Below, piece by piece: positions 1-64,000 of a stretch of 64,000 nt of DNA. Position 1 is the first letter of the stretch. Every line of letters begins with the position of its first letter. The stretch is from contig CAKTIO010000003.1 of the NCBI GenBank assembly GCA_934565855.1, positions 62,001 through 126,000 on the forward strand, written 5' to 3'. A model generated the notes under the pieces. The model was not told the DNA's origin, made no database searches, and worked only from the letters and a program-made list of their open reading frames with translations. The DNA is from an uncultured Dysosmobacter sp. (GTDB lineage Bacteria > Bacillota > Clostridia > Oscillospirales > Oscillospiraceae). The translations under genes were made by a program, and so were the position numbers.

Positions 1-249
1 CCCTTCTCGGCGCTGGACCGGGCAACGGAGGATACCGTGTTTGCCAATCTTCGGGAATATGCCCGGGACAAGGTCCTTATTCTGATCTCCCACCGGTTGT
101 ACCACTTCCCGGAGCTGCGGCAGGTGGTCTGGATGGAGGACGGAAAAACCACCGTAGGGACCCACCGGCAGCTGTATGCGTCCGTTCCGGCGTACCGGTC
201 CCTGTGTGACAGCCAGATGGAAGGAGGCGGACAGCATGAAGAGACATGA
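1..249 (+). CDS. ABC transporter, C-terminal end of ATPase domain (partial)
   Basis: The reading frame is open from the first base and encodes the last 82 residues of an ABC ATPase. The D-loop SALD is followed by the switch region LILISHRL, whose His is the H-loop, and then the usual tail VVWMEDGKTTVGTHRQL. The start, membrane domain, Walker A and signature lie outside the window. The gene overlaps the next ABC gene by 14 bases, so the two are translated together and probably form the two halves of a heterodimeric exporter. The substrate is not visible. Confidence 0.9.
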   Translation, partial: PFSALDRATEDTVFANLREYARDKVLILISHRLYHFPELRQVVWMEDGKTTVGTHRQLYASVPAYRSLCDSQMEGGGQHEET

Positions 250-1894
250 AAAAGGCGGCGTGTTTGCCGCTGTCCGGTCGGCGGTTGTGTCGCACAGGCT
301 CCTCAGCTGCGGAACGGCGCTGTGCGCGGCGGCATCTGTGCTGGCATCGCTGCTGCCGCCGCTGCTGCTGGCGCACATCATTGACCGGCTGACTGCCGGA
401 ACGGCACTGACCGCAGCCGCGGTGGCACTGTACTTTGGCAGTCTGGCGCTGGAGGGCGTGCTGTCCTCGGCGCAGGAGGTGCTGCTGGAGATGTTCGGAC
501 AGAAAATAACCCACGCCCTGCGGGGCGAAATGTCCGCAAAGCTGACGCGCCTCCCTGCGGCGGCACTGGCGGCGCAGGATCCCGGCGAAACGGCGGCGCG
601 GTTTTCCGGTGATGTGGACACGGTGGAGGCGCTGTTTACCTCCGGCGTCATCTCTATGGCGGCGGATGCCTGCCGCATCCTCTCTATTTTTGCGGTAATT
701 GCTGTGAAAAACCCGGGACTGGCGCTGGTGCTGCTGGTGGTGCTGCCGCTGCTGGCGGTGTTTACCCGCCGGGTCCAGCGGAGAATGCTTGCCGCTCAAC
801 TGGACAACCGCCGTGCCGTTGCCGCCATTTCCGGACAGGTGCCGGAGACGCTGCATAACATCCGCACCCTGCATGCTCTGGGACTGGAGGAGGTCATGGA
901 GCGGCGGTATGACAGGCGTATTGGCGACAGCTACGCCGCCGTGGAGCGGACAAATTTTTATGATGCCATTTACTCCCCGGTGGTGCTGGTGCTGAACGCC
1001 GCGGTGGTGGGTGTGGTTATGCTGCTGTCCGCCTCCGGAAGCCCCCGGGTGCTGACGCTGTTCGGCATGTCCGTCGGCACCTCCGTGGGCATTATGGATT
1101 ACATTTCCCGTATTTTTACTCCCATTGAGAGCCTGGGCATGGAGATCCAGACCATCCAGTCTGCGATGGCGGGTGTAAAGCGTATCGACGCCTTTCTGGC
1201 GCAGCCGGAGCGGACGCCCTCCGTCCCCGGCGGGGCAGACACGCCGCCCCGGGGAGATGTGGTTCTCTCCCATGTGACCTTTGGCTATGGCGACGGACGC
1301 CATGTCCTCTCGGACTTTTCTCTGACGGTGCCAGCGGGGCAGCAGGTGACGCTGATCGGCAGAACAGGCGCGGGCAAAAGCACCATTTTCCGCCTGCTGC
1401 TGGGATTGTACCGTCCGGAGCGCGGTGCGGTCTCCATCGGTGGTGTGGATGCCGCCCAGATCACCGACAGCCAGCGCCGTTTTTGCATCGGCTGTGTAGA
1501 GCAGCATTTTTCTCCTGTTCCCGGTACGGTGCTGGATCAGATTACCCTGTGCGATCCCCGTATCAGCCGGAAGATGGCGGAAACAGCGGCGGGACTGGCG
1601 GGATTGGACGGTGTGATCCGCACCTTCCCGGCAGGATATGATACCCCCTGTGCACCGGAGCTGTTCTCCCAGGGGGAGTGGCAGCTGCTGTCCATTGCCC
1701 GTGCTGTTGCCGCGGACCCTGCTGTGCTGCTGCTGGATGAGATCACGGCAAATCTGGATGCGGAGACAGAGACACGGGTGCTGGAGGCGCTGCGCCGTGC
1801 GTCCAGCGGGCGCACCGTGCTGTCCATTTCCCACCGGATCTATGAGAGCCTTGGCGGCAGGACCGTAAGAATCGGCGCGGAAGCATTTTCCTGA
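236..1894 (+). CDS. ABC exporter half-transporter (permease-ATPase fusion)
   Basis: This 552-residue protein has a membrane domain over about residues 15-300 and an ATPase domain over about 340-545. Walker A GRTGAGKST is at 375-383, Walker B LLLDE at 498-502, and the H-loop His is near 533. The signature is degenerate, FSQGE at 477-481 instead of LSGGQ, which is common in one half of heterodimeric exporters. The ATG at 236 is chosen because GGAGG precedes it; it overlaps the partner gene by 14 bases. It probably exports a drug, lipid or peptide with the upstream partner. A TetR gene follows after a terminator, but a regulatory link between them is only inferred. Confidence 0.92.
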   Translation: MKRHEKGGVFAAVRSAVVSHRLLSCGTALCAAASVLASLLPPLLLAHIIDRLTAGTALTAAAVALYFGSLALEGVLSSAQEVLLEMFGQKITHALRGEMSAKLTRLPAAALAAQDPGETAARFSGDVDTVEALFTSGVISMAADACRILSIFAVIAVKNPGLALVLLVVLPLLAVFTRRVQRRMLAAQLDNRRAVAAISGQVPETLHNIRTLHALGLEEVMERRYDRRIGDSYAAVERTNFYDAIYSPVVLVLNAAVVGVVMLLSASGSPRVLTLFGMSVGTSVGIMDYISRIFTPIESLGMEIQTIQSAMAGVKRIDAFLAQPERTPSVPGGADTPPRGDVVLSHVTFGYGDGRHVLSDFSLTVPAGQQVTLIGRTGAGKSTIFRLLLGLYRPERGAVSIGGVDAAQITDSQRRFCIGCVEQHFSPVPGTVLDQITLCDPRISRKMAETAAGLAGLDGVIRTFPAGYDTPCAPELFSQGEWQLLSIARAVAADPAVLLLDEITANLDAETETRVLEALRRASSGRTVLSISHRIYESLGGRTVRIGAEAFS

Positions 1895-1899
1895 AAAAG

Positions 1900-1939
1900 G
1901 ACCGGAGGACCGCTGCTTTGCAGGTCTTCCGGTCTTTTT
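1900..1939 (+). terminator. Rho-independent terminator after ABC pair
   Basis: The arms GACCGGAGGACC and GGTCTTCCGGTC pair over 12 bases with one G-U and are followed by TTTTT. The hairpin lies 6 bases after the ABC stop codon and separates the ABC pair from the TetR gene. Confidence 0.85.
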
Positions 1940-1974
1940 ATGTATCCGGACAGCTCAAAAGACGGAGCCGCCTA

Positions 1975-2022
1975 TTGACAAGCGGCAGGACTGTGCGTAT
2001 ACTGAATACTAACGAATGTTAG
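1975..2022 (+). promoter_or_regulatory. Sigma-A promoter with TetR-type operator
   Basis: TTGACA (1975-1980), a 17-base spacer and TATACT (1998-2003) form a near-consensus promoter. At the expected transcription start lies the inverted repeat CTAAC-GAAT-GTTAG (2009-2022), which extends to ACTAAC/GTTAGT. The position, just before the TetR coding region, is that of an autoregulatory operator. Binding itself is inferred. Confidence 0.8.
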
Positions 2023-2036
2023 TTAGCGGAGGGCGT

Positions 2037-2678
2037 ATGAAACAGGAGGATACCCGGCAGAAAATTTTGGAGAAGGCGTTGGAGCTGTTTTCCACCAACG
2101 GCTACGATTCCGTCAGCATGGGCGAAATCGCCGGAGCGGTGGGCATCAAGGCTCCGTCGCTGTATAACCATTTTTCCGGCAAGCAGGCGATTTTTGACGC
2201 CATTGTGGATGCCACGGCGGCACAGTACCAGCGGGATACCGACAAAATCGACATCCATGTGCAGAACGCCGCGCAGGATGTTCCGGTGTTTACGGAGATC
2301 ACCGAGGACCTTCTGGCGGAAAAGGTCCGGCAGCTGTTCTGCTATTCCCTTCACGATAAAACCATCAGCCGCTTCCGCCGGATGATGACCATTGAGCAGT
2401 TCCGCTCTCCTCAACTGGCGGAGCTGTATTCCAAACGGTATGTGGAGCGGATCACAGCGTATCACGCCGCTCTGTTCCGCAGTCTCATAGCTGCCGGAGA
2501 GCTTCGCAGCGAAGCGCCGGAGACTCTGGCAATGATGTATGTGGCTCCGGTCATCACTCTTATCGGCGTGTGCGACCGCCAGCCGGAGCGGGAGGAGGAG
2601 TGTCTGAATAGACTGGACGCCCATATCCGGCTGTTTTTCCGGATGGTCCACGCGCCGAAGGACGGTGCGGCGCCATGA
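2037..2678 (+). CDS. TetR/AcrR family transcriptional regulator
   Basis: This 213-residue protein begins with the TetR-family helix-turn-helix over about residues 8-55 (ILEKALELFSTNGYD, then IAGAVGIKAPSLYNHF). A divergent all-helical ligand domain follows. The ATG at 2037 has GGAGGG seven bases upstream; an upstream in-frame ATG at 2016 would lie inside the operator and is rejected. The stop overlaps the next ATG as ATGA. An inverted repeat at 2009-2022 is a likely autoregulatory site. The ligand is unknown, and the regulated genes may include the neighbouring ABC pair or the efflux operon at 13.7 kb, whose promoter carries a similar repeat. Confidence 0.92.
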   Translation: MKQEDTRQKILEKALELFSTNGYDSVSMGEIAGAVGIKAPSLYNHFSGKQAIFDAIVDATAAQYQRDTDKIDIHVQNAAQDVPVFTEITEDLLAEKVRQLFCYSLHDKTISRFRRMMTIEQFRSPQLAELYSKRYVERITAYHAALFRSLIAAGELRSEAPETLAMMYVAPVITLIGVCDRQPEREEECLNRLDAHIRLFFRMVHAPKDGAAP

Positions 2679-2866
2679 CCGGCGGAGAGCGGTGGCTGCT
2701 CTGCCCGCTGTGCGGAAGGAAGACCCGGATCCGGCTGCTGCCGGAAACGGTGCTGCAAAGCTTTCCGCTGTTTTGTCCCAAGTGCAGGCGGGAGACCCTT
2801 GTTCATGTGCGGGACGGTCAAGTTCAAGTCATACAGCATCAGCCGGACGCAAAGACGCAGTGCTGA
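2675..2866 (+). CDS. Small Cys-rich KTR-type zinc-ribbon protein
   Basis: A 63-residue protein with two CxxC knuckles: CPLC with the following GRKTR at about residues 10-18, and CPKC at about 35-38. This is the pattern of the cysteine-rich KTR family, often met near mobile or resistance genes in Firmicutes. The two CxxC pairs probably bind one zinc ion. Translation is coupled to the TetR gene through an ATGA overlap, so the two share a transcript. The molecular role is unknown. Confidence 0.75.
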   Translation: MTGGERWLLCPLCGRKTRIRLLPETVLQSFPLFCPKCRRETLVHVRDGQVQVIQHQPDAKTQC

Positions 2867-2921
2867 CAGGAGACGTAGACTCTCCATATTGTGTTTTTGA
2901 TTTCGGAAAGGAAGATCTTGT

Positions 2922-3440
2922 ATGAAAGCCATTCTCTACACCACCCACACCGGCAGTACGGAGCAGTATGCAAAGCTGCTGTCCCAGAGGACGGGACTGC
3001 CTGCCTATCCCCTGACGGAAGCCAGAAGGCAGCTTTCTCCCGGCGCGGAGGTCATCTATCTGGGCTGGATCATGGCAGGCAGCGTCAAGGGCTATTCCAC
3101 CGCTGCCAGGTGGTACCGGGTCCGGGGCGTCTGCGCCGTGGGCATGGGGCGCACCGGCAGTCAGACGGAGGCAGTGCGGAAGAAGACAGCCATTCCAGCC
3201 AATATCCCGCTGTTCACGCTACAGGGCAATTTCAACGTAAAAAAGCTTCGGGGCGGCTACCGTTTGATGATGGCGCTGATGGTCAAAACCGCCGGACGGG
3301 CGCTGGCAGCCAAGCCGGACCGGACGCCGGAGGAGGACGATATGCTGTCCTTGTTGCTTCACGGCGGACAGCGGGTGTGTCCGGAGCATCTCAGTGCCGT
3401 GGAAAACTGGTACCGGATGCAGAGGGGGGAGTCAGCATGA
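2922..3440 (+). CDS. Flavodoxin-domain protein
   Basis: This 172-residue protein starts with a flavodoxin-like first strand and phosphate loop, LYTTHTGSTEQYAKLL at residues 5-20; TGSTEQ is the FMN-phosphate-binding loop. An IYLGWIMAGSVKGY segment follows, resembling the second flavin loop. It is probably a cytoplasmic FMN electron carrier or a relative of protoporphyrinogen oxidase-type flavodoxins; the substrate is unknown. AGGAAG precedes the ATG. The stop codon overlaps the start of the next gene (ATGA), so the pair is co-translated. Confidence 0.78.
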   Translation: MKAILYTTHTGSTEQYAKLLSQRTGLPAYPLTEARRQLSPGAEVIYLGWIMAGSVKGYSTAARWYRVRGVCAVGMGRTGSQTEAVRKKTAIPANIPLFTLQGNFNVKKLRGGYRLMMALMVKTAGRALAAKPDRTPEEDDMLSLLLHGGQRVCPEHLSAVENWYRMQRGESA

Positions 3441-3838
3441 GACCCGGTTTTATCAGTGCCGCGACAGCCGCTCTGGTGCTGGGACTGCTCTGGTTCATCG
3501 GGTTTTCTGTGTGGAACCGGGACAGCATTTCCCATTGGGGGCGGCGCAGTGCGCTTTTGCTGGGCTGCGGACTGGTGACCTGCTGCTTTGCCGCCGCCCG
3601 GGATGGACTGGACCGGACCATTCAGTACGCTGTGGATGGCAGCTGCGCTCCCGGTGTATTCCCGCTGGTCAGTGTTCCCACCTTGGTGGGCTGCATCGGC
3701 GCGGGCGTGATTCTGATCGCCGCCGCTGCCACTCCCATTGCCCGGTCACAGCACACGCGGCAGCTGTGGTTTTATGTGATGTCCGCAGGCACGGTGCTGA
3801 AGATCGTGACCATTGAGGCGGCGCGGCTATGGACCTGA
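3437..3838 (+). CDS. Small integral membrane protein, unknown function
   Basis: A 133-residue protein. Hydrophobic stretches near residues 8-26, 37-54, 75-100 and 110-128 suggest four membrane segments. The ATG at 3437 overlaps the flavodoxin stop as ATGA and has GGGGG upstream, so it is the second gene of a two-gene unit. I do not recognise a family. Coupling to a flavodoxin suggests a membrane redox or accessory role, but that is a guess. Confidence 0.65.
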   Translation: MRPGFISAATAALVLGLLWFIGFSVWNRDSISHWGRRSALLLGCGLVTCCFAAARDGLDRTIQYAVDGSCAPGVFPLVSVPTLVGCIGAGVILIAAAATPIARSQHTRQLWFYVMSAGTVLKIVTIEAARLWT

Positions 3839-3857
3839 AGGCAGAAAGGAGAATCAG

Positions 3858-3950
3858 ATGATCCCACCCTGGAAAATTTATCCCCGCTCGCGGGGACACA
3901 GCACGGTGTATCTGAAAAATGTGATGACGGACCCCGGAGTGCAGCCATGA
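3858..3950 (+). pseudogene. Truncated CatB/Vat-like O-acetyltransferase remnant
   Basis: A good ribosome site (AAAGGAG) precedes an ATG that opens a 30-codon frame. The peptide contains KIYPRS and TVYLKNVMTDP, which look like the first residues of CatB-related hexapeptide-repeat acetyltransferases. The frame then stops at TGA, and none of the hexapeptide-repeat body follows. Bases 3951-4143 hold only short frames and an imperfect inverted repeat (CCGGGAGG/CCTCCCGG, 4070-4109). It is best read as the stump of a deleted gene. The family match rests on a short segment. Confidence 0.4.
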
Positions 3951-4143
3951 CCGGCTGGACGAGCTGGAAAGGCTTGTGTAAAGGGCGGCATCCATCGTCT
4001 GAATAAAATTGACAAAATAAGGAGTATTGTTTGAAGCAGAAGCATTTATTACTGGAGCGTGTGGGCTGACCGGGAGGTCTGGCAGATGAACACACGCCAT
4101 TCCTCCCGGGAGACGGAACACCCATCTTCAGGAGGAATTTTCA

Positions 4144-4569
4144 ATGAACCGTGAAAACAAACGGAAGACCTTTGAAAAAGGATATTACAAAACTCATGCC
4201 TGCAGGGACAGCTTTACCTGCAAATTCTGCGGACGGCTGGTAACGCCTCAGAACGCCGGGACCGACCACCGCAACCACTGTCCCAACTGTCTGCACAGCC
4301 TTCATGTGGATGTCGAGCCGGGAGACCGCGCCAGCAGCTGCGGCGGCATAATGGAGCCGGTGGCGGTCTGGGTGCGGAAGGACGGGGAGTGGGCGCTGAT
4401 CCACCGCTGTAAGCGCTGCGGTGCGCTCTGCTCCAACCGCGTGGCGGCGGATGACAATCCCATGAAACTGATGAGCATTGCGCTGAAGCCCCTGTGCCAG
4501 CCGCCGTTTCCTCTGGAACGTATAGAGGAAATGACCGCCCTCATGGGCGGCGACGGACGCATGAAATAA
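4144..4569 (+). CDS. RNHCP-domain zinc-binding protein
   Basis: This 141-residue protein carries the RNHCP family pattern: CKFC at residues 26-29, DHRNHCPNC at about 41-49, and HRCKRCGALC at about 87-96. The paired cysteines and histidine look like two zinc-binding sites. The family is widespread in Firmicutes and has no assigned biochemical role; RNA or DNA binding is often supposed. GGAGG sits seven bases before the ATG. It is followed directly by a strong terminator and stands alone. Confidence 0.85.
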   Translation: MNRENKRKTFEKGYYKTHACRDSFTCKFCGRLVTPQNAGTDHRNHCPNCLHSLHVDVEPGDRASSCGGIMEPVAVWVRKDGEWALIHRCKRCGALCSNRVAADDNPMKLMSIALKPLCQPPFPLERIEEMTALMGGDGRMK

Positions 4570-4581
4570 AACGCCGCAAGC

Positions 4582-4617
4582 AAGGACAGCAGCGCCGGGA
4601 AAGCGCTGCTGTCCTTT
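4582..4617 (+). terminator. Terminator after RNHCP gene
   Basis: AAGGACAGCAGCGC and GCGCTGCTGTCCTT form a perfect 14-base stem with a 7-base loop and end in TTTTAT. Confidence 0.9.
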
Positions 4618-4703
4618 TATCATGAAGACCCGCAAAAAGCCGCCAGCCCTGTTCCGAGCAGGACCGGCGGCTTTGATGGTGAGTGGCTGTGCCAGCGTGG
4701 GGA

Positions 4704-5987
4704 TCAGTCCACCGCGGCAAAACCCTTCTCCAAATCGGCGATAATGTCGTCAATATGCTCTGTACCGATGGACAGGCGGATGGTGTTGGGCTTGATGCCC
4801 TGATCCGCCAGCTCCTCGGGAGTGAGCTGGGAGTGGGTTGTGGTGGCGGGATGGATGACCAGAGACTTTACGTCCGCCACGTTTGCCAGCAGGGAGAAGA
4901 TCTCCAGATGGTCGATGAAGGCGTGGGCTTCCTTCTGACCGCCCTTGATCTCAAAGGTGAAGATGGACGCGCCGCCGTTGGGGAAGTATTTCTCATACAG
5001 GGCGTGGTTCGGGTGGTCTGGCAGGGAGGGATGGTTCACATGCTCCACCTTGGGATGGTGCACCAGATAGTCTACGACCTTCTTGGTGTTCTCCGCGTGG
5101 CGGTCCAGCCGCAGGGACAGCGTTTCCACGCCCTGCAGCAGCAGGAAGGCATTGAAGGGGGAGATGGCTGCGCCGGTGTCCCGCAGCAGAATGGCGCGGA
5201 CGTAGGTGACAAAGGCGGCGGGACCAGCCGCGTCCACGAAGGAGACGCCGTGGTAGCTGGGGTTCGGTTCCGCAATGGGGGCGTATTTACCGCTTGCCTT
5301 CCAGTCAAATTTGCCGGAGTCCACAATGATGCCGCCCAGAGTGGTGCCGTGACCGCCGATAAACTTGGTGGCGGAGTGGACCACGATGTCCGCGCCATGC
5401 TCAATGGGACGGATCAGGTACGGGGTGCCGAAGGTGTTGTCGATCACCAGCGGCAGACCGTGCTTGTGGGCGATGTCGGCAATGGCGTCGATGTCGGGAA
5501 TGTCGCTGTTGGGGTTGCCCAGGGTTTCCAGATAAATGGCTTTGGTGTTGGGCTGAATGGCGTTTTCCACCTCGGCAAGGTCATGGGCATTGACAAAGGT
5601 GGTGGTCACGCCGAAGGCGGGCAGGGTGTGTGCCAGCAGGTTGAAGCTGCCGCCGTAAATGGTCTTCTGCGCCACGATGTGGTCGCCTGCCTGTGCCAGC
5701 GCCTGAATGGTGTAGGTGATGGCGGCTGCGCCGGAGGCGGTCGCCAGCGCGGCAACGCCGCCCTCCAGAGCCGCGATGCGCTTTTCCAGCACATCCTGAG
5801 TGGAGTTGGTGAGACGGCCGTAGATGTTTCCGGCGTCTGCCAGTCCGAACCGGGCAGCGGCGTGAGCGCTGTTGCGGAACACATAGGAGGTGGTCTGGTA
5901 AATGGGAACGGCGCGGGAGTCTGTGGCGGGATCGGGCTGCTCCTGACCGACGTGGAGCTGTAACGTTTCAAAATGATAATTGTTCAT
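4704..5987 (-). CDS. metY: O-acetylhomoserine sulfhydrylase (aminocarboxypropyltransferase)
   Basis: A 427-residue PLP enzyme of the Cys/Met metabolism family that makes homocysteine from O-acetylhomoserine and sulfide in the cytoplasm. HSATKFIGGHGTTLGG at about 204-219 holds the PLP lysine (K208). YGRLTNST (56-63) and the VIDNTFGTPYL block (about 181-191) are typical. Length and the long insert after the PLP lysine favour MetY over MetB or MetC. The start at 5987 is preceded by AGAGGT; an in-frame ATG 18 bases upstream lacks a site. It is expressed through a 300-base leader containing a possible attenuator. Two MetE-like genes lie just upstream on the same strand. Confidence 0.93.
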   Translation of the reverse strand: MNNYHFETLQLHVGQEQPDPATDSRAVPIYQTTSYVFRNSAHAAARFGLADAGNIYGRLTNSTQDVLEKRIAALEGGVAALATASGAAAITYTIQALAQAGDHIVAQKTIYGGSFNLLAHTLPAFGVTTTFVNAHDLAEVENAIQPNTKAIYLETLGNPNSDIPDIDAIADIAHKHGLPLVIDNTFGTPYLIRPIEHGADIVVHSATKFIGGHGTTLGGIIVDSGKFDWKASGKYAPIAEPNPSYHGVSFVDAAGPAAFVTYVRAILLRDTGAAISPFNAFLLLQGVETLSLRLDRHAENTKKVVDYLVHHPKVEHVNHPSLPDHPNHALYEKYFPNGGASIFTFEIKGGQKEAHAFIDHLEIFSLLANVADVKSLVIHPATTTHSQLTPEELADQGIKPNTIRLSIGTEHIDDIIADLEKGFAAVD

Positions 5988-6038
5988 GAGAAATACCTCT
6001 TTCATGTTTTGAATTTAAAAATCAGATATGCAGATACG

Positions 6039-6069
6039 AAAAAAGCCGGGGCGAAATTCGCTCCCGGAC
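6039..6069 (-). terminator. Possible attenuator terminator in metY leader
   Basis: On the minus strand CCGGGAGCG, a 5-base loop and CGCCCCGG form a stem with one bulged A, followed by CTTTTTT. It lies between a leader peptide gene and metY, about 50 bases before the metY start. It therefore ends transcription early unless prevented. Confidence 0.7.
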
Positions 6070-6100
6070 TGTGCATGACCAGATGAAAGGGGCTCTCCCC

Positions 6101-6211
6101 TTACGAAAAATTGAGCGCGCCGAAACGCCCGGTCATACAGACAGCCCGGGAGTACAGCATTCGTCCGCAGCGGAAATTGCTTCTCAGCAGCTTCTGAAAT
6201 CTGCTCTTCAT
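6101..6211 (-). CDS. Putative metY leader peptide (36 aa)
   Basis: A short frame with a strong ribosome site (GAAAGGAG, 7-10 bases before ATG) sits between the metY promoter and a terminator hairpin. The peptide is basic and ends in the unusual run RAVCMTGRFGALNFS; adjacent Cys-Met codons lie at positions 25-26. Codons 19-22 contain CTCCCGG (minus strand, 6152-6146). This is exactly complementary to CCGGGAG of the terminator 5' arm (6067-6061), so the coding RNA can compete with the terminator. The layout is that of a ribosome-controlled attenuator responding to a sulfur amino acid or another translational signal. The function is inferred; no homolog is claimed. Confidence 0.6.
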   Translation of the reverse strand: MKSRFQKLLRSNFRCGRMLYSRAVCMTGRFGALNFS

Positions 6212-6236
6212 CTCGGTTCACGCTCCTTTCTGAAAT

Positions 6237-6255
6237 ACCAATTAAAACGATTGGT
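6237..6255 (-). promoter_or_regulatory. Inverted repeat near metY transcription start
   Basis: ACCAAT-7 bases-ATTGGT is a perfect 6+6 inverted repeat about 10-30 bases downstream of the metY -10 box. The position fits a repressor operator. Confidence 0.45.
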
Positions 6256-6263
6256 TTATTGGG

Positions 6264-6292
6264 ATTATAATACAGGGAATTTTCATTGTCAA
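6264..6292 (-). promoter_or_regulatory. metY leader promoter
   Basis: On the minus strand TTGACA (6292-6287), a 17-base spacer and TATAAT (6269-6264) form a full consensus promoter. It drives the leader peptide and metY. Confidence 0.9.
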
Positions 6293-6397
6293 TAGGACAG
6301 GAATGGTTTTTGACAAAAATTTCTCCGCACAGAAGGGCGGAAAACCGGGAAAAAGGGCGGGGGAGCCTGCGTCCCCCGCCTGAAACCGCGACCTTTC

Positions 6398-7501
6398 TTA
6401 CAGAAAGTCCTGACAGGACACCAGCAGGTCGATTTTCTTCCACTGGGTCTCCTCGTCAATGCAGTTGCCCTCCTCCACAGAGGCAAAGCCGCACTGGGGA
6501 GACAGGGCGATGTTGTCGCCCACCACGGCTTTCGCCTCCAGATAGCGGCGCTTGATGTCGTCGTGATCTTCCAGCACCGGATTCTTGGTGGAGATCAGAC
6601 CTGCCACAAAGGTGGCGCCGGTGTTCTTCAGCACCGCCCAGGGGTCAAAGGAGCCGGAGCGCTCGTCGTCGTACTCCACAAAGAAGCCGTCGTAGGGGAT
6701 CTGACTGATGATGGGGGCGACGGAGTCATAAAATCCGGCAAACAGGGGATGTCCCTTGAAGTTGCCCTTGCAGAAGTGGTTTGCAATGGTCATGTCGGCG
6801 GGGTGTCCCTCCAGTGCCTTGGTGGAGACCCGGCGGAACCACTCCAGGATCTCTGCCTTCTCATAGCCCAGACCGGCGACCTTTTGCAGAAAGCCCTCGT
6901 CGATCATATAGGTCCAGGAGGTGTCGTCGATCTGGAGATAGCGGCAGCCGTGGTCATACAGGTCCCGGATGGCAGCCTGATACGCTAGGGCGATGTCGTC
7001 GATCAGGGCGTCAATGTTGCTTCCGTAGTAGGGAACCTCCTTGATACCCATTTGCAGATAGTTGTCCACCAAAATCATATTGGGACCGGAGATGCACTTC
7101 TTGGCGGTCACGCCGGGATGCTTGGCAGCCTCTGCCCGCAGGAAGTCATAGGCTTCGATCTCCGGATGGGAGCGGTTGGGATCGTAAGAGACCTTTCCGG
7201 TGATATAGCCCAGCTCAATGTGGTTTACCACGCCGTTGCGCTCCTTGTCCAGATGCTTGGTGGTAAAGCCATCAAATTCCTTCAGCCAGTCCAGATGCCA
7301 CCAGCGGCGGCGGAACTCACCGTCAGTCACAAATTTCAGACCGTGGGCGACCTCCTTCTCCACCAGCTTGGCAATTTCGGCGTTTTCCACCTGCCGCAGC
7401 TGGGAAAGGGTGATCTCCCCGGCGGCGTACTGGGCGCGGGCTTCCTTAATTGGTGCGGGGCGCAGGAAAGAACCTACAATGTCATATTTGATGTGCAGCA
7501 T
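6398..7501 (-). CDS. MetE C-terminal-domain methyltransferase (cobalamin-independent methionine synthase-like)
   Basis: A 367-residue protein equivalent to the catalytic half of cobalamin-independent methionine synthase, like the YxjG/YxjH proteins. The zinc ligands are present: HFC at 242-244, the Glu of VEYDDER near 276, and Cys337 in QCGFAS. It probably methylates homocysteine, using a methyl donor other than the long-tailed folate of full MetE; the donor is unknown. GAGGAGG precedes the ATG. It is the second gene of a two-gene unit with its paralog at 7565-8686, and metY lies downstream, so the two supply and consume homocysteine. Confidence 0.88.
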   Translation of the reverse strand: MLHIKYDIVGSFLRPAPIKEARAQYAAGEITLSQLRQVENAEIAKLVEKEVAHGLKFVTDGEFRRRWWHLDWLKEFDGFTTKHLDKERNGVVNHIELGYITGKVSYDPNRSHPEIEAYDFLRAEAAKHPGVTAKKCISGPNMILVDNYLQMGIKEVPYYGSNIDALIDDIALAYQAAIRDLYDHGCRYLQIDDTSWTYMIDEGFLQKVAGLGYEKAEILEWFRRVSTKALEGHPADMTIANHFCKGNFKGHPLFAGFYDSVAPIISQIPYDGFFVEYDDERSGSFDPWAVLKNTGATFVAGLISTKNPVLEDHDDIKRRYLEAKAVVGDNIALSPQCGFASVEEGNCIDEETQWKKIDLLVSCQDFL

Positions 7502-7564
7502 GAATATTTCCTCCTCTGACCGCCGGGGCGGCGTCTATTCTGTATCGTGCCTGCGGGGCGGGGG

Positions 7565-8686
7565 TTATGCGCCCCAGACCTCCTCGGCAATGCGCTTTAC
7601 CAGCGCCAGCTTTGCCCACTGCTCCTCCTCCGTCAGCTTGTTGCCGATCTCGCAGGAGGCAAAGCCGCACTGGGGACTCAGGCACAGGTTTTCCAGAGGG
7701 ACGTACTGGGCGGCATCCCGGATTCGCGCGATCACAGTCTCCGGGTCTTCCAGCTTGGGAGACTTGGTGGTGATGAGACCCAGAACGACCTTCTTGCCCT
7801 CCGGCACACATGCCAGCGGGGCGAAGCCGCCGGAGCGGGCATCATCAAATTCCAGATAGAAGGCGTCTACATTCTCCTTGGCGAACAGGACCTTGGCAAC
7901 GGCGTCGTAAGCGCCCTCGCTGGCGTAGGTGGAGTGGTAATTGCCCCGGCAGACGTGGGTATTGACGACCATGTCCTCCGGCTTTCCCTCTATGGCAAGG
8001 TTGTTGATCTCCACCAGCTGTTCCTTGATGCGTTCCAGTCCGGCGGCATCCGTTCCGAAAAACACCGGGGCGCGGGAATCGACCAGCATGCCCCAGGAGC
8101 AGTCGTCAAACTGCAGGTTCCGGCAGCCGGCGGCGTACAGGTCGGCAATGACCTTCTGATAGCCCTTGGCAATGTCCTCCGCCAGGTCGGCAATATCACT
8201 GTAATACCGGCTGGTGTTTTTCATGGCAAAGGGCATGATCATCTGCTCCAGGAACTGCGCGGGGGCGGGAATGGTCTGCTTGGCAACGGTGGTCCCGTCC
8301 TCCAGCGCCTTCAGAAATTTGAAGTGCTCCACAAAGGGATGGGTGTCTACGGAGACCCTTCCGGTGAGGTAGGTATCGTCGATCATGGCGGCTTCTCCGT
8401 GGAAGGGCAGACCAGTGTCCGTCCGGCTGTGACCAACGCCCCGGAAGCCCCACATGAAGTCCAGATGCCAGGTGGCGCGGCGGAACTCTCCGTCTGTAAT
8501 GACGTGGTAGCCCGCCTGCTTCTGCTTGGCGACCAGCTCACGGATGGCGCTGTCCTCAACGGCTTTCAGCTCTGCGGAGCCGATGCTTCCGGCGGCGAAG
8601 TCCGCGCGTGCCTGCTTGAGTGCCGCAGGACGCAGAAAGCTGCCTACATAATCATAGCGGAAGGGGGTCTTGAAATGGCTCATCAT
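7565..8686 (-). CDS. MetE C-terminal-domain methyltransferase, paralog
   Basis: A 373-residue paralog of the next gene downstream. The zinc ligands are conserved: HVC at 244-246, the Glu of LEFDDAR near 279, and Cys340 in QCGFAS. The first 65 residues run parallel in the two proteins (YVGSFLRPA, VITDGEFRR), but the middle parts diverge, so they are not a recent duplicate and may use different methyl donors. AGGAG lies six bases before the first of two ATG codons. The gene has its own promoter (8790-8818), downstream of a LysR gene that is a plausible activator. Confidence 0.88.
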   Translation of the reverse strand: MMSHFKTPFRYDYVGSFLRPAALKQARADFAAGSIGSAELKAVEDSAIRELVAKQKQAGYHVITDGEFRRATWHLDFMWGFRGVGHSRTDTGLPFHGEAAMIDDTYLTGRVSVDTHPFVEHFKFLKALEDGTTVAKQTIPAPAQFLEQMIMPFAMKNTSRYYSDIADLAEDIAKGYQKVIADLYAAGCRNLQFDDCSWGMLVDSRAPVFFGTDAAGLERIKEQLVEINNLAIEGKPEDMVVNTHVCRGNYHSTYASEGAYDAVAKVLFAKENVDAFYLEFDDARSGGFAPLACVPEGKKVVLGLITTKSPKLEDPETVIARIRDAAQYVPLENLCLSPQCGFASCEIGNKLTEEEQWAKLALVKRIAEEVWGA

Positions 8687-8789
8687 GAATTCTCCTGTCT
8701 CAAATGGTTTGGCAATAAGGCTCCCGGCGGTCTATAGAAAGCGGAAACGCACGCCGCTTCGGCACTGCCGGTGTTTTTTCGACAGGAGC

Positions 8790-8818
8790 AGTATATCCCC
8801 ACCGCCCTACTATGTAAA
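8790..8818 (-). promoter_or_regulatory. Promoter of MetE-like gene pair
   Basis: On the minus strand TTTACA (8818-8813), a 17-base spacer and TATACT (8795-8790) precede a leader of about 100 bases before the first MetE-like gene. Confidence 0.7.
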
Positions 8819-8827
8819 ATATGAAAA

Positions 8828-8870
8828 TCCAGCGGACCGCTATAGTTTAAAGCTATGGCAGCCCGCTGGA
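8828..8870 (-). terminator. Hairpin after LysR gene
   Basis: TCCAGCGG/CCGCTGGA arms enclose an inner CCATAG/CTATAG stem. On the minus strand the hairpin ends in TTTTCATATTTT. It lies 27 bases after the LysR stop. Confidence 0.7.
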
Positions 8871-8896
8871 CAGTATATTTTCCTGATGATACCCGG

Positions 8897-9814
8897 TCAG
8901 AATGCCTCGTGAAGCTGCCGGGTGCGTTTTTCCAGAGCCTGAATATACAGGCTGGCAAACCGGCTGGGTACGGTTTTGTTGTGGGTGATGTAGCCGATCT
9001 CCATAGAGTCGTCCACCTCCAGCGGCACGGCGACAATGTTTTTTCCGTTCAGCTCCTCACTGATGACGCCGCTGCAAATGGTGTAGCCATCCAGTCCGAT
9101 GAGCAGGTTAAACAGCGTTGCCCGGTCCCGGACCACAATATCCTTTTTGCTCTCCCGGGTGCTGAGGATCTCCTCGGAGAAGTAAAAGGAGTTATGCTCT
9201 CCCTGCTCATAGGACAGCCGGGGATAGGGGAACAGGTCCTCCAGCGTCACGGCGGACTTCCCCACCAGCGGGTTGGAGGTGCTGACAAAAACGTGGGGAC
9301 GGGTGCGGAACAGGGAGTGAAAGGTCAGGTCGTGGTCGTGCAGCTCCTTGCGGAGAACAGTCTCGTTGAAGGGGTTCAGATACAGCACACCGATCTCGCT
9401 GCGCAGCCGGGCAACATCCTCAATGATCTCATAGGTCTGGGTCTCCCGGATACGGAAGTCGTATTCCTCGCCGCCGTATTCCCGCAGCAGATCCACAAAC
9501 GCCTCCACTACAAAGGAGTAGTGCTGGGCGGAGACGCAGAACAGATGCTTTCCGGCGGCTTTTCCAGTGTACTTTTCGTCGATCAGGTGGACCTGCTCAA
9601 TGACCTGCCGGGCGTAGCCTAAGAACTCTTCGCCATCGGCAGTCAGCACAACGCCCTTGTTGGTGCGGTTAAAAATGGTGATCCCCAGCTCAGCTTCCAG
9701 CTCCCGGATCGCCGCTGTCAGGCTGGGCTGGGCGAGGAACAGGTCCTTTGCCGCCTCACTGATGGTTCCCTTTGCCGCCACCGCGACCACATATTTTAAT
9801 TGCTGCAATGTCAT
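8897..9814 (-). CDS. LysR family transcriptional regulator (methyltransferase locus)
   Basis: A 305-residue LysR protein. The N-terminal winged helix runs over residues 1-60 (LKYVVAVAAKGTISEAAKDLFLAQPSLTAAIRELEAELG), followed by the substrate-binding fold. It lies immediately upstream of the two MetE-like genes on the same strand, separated by a terminator and a new promoter. It resembles CysB/YxjO-like regulators of sulfur or methionine genes by context only. The co-inducer cannot be read from the sequence. Confidence 0.9.
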   Translation of the reverse strand: MTLQQLKYVVAVAAKGTISEAAKDLFLAQPSLTAAIRELEAELGITIFNRTNKGVVLTADGEEFLGYARQVIEQVHLIDEKYTGKAAGKHLFCVSAQHYSFVVEAFVDLLREYGGEEYDFRIRETQTYEIIEDVARLRSEIGVLYLNPFNETVLRKELHDHDLTFHSLFRTRPHVFVSTSNPLVGKSAVTLEDLFPYPRLSYEQGEHNSFYFSEEILSTRESKKDIVVRDRATLFNLLIGLDGYTICSGVISEELNGKNIVAVPLEVDDSMEIGYITHNKTVPSRFASLYIQALEKRTRQLHEAF

Positions 9815-9855
9815 GGCGGACCTCCTGTATTATCAGCGAATGTAGAGGGCTGCCC

Positions 9856-10662
9856 TTACCACCGGGCAAATCCGGCTGCAAGCCCCGGCAGTACCCGCGC
9901 GGCGGACAGTGCGGCAGTCTGTAAGCGCCGCTTGGGAGCCGCCGCCCACAGGAGCGGAAGGGAGGGCTCCTCCGGCTGGGACAGCCGGGTGATGTACTCC
10001 TCCAGACACTCGCCGCTTTCATGGATGGCGGCGGCAGCGTCCCGCCCTACATAGCGGTAGTGCCACGGCTCATAGCCGATGCCGGTTATGGCGGTTTTGT
10101 CCTCCGGATAGCGCAGGATGAAGCCGTATTCCCAGCAGTGGGTCATCAGCCACTGCTGCTCCGCCGTGTCTGCCTGCTTGTGGTCCAGCACCTGATATTT
10201 GGAGGAAACGATATCCAGCGCCTGTCCGGTCTGATGTTCGCTGGTGTCCGGGGGAGCCACCCACCGGGCGGCTTCCTTTTCGGCATCTGCCGCGGAGTAG
10301 CCCGCCGCCTTCAGCCGTGCGATCTTATTCTGGAACAGCCGGACCTGTGTGGCGCGGGGACGGTAGGCGGAGCAGATCCGGGGAGACAGTCCCGCCTTCC
10401 GGCAGTCCGCCAGCATGGCGTCCAGATCCGCGCGGATGGAGGCGTCCACCTGTAAGCCGCCCGGCAGCCGGGACAGCGCCGGGACCGTATAGCCCTCCGG
10501 CAGGGGGCTTTGGGCGCTGACCAGCATCGGCAGCGCCGGGGTGGTGCTTTCCTGCCGGGCGGAGGTTGCCGGGGCGGCAGATGCCGTGTCCGCGGCGTAT
10601 GCGCCCACAGTCAGCGCCGCAGCGCAGGCGGCAAGCAGGAGAAAGCGCCGAAATCGTCTCAT
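9856..10662 (-). CDS. VanY-like D-alanyl-D-alanine carboxypeptidase (M15B)
   Basis: A 268-residue exported zinc peptidase that trims the terminal D-Ala of peptidoglycan peptides. A signal peptide covers about residues 1-23. Metal and active-site motifs are SEHQTGQALD (H143, D150) and EPWHYRYV (H201), with SAYRP at 98-102. The ATG at 10662 has AAAGGA six bases upstream; a TTG two codons earlier is rejected. An alanine-rich linker follows the signal peptide. It stands alone between a LysR and a MATE gene. It is a housekeeping wall enzyme, with no sign of a vancomycin cluster nearby. Confidence 0.9.
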   Translation of the reverse strand: MRRFRRFLLLAACAAALTVGAYAADTASAAPATSARQESTTPALPMLVSAQSPLPEGYTVPALSRLPGGLQVDASIRADLDAMLADCRKAGLSPRICSAYRPRATQVRLFQNKIARLKAAGYSAADAEKEAARWVAPPDTSEHQTGQALDIVSSKYQVLDHKQADTAEQQWLMTHCWEYGFILRYPEDKTAITGIGYEPWHYRYVGRDAAAAIHESGECLEEYITRLSQPEEPSLPLLWAAAPKRRLQTAALSAARVLPGLAAGFARW

Positions 10663-10787
10663 ATGCAATCCTTTCTGGCTGGCGAAGCAGCCGCCGGAGC
10701 ATTTCCGGCTGTCATATATTGCCTTTTATATACGCTCCTTTTGCCGGAAAGGCAAGCAACAATTTGGAAACACTCCGTTCCGGCGGC

Positions 10788-12125
10788 TCAATAGCGGTAT
10801 TTTTTCCGTCCCCATATCAGGAAGGAGACAGAGACCAGAACCCCCAGTCCCTCCGCTGCCGGGACCGCCAGCCAGATGCCGTCCGACCCCAGCAGCTGGG
10901 GCAGAAGCAGCAGCATTCCCGCCAAAAATACCAGCGTCCGGGCAAAGGAGATGATGGCGGAGGAAAGCCCGTCGGAAAAGGCGGTGAACAGGGCAGAGGA
11001 GAAGATGCTGACGCCCATCAGCAGAAAGCTGACAGCATACACGGGAAAGCCGCCTGCCGCAATGGCGTACACGGCACTGTCTGCCGGAGTGAATAAGGCA
11101 AGGCAGGGTGCCAGCAGCACACGGGAGGACAGGTACGCTCCCACGGAAGCCAGCAGGATAAAGCACAGACAGATGCGGAAGATCCTTTGCAGCTGCGGTA
11201 CATCCTCCGCACCGTACTTGAAGCTGATGACCGGGGCAACACCGATGGAAAAGCCGAAAAATACGGCTGTAAATACAAACTGAAAATACATGGCAATGGT
11301 GATGGCGGCAACGCCATCCTCTCCGTAATACCGCAGGAACAGCATATTGAACAGAAAGGTCGTCACGGCGTTGGCAATGTTGCTGACCATCTCCGAGGAA
11401 CCGTTGGCACAGGCGGACAGCAGCACCCGTCCCCGCAGACGGAACGGCACAAAATACAGCGCACCGGAGCGGTTCACCGTGAAGTACACCAGTCCAAACA
11501 CCGCCGGGAAGAGGTAGCCGATGCCGGTGGCAATGGCGGCGCCCGCCACGCCCATGTGCAGCGGTCCCATGAACAGCCAGTCGAGCACCACGTTGGAAAG
11601 TCCGCCCGCCACGGTGGTCGCCAGTCCCAGACCGGGACGTCCCGCTGTAACAAACAGGGACTGGAACGCCGTTTGCAGGAACATTGCCGGGGCGAACAGC
11701 AGCTGAATGCGGGTGTAGATCAGGGCGTCCTGCCATTGGGCGCTGCTGGTACCCAGCAGGTGCAGCAGAGGAGTTAAAAACAGGTTGCACAGCACCAGAA
11801 AGCCCACTGCGCCGATGGCGGCGGATACCGTGATGATGGCAGTGAAGTTTTCCCGCGCCGTTTCCGCCCGCCCCTCGCCCAGCTGGCGGGCGATGATGGC
11901 GCTGCCGCCGGTGGCAAGCATAATACCCATTGCCATTTGCAGGCAGTTCAGCGGGTAGGACATGTTGATGGCGGACAGCGCCAGCGTTCCCACAAACCGG
12001 GAGATAAACATACCGTCTACAATGGTATACAGGGACAGAAAGACCATCATGATGATGTTGGGCAGAGCGAACCGCAGCAGCGAGGAGACGGTAAAGCTGC
12101 GGGCAAGGGCGTTGGACTCGTTCAT
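10788..12125 (-). CDS. MATE family efflux transporter
   Basis: A 445-residue integral membrane protein with about 12 helices in two MatE repeats. It resembles the MepA branch, which exports cationic drugs using a sodium or proton gradient. The N-terminal segment TVSSLLRFALPNIIMMVFLSLYTIVDGMFISRF-like (residues 12-45) is typical. The start overlaps the stop of the upstream MarR gene as ATGA, so the pair is translationally coupled and under the MarR operator at 12575-12613. Confidence 0.92.
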   Translation of the reverse strand: MNESNALARSFTVSSLLRFALPNIIMMVFLSLYTIVDGMFISRFVGTLALSAINMSYPLNCLQMAMGIMLATGGSAIIARQLGEGRAETARENFTAIITVSAAIGAVGFLVLCNLFLTPLLHLLGTSSAQWQDALIYTRIQLLFAPAMFLQTAFQSLFVTAGRPGLGLATTVAGGLSNVVLDWLFMGPLHMGVAGAAIATGIGYLFPAVFGLVYFTVNRSGALYFVPFRLRGRVLLSACANGSSEMVSNIANAVTTFLFNMLFLRYYGEDGVAAITIAMYFQFVFTAVFFGFSIGVAPVISFKYGAEDVPQLQRIFRICLCFILLASVGAYLSSRVLLAPCLALFTPADSAVYAIAAGGFPVYAVSFLLMGVSIFSSALFTAFSDGLSSAIISFARTLVFLAGMLLLLPQLLGSDGIWLAVPAAEGLGVLVSVSFLIWGRKKYRY

Positions 12126-12550
12126 TGCAGCACCTCCTTGGCAAACGCCTCGGTAAAGCGGCGGTTTGCCTCCACCAGATGGGCAAATTCCTCCTCACCG
12201 ATGGCTTTTGCCGCCCGTTCCTCCGCCTGATACAGGCTGTTCAGCTGGGTGTGGGCATAGCGCAGCCCCGCCTCTGTCAGCGTCAGCGATTTCTCCCGGG
12301 AGGTCTGTCCGGGCTGCTTGGAAAGGTAGCCCTGCTCCTCCAGCTCCTGGATCACCGTGTGTACGGTCTGCTTGGGCAGCAGCCACATCCGGGAGATGTC
12401 GCGCTGGGTGCAGCCGGGCAGCTGGTCCAGTGCGTACAGGACCATAGAGGTGCTGGGGCGAATGCCCTGCTTTTTGCCCCACAGGTCATATAGCTCATCC
12501 TGCCGGGAAATGCAGGCACAGAATTCATTTATCAGCTTACGAAGCGTCAT
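12122..12550 (-). CDS. MarR family transcriptional regulator
   Basis: A 142-residue winged-helix repressor. The HTH lies over about residues 48-75 (GCTQRDISRMWLLPKQTVHTVIQEL) and the wing contains SREKSLTLTEAG. The ATG at 12550 has AGGAGG seven bases upstream; longer frames reach into the operator and are rejected. It is the first gene of a two-gene operon with a MATE exporter. The promoter between 12594 and 12622 is overlaid by a 14+14-base inverted repeat, so repression of itself and of the pump, relieved by a drug-like ligand, is likely. Confidence 0.92.
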   Translation of the reverse strand: MTLRKLINEFCACISRQDELYDLWGKKQGIRPSTSMVLYALDQLPGCTQRDISRMWLLPKQTVHTVIQELEEQGYLSKQPGQTSREKSLTLTEAGLRYAHTQLNSLYQAEERAAKAIGEEEFAHLVEANRRFTEAFAKEVLQ

Positions 12551-12574
12551 GTGTTCCTCCTGAAAAACAATATA

Positions 12575-12622
12575 GTACGAAACCGTACTGGCTACTATAG
12601 TACGGTTTCGTACCGTTGTCAA
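12575..12622 (-). promoter_or_regulatory. MarR-MATE promoter with perfect operator repeat
   Basis: On the minus strand TTGACA (12622-12617), a 17-base spacer and TATAGT (12599-12594) form the promoter. The spacer holds GTACGGTTTCGTAC (+ strand, 12600-12613), and its exact reverse complement GTACGAAACCGTAC lies at 12575-12588. Each 14-mer is itself a near-palindrome, so two operator sites may exist, one over the spacer and one over the start region. Confidence 0.85.
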
Positions 12623-12642
12623 GCGAAACCTGCCGCTTTGGC

Positions 12643-12676
12643 AAAAAAACCGGCAGGTCCGTGGAACCTGCCGGTT
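12643..12676 (-). terminator. Terminator after lipoprotein gene
   Basis: AACCGGCAGGT and ACCTGCCGGTT pair perfectly around a short loop. On the minus strand they are followed by seven T. It ends the lipoprotein gene that starts at 13374. Confidence 0.9.
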
Positions 12677-12702
12677 GGCTGTGCTGCTTGAAAATATCCG
12701 CC

Positions 12703-13374
12703 TTAAGGCATATAGCTGCGAGTGATTCCCGTAATGACGCCATCCTCCACCGTGACGGTGGTGTTGCCAGCCTGAAAGCCCTGAGAGCCTGCCGCGGCGG
12801 CAAGGTCTGCCAGCTCCACCGGCTTGCCCTGCTGCTCCGGCTCCGAATCATCCATCAGCACGCAGTCCTCTGCCACGGGAAGGGTGGCGGTGGCGAATTT
12901 GTGATAGTCCTTTGCATCGTCCATTCCGGCGATGTAATAGGTTCCGCCCTCTCCGGGATCAAAGGTCACGCCGCCGTTTTCCAGACCGCCGTTGACCACG
13001 ATGGACCCATTCTCCTCCTTCACGGTGTCCACCGTCAGGCTTTCCCCGTCCACTGTTACCGTGTCGCCCTGCGCCAGCGTGGTGATGTCCACACTGTCAT
13101 ACAGGTCGTAGTCATAGGCGTCAAACGTCAGCTTCCATGTGCCGTTCTCCTGCTGAAGTCCCTCCGGTGCGAAGGAGACGGAAAAGGTGCCGCTGCCTGC
13201 CAGCGCATCCTCTGTCAGTGCGCTGGACAGAGGCTCCACCTGTTTTCCTGCTGCCTGCTGGGCAGAGGAAACGGCGCTGCCGCTGGAGCCGCTGCCGGGC
13301 TGTTGCCCGGAGCTGCCGCACCCACTGAGAGACAGCAGGCTCAGCGCCAATACAAGATACAAGGCTTTTTTCAT
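12703..13374 (-). CDS. Lipoprotein, unknown function
   Basis: A 223-residue exported lipoprotein. The signal peptide ends in the lipobox LSGC (Cys near residue 19), and a Gly/Ser/Gln-rich linker follows. The mature part, from about residue 60, is acidic and rich in beta-type residues, with no motif I recognise. The ATG at 13374 has AAGGAAG upstream; the longer frame to 13467 has no site. It is single, with its own terminator, and is divergent from the efflux operon at 13.7 kb. A surface-anchored binding role is a guess. Confidence 0.8.
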   Translation of the reverse strand: MKKALYLVLALSLLSLSGCGSSGQQPGSGSSGSAVSSAQQAAGKQVEPLSSALTEDALAGSGTFSVSFAPEGLQQENGTWKLTFDAYDYDLYDSVDITTLAQGDTVTVDGESLTVDTVKEENGSIVVNGGLENGGVTFDPGEGGTYYIAGMDDAKDYHKFATATLPVAEDCVLMDDSEPEQQGKPVELADLAAAAGSQGFQAGNTTVTVEDGVITGITRSYMP

Positions 13375-13527
13375 AAAAAGACTTCCTTTGCTGTAAAAAT
13401 CTGTCCGGGAAAAACCATTCTTCCGGAACAGCCCAGCAAGTATAGTCCTCAGCAGGAGCGCTGTCAAGAGCGGAACGGTTACAATACACCCTGTTCAAAG
13501 GTCCGTGGACTGCTTGGAAAAAACTGC

Positions 13528-13571
13528 TTGACAAAGCTGTATGATTGTATTATCTTACTAATACGTTAGTA
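13528..13571 (+). promoter_or_regulatory. Promoter and TetR-like operator of MacA/MacB operon
   Basis: TTGACA (13528-13533), a 17-base spacer and TATCTT (13551-13556) are followed directly by TACTAA-TACG-TTAGTA (13556-13571). The repeat shares ACTAA/TTAGT half-sites with the operator before the TetR gene at 2 kb. Confidence 0.65.
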
Positions 13572-13697
13572 CAACAACACAATAATACAGGATGGAGGAA
13601 ATTTTCACCGGATTGAAGAAAACGCGGCGTCCGTCCCGTATTCTGTAAGAAATGTGCGTATTCGGGACTGATTCCCGAAGAACATGAGAGAGCGTAG

Positions 13698-13715
13698 CTC
13701 CGGCATCTGCCGGAG
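13698..13715 (+). repeat. GC-rich hairpin in 5' leader of efflux operon
   Basis: CTCCGGCA and TGCCGGAG form a perfect 8-base palindromic stem 4-5 bases before the ribosome site of the adaptor gene. A second hairpin with the same CTCCGGC/GCCGGAG core occurs inside the coding region at 13777-13798. Confidence 0.6.
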
Positions 13716-13732
13716 AGAATGGAGGAGACACC

Positions 13733-15373
13733 ATGACAGAACAACAGCAGACCTTGACAGAGCCTTCTGAAAGCAATGCTCCGGCGCCTGCCGGAGCAAA
13801 AAAGAGCATTCATCCCTTTGGGAAAAAGCGCCGCTGGAAAAAGGCGGTGCTGGCGCTGGCAGTGCTGGCAGCTGCCGGACTGGGAATACAGCACTTCCGC
13901 GGCGGCAGCAGCGAACCGGAGGCGCTGCCGGGCTACACTGTGGATACCGTTCAGCGCCGGGACCTGACCACCACGGTAGAGGGCTCTGCCACGCTGGAGC
14001 CGGCGGACGCCTATCAGGTGACCACGCTGCTGTCGGGAGAGATCCTCACCGCTCCCTTTGAGCAGGATGGGCAGGTGGCAAAGGACGCGGTGCTGTATAC
14101 ACTGGACAGCAGCGACGCCCGGGATTCCGTCAACCGGGCGGGCATTTCCGTAGAGCAGGCGCAGCTGGGAGTTCAGCAGGCGCAGGAGGCGCTGCATCCC
14201 ACTGCCACCATTTCCGGAACTATCGGAGAGGTTTTCGTCCACGATGGGGACAACGTCACCGCCGGAACAGCGCTGGCGACTGTGGTGGGTAGTACGGACC
14301 TGACGATGGACTTCCTGTTCCCCTATGCCTCCACCGGAGATTTCTATGTGGGACAGAGTGCCACCGTGTTCATCGGGGACTTTGACGGCTCCGTTACAGG
14401 AAGGGTGGTTTCCGTGTCAGATGGCTCCACCATTACCAGCAACGCTATGAAGGCATGCTCCGTACGGGTAAAGGTGACGAACCCCGGCGTGGTGTCTACC
14501 TCCTTCTCCGCCTCTGCTGTCATCGGCAGCTACACCAGCTATGGCTCTGCCGCGGTTTCCATGGGTGCGTCCGCCACGGTTTACGCCAGCGGCAGCGGCA
14601 CCGTTACCGGCTTTTCCCGGCTGGCGGGCAGCACGGTAAAGCAGGGAGACGTTCTCTGCACCATCGAGTCGGAGAGTACCCGTTCCCAGCTGAAAACCGC
14701 CCAGCTGAACCTGGAGTCCGCCCGGCTGTCCGCCGGCAGTGCTGCCGGAAGCCTTCAGGACTATACCATCAAGTCTCCCATTGCGGGAACGGTCATTGAG
14801 AAGAAGTTCAAGGCGGGAGACAAGGTGGACGGCGCCAGCTCCGGTACGCTGGCGGTGATCTACGACCTCAGCAGCCTGAAAATGGAAATGAACGTCAACG
14901 AGTTGGACATCGGCAAGGTAGCGGTGGGACAGACTGTGGACATCACTGCCAATGCCCTGCCGGGACAGGTCTTTACAGGCGTAGTGGAGCGAGTCAGCAT
15001 CAATGGCTCCACCACCAACGGCTTCACGACCTATCCGGTCACCATCTCAGTGCAGGATTACGGCGATCTAAAGCCCGGCATGAACGTCTCAACCGTCATC
15101 CACTGTGAAACGGTGCGGGATGTGCTGACGGTCCCTGTGGGAGCGGTGGTCCGGGGCGGCACGGTGCAGCTGCCCACGCCCGCTGCCATGACGGCGGACG
15201 GCTCTGCTGTGGTGGACCCGTCCCAGCTGGAAAGCCGCGCTGTCACGCTGGGACGCAGCGATGACGAGTACATCGAGGTGACCTCCGGACTGGAGGAGGG
15301 TGATCAGGTGATCTGCCCGGCGGACGGCTCCGGCGGAGATGACACTTCCTCCTCCGCCCAGCTGATCGGCTGA
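13733..15373 (+). CDS. MacA/YknX-like periplasmic-adaptor (HlyD family) efflux subunit
   Basis: A 546-residue membrane-fusion protein. One N-terminal membrane segment (about residues 38-54) follows a basic cytoplasmic stretch. Two lipoyl-like halves (DAYQVTTLLSGEI and IKSPIAGTVIEKKFKAGD) then flank a short coiled-coil hairpin, and beta-barrel and C-terminal domains complete the family order. It would sit on the outer face of the membrane and dock on the ABC permease encoded two genes downstream. GGAGGAG precedes the ATG. The insert between the lipoyl halves is longer than in typical MacA and Gly/Ser/Thr-rich. It is the first gene of a three-gene operon. Confidence 0.88.
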   Translation: MTEQQQTLTEPSESNAPAPAGAKKSIHPFGKKRRWKKAVLALAVLAAAGLGIQHFRGGSSEPEALPGYTVDTVQRRDLTTTVEGSATLEPADAYQVTTLLSGEILTAPFEQDGQVAKDAVLYTLDSSDARDSVNRAGISVEQAQLGVQQAQEALHPTATISGTIGEVFVHDGDNVTAGTALATVVGSTDLTMDFLFPYASTGDFYVGQSATVFIGDFDGSVTGRVVSVSDGSTITSNAMKACSVRVKVTNPGVVSTSFSASAVIGSYTSYGSAAVSMGASATVYASGSGTVTGFSRLAGSTVKQGDVLCTIESESTRSQLKTAQLNLESARLSAGSAAGSLQDYTIKSPIAGTVIEKKFKAGDKVDGASSGTLAVIYDLSSLKMEMNVNELDIGKVAVGQTVDITANALPGQVFTGVVERVSINGSTTNGFTTYPVTISVQDYGDLKPGMNVSTVIHCETVRDVLTVPVGAVVRGGTVQLPTPAAMTADGSAVVDPSQLESRAVTLGRSDDEYIEVTSGLEEGDQVICPADGSGGDDTSSSAQLIG

Positions 15374-15387
15374 TGGAGGGATGAATT

Positions 15388-16113
15388 GTGCAGCATCTCA
15401 TTGATTTGCAGAATATTTATAAGATCTACCCAATGGGTACCGAGCAGGTCCATGCGCTGGATGGCATCAGCCTGACCATCGATCAGGGGGAGTTTGTTGC
15501 CATTGTGGGGCAGTCCGGCTCCGGCAAGTCCACCTGTATGAATATCATCGGCTGTCTGGATGTGCCTACCTCCGGGACGTACCATCTGGGTGGGGTGGAT
15601 GTGTCCACCATGAATGATGACCAGCAGGCGGAGATCCGCAATAAAATGCTGGGCTTCATCTTCCAGCAGTACAATCTGATCCCCAAGCTGACGGTACAGG
15701 AGAATGTAGAGCTGCCTTTGCTTTATGTCGGCGTGGGGGCGGAGGAACGCCGCTCCCGGGCGCTGGCGGCGTTGGAGCGGGTAGGTCTGGCGGACAAATA
15801 CCGCCATCTGCCCAGCCAGCTCTCCGGCGGACAGCAGCAGCGGGTGTCCATTGCCCGGGCGCTGGCGGGGAATCCATCGGTGATTTTGGCGGACGAACCC
15901 ACCGGAGCGCTGGACTCCCGCACCGGACGGGAGGTGCTGGGCTTTTTGCAGAAGCTGAATCAGGAGGGCGACACCGTGGTCCTTATCACTCATGACAATT
16001 CCATCGCCCTTCAGGCAAAGCGCGTTGTCCGGCTTCAGGATGGACGCATCATATATGACGGAGACGCATCCGATCCCCGGGCGGTGGTCCACGCAGAGGA
16101 GGTGCGGCAATGA
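15388..16113 (+). CDS. MacB/LolD-type ABC transporter ATP-binding protein
   Basis: A 241-residue cytoplasmic ATPase. Walker [10 protein letters not shown] is at 41-49, the Q-loop FQQYN near 92, signature LSGGQ at 145-149, Walker B ILADE at 166-170 and the H-loop His in LITHD near 201. It powers the FtsX-type permease in the next gene. The start is GTG at 15388, with GGAGGG 7 bases upstream. The stop overlaps the permease start as ATGA. Confidence 0.94.
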
Positions 16114-17360
16114 ACATCACTCAATCCTTCAAGCTGGCGCTGAAATCCCTGCGCACCAGCAAAATGCGGGCGGTGCTGACCATGCTGGGCATTATCATCG
16201 GCGTGGGGGCTGTCATTGTCATCATCTCTCTGGGTAATGGACTGACCGGCATGGTAGAGCAGCGGGTAGAGAAGCTGGGCGTCACTCAGATCATGGCATA
16301 CACCTGGGGCTTGGGCGATGGCACCACGGAAAATGTAACGCCGCAGGAGATGTACGATCTGGTGGAACGGTGTCCGGAGGTGTTCAACGGCATTACGCCC
16401 TGGGTGAGCAGCGGCACCGGCGTCCGTCAGGGCAGTACAGAGTTCAAGAAGACCAGCATCGTTGGCGTCAGCGAGGCGATGTACCGGCAGGACACCGGCA
16501 CAACTCTGGACGGAGACACTCTGGCAAAGGGGCGGTATCTGCAATATGTGGATGTGTGGCAGCGGAAAAATGTCTGTGTGATCGGCGCGTATCTGGAGCA
16601 GGAGACGTTTCACGGCAATGCGCTGGGGCAGCAGCTGACCATCGGCGGCGTACCCTATACGGTAGTGGGGGTCCTGGCACAGCAGGGGAGTACCCTGAGA
16701 GAGGGCGGCGGTGATGATATCGTTTACATCCCCTATGAAAATGCCATGCAGCTCTCCGGTGTCAGCGTAGTCACCCTGTATCAGCTGACTGCCGTTTCCC
16801 GGGACGCCGTGGCGCAGGGGAAGGAGATCCTTCAGGATTACTTTGCCTCCGTTTTTCCGGAGGATTCAGAGTATGACGCCTATCTGGTCCAGTCCATGCT
16901 GGATCAGGTTGATGAGATCAACAGCATGATGAGCATTGCAATGGCGGTGCTGGTGACCATCGCCGCCATCAGCCTGCTGGTGGGCGGCATCGGCATTATG
17001 AACATCATGCTGGTGTCTGTGACGGAGCGGACCCGGGAAATCGGCATCCGCAAGTCTCTGGGGGCGAAGCGGCGGGACATCCGCCGCCAGTTTATCATCG
17101 AGGCGGGTACCACCTCCGCCATCGGCGGACTGCTGGGCATTCTCTTCGGCTGCCTGCTGGCGACGGGCATCGGCTCGCTGTTCGGGTCCATGCTGGTGTC
17201 CTCCCTTCAGGCAGGCGACCTGAGTTTCCGTGCCACGCCGACCCTCAGCGCGGTGCTGGTGAGCTTCGGTGTCAGCGTGGGCATTGGAATGCTCTTTGGC
17301 TATCTGCCCGCCAATAAGGCGGCAAAGCTGAACCCCATCGACGCCCTGCGCTACGACTGA
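16110..17360 (+). CDS. MacB/FtsX-type ABC transporter permease
   Basis: A 416-residue permease with the MacB layout. One membrane helix lies near residues 21-42, followed by a large extracytoplasmic MacB_PCD domain (about 45-255). Three C-terminal helices then carry the FtsX signature (about 285-405), including RTREIGIRKSLGAKRRDI. With the adaptor and ATPase it forms a tripartite-like exporter of Gram-positives, acting on antimicrobial peptides or small amphiphiles; the substrate is unknown. It is coupled to the ATPase gene by ATGA and followed by a terminator. Confidence 0.93.
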   Translation: MNITQSFKLALKSLRTSKMRAVLTMLGIIIGVGAVIVIISLGNGLTGMVEQRVEKLGVTQIMAYTWGLGDGTTENVTPQEMYDLVERCPEVFNGITPWVSSGTGVRQGSTEFKKTSIVGVSEAMYRQDTGTTLDGDTLAKGRYLQYVDVWQRKNVCVIGAYLEQETFHGNALGQQLTIGGVPYTVVGVLAQQGSTLREGGGDDIVYIPYENAMQLSGVSVVTLYQLTAVSRDAVAQGKEILQDYFASVFPEDSEYDAYLVQSMLDQVDEINSMMSIAMAVLVTIAAISLLVGGIGIMNIMLVSVTERTREIGIRKSLGAKRRDIRRQFIIEAGTTSAIGGLLGILFGCLLATGIGSLFGSMLVSSLQAGDLSFRATPTLSAVLVSFGVSVGIGMLFGYLPANKAAKLNPIDALRYD

Positions 17361-17390
17361 GCGGGACCCTCCGGAACGGTGAAAATAAAA

Positions 17391-17434
17391 AATCCCCGGC
17401 GTATGGACACACGGACCGCGCCGGGGATTCTTTA
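17391..17434 (+). terminator. Terminator after efflux operon
   Basis: AATCCCCGGCG and CGCCGGGGATT pair perfectly and are followed by CTTTATTT. Confidence 0.85.
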
Positions 17435-17496
17435 TTTAGAAAAACGCCGTCCTTTTATAGAGGGCGGAGGTCTCCGCCGCTGCCGCAGGGCGCGGG

Positions 17497-17529
17497 AAAG
17501 CCCGGCAGAACCGCAAACTGCCGGGCTTT
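17497..17529 (-). terminator. Hairpin after Nramp-like gene
   Basis: AAAGCCCGGCAG and CTGCCGGGCTTT form a perfect 12-base stem 19 bases after the stop of the minus-strand transporter gene. The T-tract is short, so efficiency is uncertain. Confidence 0.6.
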
Positions 17530-17547
17530 CGAGGAGGGAAATTTATC

Positions 17548-18804
17548 TCAAAAACCGATGAGGTTCTTGAAAACGCGGAAGGCGAGGAAGCAGGTCAGGA
17601 TAAAGATGATGCAGAAGATGACGTTCAGCCAGGGCTTGTTGGCATCCTTACCCATGAACTTCTTGTCGGCGGTGATCCGCCAGATGATGGCTGCGATGAA
17701 GGGCAGCAGCAGACCGTTGATTGCCTGTGCCATGACCACCAGCTGGGTGGGAGCGGAGCCGAACAGCAGAACGAACACCAGAGGAACGCCTGCGCCCAGA
17801 ACCATGAACACCCGGCTGCGTCCAGCCTTCATGTCCTCCTCCTGACCGGTTGCCTGGTTGAACAGCATGGGCAGCAGCTCAATGCGGAACAGACCGGAGG
17901 AGAAAGCGGCTGCCCAGAGACCCAGGCTGAACAGGATGCCTGCATAACGACCCAGAACGGGGGTCAGCTGGATTGCCATATCCGCAGCTGCCTTGATCTG
18001 GATGCCGGCGGGATTCAGCACGGTGGCGGAGCAGATGATGATAGAGCTGGTGATGAGGGCGGTGACGATGCTGCCGAAGATCAGGTCGAAGCGCGCCAGC
18101 TTCAGCTTGTTTTCCCGGGGCAGGCTTGCCTCAAAGCTGCCAGCCTTCAGATAGCGCTGCTTCTGCAGGGCAGACAGGGAAACGGGAATATCCGGCACCA
18201 TGGTGGTTGCCAGCATAGCCAGAACCAGGAAATAGTCGCCGTTGGGGATCTTGAAGGTGAAGCCCTCGCTGACGATGGCGCTGGGGCTGGGATTGGAGCC
18301 GATGGCGGTGGCGACGAAGGCGACCACCATCAGGATGATCAGGACCTTGGTGAAGTTCTCCAGAATGCCGTACTTGCCGATCCAAACCAGAACGAAGGCG
18401 AGAGCGATCATAATGACTGCCCAGCCGATCAGGGGGATCTGGGGAACGAAGTAGTTCATTGCCATTGCGGCGCCGGTGAAGTTGCCCGCCTGGAATATAA
18501 CGGCACTGACGACCAATAGTGTGAACAGAGCGATTGCCACGGGCTTGCCGAAGCGCATCCGCACGGCTTCCATAATGCTGCATTCCTTATTGATGGCGAC
18601 CCGGATGGCGGGCAGCTGATAGAAGAAGGCGGCGATAGCAGCGAATACGATGACCCACAGCAGAGCATAGCCGTGGTTTGCGCCCATCTGGGATGCGGTG
18701 GTCACGGTACCGGGTCCCACGACCACGGCAGAGATCACGATGGACGGACCGATGGCCTTCAGGTACTGTGAAATTGAGGGCTTGACGTAGGTTTTTTCCT
18801 CCAT
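17548..18804 (-). CDS. Nramp-family transporter with altered metal-site motifs (YcsG-like)
   Basis: A 418-residue membrane protein with about 11 helices and clear Nramp-family architecture. The metal-binding motif of helix 1, DPGN in true Nramp, is GPGT here (residues 30-33), and the helix 6 MPH motif is MVPD (about 202-205). Asp, Asn and His ligands are therefore missing, so classical Mn/Fe transport is unlikely. It lies directly downstream of a YcsI-type hydro-lyase, as ycsG and ycsI are neighbours in Bacillus subtilis near the 5-oxoproline genes. An organic substrate or a different ion is a reasonable inference. AAAGGAG precedes the ATG. Confidence 0.85.
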   Translation of the reverse strand: MEEKTYVKPSISQYLKAIGPSIVISAVVVGPGTVTTASQMGANHGYALLWVIVFAAIAAFFYQLPAIRVAINKECSIMEAVRMRFGKPVAIALFTLLVVSAVIFQAGNFTGAAMAMNYFVPQIPLIGWAVIMIALAFVLVWIGKYGILENFTKVLIILMVVAFVATAIGSNPSPSAIVSEGFTFKIPNGDYFLVLAMLATTMVPDIPVSLSALQKQRYLKAGSFEASLPRENKLKLARFDLIFGSIVTALITSSIIICSATVLNPAGIQIKAAADMAIQLTPVLGRYAGILFSLGLWAAAFSSGLFRIELLPMLFNQATGQEEDMKAGRSRVFMVLGAGVPLVFVLLFGSAPTQLVVMAQAINGLLLPFIAAIIWRITADKKFMGKDANKPWLNVIFCIIFILTCFLAFRVFKNLIGF

Positions 18805-18837
18805 GAGTATGTCTCCTTTCTCTCTCCTGCGTGAATG

Positions 18838-19629
18838 TTACAAAGCGGCGTCCATAGCCTTGGAATCCAGATCACAGATCAGCATGTACCCGGGGGAGTG
18901 GGAGATCATGAAATCCGGCTTTGCCTGCATGGCAACTGCCTGCGGCGTCACGCCGCACGCCCAGAACACGGGAACCTCGTCCTCAGCGATGTCCAGCGGA
19001 TCGCCGTAGTCGGGGTGCATCACGTCCTTGATGCCGATGGCGGAGGGATCGCCGATCTGCACCGGTGCGCCGTGAGCATAGGGCATGACCTTGGTGATGT
19101 CCACCGCCAGGTCTACCAGATCCTTCTTGATGGGACGCATGCTCACCACATAGTTGCCGTGGAAAATTCCGGCGGGGGTACAGGCGATATTGGTGTCGTA
19201 CATGGGTACGCGGGTCTGCTGCTCATAGTGCTTCAGGCGGATACCGGCAGCCACCAGCTTGTCCTCAAAGGTCAGGCTGCATCCGATCAGGAAGCCCATC
19301 ATATCGGGCGTCCAGTATTCGCTGACGTCCTTCAGCTCATCGGTCATCACACCGTCCCGGTAGATGCGGTACAGGGGGATGTCGGTGGTGATGTCCGCGC
19401 CGGGAGCCATTTTGCGGCTGATGGGGGTTCCCTGGTCAAAGACCTCCAGAATGGGGCAGGGCTTGGGATTCTGCTTCATAAAGGTGAGGAAATCATCGGC
19501 GTATTTCCGGTGCAGAATGACCAGATTACCCTGAAGATGTCCGGGGCACAGTCCGGCGGTGGGGATGCACAGCTCGCCGGTGCGGAACATGGCGCGCAGC
19601 TCGGCGGGGGTCTTGTTGCTCAGATCCAT
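18838..19629 (-). CDS. YcsI/DUF1445-family putative hydro-lyase
   Basis: A 263-residue protein of the D-glutamate cyclase-like family (DUF1445). Typical segments are GLCPGHLQGNLVIL near 26-39, a PAGIFHGNYVVSMRP block near 151-165 and FWACGVTPQ near 222-230. Family members convert amino-acid-like acids (one mammalian member hydrolyses 5-oxo-D-proline); the substrate here is unknown. AAAAGGAGG precedes the ATG. It forms a two-gene unit with the Nramp-like transporter and is divergent from a LysR gene, which probably controls both. Confidence 0.86.
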   Translation of the reverse strand: MDLSNKTPAELRAMFRTGELCIPTAGLCPGHLQGNLVILHRKYADDFLTFMKQNPKPCPILEVFDQGTPISRKMAPGADITTDIPLYRIYRDGVMTDELKDVSEYWTPDMMGFLIGCSLTFEDKLVAAGIRLKHYEQQTRVPMYDTNIACTPAGIFHGNYVVSMRPIKKDLVDLAVDITKVMPYAHGAPVQIGDPSAIGIKDVMHPDYGDPLDIAEDEVPVFWACGVTPQAVAMQAKPDFMISHSPGYMLICDLDSKAMDAAL

Positions 19630-19780
19630 AGAAGAGAACCTCCTTTTAATGTATACCGTAGATAGAAAAATGACGCCGGAGACAAACCGGGTTTGGGGCT
19701 TGCGCTGACGTCATTGTCCTGCGATGGCTTTATGATAACAGCATTGTCGGCTGGTGGCAAATATATAGAATAAATGGCGA

Positions 19781-19817
19781 TTGCTTTCCTATAAGTTGTG
19801 GTTTATAATAAAAGCAA
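19781..19817 (+). promoter_or_regulatory. LysR gene promoter with flanking inverted repeat
   Basis: TTGCTT (19781-19786), a 17-base spacer and TATAAT (19804-19809) form a promoter for the LysR gene. TTGCTTT (19781-19787) and AAAGCAA (19811-19817) are reverse complements that bracket it, which suits autorepression in the shared divergent region. Confidence 0.65.
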
Positions 19818-19897
19818 TATAGGGTTATTTCAATCCGATTATTATAACAATATTTGTAATAATACATAAAATTCTTTTTTGCAAGAGGGAAAGTTTC

Positions 19898-20854
19898 ATG
19901 GAAAAAGCGATGCGGTATGCTTACGAGGTGTATCGGGAAAAGAGTTTTTCACAGGCGGCAAAGCGCCTGTATGTCTCCCAGCCGGCGTTGAGCCTGACCA
20001 TCCGCAAGCTGGAGGAGGACCTGGGACTGCAGATTTTTGACCGCACCACCAAGCCCATCTCCCTGACTGCCGAGGGAAAGGTTTACATGGAAACGGCGCA
20101 GCACATCCTGCGTCTGACAGAGCAGCTGGACAGCTATATCAATGACCGGAGGACCCTGAAAACGGGGCAGCTGACTGTGGCGGCGCCCCACCTGTTTTTA
20201 GTGCATCTGCTGCCCCGCATCATCGGCAAGTTTGCCCAGGATGAGGTGCTGGTGGATTTTTCCCTGCTGGAGGGCGACAGCATCCAGCTGCGGGAAATGC
20301 TGCTGAGCGACAAAACGGACCTCATCATTGACACCACGGAGTACGAGCCGGACCTGCTGGTGCAGTATAAGCTGCTGGAGGAGAACATCCTGCTGGTGGT
20401 GCCTGCCGCCAATCCGCTGAACGGGGACCTGACCCAGTACGCCCTGACGCTGGAGGAGGTGCGCTCCGGTGCGTTTCTGGAGGACCGCTTCCCTCAGGTC
20501 CCGTTGGAACGGTTCCGCAATGAGCACTTTCTCACCCAGCGGCGGGGACAGGATATGCACGACCGGGCGCTTCAGCTTTGCCGCAGCAGTGGTTTTGAGC
20601 CGCAGAGCCATCTGCACGTCAATCAGCTGATCACGGCGCTGGACCTGATCCGGCAGGACCGGGGCGTGACCTTTGCGTCGGACACCAGTATCCGGGCAGT
20701 GGAGAACTGTGAGGGGATGGTATTTTATAAGCTGGACCCGGAGATCGCCCACCGGACGGTGTATATCTCCTACCGGAAGAGCCGGTATGTGACGCTGGCG
20801 ATGCAGAAGTTTATCCAGATCGCCGTGGGACAGACCCCGCCGGTAAAGCTGTAA
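19898..20854 (+). CDS. LysR family regulator of the Nramp-like/hydro-lyase pair
   Basis: A 318-residue LysR protein with an N-terminal winged helix over about residues 1-60 (SFSQAAKRLYVSQPALSLTIRKLEEDLG) and a CysB/CynR-like ligand domain. It is transcribed away from the hydro-lyase and transporter genes. The classic divergent arrangement, a 268-base shared control region and a repeat over its promoter suggest that it senses the substrate of that pathway. AGAGGGAAAG precedes the ATG. Confidence 0.9.
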   Translation: MEKAMRYAYEVYREKSFSQAAKRLYVSQPALSLTIRKLEEDLGLQIFDRTTKPISLTAEGKVYMETAQHILRLTEQLDSYINDRRTLKTGQLTVAAPHLFLVHLLPRIIGKFAQDEVLVDFSLLEGDSIQLREMLLSDKTDLIIDTTEYEPDLLVQYKLLEENILLVVPAANPLNGDLTQYALTLEEVRSGAFLEDRFPQVPLERFRNEHFLTQRRGQDMHDRALQLCRSSGFEPQSHLHVNQLITALDLIRQDRGVTFASDTSIRAVENCEGMVFYKLDPEIAHRTVYISYRKSRYVTLAMQKFIQIAVGQTPPVKL

Positions 20855-20861
20855 AAATCAG

Positions 20862-20900
20862 GAGACGGTCCCCGCTGGTCAGCGGGAGACCGTCTCTTAC
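20862..20900 (+). terminator. Terminator between LysR and DUF554 genes
   Basis: GAGACGGTC and GACCGTCTC flank a second stem, CCCGCT/AGCGGG, giving one long hairpin between converging genes. TCTTACTATCTT follows. Confidence 0.75.
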
Positions 20901-20938
20901 TATCTTATTATTTTTATATATGGAAGAGGAATTGCAGC

Positions 20939-21673
20939 TCAGCCCAGCAGCGGAGCGATGCAGCTGGTCCACAGGGCGCTGAGGGGCATGACCAGAATCA
21001 TGGCGGGGATCATGTCTGCCACTGGAAAGTCCTGAATTTTGGCAATGCGGCAGCCGGTGGCAACCAGCAGAAAGCCGCCGCATGCCTTAAAGTCGGCAAT
21101 CATAGCGGGAGTGGTCAGTGGGACAATGGCTTTTGCCGCGAAAAACAGCAGCAGAAAGACTGCCAACTGGGGCAGGGCGATCAGGGACGTCACCGCCCCC
21201 AGACTACAGGCGAACACCATTGCGGTAAACAGGTCCAAAATAGATTTGCTCAGCAGCACGGTGGCATTGCCGGTCATTCCAGCGTCCAGACAGCCATAAA
21301 TTCCGGTACCGCTGGCACAGAACAGCACCAACGCTGTTACCAGCAGGGACAGGTACTCCTCGTGAGATAGTCCCTCTTTTTCCGTCTGTGGAGACAGCAG
21401 GCGGCTGATGGGCTTTTCCAGTAGAGCGCCGCCCCGGCGGAACCATTCGCCTAAATGGCAGGCAAGCCCGATGGCACTGCCTGCTACCAGCGCTAAAATC
21501 ACAGCGGGCATATGTTCCATCAGGGGAATGGAGGAGATGCCCATGCCCAGTGCACATACGCCCAGCACTTGATTCAAGCTGGAGGTGAAGCGGGTGGACA
21601 GGTGCTGGCTGAAAACAGTTCCGAAAATACCGCCCAGAACCACGGCGGCAACATTGCAGAGAATCCCAATCAA
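20939..21673 (-). CDS. DUF554 family membrane protein
   Basis: A 244-residue protein with about seven hydrophobic segments. The start MIGILCNVAAVVLGGIFG and the LGVCALGMGISSI segment are typical of the DUF554 (YdfK/YqgA) family. The family is an integral membrane group of unknown transport or sensing function. AGGAGGG lies before the ATG. It stands alone and converges on the LysR gene. Confidence 0.85.
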   Translation of the reverse strand: MIGILCNVAAVVLGGIFGTVFSQHLSTRFTSSLNQVLGVCALGMGISSIPLMEHMPAVILALVAGSAIGLACHLGEWFRRGGALLEKPISRLLSPQTEKEGLSHEEYLSLLVTALVLFCASGTGIYGCLDAGMTGNATVLLSKSILDLFTAMVFACSLGAVTSLIALPQLAVFLLLFFAAKAIVPLTTPAMIADFKACGGFLLVATGCRIAKIQDFPVADMIPAMILVMPLSALWTSCIAPLLG

Positions 21674-22003
21674 AAAAAGCCCTCCTTTACGCCGGAGCAG
21701 AATGAAAACGGCGCAGAAAAAATCCCGGGAAATCCCGGGTGTTCCGCCCTGCGGTGAGATAGATCAAGATAGATATATATTTATGATTATAGGAGGAAAA
21801 TGGGCAAATAGCAAGAAGAAAGAAAAACTCTGCCGTTTTTCGCGGACCCTGCCGGAATGACAGTTGAAATGCCGGAACGCGCGTGATACATTATCCGTAG
21901 AGGGCAGGAGAAAGCCGCGCGGAGCGGCGTTTTTGACCGCTGTAAGTTAGCTTGATCTAACTTATGGTGGAACAGTACGGCATTTTCAGGCGAGGCGGCA
22001 GTG
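21674..22003. other. 330-base intergenic region between divergent genes
   Basis: No credible gene is seen here. It must hold the promoters of DUF554 (minus) and the methyltransferase unit (plus). Visible structure is an imperfect GGGATTTCCCGGG-type repeat near 21725-21740, an AT-rich stretch at 21768-21790, and the inverted repeat at 21943-21964, listed separately. Confidence 0.5.
21943..21964 (+). promoter_or_regulatory. Perfect inverted repeat before methyltransferase gene
   Basis: TAAGTTAG-6 bases-CTAACTTA is an exact 8+8 repeat 40 bases before the start codon. It overlaps a weak promoter (TTGACC, 17 bases, TCTAAC), so a repressor site is likely. The regulator is not encoded nearby. Confidence 0.55.
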
Positions 22004-22618
22004 ATGGAAGCACACAAAAGCTTTTGGGACAAAAACGCGGCACGGTATGACCGTTTTATGCGGCGGGACGCGGCAGCATATGAGCAGCTGTACGATCTGC
22101 TCCGCCCGCTGGTGCGCGGACGGACCGTGCTGGAGGCAGCCACCGGAACGGGATTGATTGCCCGGAATATCGTATGCGGGGCGGGCAGTATCGAGGCGAC
22201 GGACCTTTCACCGGAGATGATCGCCCAGGCGAAGCGGAACAGCTTTTCCGCCAAGCTGCATTTTTCCGTGGCGGATCTGCTGCAGCTGCCCTATGCGGAC
22301 CAGTCCTTTGATGTGGTGATTGCCGCCAATGTGCTGCATGTGATCCCGGAGCCGGAGGCGGCGCTGGCAGAGCTTCGCCGGGTGCTGAAGGAGAACGGTG
22401 TTCTGGTGGTCCCCACATTTACCCACGGGGAAAATGCACTTTCCGGCAGGCTCCGGGCATTTTGCATGAAGCTGGCGGGATTCCCACTGTGCAGAAAGTG
22501 GTCCCGGGAGGAGTATCTGGCGTTTCTGCGGAAAAACGGCTGGATTGTACGGAGGAGCGCAGTGTGGAAAGCCGCGTTTCCACTAACCTATGCGGAATGT
22601 ATCAAAGGGGAGGAATGA
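22004..22618 (+). CDS. Class I SAM-dependent methyltransferase
   Basis: A 204-residue UbiE/Methyltransf_11-type enzyme. Motif I is VLEAATGTGLIAR (about residues 41-53), in which Glu replaces the usual leading Asp; motif II lies near ATDLSPEM, and YADQSFDVVIAANVLH is motif IV. The substrate is unknown. The ATG at 22004 is preferred over GTG at 22001. The next gene begins 3 bases after the stop, so it is co-transcribed with a metallo-beta-lactamase-fold protein. Confidence 0.85.
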   Translation: MEAHKSFWDKNAARYDRFMRRDAAAYEQLYDLLRPLVRGRTVLEAATGTGLIARNIVCGAGSIEATDLSPEMIAQAKRNSFSAKLHFSVADLLQLPYADQSFDVVIAANVLHVIPEPEAALAELRRVLKENGVLVVPTFTHGENALSGRLRAFCMKLAGFPLCRKWSREEYLAFLRKNGWIVRRSAVWKAAFPLTYAECIKGEE

Positions 22619-22621
22619 ACC

Positions 22622-23500
22622 ATGTCCAGGCAGGCGACGGAATTTCAAAGAAAGGCAATGAGCCGGATGTACCGGGGGAAGGAGATCTTCAAGCCGCTGA
22701 ACACCGGATGGATCGATGAACATGTTGCCTGTGTGCGGGAGTGGGTGGCAAATATCTTTTTCTACCGCCGGGGCGGTACCACCATCATGATCGACGCGGG
22801 CTATCACTATGACCGGCTGGAGGAGAAGATGGGCTGGCTGGGTATCGAGCCCGGAAGCATCCGCCATATTCTTATTACGCATCAGGATACCGACCATGTG
22901 GGAGCAGTGGAAGCGGATGGTCCGGGAATTTTCCGGAATGCACATCTGTTCATTGGCGAGGTGGAGAATCGTTATCTCACCGGAGAGGTGCGCCGCCGGG
23001 TCTGCTACCACCTGTATAAGCTGCCGCAGGTGACGATCCATAATGAAAAGACGCTGGTAAAGGATGGCGAGGTTCTGGAAATCGACGGTATTCGGATCGA
23101 GTGTTTTCTGGTGCCAGGTCACACCTGGGGGCATATGGTATATCTGATCGACGGGCAGTACCTGTTCACCGGAGATACCATCTGGTTCGGCGCGGACGGC
23201 GGCTATAGCTTTATCAGCGGTCTGGCGGAGGACAACCGGCTGGCAGTGCGGTCTCTGGCGAAGCTGGAGGGCAGGCTGCAGGCGCGGGGACTGCGCCCCC
23301 GCATCCTCACAGGACACACCGGCTGGACGGAGGATTTTGAGTTTGCCTTTGCCCATAAGGACCAGCTCTGCTCGCCCTTCCGCAAGCGTGTCCACGATCC
23401 CTCCGCGCCCTATGACGCCTACGACGAGTCGGACGATACAAAGGAAGCCGCCGCCCGCGGCTTCCTGAAAAGCGTTGGCAGAAAAAATGGGAGCTGGTAA
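22622..23500 (+). CDS. MBL-fold metallo-hydrolase
   Basis: A 292-residue metallo-beta-lactamase-fold protein. The first metal motif is THQDTDH at 86-92, in which the second His of the usual HxHxDH is Asp. GHTWGH near 168 and FTGDTIW near 185 supply the other ligands. The fold and motifs fit a glyoxalase-II/lactonase-like hydrolase; the substrate is unknown. GGGAGGAATG leads into the ATG, and it forms a unit with the methyltransferase. Confidence 0.87.
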   Translation: MSRQATEFQRKAMSRMYRGKEIFKPLNTGWIDEHVACVREWVANIFFYRRGGTTIMIDAGYHYDRLEEKMGWLGIEPGSIRHILITHQDTDHVGAVEADGPGIFRNAHLFIGEVENRYLTGEVRRRVCYHLYKLPQVTIHNEKTLVKDGEVLEIDGIRIECFLVPGHTWGHMVYLIDGQYLFTGDTIWFGADGGYSFISGLAEDNRLAVRSLAKLEGRLQARGLRPRILTGHTGWTEDFEFAFAHKDQLCSPFRKRVHDPSAPYDAYDESDDTKEAAARGFLKSVGRKNGSW

Positions 23501-23535
23501 GGGTGAAAGATTTAGTTTCTTTCTAAAAGCGGACC

Positions 23536-24129
23536 CTACTTATCATCATACAGCCGCTTTCCAAAGCCATACGCCTCCTGTAGGTGAGAGGTCTGTTGAA
23601 TGCCGGGCGTGCCGTTGGTGCTGCCGCATCCCCCGGCAAGCACCATGCCCCGGTCGTGAAAGCCGATATAATGCACAAGAGCAAACTGATAGTAGGACAC
23701 CGCCTGCTGGAAGGTCCAGAAGTAGTTGTCAGCGGCGGTCATCAACAGGGCGCAGTCCCGCACCGGATAGCACTCATACCGTCCCAGGGGAGGGTGAGGG
23801 TCCTCCTGCGCAATGCAGTAAAACCGCTCGATGAACGCCTTCAGCTGGGAGGAAATGGTCCAGAAATACAGGGGGGAGGCGAAGACCACACAGTCCGCCG
23901 CCAAAAGCTTGGGGATCAGCTTGGAAAAGCCGTCCCTTTGGACACAGGGCTTTCCGTACCGGCAGGCGTTGCAGCCCAGACAGCCGTGAACGGTGTATTC
24001 ACCCCGCAGGGCGATGATTTCTACTGCATGTCCGGCGTCTGCCGAACCCTTGGCAAATTGTGCTGCCAGCTGTGCTGTATTGCCATTGGGGCGTCCGCCG
24101 CCCTGTATCACCAGAATTTGCTTTCTCAT
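23536..24129 (-). CDS. NAD(P)H-dependent FMN oxidoreductase with Cys-rich loop
   Basis: A 197-residue flavodoxin-fold reductase. The phosphate loop GGGRPNGNTAQLA (residues 10-22) binds FMN, and SPLYFWTISSQLKAFIERF (about 85-103) is the second flavin region. A cysteine cluster GCLGCNACRYGKPC near 49-62 is like that of iron-sulfur flavoproteins and NADPH-dependent FMN reductases of anaerobes. It probably moves electrons to an unknown acceptor. It converges on the MBL gene, with 35 bases between. The deaminase gene lies 29 bases upstream on the same strand. Confidence 0.85.
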   Translation of the reverse strand: MRKQILVIQGGGRPNGNTAQLAAQFAKGSADAGHAVEIIALRGEYTVHGCLGCNACRYGKPCVQRDGFSKLIPKLLAADCVVFASPLYFWTISSQLKAFIERFYCIAQEDPHPPLGRYECYPVRDCALLMTAADNYFWTFQQAVSYYQFALVHYIGFHDRGMVLAGGCGSTNGTPGIQQTSHLQEAYGFGKRLYDDK

Positions 24130-24158
24130 ACTGCTGTTCCCCTTTCTTATATAAGCGG

Positions 24159-24623
24159 TCAGCCCTTGGTGTAGCTGCTGAAATAGGGACGCAGGACCGC
24201 CAGGCTTTCCTCCCGCAGCACTCCAGCTGTGACCTGCGGCTGCCAGCAGGAGTGTTCAAATACCATCCTGGAACAGTTACAGCCCTCGCCGCCGAAAATC
24301 TGCTCCAGGTCCCGGTTGCTGGCACCGTATACCAGCCGCCCCAGCTTGACCCAGACCATTGCACCGCTGCACATGAAGCATGGTTCACAGCTGGAGTACA
24401 GGGTGTATTCCTGAAGGTCGGTGATGCCGGTAGCGCCGCAGAATTCCCGGATCAGTCCGGCTTCCCCGTGAAAGGTGGGGTCGTGCCGGGTATAGATCTG
24501 ATTTTCATTGGTGAAAACCACCTGATCGTCCTTTACCAGCACCGCGCCGAAGGGCTCGTTGCCGTGTTTCACTGCCGCGGCGGAAAGCTGGATCGCCTGC
24601 CGCATAAATACCTCGTCCTGCAT
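24159..24623 (-). CDS. Nucleoside/base deaminase (cytidine deaminase fold)
   Basis: A 154-residue zinc deaminase. HGE at 52-54 provides the zinc His and catalytic Glu, and PCFMC at 81-85 the two Cys ligands. HGE rather than HAE, and NEPFGAVLV near 22-30, are more like cytosine or guanine deaminase-type members than TadA. The substrate is probably a nucleobase or a modified base. It precedes the flavin reductase in the same direction. Confidence 0.87.
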   Translation of the reverse strand: MQDEVFMRQAIQLSAAAVKHGNEPFGAVLVKDDQVVFTNENQIYTRHDPTFHGEAGLIREFCGATGITDLQEYTLYSSCEPCFMCSGAMVWVKLGRLVYGASNRDLEQIFGGEGCNCSRMVFEHSCWQPQVTAGVLREESLAVLRPYFSSYTKG

Positions 24624-24832
24624 GGATCAACGCCTGCCTTTTCCTGTTTTGGTTTGCGGCGGAGCAAAAAAGAGCATCCGCCCGTGTTGCTCTTAGAATA
24701 GCATTTTTCACAAAGATACCGCCACTGTTTTCCTGAAAAAATAGAAAGATGACATTTTCACCAAAAATCAACCGATATTTTTGGTAGGCAAAGCTTGGGA
24801 AATTTGCCGAATTTGGGAATTTCATTCTTTTA

Positions 24833-24856
24833 AACGGCTAAAGTCTGTGCTATAAT
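24833..24856 (+). promoter_or_regulatory. Candidate promoter of TRAP cluster
   Basis: A perfect TATAAT box (24851-24856) follows a weak TTTTAA box by about 17 bases, about 47 bases before the first TRAP gene. A weak -35 box would suit an activated promoter. Confidence 0.5.
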
Positions 24857-24902
24857 TTGCAGGAATTCGTTTTTAAGAGAAAGGCACGGTGAAACAAACC
24901 CC

Positions 24903-25418
24903 ATGAGACTTTACAAACGCTGTATGAACGGGCTTGCTGCGGTAGAAAAGGCTGTCATTGGCATTCTGCTGCTGATCGAGGTCGTTTTAACAGCCGGAAA
25001 CGTGTTGTCCCGCTATGTGACCCACAACAGCTGGTCCTTTACAGAAGAAATTGTGGTTGCCCTGCTGGTGCTGATGTCCCTGATCGGCGCGGCGCTGTGC
25101 GTCCGGGAAAAGGGCGGGCTGGTCAGCCTGTCGCTGGTAACGGACCGGCTGCCGAAAAAGGCACAGCTGGCTCTGGACATTGTGATGATCCTACTGTCGC
25201 TGCTGTTTGCCGCGGCAATGGTCTGGTTCGGTATTCAGCGCTGTCTGAAGCAGATCGAGACCAACCGGACCACGGCGGTGCTTCAGTTGCCGGAGTGGTA
25301 CTACACCTCCTTCGTTCCCATCGGCGGCGCGCTGCTGTCGCTGCATTTCATTGAGCGGATCGTGGATGATATCCGCGGGATCCTCGCAAAAGATGAAAAG
25401 GAGGGCGCAGACCAATGA
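24903..25418 (+). CDS. TRAP transporter small permease (DctQ)
   Basis: A 171-residue membrane protein with four predicted helices (about residues 15-35, 48-68, 85-105, 132-150) and the DctQ-family order. It is the small membrane subunit of a sodium-driven TRAP importer of organic acids. The only purine-rich site (AAAGG) lies unusually far, about 20 bases, before the ATG, so initiation may be weak. The stop overlaps the large permease start as ATGA. Confidence 0.9.
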   Translation: MRLYKRCMNGLAAVEKAVIGILLLIEVVLTAGNVLSRYVTHNSWSFTEEIVVALLVLMSLIGAALCVREKGGLVSLSLVTDRLPKKAQLALDIVMILLSLLFAAAMVWFGIQRCLKQIETNRTTAVLQLPEWYYTSFVPIGGALLSLHFIERIVDDIRGILAKDEKEGADQ

Positions 25419-26701
25419 CCTACCTGATCCTGTTTGGTGTGTTCTTTGTGCTGCTGTTCCTGAACGCGCCCATCTGCATGTGCCTGGGTCTCTCTTCCAT
25501 GCTGACGCTGGCATACAACGGTACCAATCTGACTGTGCTGGCGTCCAGTGTATACGCTGGCATTGCGAAATATTTGCTGCTGGCAGTTCCGTTTTTTGTC
25601 CTGTCCGGCAACATCATGGCAAAGGCAGGCATTTCCAAGCGTCTGATCGGCTTTGTGGACGCCTGCTGCGGTCACATCCGGGGCGGCATTGCCGTGGTGT
25701 GCGTGGTGGTGGCGTGCTTCTTCGGCGCCATCTCCGGTTCCGGCGCGGCGACGGTGGCGGCGCTGGGTATTATCCTCATCCCCGCGATGGTGGAGAAGGA
25801 GGGCTTTGACGCTCCCTTTGCCACCGGTATCATGGCGGCGGCTTCCTCCATTGCCATCATTATCCCGCCCAGCATTTCCTTCGTGGTGTATGCTTCCATC
25901 ACCGGCGCCTCTGTGGGCGACCTGTTCATGGCTGGCATCATCCCCGGTATTCTGATGGGTCTTGCCCTCATTGTGGTGGTAGAGCTGAAGGCGAAGAAGG
26001 ACGGACTGGTTCCGGCACACAAGTGGCGCGGCTTCGGTGAGGTCTGGCGTACCTTCCGGGACACCAGCTGGGGACTTCTGATGCCGGTCATCATTCTGGG
26101 CGGTATTTACGGCGGCTATTTCACTCCCACCGAGGCGGCTGCCGTGGCAGTGGTGTACGGTCTGTTTGTGGGTGTGTTCATCTATAAGGAGCTGGACCTG
26201 CGCAGCCTGGCTGGACTGTTTGTAGATACAGCCAAGACCACCGGTGGACTGATGCTCATTGTTGGCGCGGCAGGTTTGTTCTCTTACGCCTGCACCGCGT
26301 ACGGCATTTCCACCGGTGTGCAGAATCTGCTGATGGGCGTCAGCGCCAACCGCTACATCTTCCTGATGATCGTCAACGTGGTGTTCCTCATTGCCGGCTG
26401 CTTTGTGGACGCCAACTCCGCCATGTATATCTTTATTCCCATTATGACGCCTGTGGCGCAGGCGTTCGGCATCAACCTGGTGTGGTTCGGCATCATCGCC
26501 ACGGTGAACCTTGCCATTGGTCAGGTGACGCCGCCTGTGGGTATGAACCTGTTTGTCGCCACGGGACTGCGCATTCCCGGACACGAGCCGGTGACCATTT
26601 CCCAGATTTCCAAGGCAGTGGTGCCGATGATTCTGGCATCCCTGGTGGTCTTGCTGCTGGTCACCTTTGTAGAGGGCATTTCCATGTGCCTGATTGCCTG
26701 A
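25415..26701 (+). CDS. TRAP transporter large permease (DctM)
   Basis: A 428-residue DctM-family protein with about 12 helices. The repeats GAISGSGAATVAALG (about 103-117) and GGYFTPTEAAAVAVVYG (about 231-247) are the family's conserved segments. It is the sodium-coupled transport subunit and works with DctQ and the DctP binding protein encoded next. GGAGG precedes the ATG inside the DctQ gene. Confidence 0.95.
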   Translation: MTYLILFGVFFVLLFLNAPICMCLGLSSMLTLAYNGTNLTVLASSVYAGIAKYLLLAVPFFVLSGNIMAKAGISKRLIGFVDACCGHIRGGIAVVCVVVACFFGAISGSGAATVAALGIILIPAMVEKEGFDAPFATGIMAAASSIAIIIPPSISFVVYASITGASVGDLFMAGIIPGILMGLALIVVVELKAKKDGLVPAHKWRGFGEVWRTFRDTSWGLLMPVIILGGIYGGYFTPTEAAAVAVVYGLFVGVFIYKELDLRSLAGLFVDTAKTTGGLMLIVGAAGLFSYACTAYGISTGVQNLLMGVSANRYIFLMIVNVVFLIAGCFVDANSAMYIFIPIMTPVAQAFGINLVWFGIIATVNLAIGQVTPPVGMNLFVATGLRIPGHEPVTISQISKAVVPMILASLVVLLLVTFVEGISMCLIA

Positions 26702-26794
26702 GAAATTCTGCTGTAGCAACAGAATGAATACATTACACTATCAAACCGCGGACGCCAAAGAACGCCCGCACCAAGGAAGGGAGAAACAAATTTC

Positions 26795-27865
26795 ATGAAA
26801 ATCCGTAAGCTTCTTGCACTGTCTATGGCGCTGGTCATGACCGCCTCTCTGGCGGCATGCGGCGCTTCCGGCTCCGCGCAGGGCGGCTCCTCTGCCGCAG
26901 CCTCCGCCTCCGGCTCCGCGTCCGGCGGTGATTTCCCCAAGATGACCTGGTCTGCCGCTACCTCCGGCGCGGACAGCTCCAACTTTGCAGCTGGTCTGTA
27001 TAAATTCGGCGAGCTGCTCAGCGAGCGTACCAACGGCGCCATCACCCTGAACGTCTATCCCTCTGACCAGCTGACCAACGGCAACGCCGTGGACAGCCTG
27101 CAGGGACAGATGGAGGGCACCATTGACGTGACCTTCCAGGCAGACGGTATCTGGAGCAACTTCGACCCCAAGTTCAACGTGCTGATCCTGCCGTTCCTGT
27201 TCTCCAATACGGATCAGGTGGATGAAAAGCTGTTCAACGGCGAGGGCGGTCAGTATCTCATTGACCTGCTGGAGAACGAGCAGGGCGTCAAGTGCCTGGG
27301 CATTGGCGAAAACGGCTTCCGTTACATCACCAACAGCAAACACCCCGTCTGCACCCCGGACGATCTGAAGGACCTGAAGCTGCGTATCGGCGGCAGCCCC
27401 ATCCTGACCCGCACCTATGACCTGTGGGGCGCGGACTATACCACCGCCAACTGGTCCGAGGTCTACACCGGACTGCAGACCGGTCTGTATGACGGACAGG
27501 AGAACCCCGTGGCAGTGGCAAACGCCTCCTCTATTCAGGAGGTCCAGAAGTATGTCACCGCATGGACAGCACAGTACAGCTGCATGTTCCTGACCATCAA
27601 CCAGGACCTGTATGACGGTCTCAGCGATGAGTTGAAGGCGATCGTGGATGAGTGCGGCGCAGAGGCATGCCAGTATCAGGTGGACCTGACCCGCCAGCAG
27701 TGCGACGAGTACCTGAAGGAGTGGGAAGAGAACAACGGCATCGAGGTCCACTATACCACCGAGGACGAGGTTGCCCAGTTCAAGGCTCTGTCTGACAGCA
27801 TCTATGAGGAAGCCATCAGCCAGTATGGCTTCACGCAGGAGCTGATTGACCTGTTCACGAAATAA
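26795..27865 (+). CDS. TRAP transporter substrate-binding lipoprotein (DctP)
   Basis: A 356-residue exported binding protein. A signal peptide ends in the lipobox LAAC near residue 21, so it is a lipoprotein, as expected in Firmicutes; a Ser/Ala/Gly-rich linker follows. The DctP fold includes LKLRIGGSPILTRTYDLWGA (about 192-211), where an Arg normally binds the ligand carboxylate. The substrate is an organic acid, not identified. GGAAGGGAG lies before the ATG. It is placed after the permeases, with dehydrogenase genes following. Confidence 0.93.
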   Translation: MKIRKLLALSMALVMTASLAACGASGSAQGGSSAAASASGSASGGDFPKMTWSAATSGADSSNFAAGLYKFGELLSERTNGAITLNVYPSDQLTNGNAVDSLQGQMEGTIDVTFQADGIWSNFDPKFNVLILPFLFSNTDQVDEKLFNGEGGQYLIDLLENEQGVKCLGIGENGFRYITNSKHPVCTPDDLKDLKLRIGGSPILTRTYDLWGADYTTANWSEVYTGLQTGLYDGQENPVAVANASSIQEVQKYVTAWTAQYSCMFLTINQDLYDGLSDELKAIVDECGAEACQYQVDLTRQQCDEYLKEWEENNGIEVHYTTEDEVAQFKALSDSIYEEAISQYGFTQELIDLFTK

Positions 27866-27970
27866 TCAATCCACTGTTTCTGCCGCGGCTGCCCCAATGG
27901 CGGGTGCAGCCGCGGCAGAAAGGCTTATCAGGCGGGACTCTTCCGCCGGACCAGAAGGAGGAACGAGCAT

Positions 27971-28846
27971 ATGAAGTTAGGCGTCATCGGCATGGGCGTC
28001 ATGGGCTATCCCATTGCCGTGAACCTTGTAAAGAAAAGCGGGCTTCCGGTGCTGGGCTATGACGTGGTGCCGGGGCAGCGGGAGAAATTCGCCGCCGCCG
28101 GAGGTGTGGCTGTTTCCGCTCCGGAGGAGATCTACCGCAGCTGCCAGGTGGTGTTTTTTAGCCTGCCCAACAATCAGCTGGTGGACGCTTATCTGGGCGC
28201 GGCAGTGGAGCATTGTCCTGCCGGAACGACCGTGGTGGATCTCAGCTCCTCCACGCCCACGGTGATCCGCGGACATGCGGAGGCAGCGAGGGCGGCGGGC
28301 GTTGCGCTGGTGGACTGTCCCGTCAGCGGCGGCGAAGCCGGAGCCATCGCCGGAACGCTGTCCGCCATGTGCGGCGGTGAAGCGGAGGATGTGCAGCGGG
28401 TGCTGCCCTATCTGAAGCTGTTCAACACCAAGGTGACGCATATGGGCGCACTGGGCTGCGGCTATGCCGCCAAGCTGGCGAACAATATGATCATCGGCGC
28501 GGGCATCGCCGCCGTGGCAGAGGCGTTTGCCTATGCGGAAAAGGCAGGATTGGATCAGACGACGCTGTTTGAAGCCATCCGCAGCGGTGGAGCCGGCAGC
28601 AGTGTGCTGGAGGTCAAGGGACCCAAAATGATCCACCGGGATTATACGCCCAGCTCCCGGCTGTCGATCCATTTGAAGGATCTGCACAATGCCCAGCAGC
28701 TGGCACAGGATATGGGGGCGTACACGCCCCTGGCGGACCTGTCCGCCCGCCTGATGGAGCAGCTGGAGCAGCAGGGCAGGGGCGGCGAGGATGTGGCGGT
28801 TCTGCTGGACCTATTTGAGGAAAACGGACAGGGAAAGACCCTGTAA
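27971..28846 (+). CDS. NAD(P)-dependent beta-hydroxyacid dehydrogenase (HIBADH family)
   Basis: A 291-residue enzyme of the 3-hydroxyisobutyrate / tartronate semialdehyde reductase family. The N-terminal Rossmann loop is GMGVMG (residues 7-12). The substrate motif is DCPVSGGEAGAIAGTL (about 116-131), and the catalytic Lys lies in AAKLANNM near 171. It oxidises a 3-hydroxyacid or reduces the semialdehyde; the substrate is probably linked to what the TRAP system imports. AGGAGG precedes the ATG. A distant paralog lies at 49147. Confidence 0.9.
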   Translation: MKLGVIGMGVMGYPIAVNLVKKSGLPVLGYDVVPGQREKFAAAGGVAVSAPEEIYRSCQVVFFSLPNNQLVDAYLGAAVEHCPAGTTVVDLSSSTPTVIRGHAEAARAAGVALVDCPVSGGEAGAIAGTLSAMCGGEAEDVQRVLPYLKLFNTKVTHMGALGCGYAAKLANNMIIGAGIAAVAEAFAYAEKAGLDQTTLFEAIRSGGAGSSVLEVKGPKMIHRDYTPSSRLSIHLKDLHNAQQLAQDMGAYTPLADLSARLMEQLEQQGRGGEDVAVLLDLFEENGQGKTL

Positions 28847-28877
28847 CGGAAATATTAAGACAGGAGGAATCACAGTA

Positions 28878-29873
28878 ATGCAGGAGATCACAGCGTATGA
28901 CAAGAGCTTTCTGTTAGAGCTCTTCGAGAATATGTGCACCGTGCGCCGGTTTGAAGAAACCGCCGCCGACTGCTTCCTGAAGGGAATGGTCAGCGGAAAC
29001 CTTCACATCTGCGTGGGTGAGGAGGGCATGGTGGTAGGAGCCAACTCCGCCCTGCGCCCCACGGACTACATCACGGCAAGCCACCGGGGTCACGGTCACT
29101 GCCTGATGAAGAGCGGAGATCCGGACCGGACCATGGCAGAGCTGTTCGGTAAGACCGAGGGCTTCTGCGGCGGTCACGGCGGCTCCATGCATGTTACCAA
29201 GGTGGAAAGCGGACTGCTGGGCGCCAACGGCATCGTGGGCGGCGGCATTCCCATTGCCACCGGCTCCGCGCTGACGTCCAAGCTCAAGGGCGACGGCTCT
29301 GTCACCGTGGCATTCTTCGGCGATGGTGCTACCAACCAGGGCTGCTTCCACGAGTGTATCAACATGGCGGCGGCATGGAAGCTGCCCATCGTGTATTTCA
29401 TTGAGAACAACGGCTATGCCGTATCCGTGCCCATCGGCTCTGTCACCAATACGGAGACGCTGGCGGAGCGGGCAAAGGGCTACAACATTCCCTCCGAGGT
29501 AGTGGACGGGACCGATGTGCTGGCAGTGTATGAAGCCACCCGCCGCGCGGTGGAGCGCGCCAGAAACGGCGAGGGTCCTTCCATCATCGATTGCCATGTG
29601 TATAAGTTCATCGGTCACTTCGTGGGCGATCCGGCGGCATACCTGCCCCAGTCCTACAAGGACACCGCCCATGCGGAGGACGCCATCCTGAAGTTCAAAA
29701 AGGTGCTCCTGGATGCTGGCATGGCGCAGGAGGATGAGCTTTCCGCCATAGAACAGCAGGTGGAGGAGAAGATCCAGCACGCCAAGGAGTTTGCCATTCA
29801 GGCGCCGGAGCCGGACAAGTCCACGGTTCTGGAGCATAACTATTCCAGTGATAACGAAAGGAGCGTCCGCTGA
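28878..29873 (+). CDS. Acetoin/2-oxoacid dehydrogenase E1 alpha subunit (TPP)
   Basis: A 331-residue thiamine-diphosphate E1 alpha subunit. The cofactor motif begins GDGATNQG at 148-155 and ends at the NN near 176. Conserved RRFEE and GHGHCLMK segments fit acetoin dehydrogenase AcoA and pyruvate dehydrogenase E1 alpha. CAGGAGG precedes the ATG at 28878. It overlaps the E1 beta start by one base (TGATG). With E1 beta and E2 it oxidatively cleaves acetoin or decarboxylates a 2-oxoacid; context does not decide which. Confidence 0.9.
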   Translation: MQEITAYDKSFLLELFENMCTVRRFEETAADCFLKGMVSGNLHICVGEEGMVVGANSALRPTDYITASHRGHGHCLMKSGDPDRTMAELFGKTEGFCGGHGGSMHVTKVESGLLGANGIVGGGIPIATGSALTSKLKGDGSVTVAFFGDGATNQGCFHECINMAAAWKLPIVYFIENNGYAVSVPIGSVTNTETLAERAKGYNIPSEVVDGTDVLAVYEATRRAVERARNGEGPSIIDCHVYKFIGHFVGDPAAYLPQSYKDTAHAEDAILKFKKVLLDAGMAQEDELSAIEQQVEEKIQHAKEFAIQAPEPDKSTVLEHNYSSDNERSVR

Positions 29874-30850
29874 TGAGAACCATTACCATGATCGGCGCTG
29901 TCCGGGAAGCCATTGAAGAAGAGATGCAGCGGGATGAAAACGTCATCATGCTGGGCGAGGATATCGGAGAGATGGGCGGTCCCTGGGGCTCTGCCAAGGG
30001 TCTGCTGGCAGAGTTCGGTCCCGGACGGATCATCCAGACCCCCATCAGCGAATGGGGCTTCACCGGCATCTGCGTGGGCGCGGCAGTGCGTGGAATGCGT
30101 CCCATTGCCGAGCTGATGTATAACGACTTTATTTCCGTCTGCCTGGACCCCATTATGAACCAGGCGGCAAAGCTCTGCTATATGACCGGCGGACAGGTCT
30201 CTGTTCCCATGGTGCTGCGCGCGCCGATGGGTACCGGACGCCGCGGCGCGGCACAGCACTCCCAGAATATGGAGGCGCTGTTTGCCCACATTCCCGGACT
30301 GAAGGTCATCGCGCCCTCCTGCCCGCAGGATGCCAAGGGGCTGCTGAAGTCCGCCATCCGGGACAATGACCCCGTCATCAGCCTGGAGCATAAGGCGCTC
30401 TATCCCCAGAAGGGCGAGATCGACGACAGCATCGACAGCATCCCTCTGGGTGTGGCGGATGTCAAGCGTCCGGGTACGGATGTGTCCATCATCACCTGGA
30501 GCCGTCAGGTGCAGTTCTCTCTGGAGGCAGCGGAGCAGCTGGCGCAGCAGGGCATTCAGGCAGAGGTACTGGACCTGCGGACGCTGGTTCCCCTGGATTG
30601 GGAAGCCATCACCGCCACCGTGTCCAAGACGCATCATGTGGTCATCGTGGAGGAGGATGTCCGCCGCTGCGGCTTTGGCGCGGAGATCGCGGCGGAGATC
30701 GGCGAAAAGCTGTTTGACCAGCTGGACGCACCCGTGGTCCGGGTGGCGAGCCTGAACAGCAGCGTTCCCTTCGCCCCGGTGCTGGAGGAGGAGATCTATC
30801 CCCATCCGGAGCAGATTGCCGCTGCCGTTTCGGACCTGCTGAAGCAGTAA
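29873..30850 (+). CDS. Acetoin/2-oxoacid dehydrogenase E1 beta subunit
   Basis: A 325-residue E1 beta subunit (transketolase-like Pyr and C-terminal domains). MLGEDIGEMGG near residues 25-35 carries the Glu that activates TPP. RAPMGTGRRGAAQHSQNMEA (about 115-134) and EEDVRRCGFGAEIAAEI in the C-terminal half are typical. It forms the heterotetramer with the preceding gene. The E2 gene follows after 12 bases with its own GGAGG. Confidence 0.93.
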   Translation: MRTITMIGAVREAIEEEMQRDENVIMLGEDIGEMGGPWGSAKGLLAEFGPGRIIQTPISEWGFTGICVGAAVRGMRPIAELMYNDFISVCLDPIMNQAAKLCYMTGGQVSVPMVLRAPMGTGRRGAAQHSQNMEALFAHIPGLKVIAPSCPQDAKGLLKSAIRDNDPVISLEHKALYPQKGEIDDSIDSIPLGVADVKRPGTDVSIITWSRQVQFSLEAAEQLAQQGIQAEVLDLRTLVPLDWEAITATVSKTHHVVIVEEDVRRCGFGAEIAAEIGEKLFDQLDAPVVRVASLNSSVPFAPVLEEEIYPHPEQIAAAVSDLLKQ

Positions 30851-30862
30851 GGAGGGGCGGAG

Positions 30863-32068
30863 ATGATCTCAGAAATCAGAATGCCCCAGTTCGGCGTGAC
30901 AATGGAAAGCGGCACGGTTTCCCAGTGGAATAAGCAGGTGGGAGACACCGTTCATACCGGAGACGTGCTGCTGAGCATTGAAACGGAAAAACTGACCAAC
31001 GATGTAGTCAGCGAGGCGGACGGTATCCTGCTTGCCATCGTCGCTCAGGAGGGCGAGGATGTTCCGGTGCAGGGTCTGCTGGGCGTGATCGGCGCGGAGG
31101 GCGACACCTGGACGCAGCCGGGTGCTTCGGAGCCGGCGGCTGCCCCCGCTCCCGCGGCGCAGCCCGCAGCGGCTGCGGCAGCAGTTGCTCCGGCAGGCAA
31201 GCTGTTTGACGGCAGGATCAAGGTATCCCCTCTGGCGAAAAAGGTGGCGGAGGAGTTGGGCGTGGACCTGACAAAGGTCCAGTCCACGGGAACCACCGGA
31301 CGCATCAAGGCGAAGGATGTCCGCCGCTATTATGAGCAGCTGCAGCAGGCTGCCCAGAAGGCATCCGCCCCTGCGGAGGTGCAGGAGGATGTCCGTGAGC
31401 GGATGAGCGCCGCCCGCCGGGTCATTGCCCGCCGGATGACGGAGAGCGTCAACACAGCCCCTCAGGTAACGCTGACCCGGGAGATCTGCGCGGACCGTCT
31501 GGTAGAGCTGCATCAGAGCATCAAAAAGGCGGAAAAGGACCGAAAGGTCAGCATCAACGACCTGCTGATCAAGCTGCTGGCAGCCGCCTGCGCCAGCGAG
31601 CCGGTGCTGAATGTCTCTGTGGATGGCGAGGATCTGATCCGTCACTCCCATATCAATGTGGGCGTGGCAGTGGCGCTGCCGGACGGCTTGCTGGTTCCGG
31701 TGGTCCGGGACGCGGACAGAAAGGGCGCGTTTGCTATTGCGGAGGAAACCCATCAACTGATCGCCCAGGCACGGGAGGGACGGCTGTCTCCGGATGCACT
31801 GACCGGAGGCACCATTACCATCAGCAATCTGGGCAGCTTTGAGGTAGAGGGCTTCTCGCCCATCGTCAATCTGCCGGAGACGGCGATCATGGGTATCGGT
31901 CGGATCGTCCGCAAAGCCATTGTGGAGGAGGACGGCAGCTTCCGTGCCGCCAATATGATGACTGCAAGCCTGACCTTTGACCATCGGGCGGCGGACGGTG
32001 CCACTGCGGCGCGGCTGCTGAAAAAGTTTGCCCAGCTGGTGGAAAACCCGGCGTGGACACTGATGTAA
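30863..32068 (+). CDS. Dihydrolipoamide acyltransferase (E2)
   Basis: A 401-residue E2 core protein. The lipoyl domain covers about 1-78, with the lipoyl Lys in ETEKLTND (K43); this is a variant of the common ETDKA. An Ala/Pro-rich linker and an E3-binding domain (about 112-150, VSPLAKKVAEELGVDL) follow. The catalytic domain ends with DHRAADG (H374, D378). No E3 dihydrolipoamide dehydrogenase lies in this window, so it must come from elsewhere. A terminator follows and ends the 7-kb cluster. Confidence 0.93.
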   Translation: MISEIRMPQFGVTMESGTVSQWNKQVGDTVHTGDVLLSIETEKLTNDVVSEADGILLAIVAQEGEDVPVQGLLGVIGAEGDTWTQPGASEPAAAPAPAAQPAAAAAAVAPAGKLFDGRIKVSPLAKKVAEELGVDLTKVQSTGTTGRIKAKDVRRYYEQLQQAAQKASAPAEVQEDVRERMSAARRVIARRMTESVNTAPQVTLTREICADRLVELHQSIKKAEKDRKVSINDLLIKLLAAACASEPVLNVSVDGEDLIRHSHINVGVAVALPDGLLVPVVRDADRKGAFAIAEETHQLIAQAREGRLSPDALTGGTITISNLGSFEVEGFSPIVNLPETAIMGIGRIVRKAIVEEDGSFRAANMMTASLTFDHRAADGATAARLLKKFAQLVENPAWTLM

Positions 32069-32085
32069 GAAGCGGAAAATGCAGA

Positions 32086-32120
32086 AGAGACGCATTCCCA
32101 TTCAGGAATGCGTCTCTTTC
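32086..32120 (+). terminator. Terminator of TRAP-dehydrogenase cluster
   Basis: AGAGACGCATTCC and GGAATGCGTCTCT form a perfect 13-base stem, followed by TTCCTTCT. It lies between converging genes. Confidence 0.88.
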
Positions 32121-32133
32121 CTTCTGAGAAGGC

Positions 32134-33480
32134 TCAGTGCTTATCCGGGCAGCCGGGCAGCAGCCGCCGCTTCCGGAGAAGGTAATAGCCGTATCCCGCT
32201 GCGTCTGCCAGTCCCCAGCCGATGGGAATCGCCATCCAGATGCCCACCTCTCCGATGATGGGAGCCAGTGCGTAAGCCAGCACCACCCGGGTTCCCAGAG
32301 AAATGACTGTCAGCACCACACTCATTCCGGGACGCTTCACCGCCCGGTAAAAGCCGTACAGCAAAAACAGACAGCCGATCCCGGCATAAAAAGCGCCCTC
32401 TATCCGCAGATACTGCACACCGCCTGCCAGCACCTCGGTTTCTCCTGCCTGCACAAAAATCCGCATCAGTGGACGGGCGAATGCCACCACGCCTGCGGAG
32501 ATCAGGCAGGAAAACGCCACGCTGACTGCCGTTGCCTGCCGCAGTCCCTGCCGCAGCCGTGCCGTTTGTCCCGCACCGTAATTCTGTGCCACAAAGGTGG
32601 AGAAGGCATTTCCAAAATCCTGTACCGGAAGATAGGCGAAAGCATCGATTTTCACTGCGGCGGCAAACGCCGCCATCGTGATGGGACCAAAGCTGTCCAC
32701 CAGCCGCTGTACCAGCAGAATTCCGAAATTCATGGCGGACTGCTGGGCGCAAGTTAACAGGGAGAGGTCCAGCAGCTCCCGCAGGATAGCGCTTTGAAAG
32801 TGCAGATCCTCCCGGCGGGGAAGCAGGTCCCGACAGCGGAGTGCCACATATGCGGTCAGCCCCAGACCGGAGACGTATTGGGAGATGACCGTGGCGGCGG
32901 CAGCCCCGGCAACACCCCAGGAAAAGCCCAGCACAAACAGCAGGTCCAGCCCGATATTCAGCAGGGCGGAAACGCCTAAAAACCACAGCGGAGCCACCGA
33001 ATTTCCCACGGAGCGCAGCAGACATGCGAAAAAGTTGTAAAGGAAGGTGGCAACCAGTCCGGCAAAGATGATCAGCAGATATTCCCGCATAGCGCCGTAC
33101 AGCTCCTCCGGGATCTGTAAAAAGCGCAGGATTGGATCGGTCAGCAGGTACACGGCGGCATTCAGCAGTAAAGTGATGACAAAAATCAGCCCAAAGGCGT
33201 GGGCAATCGCCCGCCGCAATCCCTCCCGGTCGCCCTTGCCGAAGTCCATGGAAAACAGCGCGCCAGCACCCATGGACAGCCCCAGAAAAATGGAGGTGAG
33301 GAATGTCATCAGGGTAAAGGCGGAGCCAACCGCCGCCAGCGCGTTCCGCCCAAGCGCCTGTCCCACGATCAGGGTATCCGCGATGTTGTAAAGCTGCTGA
33401 AGCAGATTTCCCGCCACCATTGGCAGGGCAAACAGCAGCAGTCCACGGGTAATGCTGCCCTTGGTCAAGTCCCGGTACAT
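32134..33480 (-). CDS. MATE family efflux transporter
   Basis: A 448-residue membrane protein with 12 predicted helices and two MatE repeats; LPMVAGNLLQQLYNIADTLIVG-type residues near 19-40 define the NorM/DinF-like MATE family. It is a cation-coupled exporter of unknown substrate. The start is at 33480, with GGGAGGC upstream. It is a single gene that converges on the E2 gene. Confidence 0.93.
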   Translation of the reverse strand: MYRDLTKGSITRGLLLFALPMVAGNLLQQLYNIADTLIVGQALGRNALAAVGSAFTLMTFLTSIFLGLSMGAGALFSMDFGKGDREGLRRAIAHAFGLIFVITLLLNAAVYLLTDPILRFLQIPEELYGAMREYLLIIFAGLVATFLYNFFACLLRSVGNSVAPLWFLGVSALLNIGLDLLFVLGFSWGVAGAAAATVISQYVSGLGLTAYVALRCRDLLPRREDLHFQSAILRELLDLSLLTCAQQSAMNFGILLVQRLVDSFGPITMAAFAAAVKIDAFAYLPVQDFGNAFSTFVAQNYGAGQTARLRQGLRQATAVSVAFSCLISAGVVAFARPLMRIFVQAGETEVLAGGVQYLRIEGAFYAGIGCLFLLYGFYRAVKRPGMSVVLTVISLGTRVVLAYALAPIIGEVGIWMAIPIGWGLADAAGYGYYLLRKRRLLPGCPDKH

Positions 33481-33623
33481 GATATGCCTCCCGAAAAGCG
33501 GTTTTCATAGAAAACAGCGGCTGTGCGCCGCTTCAATGCTTACTATAGCAAAAAAACAGAAAAAAGGGAAGCGGCAGCCGCAGATTTGCGGATAAATACA
33601 GCAGAGATTTCCGCAAAACAGAA

Positions 33624-33661
33624 GCATTCCGGCAGTTCAAACCATCAAACTGCCGGAATGC
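33624..33661 (-). terminator. Terminator after NagD-like gene
   Basis: GCATTCCGGCAGTT and AACTGCCGGAATGC form a perfect 14-base stem; on the minus strand TTCTGTTTTGC follows. It lies 20 bases after the NagD-like stop codon. Confidence 0.85.
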
Positions 33662-33681
33662 CTGACTGGAAAACAGAGACG

Positions 33682-34482
33682 TTACTGCTCGCCCCGGGCA
33701 AGCGCCGGGATATCGCCCACACCGTCCAGCACCACGCTTGGGCGGTAAGCATAGGTTTTCAGCGTTTCCCGGGTAGAAACGCCGGAGAGGACCAGAACGG
33801 TGGACATGCCGCTCTCCATGCCGGAGATGACATCTGTGTCCATTCGGTCGCCGATCATCACCGCCTCGGCGGAGTGGCACTGCAGCAGCCGCAGCCCTGT
33901 CCGCATCATCAGGGGATTGGGCTTGCCGCAGAAATACGCCTGCTTGCCTGTTGCCATTTCGATGGGGGCGATCAACGCCCGGCAGGCAGGGGCAATGCCG
34001 TTTTCGATGGGACCGGAGACGTCAGAGTTGGCGCCGATAAGTTTGGCGCCTGCCATAACCAGATTGGTCGCTTTGGTAAGCGTGTCCAGAGAGTAGGACC
34101 GCCCCTCACCCACCACCACATAGTCCGGGTTGACATCATTCATAGTCAGCCCAGCGTCATAGAGGGCGTTCAGTAGCCCCGCCTCACCGATGGCGAACAC
34201 TGAGCATCCGGGAGCCTGCTCCTTCAGAAACGCCGCCGTGGCAAGGGCGCTGGTGTAAAAATGCTCCTCCGGAACGTCCAGCCCCATGCGCGCCAGCTTC
34301 TGGTTCAGTTCCCGCGGCGTGTAGCCGCTGTTGTTGGTGAGAAAGAGATATTCCTTGTTTTCATCGTGCAGCCACTGGATGAACTCCGCCACGCCGGGCA
34401 GGACCCGGTTGCCGTGGTAAACCACACCGTCCATATCACAGATAAAGCCTTTTTTCTCATTAAAATCAATAGAAGCTTCCAT
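33682..34482 (-). CDS. HAD-IIA phosphatase (NagD-like)
   Basis: A 266-residue haloacid dehalogenase-type hydrolase. Motif I CDMDGVVYHG (about 15-24) has the nucleophile Asp, LTNNSG near 48 is motif II, and GDRMDTDVISG near 205 is motif IV. It dephosphorylates small sugar or nucleotide phosphates, as NagD and PNPase-type enzymes do. The ATG at 34482 is preferred; a GTG nine bases upstream would abut the AAAGGCGG site. It is single, between a terminator and an SDR gene. Confidence 0.9.
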   Translation of the reverse strand: MEASIDFNEKKGFICDMDGVVYHGNRVLPGVAEFIQWLHDENKEYLFLTNNSGYTPRELNQKLARMGLDVPEEHFYTSALATAAFLKEQAPGCSVFAIGEAGLLNALYDAGLTMNDVNPDYVVVGEGRSYSLDTLTKATNLVMAGAKLIGANSDVSGPIENGIAPACRALIAPIEMATGKQAYFCGKPNPLMMRTGLRLLQCHSAEAVMIGDRMDTDVISGMESGMSTVLVLSGVSTRETLKTYAYRPSVVLDGVGDIPALARGEQ

Positions 34483-34550
34483 ATGCGGCACCGCCTTTCT
34501 GCGTCTACTATATCATTTTCTGTGCCGGACTTCCAGCAAATTTATGCAAA

Positions 34551-34590
34551 ATAAAGCAGGTGCGGGACCGCCAATGAAACGGTCCTGCAC
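34551..34590 (-). terminator. Terminator after SDR gene
   Basis: GTGCGGGACCG and CGGTCCTGCAC pair with one G-U. On the minus strand they are followed by CTGCTTTATTTTGC. Confidence 0.8.
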
Positions 34591-34613
34591 AACGCAAAAT
34601 TCGGCAGATTGGC

Positions 34614-35414
34614 TCAGGGCTGGAACTTGAAGACCCGGGAGACGCTCCAACCGCCGTCCACCAGGAAGGTCTGTCCGGTGACGAACCGGCTGCCCGCGCC
34701 AGCCAGGAACAGTCCCATGCCGATATAATCCTCCACATGGCTCATGCGTCCCATGGGAACCTGGGAGATGGCCTTGTTCAGATAGTCCTGGCTCCGCCCG
34801 GACATCAGGGGCGTGTCGATCCAGATGGGAGCAATGCCGTTGACCGTCACGCCCTTTTCCGCATACAGCACGGCAAAATACTTGGTCAGGTGCATCAGTG
34901 CCGCCTTGCTGACCGCGTAGGACATACCGTCCGGAGAGTTTACGGTGAAGGCGCTCTGGGTATTGATGTTGATGATGCTGCCGCCCTCCTTCTGCTCTGC
35001 CATGATGTTGCCCACGGTCTGGTTGAGGAAGTAGCTGCCCATCAGGTTGATATCCATATTCAGGCGGAAGGTCTCTTCGCTGTCCTCCAGCCCGGGATGA
35101 AGCTTGCAGGAAGCGGCAGTATGGACCAGAACATCGATGCGTCCGTACTGCTTTTGCAGTCCGGCAACAAAGTCCTTAACCTGTGCCTTGTCGGAGACAT
35201 CCAGCTGTGCGGCGGTAATGTGCAGCCCCTGCTGCGCCAGCTGCTGTGCTGTGGCTTCCGCCTTAGCGGCGGTCCGGTTGGCAAGGATCACGGTGGCGCC
35301 GTTTTCGGCAAAGGCTTCCGCGTAGGCGCTGCCAAGCCCGCCGGCACCGGTGATCAGAACCACCTTTCCGGCAACGGAAAACAGGTTTTCGATTTTGGGA
35401 GATTGCGTCAGCAT
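34614..35414 (-). CDS. Short-chain dehydrogenase/reductase
   Basis: A 266-residue SDR. The cofactor motif TGAGGLGSA lies near residues 22-30, and the catalytic YAVSK near 168-172. Its sequence resembles gluconate 5-dehydrogenase/2-deoxygluconate dehydrogenase-like SDRs. It probably acts on a sugar acid in the same pathway as the GntP and IlvD-type genes upstream. AGGAGG precedes the ATG at 35414. It has its own promoter (35503-35531) behind the terminator of the GntP gene. Confidence 0.88.
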   Translation of the reverse strand: MLTQSPKIENLFSVAGKVVLITGAGGLGSAYAEAFAENGATVILANRTAAKAEATAQQLAQQGLHITAAQLDVSDKAQVKDFVAGLQKQYGRIDVLVHTAASCKLHPGLEDSEETFRLNMDINLMGSYFLNQTVGNIMAEQKEGGSIININTQSAFTVNSPDGMSYAVSKAALMHLTKYFAVLYAEKGVTVNGIAPIWIDTPLMSGRSQDYLNKAISQVPMGRMSHVEDYIGMGLFLAGAGSRFVTGQTFLVDGGWSVSRVFKFQP

Positions 35415-35471
35415 AGGGTCATCCTCCTGTAAAATTGATGCTCCGGAAGGCTCCGGAGAAGGGTGCATGCC

Positions 35472-35531
35472 AATTATTACAACGCTTGGAATAATTACTC
35501 TCATAATAATATAGGCGGTGAAAATTGTCAA
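35472..35531 (-). promoter_or_regulatory. SDR promoter with downstream operator-like repeat
   Basis: On the minus strand TTGACA (35531-35526), a 17-base spacer and TATTAT (35508-35503) form a promoter. AATTATT (35472-35478) and AATAATT (35490-35496) form an inverted repeat with an 11-base spacer, just downstream of the -10 box. Confidence 0.8.
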
Positions 35532-35572
35532 TGCGCTTTCCGGAGGGGGCTGCCGGGAAGCAGGAGCGAAAA

Positions 35573-35620
35573 CAGCACCGTGGTCCGGACCTCTGCCAAG
35601 ATCCGGACCACGGTGCTGTT
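35573..35620 (-). terminator. Terminator after GntP operon
   Basis: CAGCACCGTGGTCCGGA and TCCGGACCACGGTGCTG form a perfect 17-base stem. On the minus strand TTTTCGC follows. Confidence 0.9.
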
Positions 35621-35673
35621 GCTTATTTAAGACCGGGAAGAAATGGTCAAAAATCGCTTTTTGTTAAGAGAGA

Positions 35674-37008
35674 TCAGGCAATGAAGCTGACAACATACAT
35701 CGCCACGATACCGGCAAGGGTCATCACAACGTTCTGACCGACGCACAGGGTTTTCAAAGTGGTCTTTGCATCATAGCCCATGAACTCACTGAACACCCAG
35801 AAGAAGCTGTTGTTCACATGAGAACCCAGAGCGGAGCCGGCGCTGATGGACAGGAAAGCCTCCAGCGGGGTCATCAGACCAGCCTCGCACAGGGGAACGG
35901 ACAGACCGGCTGCCAGCAGGGCTGCCACGCTACCGGAACCCTGAGCAAACTTGGAAAGACCGGTAATCAAGCAGGGAATCAGCAGCACGGGAATGGGAGA
36001 GTTCACCAGCATATCTGCCAGAGTGTCACCCACACCGGTAGCGCTGACGATCTTAGCCAGAGCGCCGCCTGCTGCGGTAATGAACACGATGGGACCAGCG
36101 GTCTTCAGGGAGTCGTTCATGGGAGCCCAGCGCTCCTTCTCCGGCAGAAACTTGCCCAGACACAGCACGGATGCGACCACGCCCAGAGCCAGAGCGATGT
36201 TCTTGTTGCCCAGAAAATCCACCAAGGGCAGGACAGAGCTTTCCTCCGGCAGCACCGCATCACAGACGCTGCTGATGACGATCAGCACGATGGGCAGCAG
36301 GATGGGAATGATGGCGCGGGCGAAGGAGGGCATCTCAGATTCGGAAATGTCATCGCGAACGATCTTTTCCTTCTCGCTCTCCAGCTGGGTGTACCAGCTG
36401 TCGGGCTTGCGGTCCAGATAGAATTTGGCGTACAGGCACACGCAAACGGTGATGAACAGCGCACAGGGCAGACCCCACATAATAGAAGTTCCAATGTCCA
36501 GTCCCAAAACGGCAATGACAGCCAAAGGAGAAGGCGTGGGAGCCACATAGGCATTGGTAGACAGCAGAGAGCAGGCAGTCACGGTACCCAGCATGCAGGC
36601 GTTTTTGTCGCTCTTCTTTGCAACGGACTTGATCAGCGGGCTCAGCAGGACCATTGCCACGTCAGAGAACACGGGAATGGCGACCAGATAACCGGTGGCT
36701 GCCATAGCAAAAATGGAATTCTTCTTACCGGCGACCTTCAGCATGCTGGTGGCGATGCGCTGGCAGGCGTTGGACTTCTCCAGATAGGTACCCAGCACCG
36801 TGCCGAAGATGACCAGCAGACCAATGGACTTGCAGGTGCCGGCGAAGCCGTCCACCGTCGTGCTGATGGCAGTGCTGGCGCCCAGGTTGCAGGCGATGCC
36901 GATGCCCACGCTGGCGATCAGCATGCAGTTGAAGGGACCGAGCTTGGTTTTCATCATCAGTACCAGCATGATTGCCAGACCGATTATGAAGATGATCAGA
37001 TTTGTCAT
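35674..37008 (-). CDS. GntP-family sugar-acid permease
   Basis: A 444-residue membrane protein with about 12 helices. Family marks include FGTVLGTYLEKSNACQRIA (about 68-86) and FAQGSGSVAALLAAG in the C-terminal half. GntP proteins import gluconate and related aldonates by proton symport. It lies 39 bases after an IlvD/Edd-type dehydratase, so the pair probably imports and dehydrates a sugar acid. GAGGGGG precedes the ATG. Confidence 0.92.
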   Translation of the reverse strand: MTNLIIFIIGLAIMLVLMMKTKLGPFNCMLIASVGIGIACNLGASTAISTTVDGFAGTCKSIGLLVIFGTVLGTYLEKSNACQRIATSMLKVAGKKNSIFAMAATGYLVAIPVFSDVAMVLLSPLIKSVAKKSDKNACMLGTVTACSLLSTNAYVAPTPSPLAVIAVLGLDIGTSIMWGLPCALFITVCVCLYAKFYLDRKPDSWYTQLESEKEKIVRDDISESEMPSFARAIIPILLPIVLIVISSVCDAVLPEESSVLPLVDFLGNKNIALALGVVASVLCLGKFLPEKERWAPMNDSLKTAGPIVFITAAGGALAKIVSATGVGDTLADMLVNSPIPVLLIPCLITGLSKFAQGSGSVAALLAAGLSVPLCEAGLMTPLEAFLSISAGSALGSHVNNSFFWVFSEFMGYDAKTTLKTLCVGQNVVMTLAGIVAMYVVSFIA

Positions 37009-37047
37009 AATATCCCCCTCTAAAAATTTTTTTTCTCTTTTATGTAA

Positions 37048-38709
37048 TCAGTACAGCCAAGTGCAGCCGCTGTTTACATCCTTTACCGCTTGACGGTAAG
37101 CGTTCAGCACACCATTTGCCGGATGCTCCGGACGCTGAACGGTCTTGAGGCGCTCGGCGATCTCCTCGTCGCTGACCTCCAGATGAATGGTGTGCTTGTC
37201 GATGTCGATCTCGATCATGTCGCCGTTGCGGACTGCCGCGATGGGACCGCCATCCCATGCCTCCGGGGAGACGTGACCGATGCAGGGACCGCGGGTGGCG
37301 CCGGAATAGCGTCCGTCCGTGACCATTGCGCAGCTGGTGTGCAGACCCATGCCCACCAGCATGGCGGCGGGGATAGACATCTCACGCATACCGGGACCGC
37401 CCTTGGGACCCTCGTAGCGGATGACCAGCACATCACCCTTCTTGATGGACTTGTTCACCATGGCGCTGCGCAGCTCATCCTCAGAGTCGAAGCAGACTGC
37501 CGGTCCGCGGTGGTGGAACATCTCGGGGACCACGCCGCTCTTCTTCACAATGCAGCCGCCGGGAGCCAGGTTGCCGTGCAGCACGGCAAAGCAGCCATCC
37601 GGATACAGGGGATCGTCCACCGTGTGAATGATCTCGGGGTTGACCTTGCGGCTGAAGCTGTCCAGATACTCCCGCAGGGTGCCGCCGGTGGCAAGGCGGA
37701 CATCCTCGTCCAGATATTGGCGGATAGCCTTCAGGGTCGCGCCCACGCCGCCTGCCTTGTAGTAGTCATACATGTTGAATTTGGAAGAGGGCTTGAACTT
37801 GGCGATGCAGGGAACATGACGCTGGATCAGGTCAAAGTCGCCAATGCCCATCTCAATGCCCATGACCTTTGCCAGTGCGCAGATGTGCAGCTGGGCGTTG
37901 GTAGAGCCGCCGGTGGCAGCCACATGGCACAGACCGTTCTTCAGGCTGGCTTCCGTCACGATGTCGGAGAAACGGACGCCCTCCCGGGTCAGTGCCACGA
38001 TGCGCTCGCCCACATCCCGTGCCTGTTTGTACTTGGCAGAGGAGCAGAAGAGCATGGTGGTGCTGTCAATGGGACACAGACCGATGGCTTCCGCGAACAC
38101 GCCCATCGTGTTTGCCGTGCCGTACATGCTGCATGTGCCGCAGGAGAAGCAGATGTTCTCCCGGTAGCGGGTGAAGGTCTCCTCGCTGATGGCGTCCACA
38201 TTGCGCTGACCGATGGACTCCTTCAGGTCGGGGGTGACATAGGTGCCCTCGTCCGCCTCATAGGGCAGCATGCTGCCGGCGGTCAGGAACATGCAGGGCT
38301 TGTTGATGGCGGCAGCCGCCATCAGCATACCGGGAACGATCTTGTCGCAGCTGCACAGAAACACCAGACCGTCAAAGCCGTGTGCCTTCGCCATTGCCTC
38401 AATGCTGCCCGCAATGAGATCCCGCTCCGGCAGGATGAAGTGCATGCCTTCGCCCTGAGCCATTCCGTCGCAGGGAGCGGGAACATTGAACTCGCCCGGC
38501 GTACCGCCGGCTGCCCAGATGCCCTCCTTTACATAATTCACCAGCTCCTTAAAGGCGCGGTGACCGGGGTTTACATCGGTGAAGGAGTTGACAATGCCGA
38601 TGACCGGCTTGTCCAGATCCTTCATCCGGTAGCCGCAGGAATTCATCAAGCCGACATAGTAGGCTTCCTGGGCGTTGCTGGGGTCGCGGTTTCCTTTCCA
38701 TTCGCTCAT
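37048..38709 (-). CDS. IlvD/Edd-family dehydratase (sugar-acid or dihydroxy-acid)
   Basis: A 553-residue iron-sulfur dehydratase. Cluster cysteines C121 (SCDK) and C193 (SCGTC) are present, and the NPGH segment near 47-50 matches the bacterial IlvD type. It removes water from a 2,3-dihydroxyacid to give a 2-keto-3-deoxy acid. The partner GntP permease and SDR favour an aldonate rather than valine/isoleucine synthesis, but IlvD itself is not excluded. Transcription runs away from a LysR gene. A GGAGG-type site is visible before the ATG. Confidence 0.88.
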
Positions 38710-38898
38710 AGGATAATGTGTACCTCCTCAGTTTGCAGTTCATACAAATTGTTTGTCAGTTTTTTAACAGCTTCAGTGTAAAATGGAATACCAGAAAAGG
38801 AAAGCAGAGAATGATACGTCTGACTGCAAGAAAAAACTTGAAATTAGTCGTGACTTTTCACAAAACCTCCGTTACAATGGGGAACGGAGGGATCAAAA

Positions 38899-39870
38899 AT
38901 GACGACAGGCTTTCAAATGTTTTTACTGGCGGCGCGGGAGCTGAACTTTTCCCGGGCGGCGGAGATCGCCTATGTAACGCCCCAGTGTCTCAGCGACCAT
39001 ATCCGGCGGCCGGAGGAGCAGTTCGGTGTGACGCTGTTCGTCCGCAAGCCCCACCTGCACCTGACGCCGGAGGGAGAAACCATGCTGCGCTACCTTAACC
39101 GGATGCAGATGCTGGAGAGTGACATGGAAAACGAGCTGGCGGACGTCAGCGGCGGCTCCCGGGGCGTGCTGCGGCTGGGGTCCCCTACGACCCGGGGAAC
39201 GATTCTGCTGCCAAGGGTCATCACGCAGTTCCACAACCAGTTTCCTCATGTAGAGGTGGAGATCCGCCTCAGCGATACCCGCAATCTGGAGGAGCAGCTG
39301 CTGGCAGGCAAGCTGGACCTTTTTCTGGGGGTGGATGCCTCTCAGCACGCCCTGTTTCTCCGGGAGGGCATCAGCAGCGAGCCGCTGTATCTGGTCATCT
39401 CCCGGGAGGTGATGGAGGAGCGGTTCGGAAGCCGCTGCGGCGCCGTGCGGGAGGAATTTCACCGCTGCGGCGCGGACCTGACCATGCTGCGGGACGTACC
39501 CTTTGTGCAGGGACACAGCCGCAGCACCACCACGATGGCGGTGGAGCAGCTGTTTCTGCGGGAGAACCTTTCTCTGGCGTTCCCGGTCCGGGTCAGCAGC
39601 TTTGACCTGCACATCGAGTTCTGCCGCACCAACCACTGCGCCAGCATCTGCTCCCACTCCCATCTGCGCAGGGTCATGGAGCTGCCGGACGACCGGCTGG
39701 AGGTTTTTGCCATCCGGAATGCCTATCAGCCGCTGAAAATCGAGCTGATTGCCCACCGGGATGCCCAGCCCCTGGCATACCGCACCGCCTTTGCCCAGAT
39801 GCTGCGGCAGCAGGCGCTGGAGGAGCATAACGCCATCTGTGCCTGGGTGGACAGCCGCCGCATTGCGTAA
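38899..39870 (+). CDS. LysR family regulator of dehydratase-GntP locus
   Basis: A 323-residue LysR protein with HTH over about residues 3-60 and a GLGSPTTRGT-like start of the ligand domain near 92. It is divergent from the dehydratase operon and probably senses its sugar acid. The HTH linker reads IRRPEEQFG where IRRLEEQFG is usual. ACGGAGGG precedes the ATG, and a TACAAT box at 38873-38878 may be its -10. Confidence 0.9.
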   Translation: MTTGFQMFLLAARELNFSRAAEIAYVTPQCLSDHIRRPEEQFGVTLFVRKPHLHLTPEGETMLRYLNRMQMLESDMENELADVSGGSRGVLRLGSPTTRGTILLPRVITQFHNQFPHVEVEIRLSDTRNLEEQLLAGKLDLFLGVDASQHALFLREGISSEPLYLVISREVMEERFGSRCGAVREEFHRCGADLTMLRDVPFVQGHSRSTTTMAVEQLFLRENLSLAFPVRVSSFDLHIEFCRTNHCASICSHSHLRRVMELPDDRLEVFAIRNAYQPLKIELIAHRDAQPLAYRTAFAQMLRQQALEEHNAICAWVDSRRIA

Positions 39871-39913
39871 ACGGCGGCTGTGAAAGAAGTTTCACGTCAT
39901 TTCGCCCAGACTC

Positions 39914-39942
39914 TTGCAATTTCGGAAAGAGTGGTGTAGAGT
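39914..39942 (+). promoter_or_regulatory. Promoter of thiamine operon
   Basis: TTGCAA (39914-39919), a 17-base spacer and TAGAGT (39937-39942) place the transcription start just before the TPP riboswitch. Confidence 0.7.
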
Positions 39943-39957
39943 AGCATTGTTAAAACG

Positions 39958-40045
39958 GCAGGGGAGCTTGCGGCAGGCAGGCTGAGAGGAAGGCAGATCC
40001 TTCGACCCTTGAGACCTGATGCGGATAATGCCGCCGGAGGAAGTC
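39958..40045 (+). ncRNA. TPP riboswitch (THI element)
   Basis: The conserved words appear in order: GGGGAGC, GGCTGAGA (39980-39987), CCCTTGAGACCTGA, GGATAAT with the GC-rich pair around it, and GGAGGAAGT at the 3' end. This is the thiamine pyrophosphate sensor. A strong terminator follows 19 bases later, so TPP binding probably ends transcription before thiW. Confidence 0.93.
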
Positions 40046-40063
40046 ATAGGGCTTATGATTTTT

Positions 40064-40098
40064 GGCAGGAGGCTCCGCGGGGGACCTCCTGCCATTTT
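40064..40098 (+). terminator. TPP-riboswitch expression-platform terminator
   Basis: GGCAGGAGG and CCTCCTGCC form a perfect 9-base stem with a GC-rich loop, followed by ATTTT. It is the off-state hairpin of the TPP riboswitch. Confidence 0.85.
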
Positions 40099-40145
40099 GC
40101 AGCACTTCTTTGGAAAGGACGTGAAAGAGAGACGGAGACCCTCCG

Positions 40146-40315
40146 CGGGGGAGACCGCGGCAGGCTGAGGGGGAGCGCCCTGAGCCTTGCAACAGCAGCG
40201 ATGGGAAGCCGTGTTCCGGCGTGAGAGGAGACCAGAAAGTCTCGACCGCTCTTCCGAACGCCCCTTGAGAAAGGAGGCGGAATTCGTGCAGGGAAGCGCC
40301 GCTGTAAATGCCCGT
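40146..40315 (+). ncRNA. Additional structured leader RNA before thiW (second THI-like element?)
   Basis: Beyond the terminator lie about 250 bases without a gene. Bases 40146-40207 contain GGGGGAGACC, GGCAGGCTGAG, GCGCCCTGAGCC and AGCGATGGGAAG in the same order as TPP-riboswitch words, but the GATNNGGATAAT core is missing. Bases 40218-40262 then fold as a three-step stem (GGCGT/ACGCC, GAGAG/CTCTT, GAGAC/GTCTC). Another stem, CGCC-CTT/AAGG-GGCG, follows near 40259-40281. The order suggests a decayed or diverged tandem riboswitch; the class is not established. Confidence 0.35.
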
Positions 40316-40350
40316 TTTCTCTGTTGCCAAACAAAGGAGCTTTGCTGAAT

Positions 40351-40857
40351 ATGAAAAGAAATACGACAAAAAAACTGGTGCTGACGGGCATGCTTGCCTG
40401 TCTGGCATTTGTCCTGAACACCTGTGTCTACTTCCCGGCGATGGCGCCCTTCCAGCACTTTGTAGACGTGCTGGCGGCGGTTCTGGTGGGACCGTGGTAC
40501 GGTTTTGCCAGCGCCCTGCTGTGCGGCGTTATGCGGATGCTGTCCGGACGGACCATCCAGGCAGTCACCGGCGCTATTTTTGGTCCCATTCTGGGAGGAC
40601 TGCTTTACCGGAAGACGAAAAACGTTTATCTGGTTTTCGTGGGAGAGGTCATCGGCACAGGACTGTGCGGCGCAATGGCGTCCTATCCCCTGATGCGGAT
40701 GTTTTACGGTCTGGACGCCCAGTCTCCATTCTATTACATTCCGTTTTACACGCCTTCTGCCGTGGTTGGCGCGGCGATGGGCGTTGCCGTGGTGCTGATC
40801 CTGAAGCGCAGCGGCGTGCTGGCAAGAATGGAGGCAGTGCTGCATGAAGGAGAATAA
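40351..40857 (+). CDS. thiW: ECF transporter S component ThiW (thiazole uptake)
   Basis: A 168-residue membrane protein with about five helices and conserved PFQHFVDVLAAVLVGPWYG (about 30-48), which marks the ThiW family. ThiW binds the thiazole moiety of thiamine and uses a shared ECF energy module. It opens the salvage operon under the TPP riboswitch, next to thiM, which phosphorylates that thiazole. The ATG at 40351 is preceded by AAAGGAGC. No EcfA/EcfT genes lie in the window. Confidence 0.9.
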   Translation: MKRNTTKKLVLTGMLACLAFVLNTCVYFPAMAPFQHFVDVLAAVLVGPWYGFASALLCGVMRMLSGRTIQAVTGAIFGPILGGLLYRKTKNVYLVFVGEVIGTGLCGAMASYPLMRMFYGLDAQSPFYYIPFYTPSAVVGAAMGVAVVLILKRSGVLARMEAVLHEGE

Positions 40858-40861
40858 GACG

Positions 40862-41686
40862 ATGAATTATGCGCAGGCTTTGAAAAACGTGCGGGAGCGC
40901 GCGCCCCTGGTACAGTGTATCACCAATATTGTGACCGTGAACGACTGTGCCAATATCATTCTGGCGGCAGGCGGCTCGCCCTCTATGGCGCAGGATGTCC
41001 GGGAGGCGGCAGAGGCGGTCCGCAGCGCGGGAGCGCTGGTGTGCAACCTGGGTGCCATTGACTTTGTGGATTCCATGATCTCTGCCGGAAAGGAAGCAAA
41101 CCGGCTGGGCATTCCCGTGGTACTGGATCCGGTGGCGGCAGGCGGCACCCAGCTGCGGCGGGAGGAATCCCGCCGGCTGCTGTCGGAGGTGCATTTGACC
41201 GCCATCCGGGGCAACGCCTCGGAGATCCGCGCCCTGGCGGGACAGCAGGCAGTGGGCAGCGGCGTGGATGTCAGCGCCGTGGACGCCATTACGGAGGAAA
41301 ACCTGCCCGCCGCCATTGATATGGCGAATGCACTGGCGCGGCAGACCGGAAGCGTCATTGCCATCTCCGGTGTGCTGGATGTGGTGGCGGACGGACAGAC
41401 TGCGGCGGTACTGCGCAACGGCTGCGCCACGATGGCGCGCATTACCGGCAGCGGCTGCATGCTCACATCCATGATGGGCGCGTTCTGCGGCGCGCAGCCG
41501 GAGGACCCTATGACGGCGGCAGTGGCTGCAATGGCGGCAATGGGGGTGTGCGGCGAGATCGCGGAGGAAAAGCGGCTGAAAAACGGCACGGGCAACGCAA
41601 CCTTCCGCACTGACCTGATCGACGCTGTGTTCAACCTGACCGAAGAACAACTGACAGGAGGAATTCGCTGTGAAATTTACAAGTGA
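40862..41686 (+). CDS. thiM: Hydroxyethylthiazole kinase
   Basis: A 274-residue ribokinase-fold kinase that phosphorylates 4-methyl-5-(2-hydroxyethyl)thiazole. Typical segments are PLVQCITNIVTVNDCANIILA (about 17-37), GGSPSM near 39-44 and the active-site region GSGCMLTS with Cys near 199. The ATG at 40862 has GGAG upstream. The stop overlaps the GTG start of thiE by 17 bases, so the genes are coupled. It supplies the thiazole phosphate used by ThiE. Confidence 0.95.
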   Translation: MNYAQALKNVRERAPLVQCITNIVTVNDCANIILAAGGSPSMAQDVREAAEAVRSAGALVCNLGAIDFVDSMISAGKEANRLGIPVVLDPVAAGGTQLRREESRRLLSEVHLTAIRGNASEIRALAGQQAVGSGVDVSAVDAITEENLPAAIDMANALARQTGSVIAISGVLDVVADGQTAAVLRNGCATMARITGSGCMLTSMMGAFCGAQPEDPMTAAVAAMAAMGVCGEIAEEKRLKNGTGNATFRTDLIDAVFNLTEEQLTGGIRCEIYK

Positions 41687-42329
41687 GGAGATCCGCAGGT
41701 CTATGCTGCTGTATGCGGTGACGGACCGGATGTGGCTGAAGGAGGGGCAGAGCCTGACGCAGGTCTGCCGGAGCGTTCTGGAAAACGGCGCGACCTTTTT
41801 GCAGATCCGGGAAAAGGATCTGGATGAAAACGCCTTTGAGAAGGAATCTCAGGAGCTGAAGGCACTATGCGCCCAGTATGGCGTTCCCTTCGTGGTCAAC
41901 GACAGCGTAGAAATCGCAATGGACATTGACGCGGACGGCGTCCATGTGGGACAGTCGGACATCAAGGGACGGGATATCCGCGCCATCATCGGACCGGATA
42001 AGATTCTGGGCATTTCCGCCGGGACCGTGGAGCAGGCAGTGGCTGCGGAAAAAGCCGGAGCGGACTATATCGGTGTGGGCGCGGTGTTTACCACCTCCAC
42101 CAAGAAAAACGCCAAGAACCTCTCCCGGGAGACCCTGCGGGAGATCCGGAACTCCGTGTCCATCCCGGTGGTCGCCATCGGCGGCATCAGCGCTGGGAAT
42201 ATACTGGAGCTGTGCGGCAGCGGTGTAGACGGCGTGGCAGTGGTATCCGCTATCTTCGGCGCAGAGGACCCCGGCAAAGCCACAGCGCAGCTGCTGCCGC
42301 TGGCAAAGGAACTGGTCCGGCATGGATAA
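41670..42329 (+). CDS. thiE: Thiamine-phosphate synthase
   Basis: A 219-residue TIM-barrel enzyme joining HMP-PP and thiazole phosphate to thiamine phosphate. The marks are GATFLQIREKDLD (about 37-49), DVHVGQ-like DGVHVGQSD near 90-98, and GVGAVFTTSTKKN near 133-145. The GTG start at 41670 has CAGGAGG upstream. The stop overlaps the HAD gene by 8 bases. HMP-PP must come from genes outside this window, as no thiD or thiC is present here. Confidence 0.95.
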   Translation: MKFTSEEIRRSMLLYAVTDRMWLKEGQSLTQVCRSVLENGATFLQIREKDLDENAFEKESQELKALCAQYGVPFVVNDSVEIAMDIDADGVHVGQSDIKGRDIRAIIGPDKILGISAGTVEQAVAAEKAGADYIGVGAVFTTSTKKNAKNLSRETLREIRNSVSIPVVAIGGISAGNILELCGSGVDGVAVVSAIFGAEDPGKATAQLLPLAKELVRHG

Positions 42330-42951
42330 GCGCTTTGCAATTTTTGACATGGATGGCACGCTGGTGGATTCCATGCGCTACTGGCAGCTGCTGGGCAGGG
42401 AATATCTGGCGTCCAAGGGTGTGACGGACATCCCGGAGGAGGTCCTGGAGAAAACCAAGCCCATGACCATGACGGAGTCCTCCGCCCTGTTTATTGAAAC
42501 CTTCGGCTTTCCCGGTACGCCGGAGGAGGTAGCGGCGGAGATCAACGGCATGATGGAAATGCACTACCGGAAGGATGTCCCCCTGAAGGACGGCGTGGCA
42601 GAGTATTTGAAGTCCCTAGCGGAGTGTGGAGTGCGGATGTGCGTGGCTTCCGCCACGGCGGAGCCGCTGATGCAGGCTTGCCTGAAGCGGCTGGGTGTGC
42701 TGGAGTGCTTTGAGTTCCTGCTGTCCTGTGAGACGGTGGGCGCAGGTAAGAACCGCCCGGATGTCTATTTTGCCGCCGCCCAGCGGCTGGGGTGCCGCCC
42801 GGAGGAAGCCGCCGTATACGAGGATGCCCTGTATGCGGCAAAAACGGCGAAGCAGGCGGGCTTTTATGTAGTGGGCATTTACGATGAAACGGCGGGAAGG
42901 CACTGGCAGGAGCTTTCCCAGTTAGCGGATGAGACCATCCGTAGCTTTTGA
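42322..42951 (+). CDS. HAD-IA phosphatase in thiamine operon
   Basis: A 209-residue haloacid dehalogenase protein. Motif I is FDMDGTLVDS (about residues 8-17), motif II lies near CVASATAE (about 109-116), and motif IV is EDALYAAKTA near 173. It overlaps thiE by 8 bases, so it is a true operon member. A role in dephosphorylating thiamine phosphate or an HMP/thiazole intermediate is inferred from context only. Confidence 0.88.
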   Translation: MDKRFAIFDMDGTLVDSMRYWQLLGREYLASKGVTDIPEEVLEKTKPMTMTESSALFIETFGFPGTPEEVAAEINGMMEMHYRKDVPLKDGVAEYLKSLAECGVRMCVASATAEPLMQACLKRLGVLECFEFLLSCETVGAGKNRPDVYFAAAQRLGCRPEEAAVYEDALYAAKTAKQAGFYVVGIYDETAGRHWQELSQLADETIRSF

Positions 42952-42966
42952 CAGGAGGTTGTCATA

Positions 42967-43272
42967 ATGAGTGCAAATGCAAGTATTGCCATTCAGGTAT
43001 TGCCGGAGGTTTCCGACGAGAAGGAGCTGTGCCGGATCGTGGACGAGGTCATCGCCTACATTGCCAGCACAGGTCTGCATTATGTGGTGGGTCCCTTTGA
43101 GACCACCATTGAGGGAGAAAATTACGATCAGCTGATGGAGATCGCCAAGGAATGCCAGCATGTGGCAGTCCGCGCGGGTGCGCCCAAGGTTTCTGCCTAT
43201 ATCAAGGTGGTATACAATCCGGACGGCGCGGTCCTGACCATCGACCAGAAGATCGGCAAGTACAGCAAATAA
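42967..43272 (+). CDS. MTH1187/YkoF-family thiamine-binding protein
   Basis: A 101-residue protein of the thiamine-binding ferredoxin-like family (DUF77). The segment THYVVGPFETTIEG-like (residues 37-51: LHYVVGPFETTIEGE) is its signature, with QVLPEV near the start. Members bind HMP or thiamine and often stand in thiamine loci under TPP riboswitches. It ends the operon, with ribosome site CAGGAGG and a strong terminator. Confidence 0.9.
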   Translation: MSANASIAIQVLPEVSDEKELCRIVDEVIAYIASTGLHYVVGPFETTIEGENYDQLMEIAKECQHVAVRAGAPKVSAYIKVVYNPDGAVLTIDQKIGKYSK

Positions 43273-43293
43273 TAAAGCGCGTTTCAATGCTAA

Positions 43294-43327
43294 CAGCCGC
43301 ACCCGGTCCGGGTGCGGCTGCATTTTT
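43294..43327 (+). terminator. Terminator of thiamine operon
   Basis: CAGCCGCACCC and GGGTGCGGCTG form a perfect 11-base stem followed by CATTTTT. Confidence 0.92.
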
Positions 43328-43378
43328 ATGAAAACGGCTGCTGAAATGCAGCATCACTGTAAATTTTTGGACAAATGG

Positions 43379-43407
43379 TTGAAATTCCATGCGGGGTTTA
43401 GTATATT
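43379..43407 (+). promoter_or_regulatory. Promoter of small membrane protein
   Basis: TTGAAA (43379-43384), a 17-base spacer and TATATT (43402-43407) lie 63 bases before the start codon. Confidence 0.7.
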
Positions 43408-43469
43408 GAGGGCAGAGAATACTGGAGAATTACACCGCTTCGGTAAAAATCAAAGGGCAGGAGTGCAGA

Positions 43470-43793
43470 ATGAGGTATCTGCGGAAGCGGGAGATCCCCG
43501 TGCTTTTGGTGGCGTTCGGAATGGCTGTTGTCTGCATCGCGCTTTCCGCATACAGGGAGACCGGCTATAGAAACGGCGTGTGGCATGAGAACACATGGAG
43601 ATACCGTTCCTCTGCCGCCCGGGTGGAAGACCAGTTGATGGTCAGCACCTACGATATTCTTACCGGGGTGACGACTACGCAGACGTATTCTCGGGAGAGA
43701 ATCATCCGCACGGCGGTGGCAGATGAGCGGAAAAACCACATAGCGGTTTATGGAGAAAATGGAACGCTCCTGTATGAGAGGGAGCTATATTAG
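43470..43793 (+). CDS. Small single-pass membrane or exported protein, unknown
   Basis: A 107-residue protein. Residues 9-27 are hydrophobic (IPVLLVAFGMAVVCIALSA), preceded by basic residues, so it is anchored or exported. The rest is polar and rich in beta-type residues (YDILTGVTTTQTY). I do not recognise a family. It has CAGGAG before the ATG, its own promoter and a terminator, so it is a real, separate gene. Confidence 0.7.
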   Translation: MRYLRKREIPVLLVAFGMAVVCIALSAYRETGYRNGVWHENTWRYRSSAARVEDQLMVSTYDILTGVTTTQTYSRERIIRTAVADERKNHIAVYGENGTLLYERELY

Positions 43794-43837
43794 GAGATCG
43801 GGTAAAAAGGCTTCGGTAAATAATCGGTAAATAAGAT

Positions 43838-43877
43838 ACGCCGCGGCGCATTCCCAAAAGCGGGAGCGCCGCGGCGT
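43838..43877. terminator. Bidirectional terminator
   Basis: ACGCCGCGGCGC and GCGCCGCGGCGT form a perfect 12-base stem between converging genes, with short T runs on either side. Confidence 0.8.
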
Positions 43878-43897
43878 TTGCTTTAATAAGGGCGGCA

Positions 43898-45175
43898 TCA
43901 GGCACTGCGCTGCCGGGTGCGGCAGAGGGCTACCCCAAGAAGCAGCCCGATGATTGCCGGAGCCATCCAGCCGAAGCCAAAGGAGGACAGCGGCAGCTGG
44001 TCCAGAATTTCCATAGGAACGCCGCAGCTGCGCAGGAAGGACAGTCCGCTGTATAGCAGCGCGCCTGCCGCTGCCAGCTGTAGGGGCAGATCTTCCGGCA
44101 GCCAGCGGCGGAAGAACGCCAGAACGATCAGCACCAGCGTGGGAGGATAGACCAGCTCCAGCACCGGCGCGGCAATGGAGACGATCTGCTCCAGCCCAAT
44201 GTTGGATACCACGGCGCTGAACACACAGATAACTGCCACCAGCGCCTTATAGGGCAGTTTCCCCTTGGAAAGCTCGGAGAAAAACGCGGCGGAGGAGCTG
44301 ACCAGCGCTACGGCGGTAGTCACACAAGCCAGTGCCACCACGATGGAGAACAGGAAAATACCGCCGTGTCCCAGCAGGTTGCGCACAATGGCGACCATCA
44401 GATAGGTCCGCAGGACGGACAGGTTGAAAAATTCCGACATCGTTACGCCCAGATACGTCAGTCCCAGGTAGACCACCAGCAGCACGGTCCCGGCGATGAT
44501 GCCGGCGCCTGCCACCACCCGGTACTGCGCCTTGGTCTCGGTGTGTCCCTTTTCCCGGGCGCTGTTCAGCACGATGATGCCGAACACCATCGCCGCCAGC
44601 ACATCCATTGTCTGATAGCCGGCCTCAATGCCGGTGCGCACCACGTTATCCACCAGTACCCGGTCCGGTACAGAGCCGATGGGGCTGACCACACCCTTGA
44701 CAATGAGGATCAGCAGACCGATCAGCAGCGCGGGGGTCAGGAAGCGCCCCACAATATCCACCACGGCGGATTCCTGCAGGCACAACAGCAGGATCACCAG
44801 AAAAAACAGGGCGGAAAACAGTGCCGGACTAAAGCCCGCCGCCAGCGGCAGCACGGACATTTCATAGGTAGTCGCCGCCGTGCGGGGAATGGCAAGCATG
44901 GGACCGATACACAGCACAATGGCGCTCATCAGCACCGCGGAGGGGACCCTGCCCAGGGGCTGTGTGATGCTCTCTGAACCGCCGCCCTTTAAAATGGCGA
45001 ACAGAGCCACCAGTGCCAGACCGATGTCCGCCAGATAGTAGCACAGGAAGCCGAGGAGCCATTCTCTGCCGCAGCCAAGTCCCAGATAGGGCGGGAAAAT
45101 GACGTTTCCTGCGCCGAAGAACATGGAGAAGAGGGCAAATCCAATGACAAAGGTGTCTTTCCATGATTTTTGCAT
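43898..45175 (-). CDS. brnQ: Branched-chain amino acid carrier (LIVCS family)
   Basis: A 425-residue sodium-coupled importer of Leu, Ile and Val with about 12 helices. The start segment FALFSMFFGAGNVIFPPYLGL (about 12-32) is the BrnQ signature. AAAGGAGG precedes the ATG at 45175; the longer frame upstream lacks a site. Its leader contains two hairpins (GGGGAACGCC/GGCGTTCCCC and GGAATCC/GGATTCC). A short frame rich in Ile, Leu and Val lies about 190 bases upstream, so attenuation is possible. Confidence 0.94.
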   Translation of the reverse strand: MQKSWKDTFVIGFALFSMFFGAGNVIFPPYLGLGCGREWLLGFLCYYLADIGLALVALFAILKGGGSESITQPLGRVPSAVLMSAIVLCIGPMLAIPRTAATTYEMSVLPLAAGFSPALFSALFFLVILLLCLQESAVVDIVGRFLTPALLIGLLILIVKGVVSPIGSVPDRVLVDNVVRTGIEAGYQTMDVLAAMVFGIIVLNSAREKGHTETKAQYRVVAGAGIIAGTVLLVVYLGLTYLGVTMSEFFNLSVLRTYLMVAIVRNLLGHGGIFLFSIVVALACVTTAVALVSSSAAFFSELSKGKLPYKALVAVICVFSAVVSNIGLEQIVSIAAPVLELVYPPTLVLIVLAFFRRWLPEDLPLQLAAAGALLYSGLSFLRSCGVPMEILDQLPLSSFGFGWMAPAIIGLLLGVALCRTRQRSA

Positions 45176-45186
45176 AAGTGTCCTCC

Positions 45187-45260
45187 TTTGGAATCCTGCC
45201 ACCGCGTGGGATTCCGGGTGAAGTAAAGGGGAACGCCGGACCCTGCAGGGCGTTCCCCAG
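45187..45260 (-). promoter_or_regulatory. Two hairpins in brnQ leader
   Basis: On the minus strand GGGGAACGCC-11 bases-GGCGTTCCCC is followed by TTTACTT and could act as an intrinsic terminator. GGAATCC-12 bases-GGATTCC then lies directly before the ribosome site AAAGGAGG and could mask it. No T-box consensus is present. Confidence 0.5.
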
Positions 45261-45327
45261 GACAAAGAGCTTGTCTGATGACAGCGTATTTGTCTGATTT
45301 CTTCTCCATCATACCATAGTGTTTGTA

Positions 45328-45344
45328 AATTTACCAGATAAATT
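45328..45344. promoter_or_regulatory. AT-rich inverted repeat upstream of brnQ
   Basis: AATTTA-5 bases-TAAATT is a perfect repeat about 150 bases before brnQ, in an AT-rich stretch that could hold its promoter. Confidence 0.45.
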
Positions 45345-45364
45345 CGGCAAGTTATTTTTTTAAT

Positions 45365-45571
45365 TTATGCAAGATGCACATGACAATCCGTCATAATCTG
45401 GTGGACCGAACCTTGATGCGGTTCCCGCTCCGGAGTAGTGGGAAGCCTTCGGCGGTCCGGACGCGTCCAACTGAATCCGGTGCAGCCTGCAATGGTCCGG
45501 TCGATGGAAAAATGCAGTGAAGCAGTCTTTAAGAGAAATATGACAGCGGTAAGAATGATGATGTTCAGCAT
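45365..45571 (-). CDS. Small Ile/Leu/Val-rich peptide upstream of brnQ
   Basis: A 68-residue frame with GGGGGG about 6-10 bases before its ATG, and a good promoter. The first 15 residues, MLNIIILTAVIFLLK, contain ten Ile, Leu or Val codons. The rest is polar, and the gene ends about 190 bases before brnQ on the same strand. It is either a one-helix membrane peptide or an attenuator leader sensing branched-chain aminoacyl-tRNA. The second idea fits the downstream transporter but is unproven. Confidence 0.4.
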   Translation of the reverse strand: MLNIIILTAVIFLLKTASLHFSIDRTIAGCTGFSWTRPDRRRLPTTPEREPHQGSVHQIMTDCHVHLA

Positions 45572-45594
45572 GGAACTTCCCCCCTTTCGCTTTG

Positions 45595-45623
45595 AGCATA
45601 GCACACGAGAATATCAAAGTAAA
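45595..45623 (-). promoter_or_regulatory. Promoter of Ile/Leu/Val-rich small gene
   Basis: On the minus strand TTTACT (45623-45618), a 17-base spacer and TATGCT (45600-45595) precede the small gene by 24 bases. Confidence 0.6.
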
Positions 45624-45670
45624 ACTGTTATTATTAGTATATATAACAGCTATATTACTGTAATAAAACG

Positions 45671-45711
45671 AAAAAATCGGCGGCAGCCTTATAGGACTGC
45701 CGCCGATTTTT
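45671..45711. terminator. Bidirectional terminator
   Basis: AAAAATCGGCGGCAG and CTGCCGCCGATTTTT form a perfect 15-base stem with A and T runs on both sides. It ends the stalk-domain gene on the minus strand. Confidence 0.93.
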
Positions 45712-45728
45712 AGAGAGGGAGAGCTTGA

Positions 45729-46652
45729 TTACCGGACTGCCGCAGTCAGGGCAAGCAGCTCTGCCTCGGAAACGGGAGCCTCCACTGAGATGGAATAGCT
45801 GTCGCTTCCGTTGCTCCAAACGGCGAGGGAGATCAGTCCATCCGTGCCCTTCAGCGTGACCTCCTGAGAGCCGGTTTTTTCTGTGCGGACCTGGGCGTAG
45901 GTATTGTAATCGCCGCTGATGTCCTCCTTGCCGGGAGCCTTGCGGACCCTTGCGACCTCCTGACCGTCCTTGGTATAGATGACCTCCAGCAGCTCGCCGG
46001 AAACGGCACGGAAGCAGCGGGAATCCGATCCGCCGATACTCTCCGGCAGCGTCAGCTGAATACCGGCAAGGCTCTGTGCCTGCGCCAGAGTAGTGCAGTC
46101 CACAAAAGGATTGGCGATCTGCGTGCTACTGCCGCTCGGCTGACCATTGGTCGCTGCCTTGGTATTCAGATAGACGACACCGTCCTTCAGAGTAACAGCG
46201 CCAGCCTGACTGCCCAGAAGGGCATCAAACAATCCCAGAGGAGCATAGGTCACGCCGTTTACTACATAGGGCGGAACGCCCAGGGAAAAGGGGGCGGACA
46301 TGCCTACCATGTCTGGGATGCTGGTAGTCACCTGATAAAGGTCCCTTCCCACTGTCACGGTGCTGTGCATTACGCCGTTGTCCAGAGTAATGGTGCCGTC
46401 TCCGTTCCAGGTGACGGTAAAGCCCAGCTGTTCCGCCACTGCCCGGAGGGGGACCATCATGGTGACGGTGATATCAGTGGATTTTCCATCTATGGAGAGC
46501 GGGTAGCCGCAGTTGGTGCCGGAAGTGTTCGTCGCGGTAGAGATCAGCGCAGCCGCCGGAGCGGCAGTTACAGCAGGGGACTCCGCCGCCAGTGCGGAGA
46601 CAGAGGACATTGCCAGCAGGGCGCACAGCGCCAGCGCAAAACGTTTTTTCAT
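45729..46652 (-). CDS. Exported stalk-domain protein (copper amine oxidase N-terminal-like)
   Basis: A 307-residue exported protein with a signal peptide over about residues 1-22. The stalk domain (Cu_amine_oxidN1-like) is visible as VPLRAVAEQLGFTVTWNGDGTITL near 68-91, with YVVNGVTYAPLGLFDALLG following. The C-terminal half, about 160-307, is a separate beta-rich domain with an SVEAPVSEAELLAL end. Such proteins attach to the cell surface; the role is unknown. The ATG at 46652 is used; a TTG three codons upstream is too close to AGGAAGGA. Confidence 0.82.
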   Translation of the reverse strand: MKKRFALALCALLAMSSVSALAAESPAVTAAPAAALISTATNTSGTNCGYPLSIDGKSTDITVTMMVPLRAVAEQLGFTVTWNGDGTITLDNGVMHSTVTVGRDLYQVTTSIPDMVGMSAPFSLGVPPYVVNGVTYAPLGLFDALLGSQAGAVTLKDGVVYLNTKAATNGQPSGSSTQIANPFVDCTTLAQAQSLAGIQLTLPESIGGSDSRCFRAVSGELLEVIYTKDGQEVARVRKAPGKEDISGDYNTYAQVRTEKTGSQEVTLKGTDGLISLAVWSNGSDSYSISVEAPVSEAELLALTAAVR

Positions 46653-46786
46653 GGTATCCAAATTCCTTCCTGATTTAAAATTTCCTGTACGGTCTCACGG
46701 GAACCGTTCTGCCATAGATACAGATGAGGAGAGGGAAATGTTGCAGAGCTTTCAAAAAAATTTGAAAAATTTTCTGAAACAGAAAG

Positions 46787-46812
46787 CGCCCCGCTTTTTG
46801 GAAAGCGGGGCG
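46787..46812 (-). terminator. Terminator after LysR gene
   Basis: CGCCCCGCTTT and AAAGCGGGGCG form a perfect 11-base stem with a 4-base loop. CTTTCTGTTTC follows on the minus strand. Confidence 0.75.
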
Positions 46813-46858
46813 GAAGGATTTGCGAAGGCGGCTGCCAGTATGGCAGTTCCGCAGAATT

Positions 46859-47770
46859 TCAGAGGATCTCCTGTCCCTTGGCATCCTGCACCAGGGAGAT
46901 GAGGTCCCGGACGACTTTGGAAACGGGGCGTTCCGCCTTCAGAATAAAGCCGGTGGCAAAGGTCAGCATAGGCTCCAGCGGACGGATGACCAGACCGTAG
47001 CTTTGAAGCCGCCGCGCCATATACCGGTCCGAGGCATTGAGAAAGCCTATGTAGTTGCCATCCTTAATGGCGTTGAGCATACAGAAGATCTGATTGTGGG
47101 AGGAGTGGATTCGCGGCACGATACCTGCCGCCTCGATCCGTTCCAGAACCTTTTCCCGGATCATGGCTTTTTCATCCAGCAGAACCAGCTCCACGCCGTC
47201 CAGATCCGAGGCGGCAATGCGGTCCTTCAGCGCCAGCGGATGCTCCGGCGGCATAACGGCAAACACCTGTGCCCCGGCAACAGGAATCAGCTGCAGGGCA
47301 GGGTCGCTGCCCTCAGCAGGCAGGGCGTTATAGGAAACATCCAGTACCTCCTGCTTGACCTTCTCAATCTGCTCCTTCATGGACCCCTCCTCCAAATAAA
47401 AGGAGGTATTGGGAAAATGCTGAACGAACTGGTCAGAGTGCAGGAAAAACATCAGGGAAAGCCCCAGCGTAGGGGAGATCCCCACCCGGATAGAGCGGCT
47501 GCGGGAGGAGGAAAAGTCCGCCATGCGGGCTTCCGCCATCCGGCACTCCTGCAAAATTTTTCTGGCGTACACCACCAGCTCCTCGCCCTCCGGGGTAAAC
47601 TCAATGCCCTTTGGGGTCCGGGCAATCAGCTTGACGCCCAGGTCCTTTTCCAGTCCCTTGATGGCGATGGAGACAGAGGACTGCGACACAAAAAGTTCTT
47701 CGCTTGCCTTGGTAAAACTGTGGTAGCGGTGAATCGCATCCAAGTATTGAAGACGTCGAAGATCCAGCAT
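46859..47770 (-). CDS. LysR family regulator of KDG-permease locus
   Basis: A 303-residue LysR protein with HTH over about residues 4-60 (HSFTKASEELFVSQSSVSIAIKGLEKDLG). It is divergent from kdgT, with 320 bases between. A GGAAATTTCC palindrome at 47834-47843 lies in that region and may be part of its binding site. It probably controls the permease and hydroxyacid dehydrogenase genes. AAGGAG precedes the ATG. Confidence 0.9.
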   Translation of the reverse strand: MLDLRRLQYLDAIHRYHSFTKASEELFVSQSSVSIAIKGLEKDLGVKLIARTPKGIEFTPEGEELVVYARKILQECRMAEARMADFSSSRSRSIRVGISPTLGLSLMFFLHSDQFVQHFPNTSFYLEEGSMKEQIEKVKQEVLDVSYNALPAEGSDPALQLIPVAGAQVFAVMPPEHPLALKDRIAASDLDGVELVLLDEKAMIREKVLERIEAAGIVPRIHSSHNQIFCMLNAIKDGNYIGFLNASDRYMARRLQSYGLVIRPLEPMLTFATGFILKAERPVSKVVRDLISLVQDAKGQEIL

Positions 47771-48090
47771 AATGACATCTCCTTCCGGGAAAGCTCGGGG
47801 AGAACCGGGGTAAAGAATCTGTTAAAAACCAATGGAAATTTCCAATGGAAATAGAGAAAAAATTGAACTTTCCCACAAATATTTTTTCTGTATTTTTACA
47901 CTTTCTACAAGGAAAGTCAATAGGTATTGAATCTTTATATAGTACGATAAATGAAATGAATTTCACAAATTTTCGACAATTGTCTATGCTGATACCTGTT
48001 CCCGGGTTGGACAGGTTCCACAAGCGGGCTGTGCAGCCGCGGGATGTTCCCTGAAAAACTGACGGAAAATTAGAGAGGAGTACACGTTTC
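47771..48090. promoter_or_regulatory. Divergent control region, LysR and kdgT
   Basis: No gene is seen in these 320 bases, which are AT-rich compared with the window. A GGAAATTTCC palindrome lies at 47834-47843, a TATAGT box at 47938-47943 lacks a good -35, and a GC-rich hairpin-prone stretch lies near 48000-48050. The pattern suits an activator-dependent promoter. Confidence 0.5.
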
Positions 48091-49080
48091 ATGCAAGTTC
48101 CAGTGAAAGCTTGGTTGGACAAGGTCCCCGGCGGAATCATCATTGTGCCGCTGTTTCTGGGGTGCCTGATCAACACCTTTTTCCCCGCTGCCCTCCGCAT
48201 CGGCAGCTTTACCACCGGTATCGTAGACGGCACCAGCGCTCTGGTGGGTATTTTCTTTGTCTGTATGGGCGCTCAGCTGGACCTGAAATGCGCTCCTCAG
48301 GCAATGAAGACCGGCTTTTCCATCACCATTGCCAAGTTTGCGGTGAGCGTTGCCATCGGTCTGGCGGCGGCAAAGTTTTTCCATGACAGTCTGTTTGGCC
48401 TCAGCGCCCTGGCGATCATCGCCGCAGTGTCCAACTCCAACGGCGCCCTGTTTGGCGCGCTGACCAAGACCTATGGCTCTGAGTCCGATCAGGGTGCCGT
48501 GGCGATCATCTCCCTGAACGACGGTCCCTTCCTCACGATGGTGGCAATGGGGACTGCCGGTCTGGCGACCATTCCCTGGATGACACTGGTGGCGTCCGTG
48601 CTGCCCCTGCTGGTGGGGATTATTCTGGGCAACCTGGACCCCAAAATGCGCAAGTGCCTCAGCGACGGCGGCGAGGTGACCATCATGGTGCTGGGCTTTG
48701 CCCTGGGTGCAAACATGAGCCTGCAGCAGGTGGCGCAGGGCGGTCTGTCCGGTGTGGTGCTGGGTCTCATTACCGTAACAGTGGGCGCGGTGTTCAACAT
48801 TCTGGCGGATAAGGTCACCGGAGGCTCCGGTGTGGCAGGCGCGTCCATTTCCAGCGTGGGCGGCAATGCCGTGGCGACCCCGATGGCTCTGGCGAAGGTA
48901 GATGCGTCTCTGGCGGGAACGGCAGCCATTGCCACTCCGCAGGTGGCGGCAGCTGTGGTGGTCACCGCCATTCTCTGCCCGTTCCTCACCAGCTGGGTCA
49001 GCAAGCGGAACGGCAAAAGAAACGGTGTTCCCTATAAAAAGGTCGCCGACGAGGTGGCACAGGAAAATAATACCTATTAA
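48091..49080 (+). CDS. kdgT: 2-keto-3-deoxygluconate permease
   Basis: A 329-residue membrane protein with about ten helices, matching the KdgT family in length and in the segments KVPGGIIIVPLFLGCLINTFFP (about 11-32) and LSDGGEVTIMVLGFALGA. It imports 2-keto-3-deoxygluconate, a product of pectin and uronate breakdown, by proton symport. GAGAGGAG precedes the ATG. The next gene, 66 bases downstream, is a hydroxyacid dehydrogenase that may act on a derived product. Confidence 0.92.
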   Translation: MQVPVKAWLDKVPGGIIIVPLFLGCLINTFFPAALRIGSFTTGIVDGTSALVGIFFVCMGAQLDLKCAPQAMKTGFSITIAKFAVSVAIGLAAAKFFHDSLFGLSALAIIAAVSNSNGALFGALTKTYGSESDQGAVAIISLNDGPFLTMVAMGTAGLATIPWMTLVASVLPLLVGIILGNLDPKMRKCLSDGGEVTIMVLGFALGANMSLQQVAQGGLSGVVLGLITVTVGAVFNILADKVTGGSGVAGASISSVGGNAVATPMALAKVDASLAGTAAIATPQVAAAVVVTAILCPFLTSWVSKRNGKRNGVPYKKVADEVAQENNTY

Positions 49081-49146
49081 GGCGGGATGCGTCCCGGTTA
49101 CTATCACAACCATCCAAATTCTGACTAAGAAAGAAGTGCTGACAAG

Positions 49147-50031
49147 ATGAAGATCGGTTTTCTCGGAATGGGCGTTATGGGTCTGCCTATGGCGAAAAAC
49201 GTGGTCAAAAAATCCGGATATGAGGTTCTGGGCTACGATGTGGCGCAGAAGCAGCTGGACGCCTTTGCAGAGGCGGGCGGCACTCCGGTGAAGGACCCCG
49301 TGGAGATCTATAAAAGCTGCGATGTGATTTTGCAGATCCTGCCCACCCATCCCATCATCCGCAACTCTGTGGAGCAGGCGATCCGGTACGGCAAGCCCGG
49401 CAACATCATTGTGGATCTCAGCTCCACCGCGCCGGATATCATTCAGGAGCTGTATGAAAAAACGAAGGCAGCGGGAATGTCCCTGTTAGATTCTCCGGTT
49501 TCCGGCGGAAACCCGATGGCAATCGCGGGTACGCTGGCGATCATGACCGGCGGCGATAAAGAAGCCTTTGAAAAGGCAAAGCCCATTATCTCCTGCATGG
49601 GTACGCCCGTGTATACCGGCAAGCCCGGCAGCGGCAGCGTTACCAAGCTGGTAAACAATATGATCGCTGGTGCCATTATGGTCGCCATTGCAGAGGGCTA
49701 TGCCTTTGCAGCCAAGGCGGGCATTGATCTGGAGACCACCTTTGAGGCGACCCGCGGCGGCTTTGCCGGCGGTCCTGTTTATGAGAACAAGGTCCCCAAG
49801 CTGATCCGCCGGGATTATGAACCGGGCGCCCGGGTGGCGGTCCACCGGAAGGACATCCTGAACGCCAAGCACTTTGCACACCATATGGACGTGGATACCC
49901 CCATGACGGACGTGGTGCTGGAGGTGATGGACTGGATGAACGACAACGGTCACATCGACGAGGACCAGATCGCAATGGTCAAATATTACGAGGACAAGAT
50001 GAACGTCCATGTAGGCTCTGAAAAGGCATAA
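49147..50031 (+). CDS. NAD(P)-dependent beta-hydroxyacid dehydrogenase (GarR/HIBADH family)
   Basis: A 294-residue enzyme with the Rossmann loop GMGVMG (7-12), DSPVSGGNPMAIAGTL near 116-131 and the catalytic Lys in TKLVNNM near 171. Tartronate semialdehyde reductase fits its position beside KdgT, but 3-hydroxyisobutyrate dehydrogenase cannot be excluded. It is a paralog of the gene at 27971, sharing the GVMG..A.N.VKKSG start. The only upstream site, AGAAAG, is weak, so it may depend on translation of kdgT. Confidence 0.9.
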   Translation: MKIGFLGMGVMGLPMAKNVVKKSGYEVLGYDVAQKQLDAFAEAGGTPVKDPVEIYKSCDVILQILPTHPIIRNSVEQAIRYGKPGNIIVDLSSTAPDIIQELYEKTKAAGMSLLDSPVSGGNPMAIAGTLAIMTGGDKEAFEKAKPIISCMGTPVYTGKPGSGSVTKLVNNMIAGAIMVAIAEGYAFAAKAGIDLETTFEATRGGFAGGPVYENKVPKLIRRDYEPGARVAVHRKDILNAKHFAHHMDVDTPMTDVVLEVMDWMNDNGHIDEDQIAMVKYYEDKMNVHVGSEKA

Positions 50032-50109
50032 CCTGTTTTCCCATTTTTACCCCTCCTTCACATACATTCATTTTCATTTGCACACGGAGAAACTTTTTCT
50101 TTTCCTTGA

Positions 50110-50147
50110 GGAGAGAGCGGCGCAGCACCAGCTGCGCCGCTCTCTCC
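50110..50147. terminator. Terminator between converging genes
   Basis: GGAGAGAGCGGCGCAG and CTGCGCCGCTCTCTCC form a perfect 16-base stem with a 6-base loop. The T runs are weak, but the stem separates converging genes. Confidence 0.75.
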
Positions 50148-50178
50148 GTTGTATCTGAATATTAAGGGGAATATCCGG

Positions 50179-51069
50179 TCAATCTGCGTCGGATTGCTGC
50201 AGCAGGGAGATGAAGCCGGACATCTGGGGTGTGACCCATTTATTTTTGTGGTAAAAGACCTGCTGCCACAGGCGGAAGGCGCAGTCCTCCACCTCCAGTG
50301 CCACCAGCTCGCCATGCTGAAGGGGCGACTGAATGACATAGGATGGCAGAAGAGAGACGCCCATTCCCAGCTTTACCAGCGAGATGATGGCGGAGGTACT
50401 GTCCACCTCCAGCATGGGAGTCAGCTCCAGATCCCGCTGGGCGGCGGCATATTCCAGCTCCCGGCGGTAAATGCTGCTGCGCTCCGTCAGGATCAGGGGC
50501 ATCCGGCAGATTTCTCCGAACCGGAGGGGGCGGTGCAGGGCATAGGGCGAATTTGCCGCGGCGACAAAGCGGATGTCGGTCTCCTTTTCATAGGCGCGGA
50601 CACAGTCCCGCTCTGACCGCCGGGGACCCAGGGTGAAAATGATGTCCAGCTCATTGTGCCGCAGCAGGGAGAACAGCTCCTCGCTGGATTCCGTCTTGGT
50701 TTGAAGGGTGATGTGGGGAAACTGCTGGTGATAGGCGGGCAGCTGCGGCAGGAAAATGTGGAGAAACAGCGATTCCAGAATGCCTAGCCGCAGGGACCCG
50801 TGCAGCGAAGCAGGCTCCTGAGAGGGGATGAGCTTGATCTGCTGGGAGATAGCGGACAGCTGGTTGGCATAGATGAGAAATTCCTGCCCGCGGGAGGTCA
50901 GGGAAATGCGCTTTCCCACCCGGTCAAACAGCTGGTAGCCCAGCTCTTCCTCCAGCTGCCGGATCTGCACGGTGACGGTGGATTGGGAATAGCCCAGTGT
51001 CTCTGCCGCCCGGGTGAAATTTTCCATCTCTGCCACCCGGAGAAAGGTGACGACATTCCGCAGCTCCAT
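50179..51069 (-). CDS. LysR family regulator of opine-dehydrogenase/MmgE-PrpD locus
   Basis: A 296-residue LysR protein with an N-terminal HTH over about residues 1-58 (NFTRAAETLGYSQSTVTVQIRQLEEELG). It is divergent from a two-gene unit of opine-dehydrogenase-like and MmgE/PrpD proteins, with 153 bases between. It probably activates them in response to their substrate. GGAGG lies before the ATG. Confidence 0.9.
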   Translation of the reverse strand: MELRNVVTFLRVAEMENFTRAAETLGYSQSTVTVQIRQLEEELGYQLFDRVGKRISLTSRGQEFLIYANQLSAISQQIKLIPSQEPASLHGSLRLGILESLFLHIFLPQLPAYHQQFPHITLQTKTESSEELFSLLRHNELDIIFTLGPRRSERDCVRAYEKETDIRFVAAANSPYALHRPLRFGEICRMPLILTERSSIYRRELEYAAAQRDLELTPMLEVDSTSAIISLVKLGMGVSLLPSYVIQSPLQHGELVALEVEDCAFRLWQQVFYHKNKWVTPQMSGFISLLQQSDAD

Positions 51070-51222
51070 AGTGTTCCTCCGACGATGAAAATTTTTAATG
51101 GATATAATGAAAAGGATTCGTTTTAAAAATTATAAACTTCTTTGTATACTTTGTCCATCAGGAACGGAGAAAAACTCCGGAAAATCAGAAAAATCGTAAA
51201 ATTCGACATGGAGGGCTGACAG

Positions 51223-52464
51223 ATGAGTAAGATGGAGTATTTGAAGGATATGCCGGTGGCAGTTTTGGGCGGCGGCGCGGTAGGCAAAACCTGCGCGGCA
51301 GATATCAAGCTGGCTGGACGAGAGGTCCGCCTGTTCGACGTAATGCCGTTTGCGGAGACCTCTCTGAAGGACCTGGACAAGACCGGCATCCTGTTTGACG
51401 GTGTACAGAGAAACAAATACTGTTTTGAGCGGTCCGGCAGAGCCTTTTTGGATGTCGTGACAACGGACATTGAGAAGGCGGTCAAGGGTGCGGGACACAT
51501 TGTGGTATCCTGCGGCTCTTGGGGACATGAGGCAATGTTCCGGGCGCTGATCCCCTGTCTGGAGGATGGACAGGTGGTCAACGTCTTTGCGGATAACTTC
51601 GGCTGCCTGCTGCTGCGCAAGCTGATGCGGGAAATGGGCTGCACCAAGAAGGTCATCGTGGGCGGCTGGTCCTCCGCACCCTACGGCACCCGTATTGAAA
51701 GCATCGGCAAGTTCCAGTTCCCCCATGTCAGTGCCAAATACCGTGCCATTACTCTGCGGGGCGCGGCGCTGCCTATGACGGATACGGACGATTTCCTGGA
51801 GGCGTCCCGTTATCTGCCCTGCATGGATGCTGTGCCCAACGGAGACGGTCCCTCCCGCGCCAACACCGTTCTGGATGTGGACTTTGCCAATGTGAACCCG
51901 GTCATCCATGTGCCGGCAACGGTTCTGGGCGTTTCCACGATGGAGAACTGGGGCGTGATTTTCGGCGGATACGATAAGAACAGCTACTCCATGTATTCTC
52001 ACGGACTCTGCCCCTCCATCTGCGAGGTGCAGTACCAGTTCTACAACGAAGAGATCGCGCTGGCGGAAGCCATCGGCGTGGGAACCCCCAGCTATAAGAA
52101 GGAGATGTTCTTCTCCCGCCGCAGTGTGCTGACGCAGGAGTACATGGGTCTGGATAAGGACGGAAACGACAATGTGGTCTTCCCGCTGGACCAGCCCTCC
52201 AACGAGGGCAACACCGGTCCCAACAGCATCCATCACCGTTACATGACCGAGGATGTGCCCATCGGCTGCAAGATCTATCACGACCTGGGCGTGCAGTATG
52301 GCGTGGTGACGCCCATCATTGACTCCATGATCGTTCTGGCAGGCGCCATGCACCAGAAAAACTTCTTTGAGACCAGCCGTTACAACCTGGCGTACCTGGG
52401 TATTGACGGTATGAGCCGGGAAGAGCTGCTGGCATACCTGAACGACGGAGCCTACACCCGCTGA
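51223..52464 (+). CDS. NAD/NADP octopine/nopaline dehydrogenase-like protein
   Basis: A 413-residue enzyme. An N-terminal Rossmann domain carries GGGAVG (16-21), and the C-terminal half is the NAD_octopine-type helical domain, with HVPATVLGVSTMENWG near 228-243. Family members reduce or oxidise N-(carboxyalkyl) amino acids (opines) or related acids. GGAGGG precedes the ATG. It is followed, 16 bases later, by an MmgE/PrpD gene, so the two probably degrade the same opine-like compound. Confidence 0.85.
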   Translation: MSKMEYLKDMPVAVLGGGAVGKTCAADIKLAGREVRLFDVMPFAETSLKDLDKTGILFDGVQRNKYCFERSGRAFLDVVTTDIEKAVKGAGHIVVSCGSWGHEAMFRALIPCLEDGQVVNVFADNFGCLLLRKLMREMGCTKKVIVGGWSSAPYGTRIESIGKFQFPHVSAKYRAITLRGAALPMTDTDDFLEASRYLPCMDAVPNGDGPSRANTVLDVDFANVNPVIHVPATVLGVSTMENWGVIFGGYDKNSYSMYSHGLCPSICEVQYQFYNEEIALAEAIGVGTPSYKKEMFFSRRSVLTQEYMGLDKDGNDNVVFPLDQPSNEGNTGPNSIHHRYMTEDVPIGCKIYHDLGVQYGVVTPIIDSMIVLAGAMHQKNFFETSRYNLAYLGIDGMSREELLAYLNDGAYTR

Positions 52465-52480
52465 CAGAACAGGAGGAGCT

Positions 52481-53821
52481 ATGGAATTTGTAACGGACTA
52501 CCGCACGGAGCGGTATGCGATAGATACGCAGTGGGCGTCACTGCCCGCATCCGTACAGACTCACGCCAAAATGTGCGGCATTGACCTGCTGGGCGCGCTG
52601 GTGCTGGGCAGCTATGGAAACCAGTTTGCAGCCGGGCGGCGTCTGGTGGAATCCGTAGGCATGGCAGGCGAGGTCCCGGTAATCGGCGGCGGAAAGCGGT
52701 ATCATCTGCTGGGAGCTGCCATTGCAATGGGACACGCCAGCAATTCCTTCGATATTGACGATGGACACCGCATGATCTGCGGACATCCCGGCACCTCCTT
52801 TGTGGCGGGAGTGCTGGCGGCGGCGCTGCAAAGGAATGTCACCTGCCGGGAATATCTGACCACCCTGACCGTGTGCTATGAGCTGTCCATCCGCTGGGCG
52901 CTGGCGATGCAGAACCATTACGGCTATCTTCACAGCACCGGCGCATACGGAGCCTTCGGCACTGCGGCGGGCGTGGGACGCCTGCTGGGACTGGATCAGG
53001 AGCAGCTGAATACCGCCCTGTCTATTGCGGACTACCACGCGCCCATGTCCCCGGTGATGCGGGCAGTGGAATATCCGTCCATGAATAAGGATGGCGTCCC
53101 CTTTGGCGCGTTGGTGGGTACGATGGCGGTGCTGGAGACGCTGAGCGGCTCCACAGGCAAGACACATCTGCTGGAAATGCCCCAGTATGCCGGATATCTG
53201 GAGGACCTCGGCAGTACCTACCATATTCTGGAGCTGTATTTCAAGCCCTATACCTGCTGCCGTTGGGCGCACCAGCCGATTCTGGCGTGTCAGCAGCTGA
53301 TGCGGCAGTACGGCGTGGACAGTGCACAGGTCCAGAGGGTGCGGGTAAATACCTTCCGGTCCGCAGCGCGGCTCAGCAAGATCGTCCCCCACAGCACGGA
53401 CGAGGCACAGTACAACATTGCCTTCCCTGTGGCAAGCGCCATCGTTTACGGTGATGTGGGCTATGCGCAGGTCCGGGAGGAAGCTCTCTCCGACCCGGCA
53501 GTGCTGGAGATGATGCAGCGGCTGGAATTTACGGTGGACCCGGAGCTGGAACGCCAGTTCCCGGCAAAGCGGCTGGCGAGGGTGGAGATGACCCTGACAG
53601 ATGGCAGAACGCTCCGCTCCGGCGTTTGTGAGGCGCCGGGAGAGCCAGAGGACCCGGAGCTGGGACTGGACTGGATCCAAAAGAAGTTCCGCCGGGTGAC
53701 AGGCTTGATGCTGGCTCCGGCAGCGCAGGACCGCCTGCTGCAGATGCTGACAGAGGATATGGACACCCCCGTGCGGGAGCTGGTGGAGTACGTCAATGCC
53801 AACCGGAAGGAGCCCTTATAA
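52481..53821 (+). CDS. MmgE/PrpD family dehydratase-like protein
   Basis: A 446-residue protein of the MmgE/PrpD fold, which includes 2-methylcitrate dehydratase, iminodisuccinate epimerase and cis-aconitate decarboxylase. Family marks are the AMGHASNSFDIDDGHRMICGHPG block near 86-108 and YFKPYTCCRWAHQPI near 254-268. The reaction is unknown. Given the opine-type dehydrogenase upstream, an epimerase or dehydratase step on an amino-dicarboxylate is a fair inference. AGGAGG precedes the ATG. Confidence 0.9.
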   Translation: MEFVTDYRTERYAIDTQWASLPASVQTHAKMCGIDLLGALVLGSYGNQFAAGRRLVESVGMAGEVPVIGGGKRYHLLGAAIAMGHASNSFDIDDGHRMICGHPGTSFVAGVLAAALQRNVTCREYLTTLTVCYELSIRWALAMQNHYGYLHSTGAYGAFGTAAGVGRLLGLDQEQLNTALSIADYHAPMSPVMRAVEYPSMNKDGVPFGALVGTMAVLETLSGSTGKTHLLEMPQYAGYLEDLGSTYHILELYFKPYTCCRWAHQPILACQQLMRQYGVDSAQVQRVRVNTFRSAARLSKIVPHSTDEAQYNIAFPVASAIVYGDVGYAQVREEALSDPAVLEMMQRLEFTVDPELERQFPAKRLARVEMTLTDGRTLRSGVCEAPGEPEDPELGLDWIQKKFRRVTGLMLAPAAQDRLLQMLTEDMDTPVRELVEYVNANRKEPL

Positions 53822-53866
53822 AAACCGGACGCTGCGCGGCTTGGTGAAAGATCTGTAAAGCGGAAT

Positions 53867-53902
53867 AAAAAGACCAGAGCTTTATAGCTCTGGTCTTTTT
53901 TT
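53867..53902 (+). terminator. Terminator after MmgE/PrpD gene
   Basis: AAAAAGACCAGAGC and GCTCTGGTCTTTTT form a perfect stem with a T-rich tail. Confidence 0.93.
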
Positions 53903-53966
53903 GCCTGTGTGCAGCTTGCTATTTCCTGTAAAGTCGAGTAAACTGAAAGGAAAGGAGGTGGGTCGT

Positions 53967-54422
53967 ATGAGAAAATCATGGTGGAAGGTTCCTCTGTACT
54001 GCGTCATCGCAGGCTGGATATGCTTCCAGCTAACGGTCCATCTGTTTGGGCGATGGGCAATCGTCACCCTGCCGGATGGGTCCCTATCGCCGGATCTTGC
54101 CCGGTGGAGGGTCATATCTGTTGCGCTCTTCCTTATAATCATCTGCATTGGAGGGATCTTTTTCTTCCGTAGAATGACACGCAGGGAGATCTTCTGCTCT
54201 GCATCGGTCATGGCTGTGCTGAATATCGTGTTTGGACTTCTTGCAAACAAGATGCAGGGCGTCGTTTCGTTGTATTTTGCCGAATTGACAACATGGAGCA
54301 GTGTCGTTTCAAGCCTGACGTTCCAGGTCACGGGAGATATCTGGATCGCCGCGGTCATTGCCTGGGTCATTCCTCCGTATATGTTTGTTCTCTTTGGTAG
54401 AAGGGCTGTCAGAGAGGATTAA
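53967..54422 (+). CDS. Small membrane protein, unknown
   Basis: A 151-residue protein with four predicted helices (about residues 8-27, 48-68, 75-97, 118-140). AAAGGAGGTG precedes the ATG at 53967, so the longer frame upstream is not needed. Base use is less G+C-rich than in its neighbours. No family is recognised. It stands alone, next to a decayed gene. Confidence 0.65.
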   Translation: MRKSWWKVPLYCVIAGWICFQLTVHLFGRWAIVTLPDGSLSPDLARWRVISVALFLIIICIGGIFFFRRMTRREIFCSASVMAVLNIVFGLLANKMQGVVSLYFAELTTWSSVVSSLTFQVTGDIWIAAVIAWVIPPYMFVLFGRRAVRED

Positions 54423-54444
54423 CACAGACAGGAGTGTCTGGAAG

Positions 54445-54696
54445 TCAAGGGTGTTCCCGGATCTGAACAACGCTCCACTCCCCACTGTCATTTCTCTCCA
54501 CCTTCCAGAGAGAGGGAATGTGCCGGCTTTCATGGGCAATGCTGCCGTCATGACGGAATGTTTCAGACGAGTAGCAGGCCCAGATTCAGCCCTCGTTCTT
54601 TCCGAGGTGTGCGGACCACAGCTCCAGCGAATGCTCGTTGTACGCCGCGTCCTCATAGCTGTCCGTATTGGTTGCATAGCGGGCAAGCAGACCGTA
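54445..54696 (-). pseudogene. Decayed C-terminal remnant with in-frame TGA
   Basis: On the minus strand, one frame reads 84 codons, with protein-like composition up to its final stop and a single TGA at 54588-54586. Before the stop it reads YATNTDSYEDAAYNEHSLEL; after it, SLWKVERNDSGEWSVVQI. The last part looks like the closing strands of an NTF2-like domain, such as DUF4829. The frame is closed upstream by another TGA and has no start. It is best taken as a truncated, decayed gene. Bases 54697-54959 hold only a TATAAT box (54916-54921) for the next gene. Confidence 0.45.
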
Positions 54697-54959
54697 TCAT
54701 AGCAATATGACCGCGGGGCGTTCCGCCGGACCTTCCTGCTTTGGTTGGAAGGACACGCGCCTGCGTACAGCAAAAGTACCGGAGCATCCCGTTGCAATCG
54801 CGGCGGGCTGTGGTAGAATAGAAACGCCGAGCAGAAAAGCATTTGAACCTGCACTATGGAAATTCTTAGCTGCTCATCATTCAACTAATATCTTCCTTTC
54901 CCCGTGCCGCTTTTTTATAATAAGCGCATCTCAAAAAAACAAAAGGAGGATATTTGATT

Positions 54960-55355
54960 ATGTTGAACGAAAAGGTCCGGGAGCTGCTGAAGGAACAGAT
55001 GTGGGATCTGGCGACCTGCGCCGGAAACCAGCCCAATGTAGTCCCCGTGGTATTTAAGGATGTGACGGAGGATGGCAAGCTGGTGGTGGGCGACGTATTT
55101 TTGGAGACTACACTGAAAAATCTCAGGGAGAACGGCGGGAAGATCGCCATTTCCGTGTATGATGCCCAAAAGCTGGAGGGCTATCAGCTTCAGGGAACGG
55201 CGGAGTACCTGACAGAGGGAAGTATTGTGGAGACCTTCAAAGCAATGGTGGAGACGATGTTTCATGGTGCTGCCACAGCAAAGGGCGCGCTGGTCATCAC
55301 GCCGGAAAGGGTCATTGTGACGACGCCGGGCGCGGAGAATAAGAAGGTGCTGTGA
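54960..55355 (+). CDS. Pyridoxamine 5'-phosphate oxidase-family flavin protein
   Basis: A 131-residue split-barrel FMN-binding protein of the PNPOx-like family. Marks are LATCAGNQPNVVPVVF near 17-32 and GGKIAISVYDAQKLEGYQLQGTAEY near 60-84. Such small members are often flavin reductases or heme/cofactor-binding proteins; the substrate is unknown. AAAGGAGG precedes the ATG at 54960. A TATAAT box lies 39 bases upstream. Confidence 0.87.
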   Translation: MLNEKVRELLKEQMWDLATCAGNQPNVVPVVFKDVTEDGKLVVGDVFLETTLKNLRENGGKIAISVYDAQKLEGYQLQGTAEYLTEGSIVETFKAMVETMFHGAATAKGALVITPERVIVTTPGAENKKVL

Positions 55356-55452
55356 TTTTCGCCCAACAGAGCTTTCTGGCTGTCACGGTATATAAAAGGT
55401 CCCCCGCCTGCTATAATGCAGGCGGGAGAAAACAGCTTTGAAAGGAACCGGA

Positions 55453-55857
55453 ATGATGAAAATTGCAGTGACCTATGAAAATGGAAATGTATATCAGCAC
55501 TTTGGACACACCCGGCAGTTCTGCCTGTATCAGGTGGAAAACGGCGCGGTGATTTCCAGACAAATCGTGGATACCGATGGACAGGGACACGGCGCTTTGG
55601 CTGGCTTCCTTGTTCGGCAGGGTGTAGAGGTGCTGATTTGCGGCGGCATTGGCGGGGGAGCCAGAAGCGCCTTGGCGGCGGCTGGCATTCAGCTGTACGG
55701 CGGCGTCAGCGGCAGTGTAGAGGACGCGGTGCAGAGCTATCTGCGGGGCGGCTTGGTATATGATCCGGCGGCGTGCTGTGCTCATCATCCGGAAGGAGAG
55801 GCGCACTGCGGTGAAGGTCACTCCGGCTGTACGGGGCATGGTGGCTGTCATCAATAA
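55453..55857 (+). CDS. NifX/NifB-type (DIMCB) domain protein with His/Cys tail
   Basis: A 134-residue protein of the dinitrogenase iron-molybdenum cofactor biosynthesis family. MKIAVTYENGNVYQHFGHTRQF (short form at the start) and VEVLICGGIGGGARSALAAAGI near 62-83 are the family marks. The C-terminal 30 residues are rich in Cys and His (CCAHH, HCGEGHSGCTGHGGCH), suggesting an additional metal site. No nif genes are near, so it is probably an iron-sulfur or metal carrier rather than a nitrogenase factor. The ATG at 55453 is preceded by AAAGGA. Confidence 0.88.
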   Translation: MMKIAVTYENGNVYQHFGHTRQFCLYQVENGAVISRQIVDTDGQGHGALAGFLVRQGVEVLICGGIGGGARSALAAAGIQLYGGVSGSVEDAVQSYLRGGLVYDPAACCAHHPEGEAHCGEGHSGCTGHGGCHQ

Positions 55858-55862
55858 CAAAA

Positions 55863-55910
55863 AACAGCGGCGCTGCGGGAGCTTTTCCCGGCAGTGCCGC
55901 TGCTTTTTTA
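55863..55910. terminator. Terminator between converging genes
   Basis: CAGCGGC and GCCGCTG arms with nested CTGCGGGA/TCCCGGCAG form one long hairpin, followed by TTTTTT on the plus strand. Confidence 0.85.
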
Positions 55911-57869
55911 ATGCTGCTTTTCCCGGTCGGCAAGATACCGGGTGATGACGTCCGCCGTTTGGGAGATGCCGACGGAGGTGTCAATCATCAGGTCGTAGTA
56001 CCTCCGGTCGCCCCAGGTGTGTCCGGAGATGCTGTGGTAATAGGCGCCCCGCGCCTTATCTGCCCGCCGGATGTTCCGGATGGCGTCCTCCCGGCTGTCG
56101 CCGTAGCTCTCCATGACCCGGGAGATCTTGTAGTCCATGGGAGCGTAAAGGAAGATGCGCACCACATCCGGATGTTTCCGCAGAATGTAGTCGGCAGCTC
56201 TGCCCACAATGACGCAGCTGCCGCTTTCCGCGATTTTGCGGATGATGCGGTCCTGGGCGACAATGGCGTGCTGGACCACCCGGGTGCTTAAATACAGGTC
56301 GTGCAGCAGCTGGGGCGCGTTCTGATTAACACCGGAGATGAATTCCCGGTCCAACCCGCTTTCCTGCGCGGCAAGGGCGGTCATCTCCTTATAATAAAAG
56401 GGAATGCCCAGCTGCTGTGCCACCAGACGTCCGATCTGCTTTCCAGAGGAGCCGTGTTCCCGGGCAATGGTAATGATGACGCCGGGGTGAGAGGGCTGAA
56501 TGGCAAGCCTTTTCGGCGGTTCCTCCGCTGTGGAGGAGGAGACCGTATAGGGATGCCGCAGGAACTGACGGTAAAAGACCGTGCCGGTCAGGGTGGTCAG
56601 TGTCTCCGTGACCGGAAAGGTGAGCCAGAACCACTCCAGCCCGAACCGGGAGAAGAGAAAGCCCAACGGGACAAACAGCACTACCGTACGGATGATGGTC
56701 AGCAGAGAGCTTTTCAGCGCAAAGCCAATCGCCTGGAAAAACACGGGGAAAAGCAGTGAGGTGACCATTGGCAGAAAGCTGATGCCGATGAAGTGAAAGC
56801 CAATACGCCCGATTTCTACAACGGCTTCATCCGTGGTAAAGACCCGGAGCATCTGGGCAGGAACACACTCAAAGCAGAGGGTGCCAACCGCCATCAGGAC
56901 AATGCCAGCCACTGCCGTCACAGACAGGGTTTTCCGGCAGCGGTCAATGTTTCTGGCGGCATAGTTGAAGCTGACGATGGGAACGATACAGGTCTGCATG
57001 GCGCCAAGGGGAATAAAGAAAAAGGTCTGCCATTTGTAGTAAAGTCCCAGCGCCGTTACCGCTTGGTCGGAAAAGCCTGCCAGAATCAGGTTCAGTCCTA
57101 AAATATAAAAGGTGTAGGCAGACTGCATCAGAATGTTGGGAATGCCCAGCCGGAAGACCTTTGCCACATAGCGGGGATATTTTTCCCGCCGGGGAGAGGG
57201 ACGGAAGCCCCGCTTCATCACCAGCAGCGCCGCAGCGATCTGCCCGGCAACGGTGGCAATGGCGGCACCGGCAATGCCCAGCCGGGGCAGCCCCAGCAGT
57301 CCGAAAATCAGAAGCGGGTCCAGGATGATGTTTACCACCGCGCCGATGATCTGGGCAAACATGGGCGTTTTCATGTCGCCGTTGGCTTGCAGGACCTTGG
57401 TCCAGATGCTCTCTAAAAACAGCCCCATGCTGAACAGACAGACGATCCTGCCATAGACCACCACCTGTTGGATCACCTCCTCGGAGGAGGTGGACATCCG
57501 GGCGTAAAAGGGCAGAATGAGCCAGCAGACCAGGGCAAACACCGCCCACATCACCAACGCCAGCGGCGCGCCGATCCCAGCGTATTCGTCCGCCTCCTGC
57601 TTCTGTCCTACGCCCAGCTTTGCAGCGATGACTGTGTTGATGCCCACACCGGTACCCACGGCAAAGGCAATCATCAGCAGCTGCATGGGATAGATGATGG
57701 AAAGAGCGGTCAATCCGGCTTCGGAATATTTGCCGACAAACAGGCTGTCCACAATGTTGTAAAGTGCCTGGATCAGCTGTGCCAGCATGACTGGTGGAGC
57801 CATGTGCAGCAGAATGCGGCTGATTTTTTCGGTTTGAAACATCTGAGAGGTCTCCGGAGAGTGGCGCAT
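55908..57869 (-). CDS. MATE transporter fused to cytidylate kinase-like domain
   Basis: A 653-residue fusion. Residues 15-440 form a complete 12-helix MATE exporter (LIQALYNIVDSLFVGKYSEAG near 32-52). A short linker is followed by a cytidylate-kinase-like domain at about 463-650. Its phosphate loop reads REHGSSGKQIG (470-480), with a family-typical SSGK rather than a canonical GKS/T, and GRAADYILRKHPDVVRIFLYAP is the later core. No frameshift or internal start is visible. The fused domain may sense or phosphorylate a cytoplasmic ligand. AGGAGGAG precedes the ATG. Confidence 0.9.
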   Translation of the reverse strand: MRHSPETSQMFQTEKISRILLHMAPPVMLAQLIQALYNIVDSLFVGKYSEAGLTALSIIYPMQLLMIAFAVGTGVGINTVIAAKLGVGQKQEADEYAGIGAPLALVMWAVFALVCWLILPFYARMSTSSEEVIQQVVVYGRIVCLFSMGLFLESIWTKVLQANGDMKTPMFAQIIGAVVNIILDPLLIFGLLGLPRLGIAGAAIATVAGQIAAALLVMKRGFRPSPRREKYPRYVAKVFRLGIPNILMQSAYTFYILGLNLILAGFSDQAVTALGLYYKWQTFFFIPLGAMQTCIVPIVSFNYAARNIDRCRKTLSVTAVAGIVLMAVGTLCFECVPAQMLRVFTTDEAVVEIGRIGFHFIGISFLPMVTSLLFPVFFQAIGFALKSSLLTIIRTVVLFVPLGFLFSRFGLEWFWLTFPVTETLTTLTGTVFYRQFLRHPYTVSSSTAEEPPKRLAIQPSHPGVIITIAREHGSSGKQIGRLVAQQLGIPFYYKEMTALAAQESGLDREFISGVNQNAPQLLHDLYLSTRVVQHAIVAQDRIIRKIAESGSCVIVGRAADYILRKHPDVVRIFLYAPMDYKISRVMESYGDSREDAIRNIRRADKARGAYYHSISGHTWGDRRYYDLMIDTSVGISQTADVITRYLADREKQH

Positions 57870-58224
57870 GGGAATCTCCTCCTGTCATGGCGTCCAGCGG
57901 TGGAAAACCGCAGAAATTGAGGGAACCTACTGGGATTATTGATGATTTCCGGCGGCTTGTCAATCAGTTTTGAGGTGGAATTTGAAAAACAGCGCTGGAA
58001 AACGGAGGACTCCGTTCCGCAGAACTTTGTAGTGACAGGGCGGCGGACGGGGTGCTATAATAGCGGCGGTAGAAAAGAAAAGTATCTCATGTCTAAGCTG
58101 TGCGGCGGCTGCTCGTTCTTGCTGGCGGACAGAGCTGTAGGTGGGGCTGAAAAAATGAAAGGGCGGAGCAGCTGCGCAGAGACAGCATGCGGTCTGTCCG
58201 CAGCGATACAGAGGGAGAAAAGAA
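57870..58224 (+). promoter_or_regulatory. Divergent control region with CoA-transferase promoter
   Basis: No gene is seen in these 355 bases. A GTGACA box (58032-58037), an 18-base spacer and TATAAT (58056-58061) form a likely promoter 164 bases before the CoA-transferase. The leader after it has no hairpin I can assign. Confidence 0.55.
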
Positions 58225-59544
58225 ATGAGCTTGAAGCAGATAAAATATGTAACGCCGGAGGAAGCCGTACAGGCAGTTCACTCCGGAGACTGGGTGGATT
58301 ACGGCTTTGGCGCGGGCTTTCCGGAGCTGCTGGACCGGGCGCTGGCGGCGCGCCGGGGAGAGCTGCGGGATGTGAAGATCCGGGGCGGTCTGGTGATCCA
58401 CCCCCGCATTGAGGTGGTGGAAAGCGATCCGGAGCAGGAGAGCTTTTCCTACTACAGCTGGCACATCGGGGACTATGAGCGCAAGCTGCAGGGTCGCGGA
58501 TTGGTCCGGTTCCTGCCGGTGATGCTGCGGTCCCTGCCCACGCTGTACCGGGAAAAATATCTGCGCTGCGATGTGGCGTTTGTTCCCGTATCCCGTCCAG
58601 ATGCGGAGGGCTGCTGCGGACTGGGAATTTCCAATTATGCCTGGCACACGATTTTGGAAAGCGCCCGCACGGTGATTTTTGAGATCAACGAGCATGCGCC
58701 CCGTCTGCAGGGAGTGGACGGCTCTCACCGGGTCCGTCTCAGCGAGGCGGATTATGTGGTGGAGGGTGTGCATGAACCGCTGCCGGTGCGGACCTACCGG
58801 GAGCCGGATGAGACGGATATTGCCATTGCCCGGCAGGTGGCAGAGCAGATTCCTGACGGGGCGGTGCTGTCTCTGGGCGTTGGCGGTGTGCCATATACCA
58901 TTGCCCGGATGCTGGCGCAGTCGGACAAGCGGGACATCGGCTGCCACACCGGAACCATCAGCGACGCTTTTCTGGAGCTGTACCGGGCGGGAAAGCTGAC
59001 CAATGCCCGGAAGGAGCTGGACACCGGGCGCTCCGCCTGGAACCTGGCGATGGGTTCACAGGAACTGTACGACTGGTTGGACGCGGAGCCGGACCTGTTC
59101 CATCCCGGTGACCTGGATTACATCCATTCGGTGGAGCGTATTTCCCAACTCAGCAACGTGATCAGCATCAACGGCGGAGTGCAGCTGGACCTGATGGGGC
59201 AGGAGAACGCGGAAAGTGCCGGGACCCGTCAGCTCTCCGGTATCGGCGGACAGATGGACTTTCTGGAGGGGGCGTTCCGCTCCAAGGGCGGAAAGGGCTT
59301 CATCTGCATTCACTCCTCACGGGTGACGAAGGAAGGTCAGCGTAAGTCCAACATCCTCCCGGCGATCCCGGCGGGCAGCACCGTCAGCGCGCCCAGAACC
59401 ATGATCCAGTATGTGGCGACAGAATACGGTATTGTCAGCCTGCCTGGAAAATCCCTGCGGGAGCGGGCGGAGGCGATGGCGTCCATTGCCCACCCGGACT
59501 TTCGGGAGGAGCTGCTGAAATACGCCCGGGAGAATTTTCGGTAA
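58225..59544 (+). CDS. Acetyl-CoA hydrolase/transferase family protein (butyryl-CoA:acetate CoA-transferase-like)
   Basis: A 439-residue protein of the family that includes 4-hydroxybutyrate and butyryl-CoA:acetate CoA-transferases. Family segments are present: VPVSRPDAEG near 121-130, the GVGGVPYTIARML block near 218-230, and the late block GQENAESAGTRQLSGIGGQMDF. The usual HTE, which carries the catalytic Glu in the 4-hydroxybutyrate enzyme, reads HTG here (residue 243; codon GGA). It may be inactive, differently acting, or use another carboxylate. It would otherwise end butyrate formation. It is single, between a 164-base leader and a terminator. GAGGGAGAAAAG precedes the ATG. Confidence 0.85.
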   Translation: MSLKQIKYVTPEEAVQAVHSGDWVDYGFGAGFPELLDRALAARRGELRDVKIRGGLVIHPRIEVVESDPEQESFSYYSWHIGDYERKLQGRGLVRFLPVMLRSLPTLYREKYLRCDVAFVPVSRPDAEGCCGLGISNYAWHTILESARTVIFEINEHAPRLQGVDGSHRVRLSEADYVVEGVHEPLPVRTYREPDETDIAIARQVAEQIPDGAVLSLGVGGVPYTIARMLAQSDKRDIGCHTGTISDAFLELYRAGKLTNARKELDTGRSAWNLAMGSQELYDWLDAEPDLFHPGDLDYIHSVERISQLSNVISINGGVQLDLMGQENAESAGTRQLSGIGGQMDFLEGAFRSKGGKGFICIHSSRVTKEGQRKSNILPAIPAGSTVSAPRTMIQYVATEYGIVSLPGKSLRERAEAMASIAHPDFREELLKYARENFR

Positions 59545-59574
59545 GCGGAGCGTTCAGCGCCACATCGGAGTACA

Positions 59575-59631
59575 ACAAAACGCGCATCCCCGGAAAACGG
59601 TGTTCAGCCGTTCCGGGGATGCGCGTTTTGT
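59575..59631. terminator. Long bidirectional terminator
   Basis: ACAAAACGCGCATCCCCGGAA and TTCCGGGGATGCGCGTTTTGT form a near-perfect stem of more than 20 bases, with an inner AACGG/CCGTT step. A and T runs flank both sides, between converging genes. Confidence 0.9.
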
Positions 59632-59647
59632 AATCAATGGGCAGAGA

Positions 59648-61318
59648 TCACACCTTATAGCAGCCGCCGCCGATGAACTCCCGCATCAGGGAGGTCTTGG
59701 GAACATCGTCCGCAGGCAGCGGCAGGAAGTAGTTCAGGAATTTCAGCAGCCGCTTGGCTTCGATGTACTCATCGCTGCCCCGGGGGACCTGGAACAGCAG
59801 CGGCTCCACATAGGGCTTCAGTAGAGCGGTCTCATAGATCAGCGCGGAGTTGAACACCCGGTCGGCGCTGTCCTGATAGGGGAAGATGTTTTCCTCCTCT
59901 CCCCGGCGGACAGAGGACCACATCCGGATGGTTGCCTGTGCGCCGTAGCCGCGGGTGCGGGCATCCCGTTCAATGCGGCGCAGCAGGCGCGCGTCGGTGG
60001 TGGGAATGCGGTTGTGGTCATCCACATTCAGGGTGGTCAGGCAGCTGATATAGATTTTATACTTGCTCTCCCGGGGCAGGGCATGGGAGAAAGCATCGTT
60101 CAGGCAGTGAATGCCCTCAATGACCAGTACGTCCCGGGGACCCAGCTTCAGCTGGTCGCCGTTGTACTCCCGCATGCCCTTTTTGAAATTATAGGTGGGC
60201 ATATCCACAGTTTCCCCATTCAGCAGCCGGGACATATCCGTGTTGAACTGCTCCACGTCCATCGCGGCGAGCCCCTCAAAATCATACTGCCCGTTGGCAT
60301 CCCGGGGCGTATCCTCCCGGTTTTTGAAGTAGTTGTCCGTGGCGATGGGATGGGGATGCACACCGCATGCCAGCAGCTGTGTGGACAGGCGGTGGGAGAA
60401 GGTGGTCTTTCCGGAGGAGGAGGGACCGGCGATCATGACAAAACGCACATCTCTCCGGCTGGCGATCTCCTGGGCGATGTCGCCAATGGATTTTTCCATC
60501 ATCGCCTCCTGGGCAAGGACCATCTGGGTGGACATGCCCTGGGAGATGATCTCGTTAATCTCTCCCACGTTGGAAACGTGCAGCGCGTAAGAATGCTGGG
60601 TGGCATCGTGCATGGCGTGGAACACCTTGATAGATGGCTTGAACGCGCCCAAGCGCTCCGGCTGCTGGGGGTCCGGCAGGCGCAGAATGAAGCCGTCCTC
60701 AAACAGCTCCAGACCGAAGTATTTGATATAGCTGGTGTTGGGGACCATGTAGCCATAAAAGTAGTCGGAAAAGCCGTCCAGCGTATACAGGTTCACATGA
60801 GAGCTGACCCGGTAGCTGAACAGCCGCGCCTTGTCCTCCATGTGCTTGTGGCGGAAAAGGTCCACGGCGTCCTCGGTGTTAACGGAGCGCTTTTGCAGGG
60901 GAATTGCCTGGGCGCACAGCTCCCGCATCCGGTCCGTGACCCGGTCCAGAAACGCCTGGTTCAGAACAAAGCTGCCCTTCGCCCGGATGAACAGAGCGCG
61001 GCTGAGGGAGTATTCCACAGTGACGCGCTGTACGCTGCCCTCGCCAGCTACATCGTAAAACGCCTTGAGCATAAGAAAGACCTCGCTGCGCTCATAGGTC
61101 TGCATGCCGGGCTTTTCCGCGGCGGTGACCATTTTCAGCGTGCAGTCCCGGTCCAGAAGCTTATGCAGCTCGCAGAGCTTGCCATCCCGGTTCACCAGCA
61201 GAATTTCATGGGGATAGCCTGCCTGTACGTCTGCGGCTACAGTCTGAAAGGGGGTGCCCTCCGGGTAGCTGTGTACCTCGCCATCCACTGTGACCTTCAG
61301 GATCCTCCGGTTTTCCAT
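59648..61318 (-). CDS. TGS-domain nucleoside kinase (uridine kinase-like)
   Basis: A 556-residue protein. An N-terminal TGS domain spans about 1-65, a threonyl-tRNA synthetase-like second domain about 70-240, and a P-loop uridine kinase domain about 285-520, with GPSSSGKT at 298-305. The catalytic region YNFKKGMREYNGDQLKLGPRDVLVIEGIH (shown here only as a type: YNFK to IEGIH) follows. Such fusions are common in Clostridia, and their nucleoside is uncertain. The ATG at 61318 has AAAGGAG 12 bases upstream; a longer frame to 61681 overlaps the next gene antisense and is rejected. Confidence 0.9.
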   Translation of the reverse strand: MENRRILKVTVDGEVHSYPEGTPFQTVAADVQAGYPHEILLVNRDGKLCELHKLLDRDCTLKMVTAAEKPGMQTYERSEVFLMLKAFYDVAGEGSVQRVTVEYSLSRALFIRAKGSFVLNQAFLDRVTDRMRELCAQAIPLQKRSVNTEDAVDLFRHKHMEDKARLFSYRVSSHVNLYTLDGFSDYFYGYMVPNTSYIKYFGLELFEDGFILRLPDPQQPERLGAFKPSIKVFHAMHDATQHSYALHVSNVGEINEIISQGMSTQMVLAQEAMMEKSIGDIAQEIASRRDVRFVMIAGPSSSGKTTFSHRLSTQLLACGVHPHPIATDNYFKNREDTPRDANGQYDFEGLAAMDVEQFNTDMSRLLNGETVDMPTYNFKKGMREYNGDQLKLGPRDVLVIEGIHCLNDAFSHALPRESKYKIYISCLTTLNVDDHNRIPTTDARLLRRIERDARTRGYGAQATIRMWSSVRRGEEENIFPYQDSADRVFNSALIYETALLKPYVEPLLFQVPRGSDEYIEAKRLLKFLNYFLPLPADDVPKTSLMREFIGGGCYKV

Positions 61319-61567
61319 ATTGAAGCAGTCTCCTTTCCAGGCGGGGCGCGACCCTCTGCCTGCTCTCGTAATGAAACCATTATAGCCGCTGCGTTCCGAT
61401 TCTTCAATAGACAACCGCCGTCTCCTGCCGGAATCTGGAAGGCGTTTCGCAGGAAGGGCTTGCGCCGGAAGGCACGCGGGCATATAATCAAAGCAGTACA
61501 AGCAGAGGGAGAAGGCTCCCCTTTGAAAAAGACTCAGGCGGAAATACAGCGTCAAGGAGAATGAAAA

Positions 61568-62656
61568 ATGAACACCAATGTGAAAAAGGACGAGCGCCTG
61601 CTGCGGGTGGGCGTACTGGGCTGCGGCGTGATCTGTCAGGCTGCGCACCTGATCGGCTGCACCAAGGCGCGGAACATCCACTTACAGGCGATCTGCGATG
61701 TGGCGGACGATCTGCGCGGCAAGATGGCGGCGATCTATGACCCGGATTCCGTGTATTCGGATTACGCGGAAATGCTGAAGGACCCCTGCGTGGACGCCGT
61801 GGTGGTGGGCGTGGGCGACCAGTTCCATGTTCCCTGCGCCCGGCAGGCGCTGCTGGCGGGCAAGCATGTGTTTGTGGAAAAGCCGATGGGCGTTTCCATT
61901 GAGGAGTGCCGGGAATTGCAGGCGCTGGCGCAGGAGAGAGGGCTGATGCTTCAGGTCGGGCATATGAAGCGCTTCGACCCGGGTCTGCAATACGCCAAGC
62001 AGTTCAAGGAGGAGCATCTGGGTGAGGTGACTACCTATAAGGGCTGGTACTGTGATAGTGTTGGGCGCTATACGCTGACGGACAACGTAATGCCGGTGCT
62101 GTATTCCAGCTCCAACGCCAGAAAGCCCGCCGGGAATCCCAAGGCGGTGCTGGACCATTACTATCTGCTGGGACACGGCAGCCATCTGTTTGATACGGCA
62201 ATGTATTTCATGGGAAATATCCGGGAGGTCTCCGCCCGGTATGTGCATAAGGAAAAGCTGCACTCTTGGCTCATTGACTGCAATTTTGAAAGCGGCGCCA
62301 TCGGGACCCTGGACCTTTCCATTGCCATTGCCCAGCTGTGGCACGAGGGCTGTGAGATCTACGGCACCGGCGGCAGTGTGTTCGCCAAGATCTATAACCC
62401 ATGGGAATTCCGCTCCGCCACGGTGGAGTGCTATGACCGGGCAACGGATGTTTCCTCCACTCCCGCAGCGTATGACGGGCAGTTCTACCGCCGGGAGTTA
62501 GAGGGCTTTGCCGACAGCATTCTGAACCACAAGCCCTGCTGCGGCGCAACAGCGGAGGACGGTATCCAGGTGATGCAGGCGCTGATCGCCACCTACCGTT
62601 CGGTGCAGGAGGGCGGACGCTGGATCGCACTGAAGGACGCAGAGGGGGCGCTGTAA
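61568..62656 (+). CDS. Gfo/Idh/MocA family oxidoreductase
   Basis: A 362-residue sugar-type dehydrogenase. The Rossmann loop reads GCGVIC, with Cys at the usual third Gly (18-23), and VEKP at 103-106 holds the conserved catalytic Lys. The C-terminal GFO domain has DHYYLLGHGSHLFDTAMYF-type residues near 197-215. It oxidises or reduces a sugar or inositol; which one is unknown. AAGGAG precedes the ATG. It starts a co-directional group with a sugar isomerase (one base after the stop) and an alpha/beta hydrolase. Confidence 0.9.
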   Translation: MNTNVKKDERLLRVGVLGCGVICQAAHLIGCTKARNIHLQAICDVADDLRGKMAAIYDPDSVYSDYAEMLKDPCVDAVVVGVGDQFHVPCARQALLAGKHVFVEKPMGVSIEECRELQALAQERGLMLQVGHMKRFDPGLQYAKQFKEEHLGEVTTYKGWYCDSVGRYTLTDNVMPVLYSSSNARKPAGNPKAVLDHYYLLGHGSHLFDTAMYFMGNIREVSARYVHKEKLHSWLIDCNFESGAIGTLDLSIAIAQLWHEGCEIYGTGGSVFAKIYNPWEFRSATVECYDRATDVSSTPAAYDGQFYRRELEGFADSILNHKPCCGATAEDGIQVMQALIATYRSVQEGGRWIALKDAEGAL

Positions 62657-62657
62657 T

Positions 62658-63482
62658 ATGGAGCTTGGAGTATTTTCCAGAACCTATGAGGTCGGAGACC
62701 TGAACGAGACCTACCGCCGGATGACGGCGCATGGACTGCACCACACGCAGTTCAACCTGTCCAATGTAGGATTGCCCTCCCTGCCTGAAACGGTGGAGGA
62801 CACCACACTGGAACAGATCCGCACCCTGTCCCGGCAGTACGGCGTGACGCTGGATGCGCTGTCCGGCACCTTTAATATGATCGACCCGGATGAACAGGCA
62901 CGGGCGCGGGGCTGCCGGCAATTTGCCACCCAGTGCCGTGTTGCCCGGGAGCTGGGGATCCCCGTGGTTTCCCTGTGTACCGGCTCCAAAAACCGGGAAA
63001 GCAAGTGGAAGTGGCATGACGACAACCTGTCCGACCATGCCTGGACGGACCTGATGCGTTCCACCGAGGCGGTGCTGAGGGCAGCGGAGGACAACCACAT
63101 CGTTCTGGGCGTGGAGACCGAAGCCAGCAATATCATCAATACGCCACAGCGCGCCCGGAGGTATCTGGATAGTGTTGGCAGTCCGAACCTGAAGATCATC
63201 ATGGACGGAGCCAACCTGTTCCATCCGGAGCAGGTGAGTGACATGACGGCGGTGCTGACGGAGGCGTTTGACCTGCTGGGCAGTGATATCGTGCTGGCAC
63301 ATGCCAAGGATTTCACAGCAGACGGCTCTTTGAAGTTCGTGGCGGCTGGGCAGGGACAGCTGGATTTCCCGCTGTATCTGTCTCTGCTGAAACAGACCGG
63401 CTACAGCGGTGCGCTGGAGATGCACGGACTGTCCGAGAAGCAGGTGCCGGTCAGTCGGAAGTTTTTAGAGGGGATGGTGTGA
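62658..63482 (+). CDS. Sugar phosphate isomerase/epimerase (AP_endonuc_2 TIM barrel)
   Basis: A 274-residue TIM-barrel protein of the xylose-isomerase-like family. Metal ligands are visible in VETEASN near 155, MDGANLF near 182 and AHAKDF near 214. It probably isomerises a keto-sugar or inosose made by the neighbouring oxidoreductase. It starts one base after the upstream stop and is followed three bases later by an alpha/beta hydrolase, so the three share a transcript. Confidence 0.88.
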   Translation: MELGVFSRTYEVGDLNETYRRMTAHGLHHTQFNLSNVGLPSLPETVEDTTLEQIRTLSRQYGVTLDALSGTFNMIDPDEQARARGCRQFATQCRVARELGIPVVSLCTGSKNRESKWKWHDDNLSDHAWTDLMRSTEAVLRAAEDNHIVLGVETEASNIINTPQRARRYLDSVGSPNLKIIMDGANLFHPEQVSDMTAVLTEAFDLLGSDIVLAHAKDFTADGSLKFVAAGQGQLDFPLYLSLLKQTGYSGALEMHGLSEKQVPVSRKFLEGMV

Positions 63483-63485
63483 CCG

Positions 63486-64000
63486 ATGGAAGCCTGGACA
63501 CACCGGGGGATCACCCTGCAATATTTACAGGAGAGCAGCGGCGTTCCGCTGCTGTTCCTGCATGGTATGGGCGGCAGCGTCCGGCAGATCCAGAGCGTGT
63601 ATGACGCCATTCCCGGCGTATCGCTGTTGACCATGAACCAGCAGGGACACGGCGGCAGCGGCGCGGACTGGACGGATTACAGCTTTTCCCGTTTGGCGGA
63701 GGATGCCTTGTCACTGCTGGACCATTTGGGCATTGAGAAAGCCTGCTTTGCCGGGATCTCTATGGGTGCGGCGGTCAGTCTGGCGGCAGCGCTGAGAGCA
63801 CCGGAGCGGGTATTGGGTCTGGGGCTGATTCGCAACGCCTGGACCCATGAACCGATGGCAAAGCCGGTGCGGGATGCCTACTGGCACTTGGGAGAGGCGT
63901 TAAAGCAGCGCTCCATAGACGCCTTTTATGCCTCTGCTGGCTGGGAGACCGTCTCTCAGCAGTCGCCCTATACCCGCAATGCTTTTCTCTCCACCTTTCA
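63486..64000 (+). CDS. Alpha/beta hydrolase (partial, continues beyond window)
   Basis: The first 171 residues of an alpha/beta hydrolase. The oxyanion region is LFLHGMGG near 23-30, NQQGHGGSG lies near 51-59, and the nucleophile elbow GISMG (S92) is clear. The Asp and His of the triad and the stop are outside the window. It probably hydrolyses an ester or lactone in the pathway of the two preceding genes. GAGGGG precedes the ATG. Confidence 0.9.
   Translation, partial: MEAWTHRGITLQYLQESSGVPLLFLHGMGGSVRQIQSVYDAIPGVSLLTMNQQGHGGSGADWTDYSFSRLAEDALSLLDHLGIEKACFAGISMGAAVSLAAALRAPERVLGLGLIRNAWTHEPMAKPVRDAYWHLGEALKQRSIDAFYASAGWETVSQQSPYTRNAFLSTF

Follow-up and report, generated by a model that had tools for sequence, protein, structure and literature searches.

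The window (the whole stretch of DNA that was analysed, 64,000 nucleotides) contains a metY gene preceded by a short leader open reading frame (ORF). All elements of this locus lie on the minus strand and are as follows.

6264..6292, minus strand: sigma-70-type promoter, TTGACA-17-TATAAT, 12/12 consensus matches
6237..6255, minus strand: inverted repeat ACCAAT-N-ATTGGT, a possible operator, immediately 3' of the -10 box
6223..6229, minus strand: Shine-Dalgarno sequence of the leader, AAAGGAG
6101..6211, minus strand: leader ORF of 36 codons plus stop, product MKSRFQKLLRSNFRCGRMLYSRAVCMTGRFGALNFS
6158..6190, minus strand: conserved core LLRSNFRCGRM, codons 8-18, residues kept while codons vary synonymously
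6167..6169, minus strand: Cys15 codon, proposed Cys sensor, at position -3 relative to Met18
6158..6163, minus strand: CGA-ATG (Arg17-Met18), proposed stall site
6131..6152, minus strand: 5' strand of the predicted antiterminator, codons 20-27 within the leader ORF
6061..6080, minus strand: 3' strand of the predicted antiterminator, overlapping the 5' arm of the terminator
6039..6071, minus strand: intrinsic terminator with a U-run (six T), -15.6 kcal/mol
4704..6005, minus strand: metY, O-acetylhomoserine aminocarboxypropyltransferase (TIGR01326, 631 bits)

The consensus promoter, the 36-residue peptide gene with its strong ribosome site and the six-T terminator between leader and metY, all described in the initial annotation, are present. 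The start of metY is more likely at 5987, downstream of the ribosome site AAAGAGGT (6002-5995). The leader sequence CTCCCGG, which had been assigned to codons 19-22, starts at the third base of codon 20 and reaches into codon 22, and its complementarity to the terminator is longer than had been claimed, the duplex joining 6152-6131 with 6080-6061 by ~20 pairs. The leader peptide had no NCBIfam match, and a protein-database search with one 40-residue relative, in which shared 5-residue words are required, gave no candidate. As annotated, no SAM riboswitch or T-box was found in the window at Rfam gathering thresholds; the sole Rfam match was a TPP riboswitch at 39950-40059 on the plus strand (66.1 bits). 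Upstream of the leader lie two adjoining genes related to B12-independent methionine synthase (6398-8686, minus strand) and a gene for a LysR-type regulator (8897-9814).

Relatives of the locus were collected by scanning one genome per species for metY, and the upstream regions of the best 80 of 577 relatives were compared. A nucleotide pattern for the core (N-F/Y-R-x-G/E-R-M) matched 39 of these 80 best-ranked loci. Every match was in the orientation of metY, at a distance of 65-266 nt upstream of the matched metY start, and a search of both strands of the 80 loci gave no further match. To guard against circularity, the upstream regions were scanned again with a relaxed pattern demanding only R/K/H/N-x-N-F/Y/W-R/K. 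Three of the 41 matches were evidently due to chance (L034 and the second matches of L050 and L067); the other 38 all ran on into R-M, 37 of them with a CGA codon for the Arg. The leader L043 was not caught by the relaxed pattern, and two metY loci with CGAATG in a short ORF that has none of the remaining features (L047, L079) were excluded from the counts.

Matches from metY loci and from whole genomes were combined into an aligned set of 118 well-formed leaders. Fifteen of 133 distinct matches had been dropped because they had no usable start or lay within long ORFs, and matches in which the MGN of the pattern had admitted a Ser codon (L197, L264, L266) were removed; two retained rows look doubtful (L183, the only one with CGG, and L121 with 10 residues). 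The conserved motif, MxxxFxxLLRxNFRxGRM, comprises the N-terminal 18 codons, not the C-terminal residues for which the initial annotation had recommended searching. The pattern itself requires the Asn, both motif Arg and the Met, hence their invariance. It makes no demand on the position two codons ahead of the Asn, which was Arg in 112/118 leaders. With starts chosen by ribosome-site score, Asn was codon 12 and Met codon 18 in 108/118, and 25/118 leaders ended directly after Met18. Six codons are in use for the first motif Arg, four for Gly and two for Asn. The last Arg codon was CGA in 116/118 leaders, a codon that makes up 3.4% of the 1565 Arg codons in the downstream genes. An RNA hairpin was rejected as the cause of this bias: in only a few short leaders (L087, L102, L108 and, by eye, L016) does CGAAUG pair with a strand close to the ribosome site of metY. 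Since CGA is equally fixed in the longer leaders described below, a constraint acting at the codon level is likelier. CGA is reportedly translated poorly by tRNAs that read CGU, CGC and CGA, as seen in a his-leader assay (PMC4046918, in the portion consulted), which would fit a slow point at the leader CGA and gives that codon a putative role.

We sampled the spread of the leader from G001, an Oscillibacter-titled genome that carries locus L001 and whose MetY is 95% identical to that of the window. In the family of G001, 77/300 genomes matched the pattern at 92 places, compared to 5 matches of a reversed-pattern control. At class level, with CGA demanded, 15/196 genomes matched at 16 places (one a Ser-codon match), with 2 control matches, and in the family of a Faecalibacterium genome the count was 13/119 genomes. 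In a held-out set drawn from these class-level and Faecalibacterium-family matches, 24/26 were well-formed; all ten well-formed held-out leaders from a search that allowed any CGN had CGA. In the genus of a Treponema-titled genome the pattern occurred in 9/59 genomes at 11 places. Nine leaders of that genus (L191-L200) keep the peptide, with the last Arg encoded by CGA in 4, CGC in 2 and CGG in 3, in contrast to the Clostridia. Phylum-wide spread was rejected: the 18/398 matching genomes were not above the reversed-pattern controls and mostly had no well-formed leader.

By direct comparison, metY lies behind 93/118 leaders, and the remaining 25 include metY genes missed by the choice of ORF (L008, L155). 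Pfam identified MetQ/NlpA-type lipoproteins behind six leaders (L092, L110, L115, L116, L137, L138) and behind four of the held-out ones (L260, L271, L273, L277); the subset of these proteins also run on NCBIfam scored below its MetQ cut-offs. Other leaders precede genes for family-3 solute-binding proteins (L088, L105, L166), an amino-acid ABC permease (L101), NMT1/SsuA-type binding proteins (L136, L161, L173), cysK (L200), URO-D-type proteins (L180, L196, L199) and, less clearly related, a flavoprotein (L157), a nitroreductase (L181), an AMP-binding protein (L191) and a LanC-like protein (L195), while a family search on the genes behind L144, L184 and L188 gave no family. Most of the downstream genes, not all, point to sulfur amino acids; besides metY they include metQ-like genes, cysK and genes for the transport of sulfonates or amino acids. 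Of the 80 metY loci, 51 were scanned with Rfam, 17 carrying the NFRxGRM leader and 34 lacking it, and no SAM riboswitch or T-box reached the gathering threshold.

Several features accompany individual leaders. In 43/118 cases an inverted repeat, CC[AT]A-N-T[AT]GG, separates the promoter from the leader, with 1.4 expected from shuffles, and the gene behind the leader L269 encodes an Rrf2 regulator scoring below the IscR and CymR cut-offs; repeat and regulator suggest a second, DNA-level control. Four metY loci have tandem leader ORFs (L029, L071, L072, L074), the first Met-rich or Cys/Met-rich and followed by a terminator-like hairpin with a T-run, recognised by eye, and then the NFRxGRM leader. 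The leader L155 continues in frame into metY without a stop, and a cysteine-synthase-like (PALP) gene comes next.

A second type of leader was found in 7 of the 41 metY loci that have no NFRxGRM leader, and in the family of a Butyrivibrio-titled genome (G008). A scan of the G008 family with CGNATG...TCCYGGRC gave many chance matches in long ORFs, so CGA and a CTCCCGG-type context were required, and 23 second-type leaders were fetched from among the matches listed. metY follows 13 of them and a more distant relative (42% identity) follows one. The N-termini of these leaders are variable; Met and Cys codons are then packed at -5 to -2, typically as Met-Cys-Cys (MCC type), just before R(CGA)-M, which the same antiterminator follows. 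Cys occupies -3 in 20/23, -2 in 18/23, +1 in 3, +2 to +5 in none and +6 in 6.

To determine if the antiterminator is kept in relatives, we compared 30 long forms, comprising 24 NFRxGRM leaders (the window included) and 6 second-type leaders. In these a strand CTCCCGGRCN starts 8 nt after the A of the Met codon and pairs with a strand of the terminator 5' arm. The long forms had been selected by an expression requiring a GGGAG-like motif before a T-run; the nearly invariant columns, which include most of the first nine of the duplex, are no evidence because the selection demanded the motif. The evidential weight lies in the varying columns and in swaps of partner strands between leaders. The native duplexes had a mean energy of -40.4 compared to -35.9 (sd 0.76) for swapped partners, a value reached in 0/5000 swaps, while the distal part alone (B with C') was weak (261/5000). 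Judged against 500 shuffles, column A+9 (T-A 14, A-T 8) was paired in 24/30 leaders (shuffled 14.2, maximum 21) and A+11 in 24/30 (shuffled 13.1, maximum 20), both beyond all shuffles. Column A+7 (A-T 11, G-T 9, G-C 9) was paired in 29/30, equal to the shuffled maximum of 29 (mean 26.0), and A+10 showed no covariation in the 30 long forms (19/30, shuffled 19.3). We then examined the 23 second-type leaders of the G008 family as a held-out set, using the 18 in which the terminator strand was found and omitting 5 without a GGGAG-like motif. At A+7 all 18 were paired (G-C 14, A-T 4; shuffled mean 14.9, maximum 17), the duplex energy was reached by 2/3000 swaps, and the other columns of this set showed no covariation. 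Collectively, the swaps, the columns and the held-out set indicate that an antiterminator mutually exclusive with the terminator is kept in relatives. The complementarity of CTCCCGG proposed in the initial annotation recurs beyond the window, and the pairing in relatives supports, on sequence grounds, its reading of the locus as a leader-peptide attenuator in which ribosome position would choose between terminator and antiterminator. That reading had in part been made to depend on conservation of the peptide and its pairing, and relatives keep the peptide core and the pairing.

Short forms end within 0-14 codons of Met18, and no terminator was detected in them. We tested pairing to the metY ribosome site in 54 short forms for which the start and the ribosome site of metY had both been resolved. 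The region around the proposed stall site paired with the metY ribosome site at a mean of -11.9, compared to -9.26 (sd 0.32) for swapped partners (0/2000), whereas a control piece from further upstream in the leader was flat (-7.46 versus -7.38). Without a ribosome, the modelled chance of a free metY ribosome site averaged 0.28; placing Met18 in the P site raised this mean to 0.40, with exposure up by more than 0.15 in 20/54 short forms and down in 2. Exposure was also raised (0.32-0.39) at other ribosome positions and not at GRM alone. The predicted exposure of the metY ribosome site through stalling is modest.

To locate the switch point, the 30 long forms were folded with a ribosome placed codon by codon. 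With the P site at -6 to -3 from Met18 the antiterminator was favoured (0.83-0.88), and with the P site at 0 to +9 the terminator (0.80-0.83; 0.82 with Met18 itself in the P site). At +14 to +19 the antiterminator returned (0.72-0.77), and termination would therefore require the right timing. When CGA occupied the P site and AUG the A site, the outcome depended on the assumed downstream reach of the ribosome: at 15 nt the terminator prevailed (0.60 versus 0.17 for the antiterminator), and at a downstream reach of 11-12 nt the antiterminator (0.72, 0.56). These models place the switch point at the GRM codons, with a wait for Met18 favouring the antiterminator only at a reach of 11-12 nt.

The initial annotation had proposed the adjacent Cys25-Met26 codons of the window as the sensor. 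This was rejected, as the pair is not conserved, close relatives having SRAKNMAG, SRAVSMAG or SRTAPVAG there, and the models put it on the side of the switch that favours termination. When the footprint is included in the fold, a ribosome at Cys25 or Met26 covers the antiterminator, and so the terminator is favoured (0.75 in the window). The C-terminal residues of the leader look constrained as RNA and not as peptide, and Cys15 and Met18 are likelier sensor codons; a ribosome waiting at Cys15 was modelled to give the antiterminator at 0.93 in the window. If starvation stalls switch the gene on, Cys must precede Met18 in long forms and may follow it in short forms. Cys at -3 was found in 21/24 long forms compared to 6/94 other leaders (Fisher 5e-15), two of those six (L002, L161) resembling long forms missed by the pattern. 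Any Cys at +1 to +4 was found in 3/24 long forms compared to 52/94 others (Fisher 1.6e-4). Short-form tails are Cys-rich in many relatives (104/488 tail residues), and the window has no Cys run near its stop; a leader of the window type carries one Cys (-3) and one Met at the stall point compared to the run in the MCC type. A MetY tree built from 85 rows shows 14 changes of architecture, and in 4 supported independent pairs the link between Cys and architecture agreed in 2.8, disagreed in 0.0 and tied in 1.2, which is not significant.

The peptide, the CGA bias, both RNA pairings, the Cys placement and the kind of downstream genes, as established by sequence comparison, lead us to regard a cis-acting, ribosome-mediated leader-peptide sensor of Met and Cys supply as fairly probable. 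We infer its operation as follows. A ribosome would translate the 18-codon module ending in NFRxG-R(CGA)-M and, under shortage of Met (codon 18) or of Cys (codon 15 in the window), would wait at or just before CGA-AUG. The conserved chain and its fixed length suggest a contribution of the nascent peptide to stalling, probably a prolonged wait at R(CGA)-M. In long forms codons 20-27 would stay uncovered by the waiting ribosome and could pair with the terminator's 5' side, allowing readthrough into metY; with Met and Cys plentiful the ribosome would advance and cover these codons, and the terminator would form. In short forms the same stall would cover the strand that otherwise conceals the ribosome site of metY, turning translation on. 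A ribosome held at or before CGA-AUG would thus mean gene on with either output, which matches Met/Cys shortage as the signal. Beyond this, it is possible, although we lean towards doubting it, that the leaders form a new arrest-type family with two joint properties: an NFRxGR chain on the CGA-reading tRNA would make the ribosome hypersensitive to Met-tRNA, such that a single Met codon suffices, and one 18-codon sensor would serve two outputs and a sulfur regulon, with Cys on the side that suits the output.

Several points speak against a supply sensor of this kind: plain codon sensing has no need of a conserved peptide, a ribosome waiting at Met18 with a 15-nt footprint already favours the terminator, and the Treponema-titled genus keeps the peptide but has CGA in only 4/9 leaders. 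The late return of the antiterminator, the modest exposure of the metY ribosome site, the non-significant tree comparison, the missing covariation at A+10, the restriction of covariation to A+7 in the held-out set and the weak B with C' pairing also count against it. In TnaC, Trp acts together with the nascent chain to cause arrest. By analogy, free Met, SAM or Cys could act with the nascent chain to arrest the ribosome at GRM under sulfur plenty, covering the antiterminator and turning metY off. A conserved peptide whose length and last Arg codon are both fixed, and the terminator favoured in long-form models with Met18 in the P site, would both be expected of such an arrest. In short forms, however, it would expose the metY ribosome site and turn the gene on, the wrong direction for feedback repression, and it leaves the Cys placement and the MCC-type leaders without a role; we consider it rather unlikely. 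The MCC-type leaders, with variable N-termini and then Met/Cys runs, would be well explained by plain hungry-codon attenuation of the trp/his type, in which Met/Cys codons and RNA pairing act with no role for the exit tunnel, and the strong RNA pairing agrees with this too. It does not explain why Asn, Arg and Gly are conserved despite two, six and four synonymous codons, why the length is fixed at 18 codons or why 25/118 leaders stop after Met18, and as an account of the family it is unlikely.

Amino-acid conservation with synonymous drift could also mean that the 18-residue core is a small protein acting in trans, its location before sulfur genes reflecting operon membership. The leader peptide peTrpL, reported to act in trans (PMC7298713, in the part consulted), offers a precedent. 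A protein acting in trans would leave unexplained why RNA pairing overlaps the ORF, why CGA is fixed, why Cys is matched to architecture and why the C-terminal tails vary, and this explanation is very improbable. That promoter, short ORF and terminator met by chance in the window and have no function is barely credible. Pattern matches in a single window are cheap (in 4 kb, 8 terminator-like sites versus 3.7 in shuffles, and 5 promoter-like sites versus 1.5), but chance does not account for recurrence in 39/80 best-ranked metY loci and in 77/300 genomes against 5 control matches, nor for the permutation tests. The ribosome-mediated sensor of Met and Cys supply remains our preferred reading.

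A literature search, with subscription papers and preprints mostly outside its coverage, gave no report of an NFRxGRM leader family. Leaders with runs of Cys codons precede cys operons in Mycobacterium and its relatives (PMC1262725, seen in part) and resemble the metY leader in being short ORFs with Cys codons before sulfur genes. They differ in belonging to another phylum and in reportedly lacking conserved attenuator hairpins, and no NFRxGRM core is mentioned in the portion of that source consulted. A histidine leader before hisS-type genes of bacilli was presented, in the part consulted, as the first regular leader outside Proteobacteria and Actinobacteria (PMC2965389). The present leaders suggest that a group of gut bacteria senses Met and Cys by a translated sensor and not by a riboswitch or T-box. 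If both peptide and CGA are needed, codon/tRNA identity, nascent chain and amino-acid supply would be read jointly at one codon, and the family would offer a test bed for wiring one sensor to two expression platforms.

Met and Cys genes of Firmicutes are usually controlled by SAM riboswitches and T-boxes. These share with the present leaders the control of metY- and metQ-type genes, and no covariance-model match to them was found at the scanned loci. Leader-peptide attenuation itself has long been known. The trp and his attenuators likewise combine a short leader ORF and its regulatory codons with an antiterminator and a terminator that exclude each other, the switch being set by ribosome position, and a leader ORF with its ribosome site lies upstream of a terminator in the window and the long forms, not in the short forms. 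In contrast to those attenuators, the metY leader has a conserved nascent peptide of fixed length and a near-invariant CGA, its antiterminator 5' strand lies within the ORF just after the stall site, and in many relatives no terminator is seen, the leader pairing instead with the ribosome site. TnaC, ErmCL and SpeFL likewise have conserved residues at a fixed distance from the stall codon, and in the metY leader the residues near the proposed stall codon are conserved beyond codon identity, in the relaxed scan as well. The metY leader differs from these three in that the Met and Cys codons at its stall point suggest that tRNA supply is sensed, with arrest itself a putative step. In erm translational attenuation a stall unmasks a downstream ribosome site, as we propose for the short forms.
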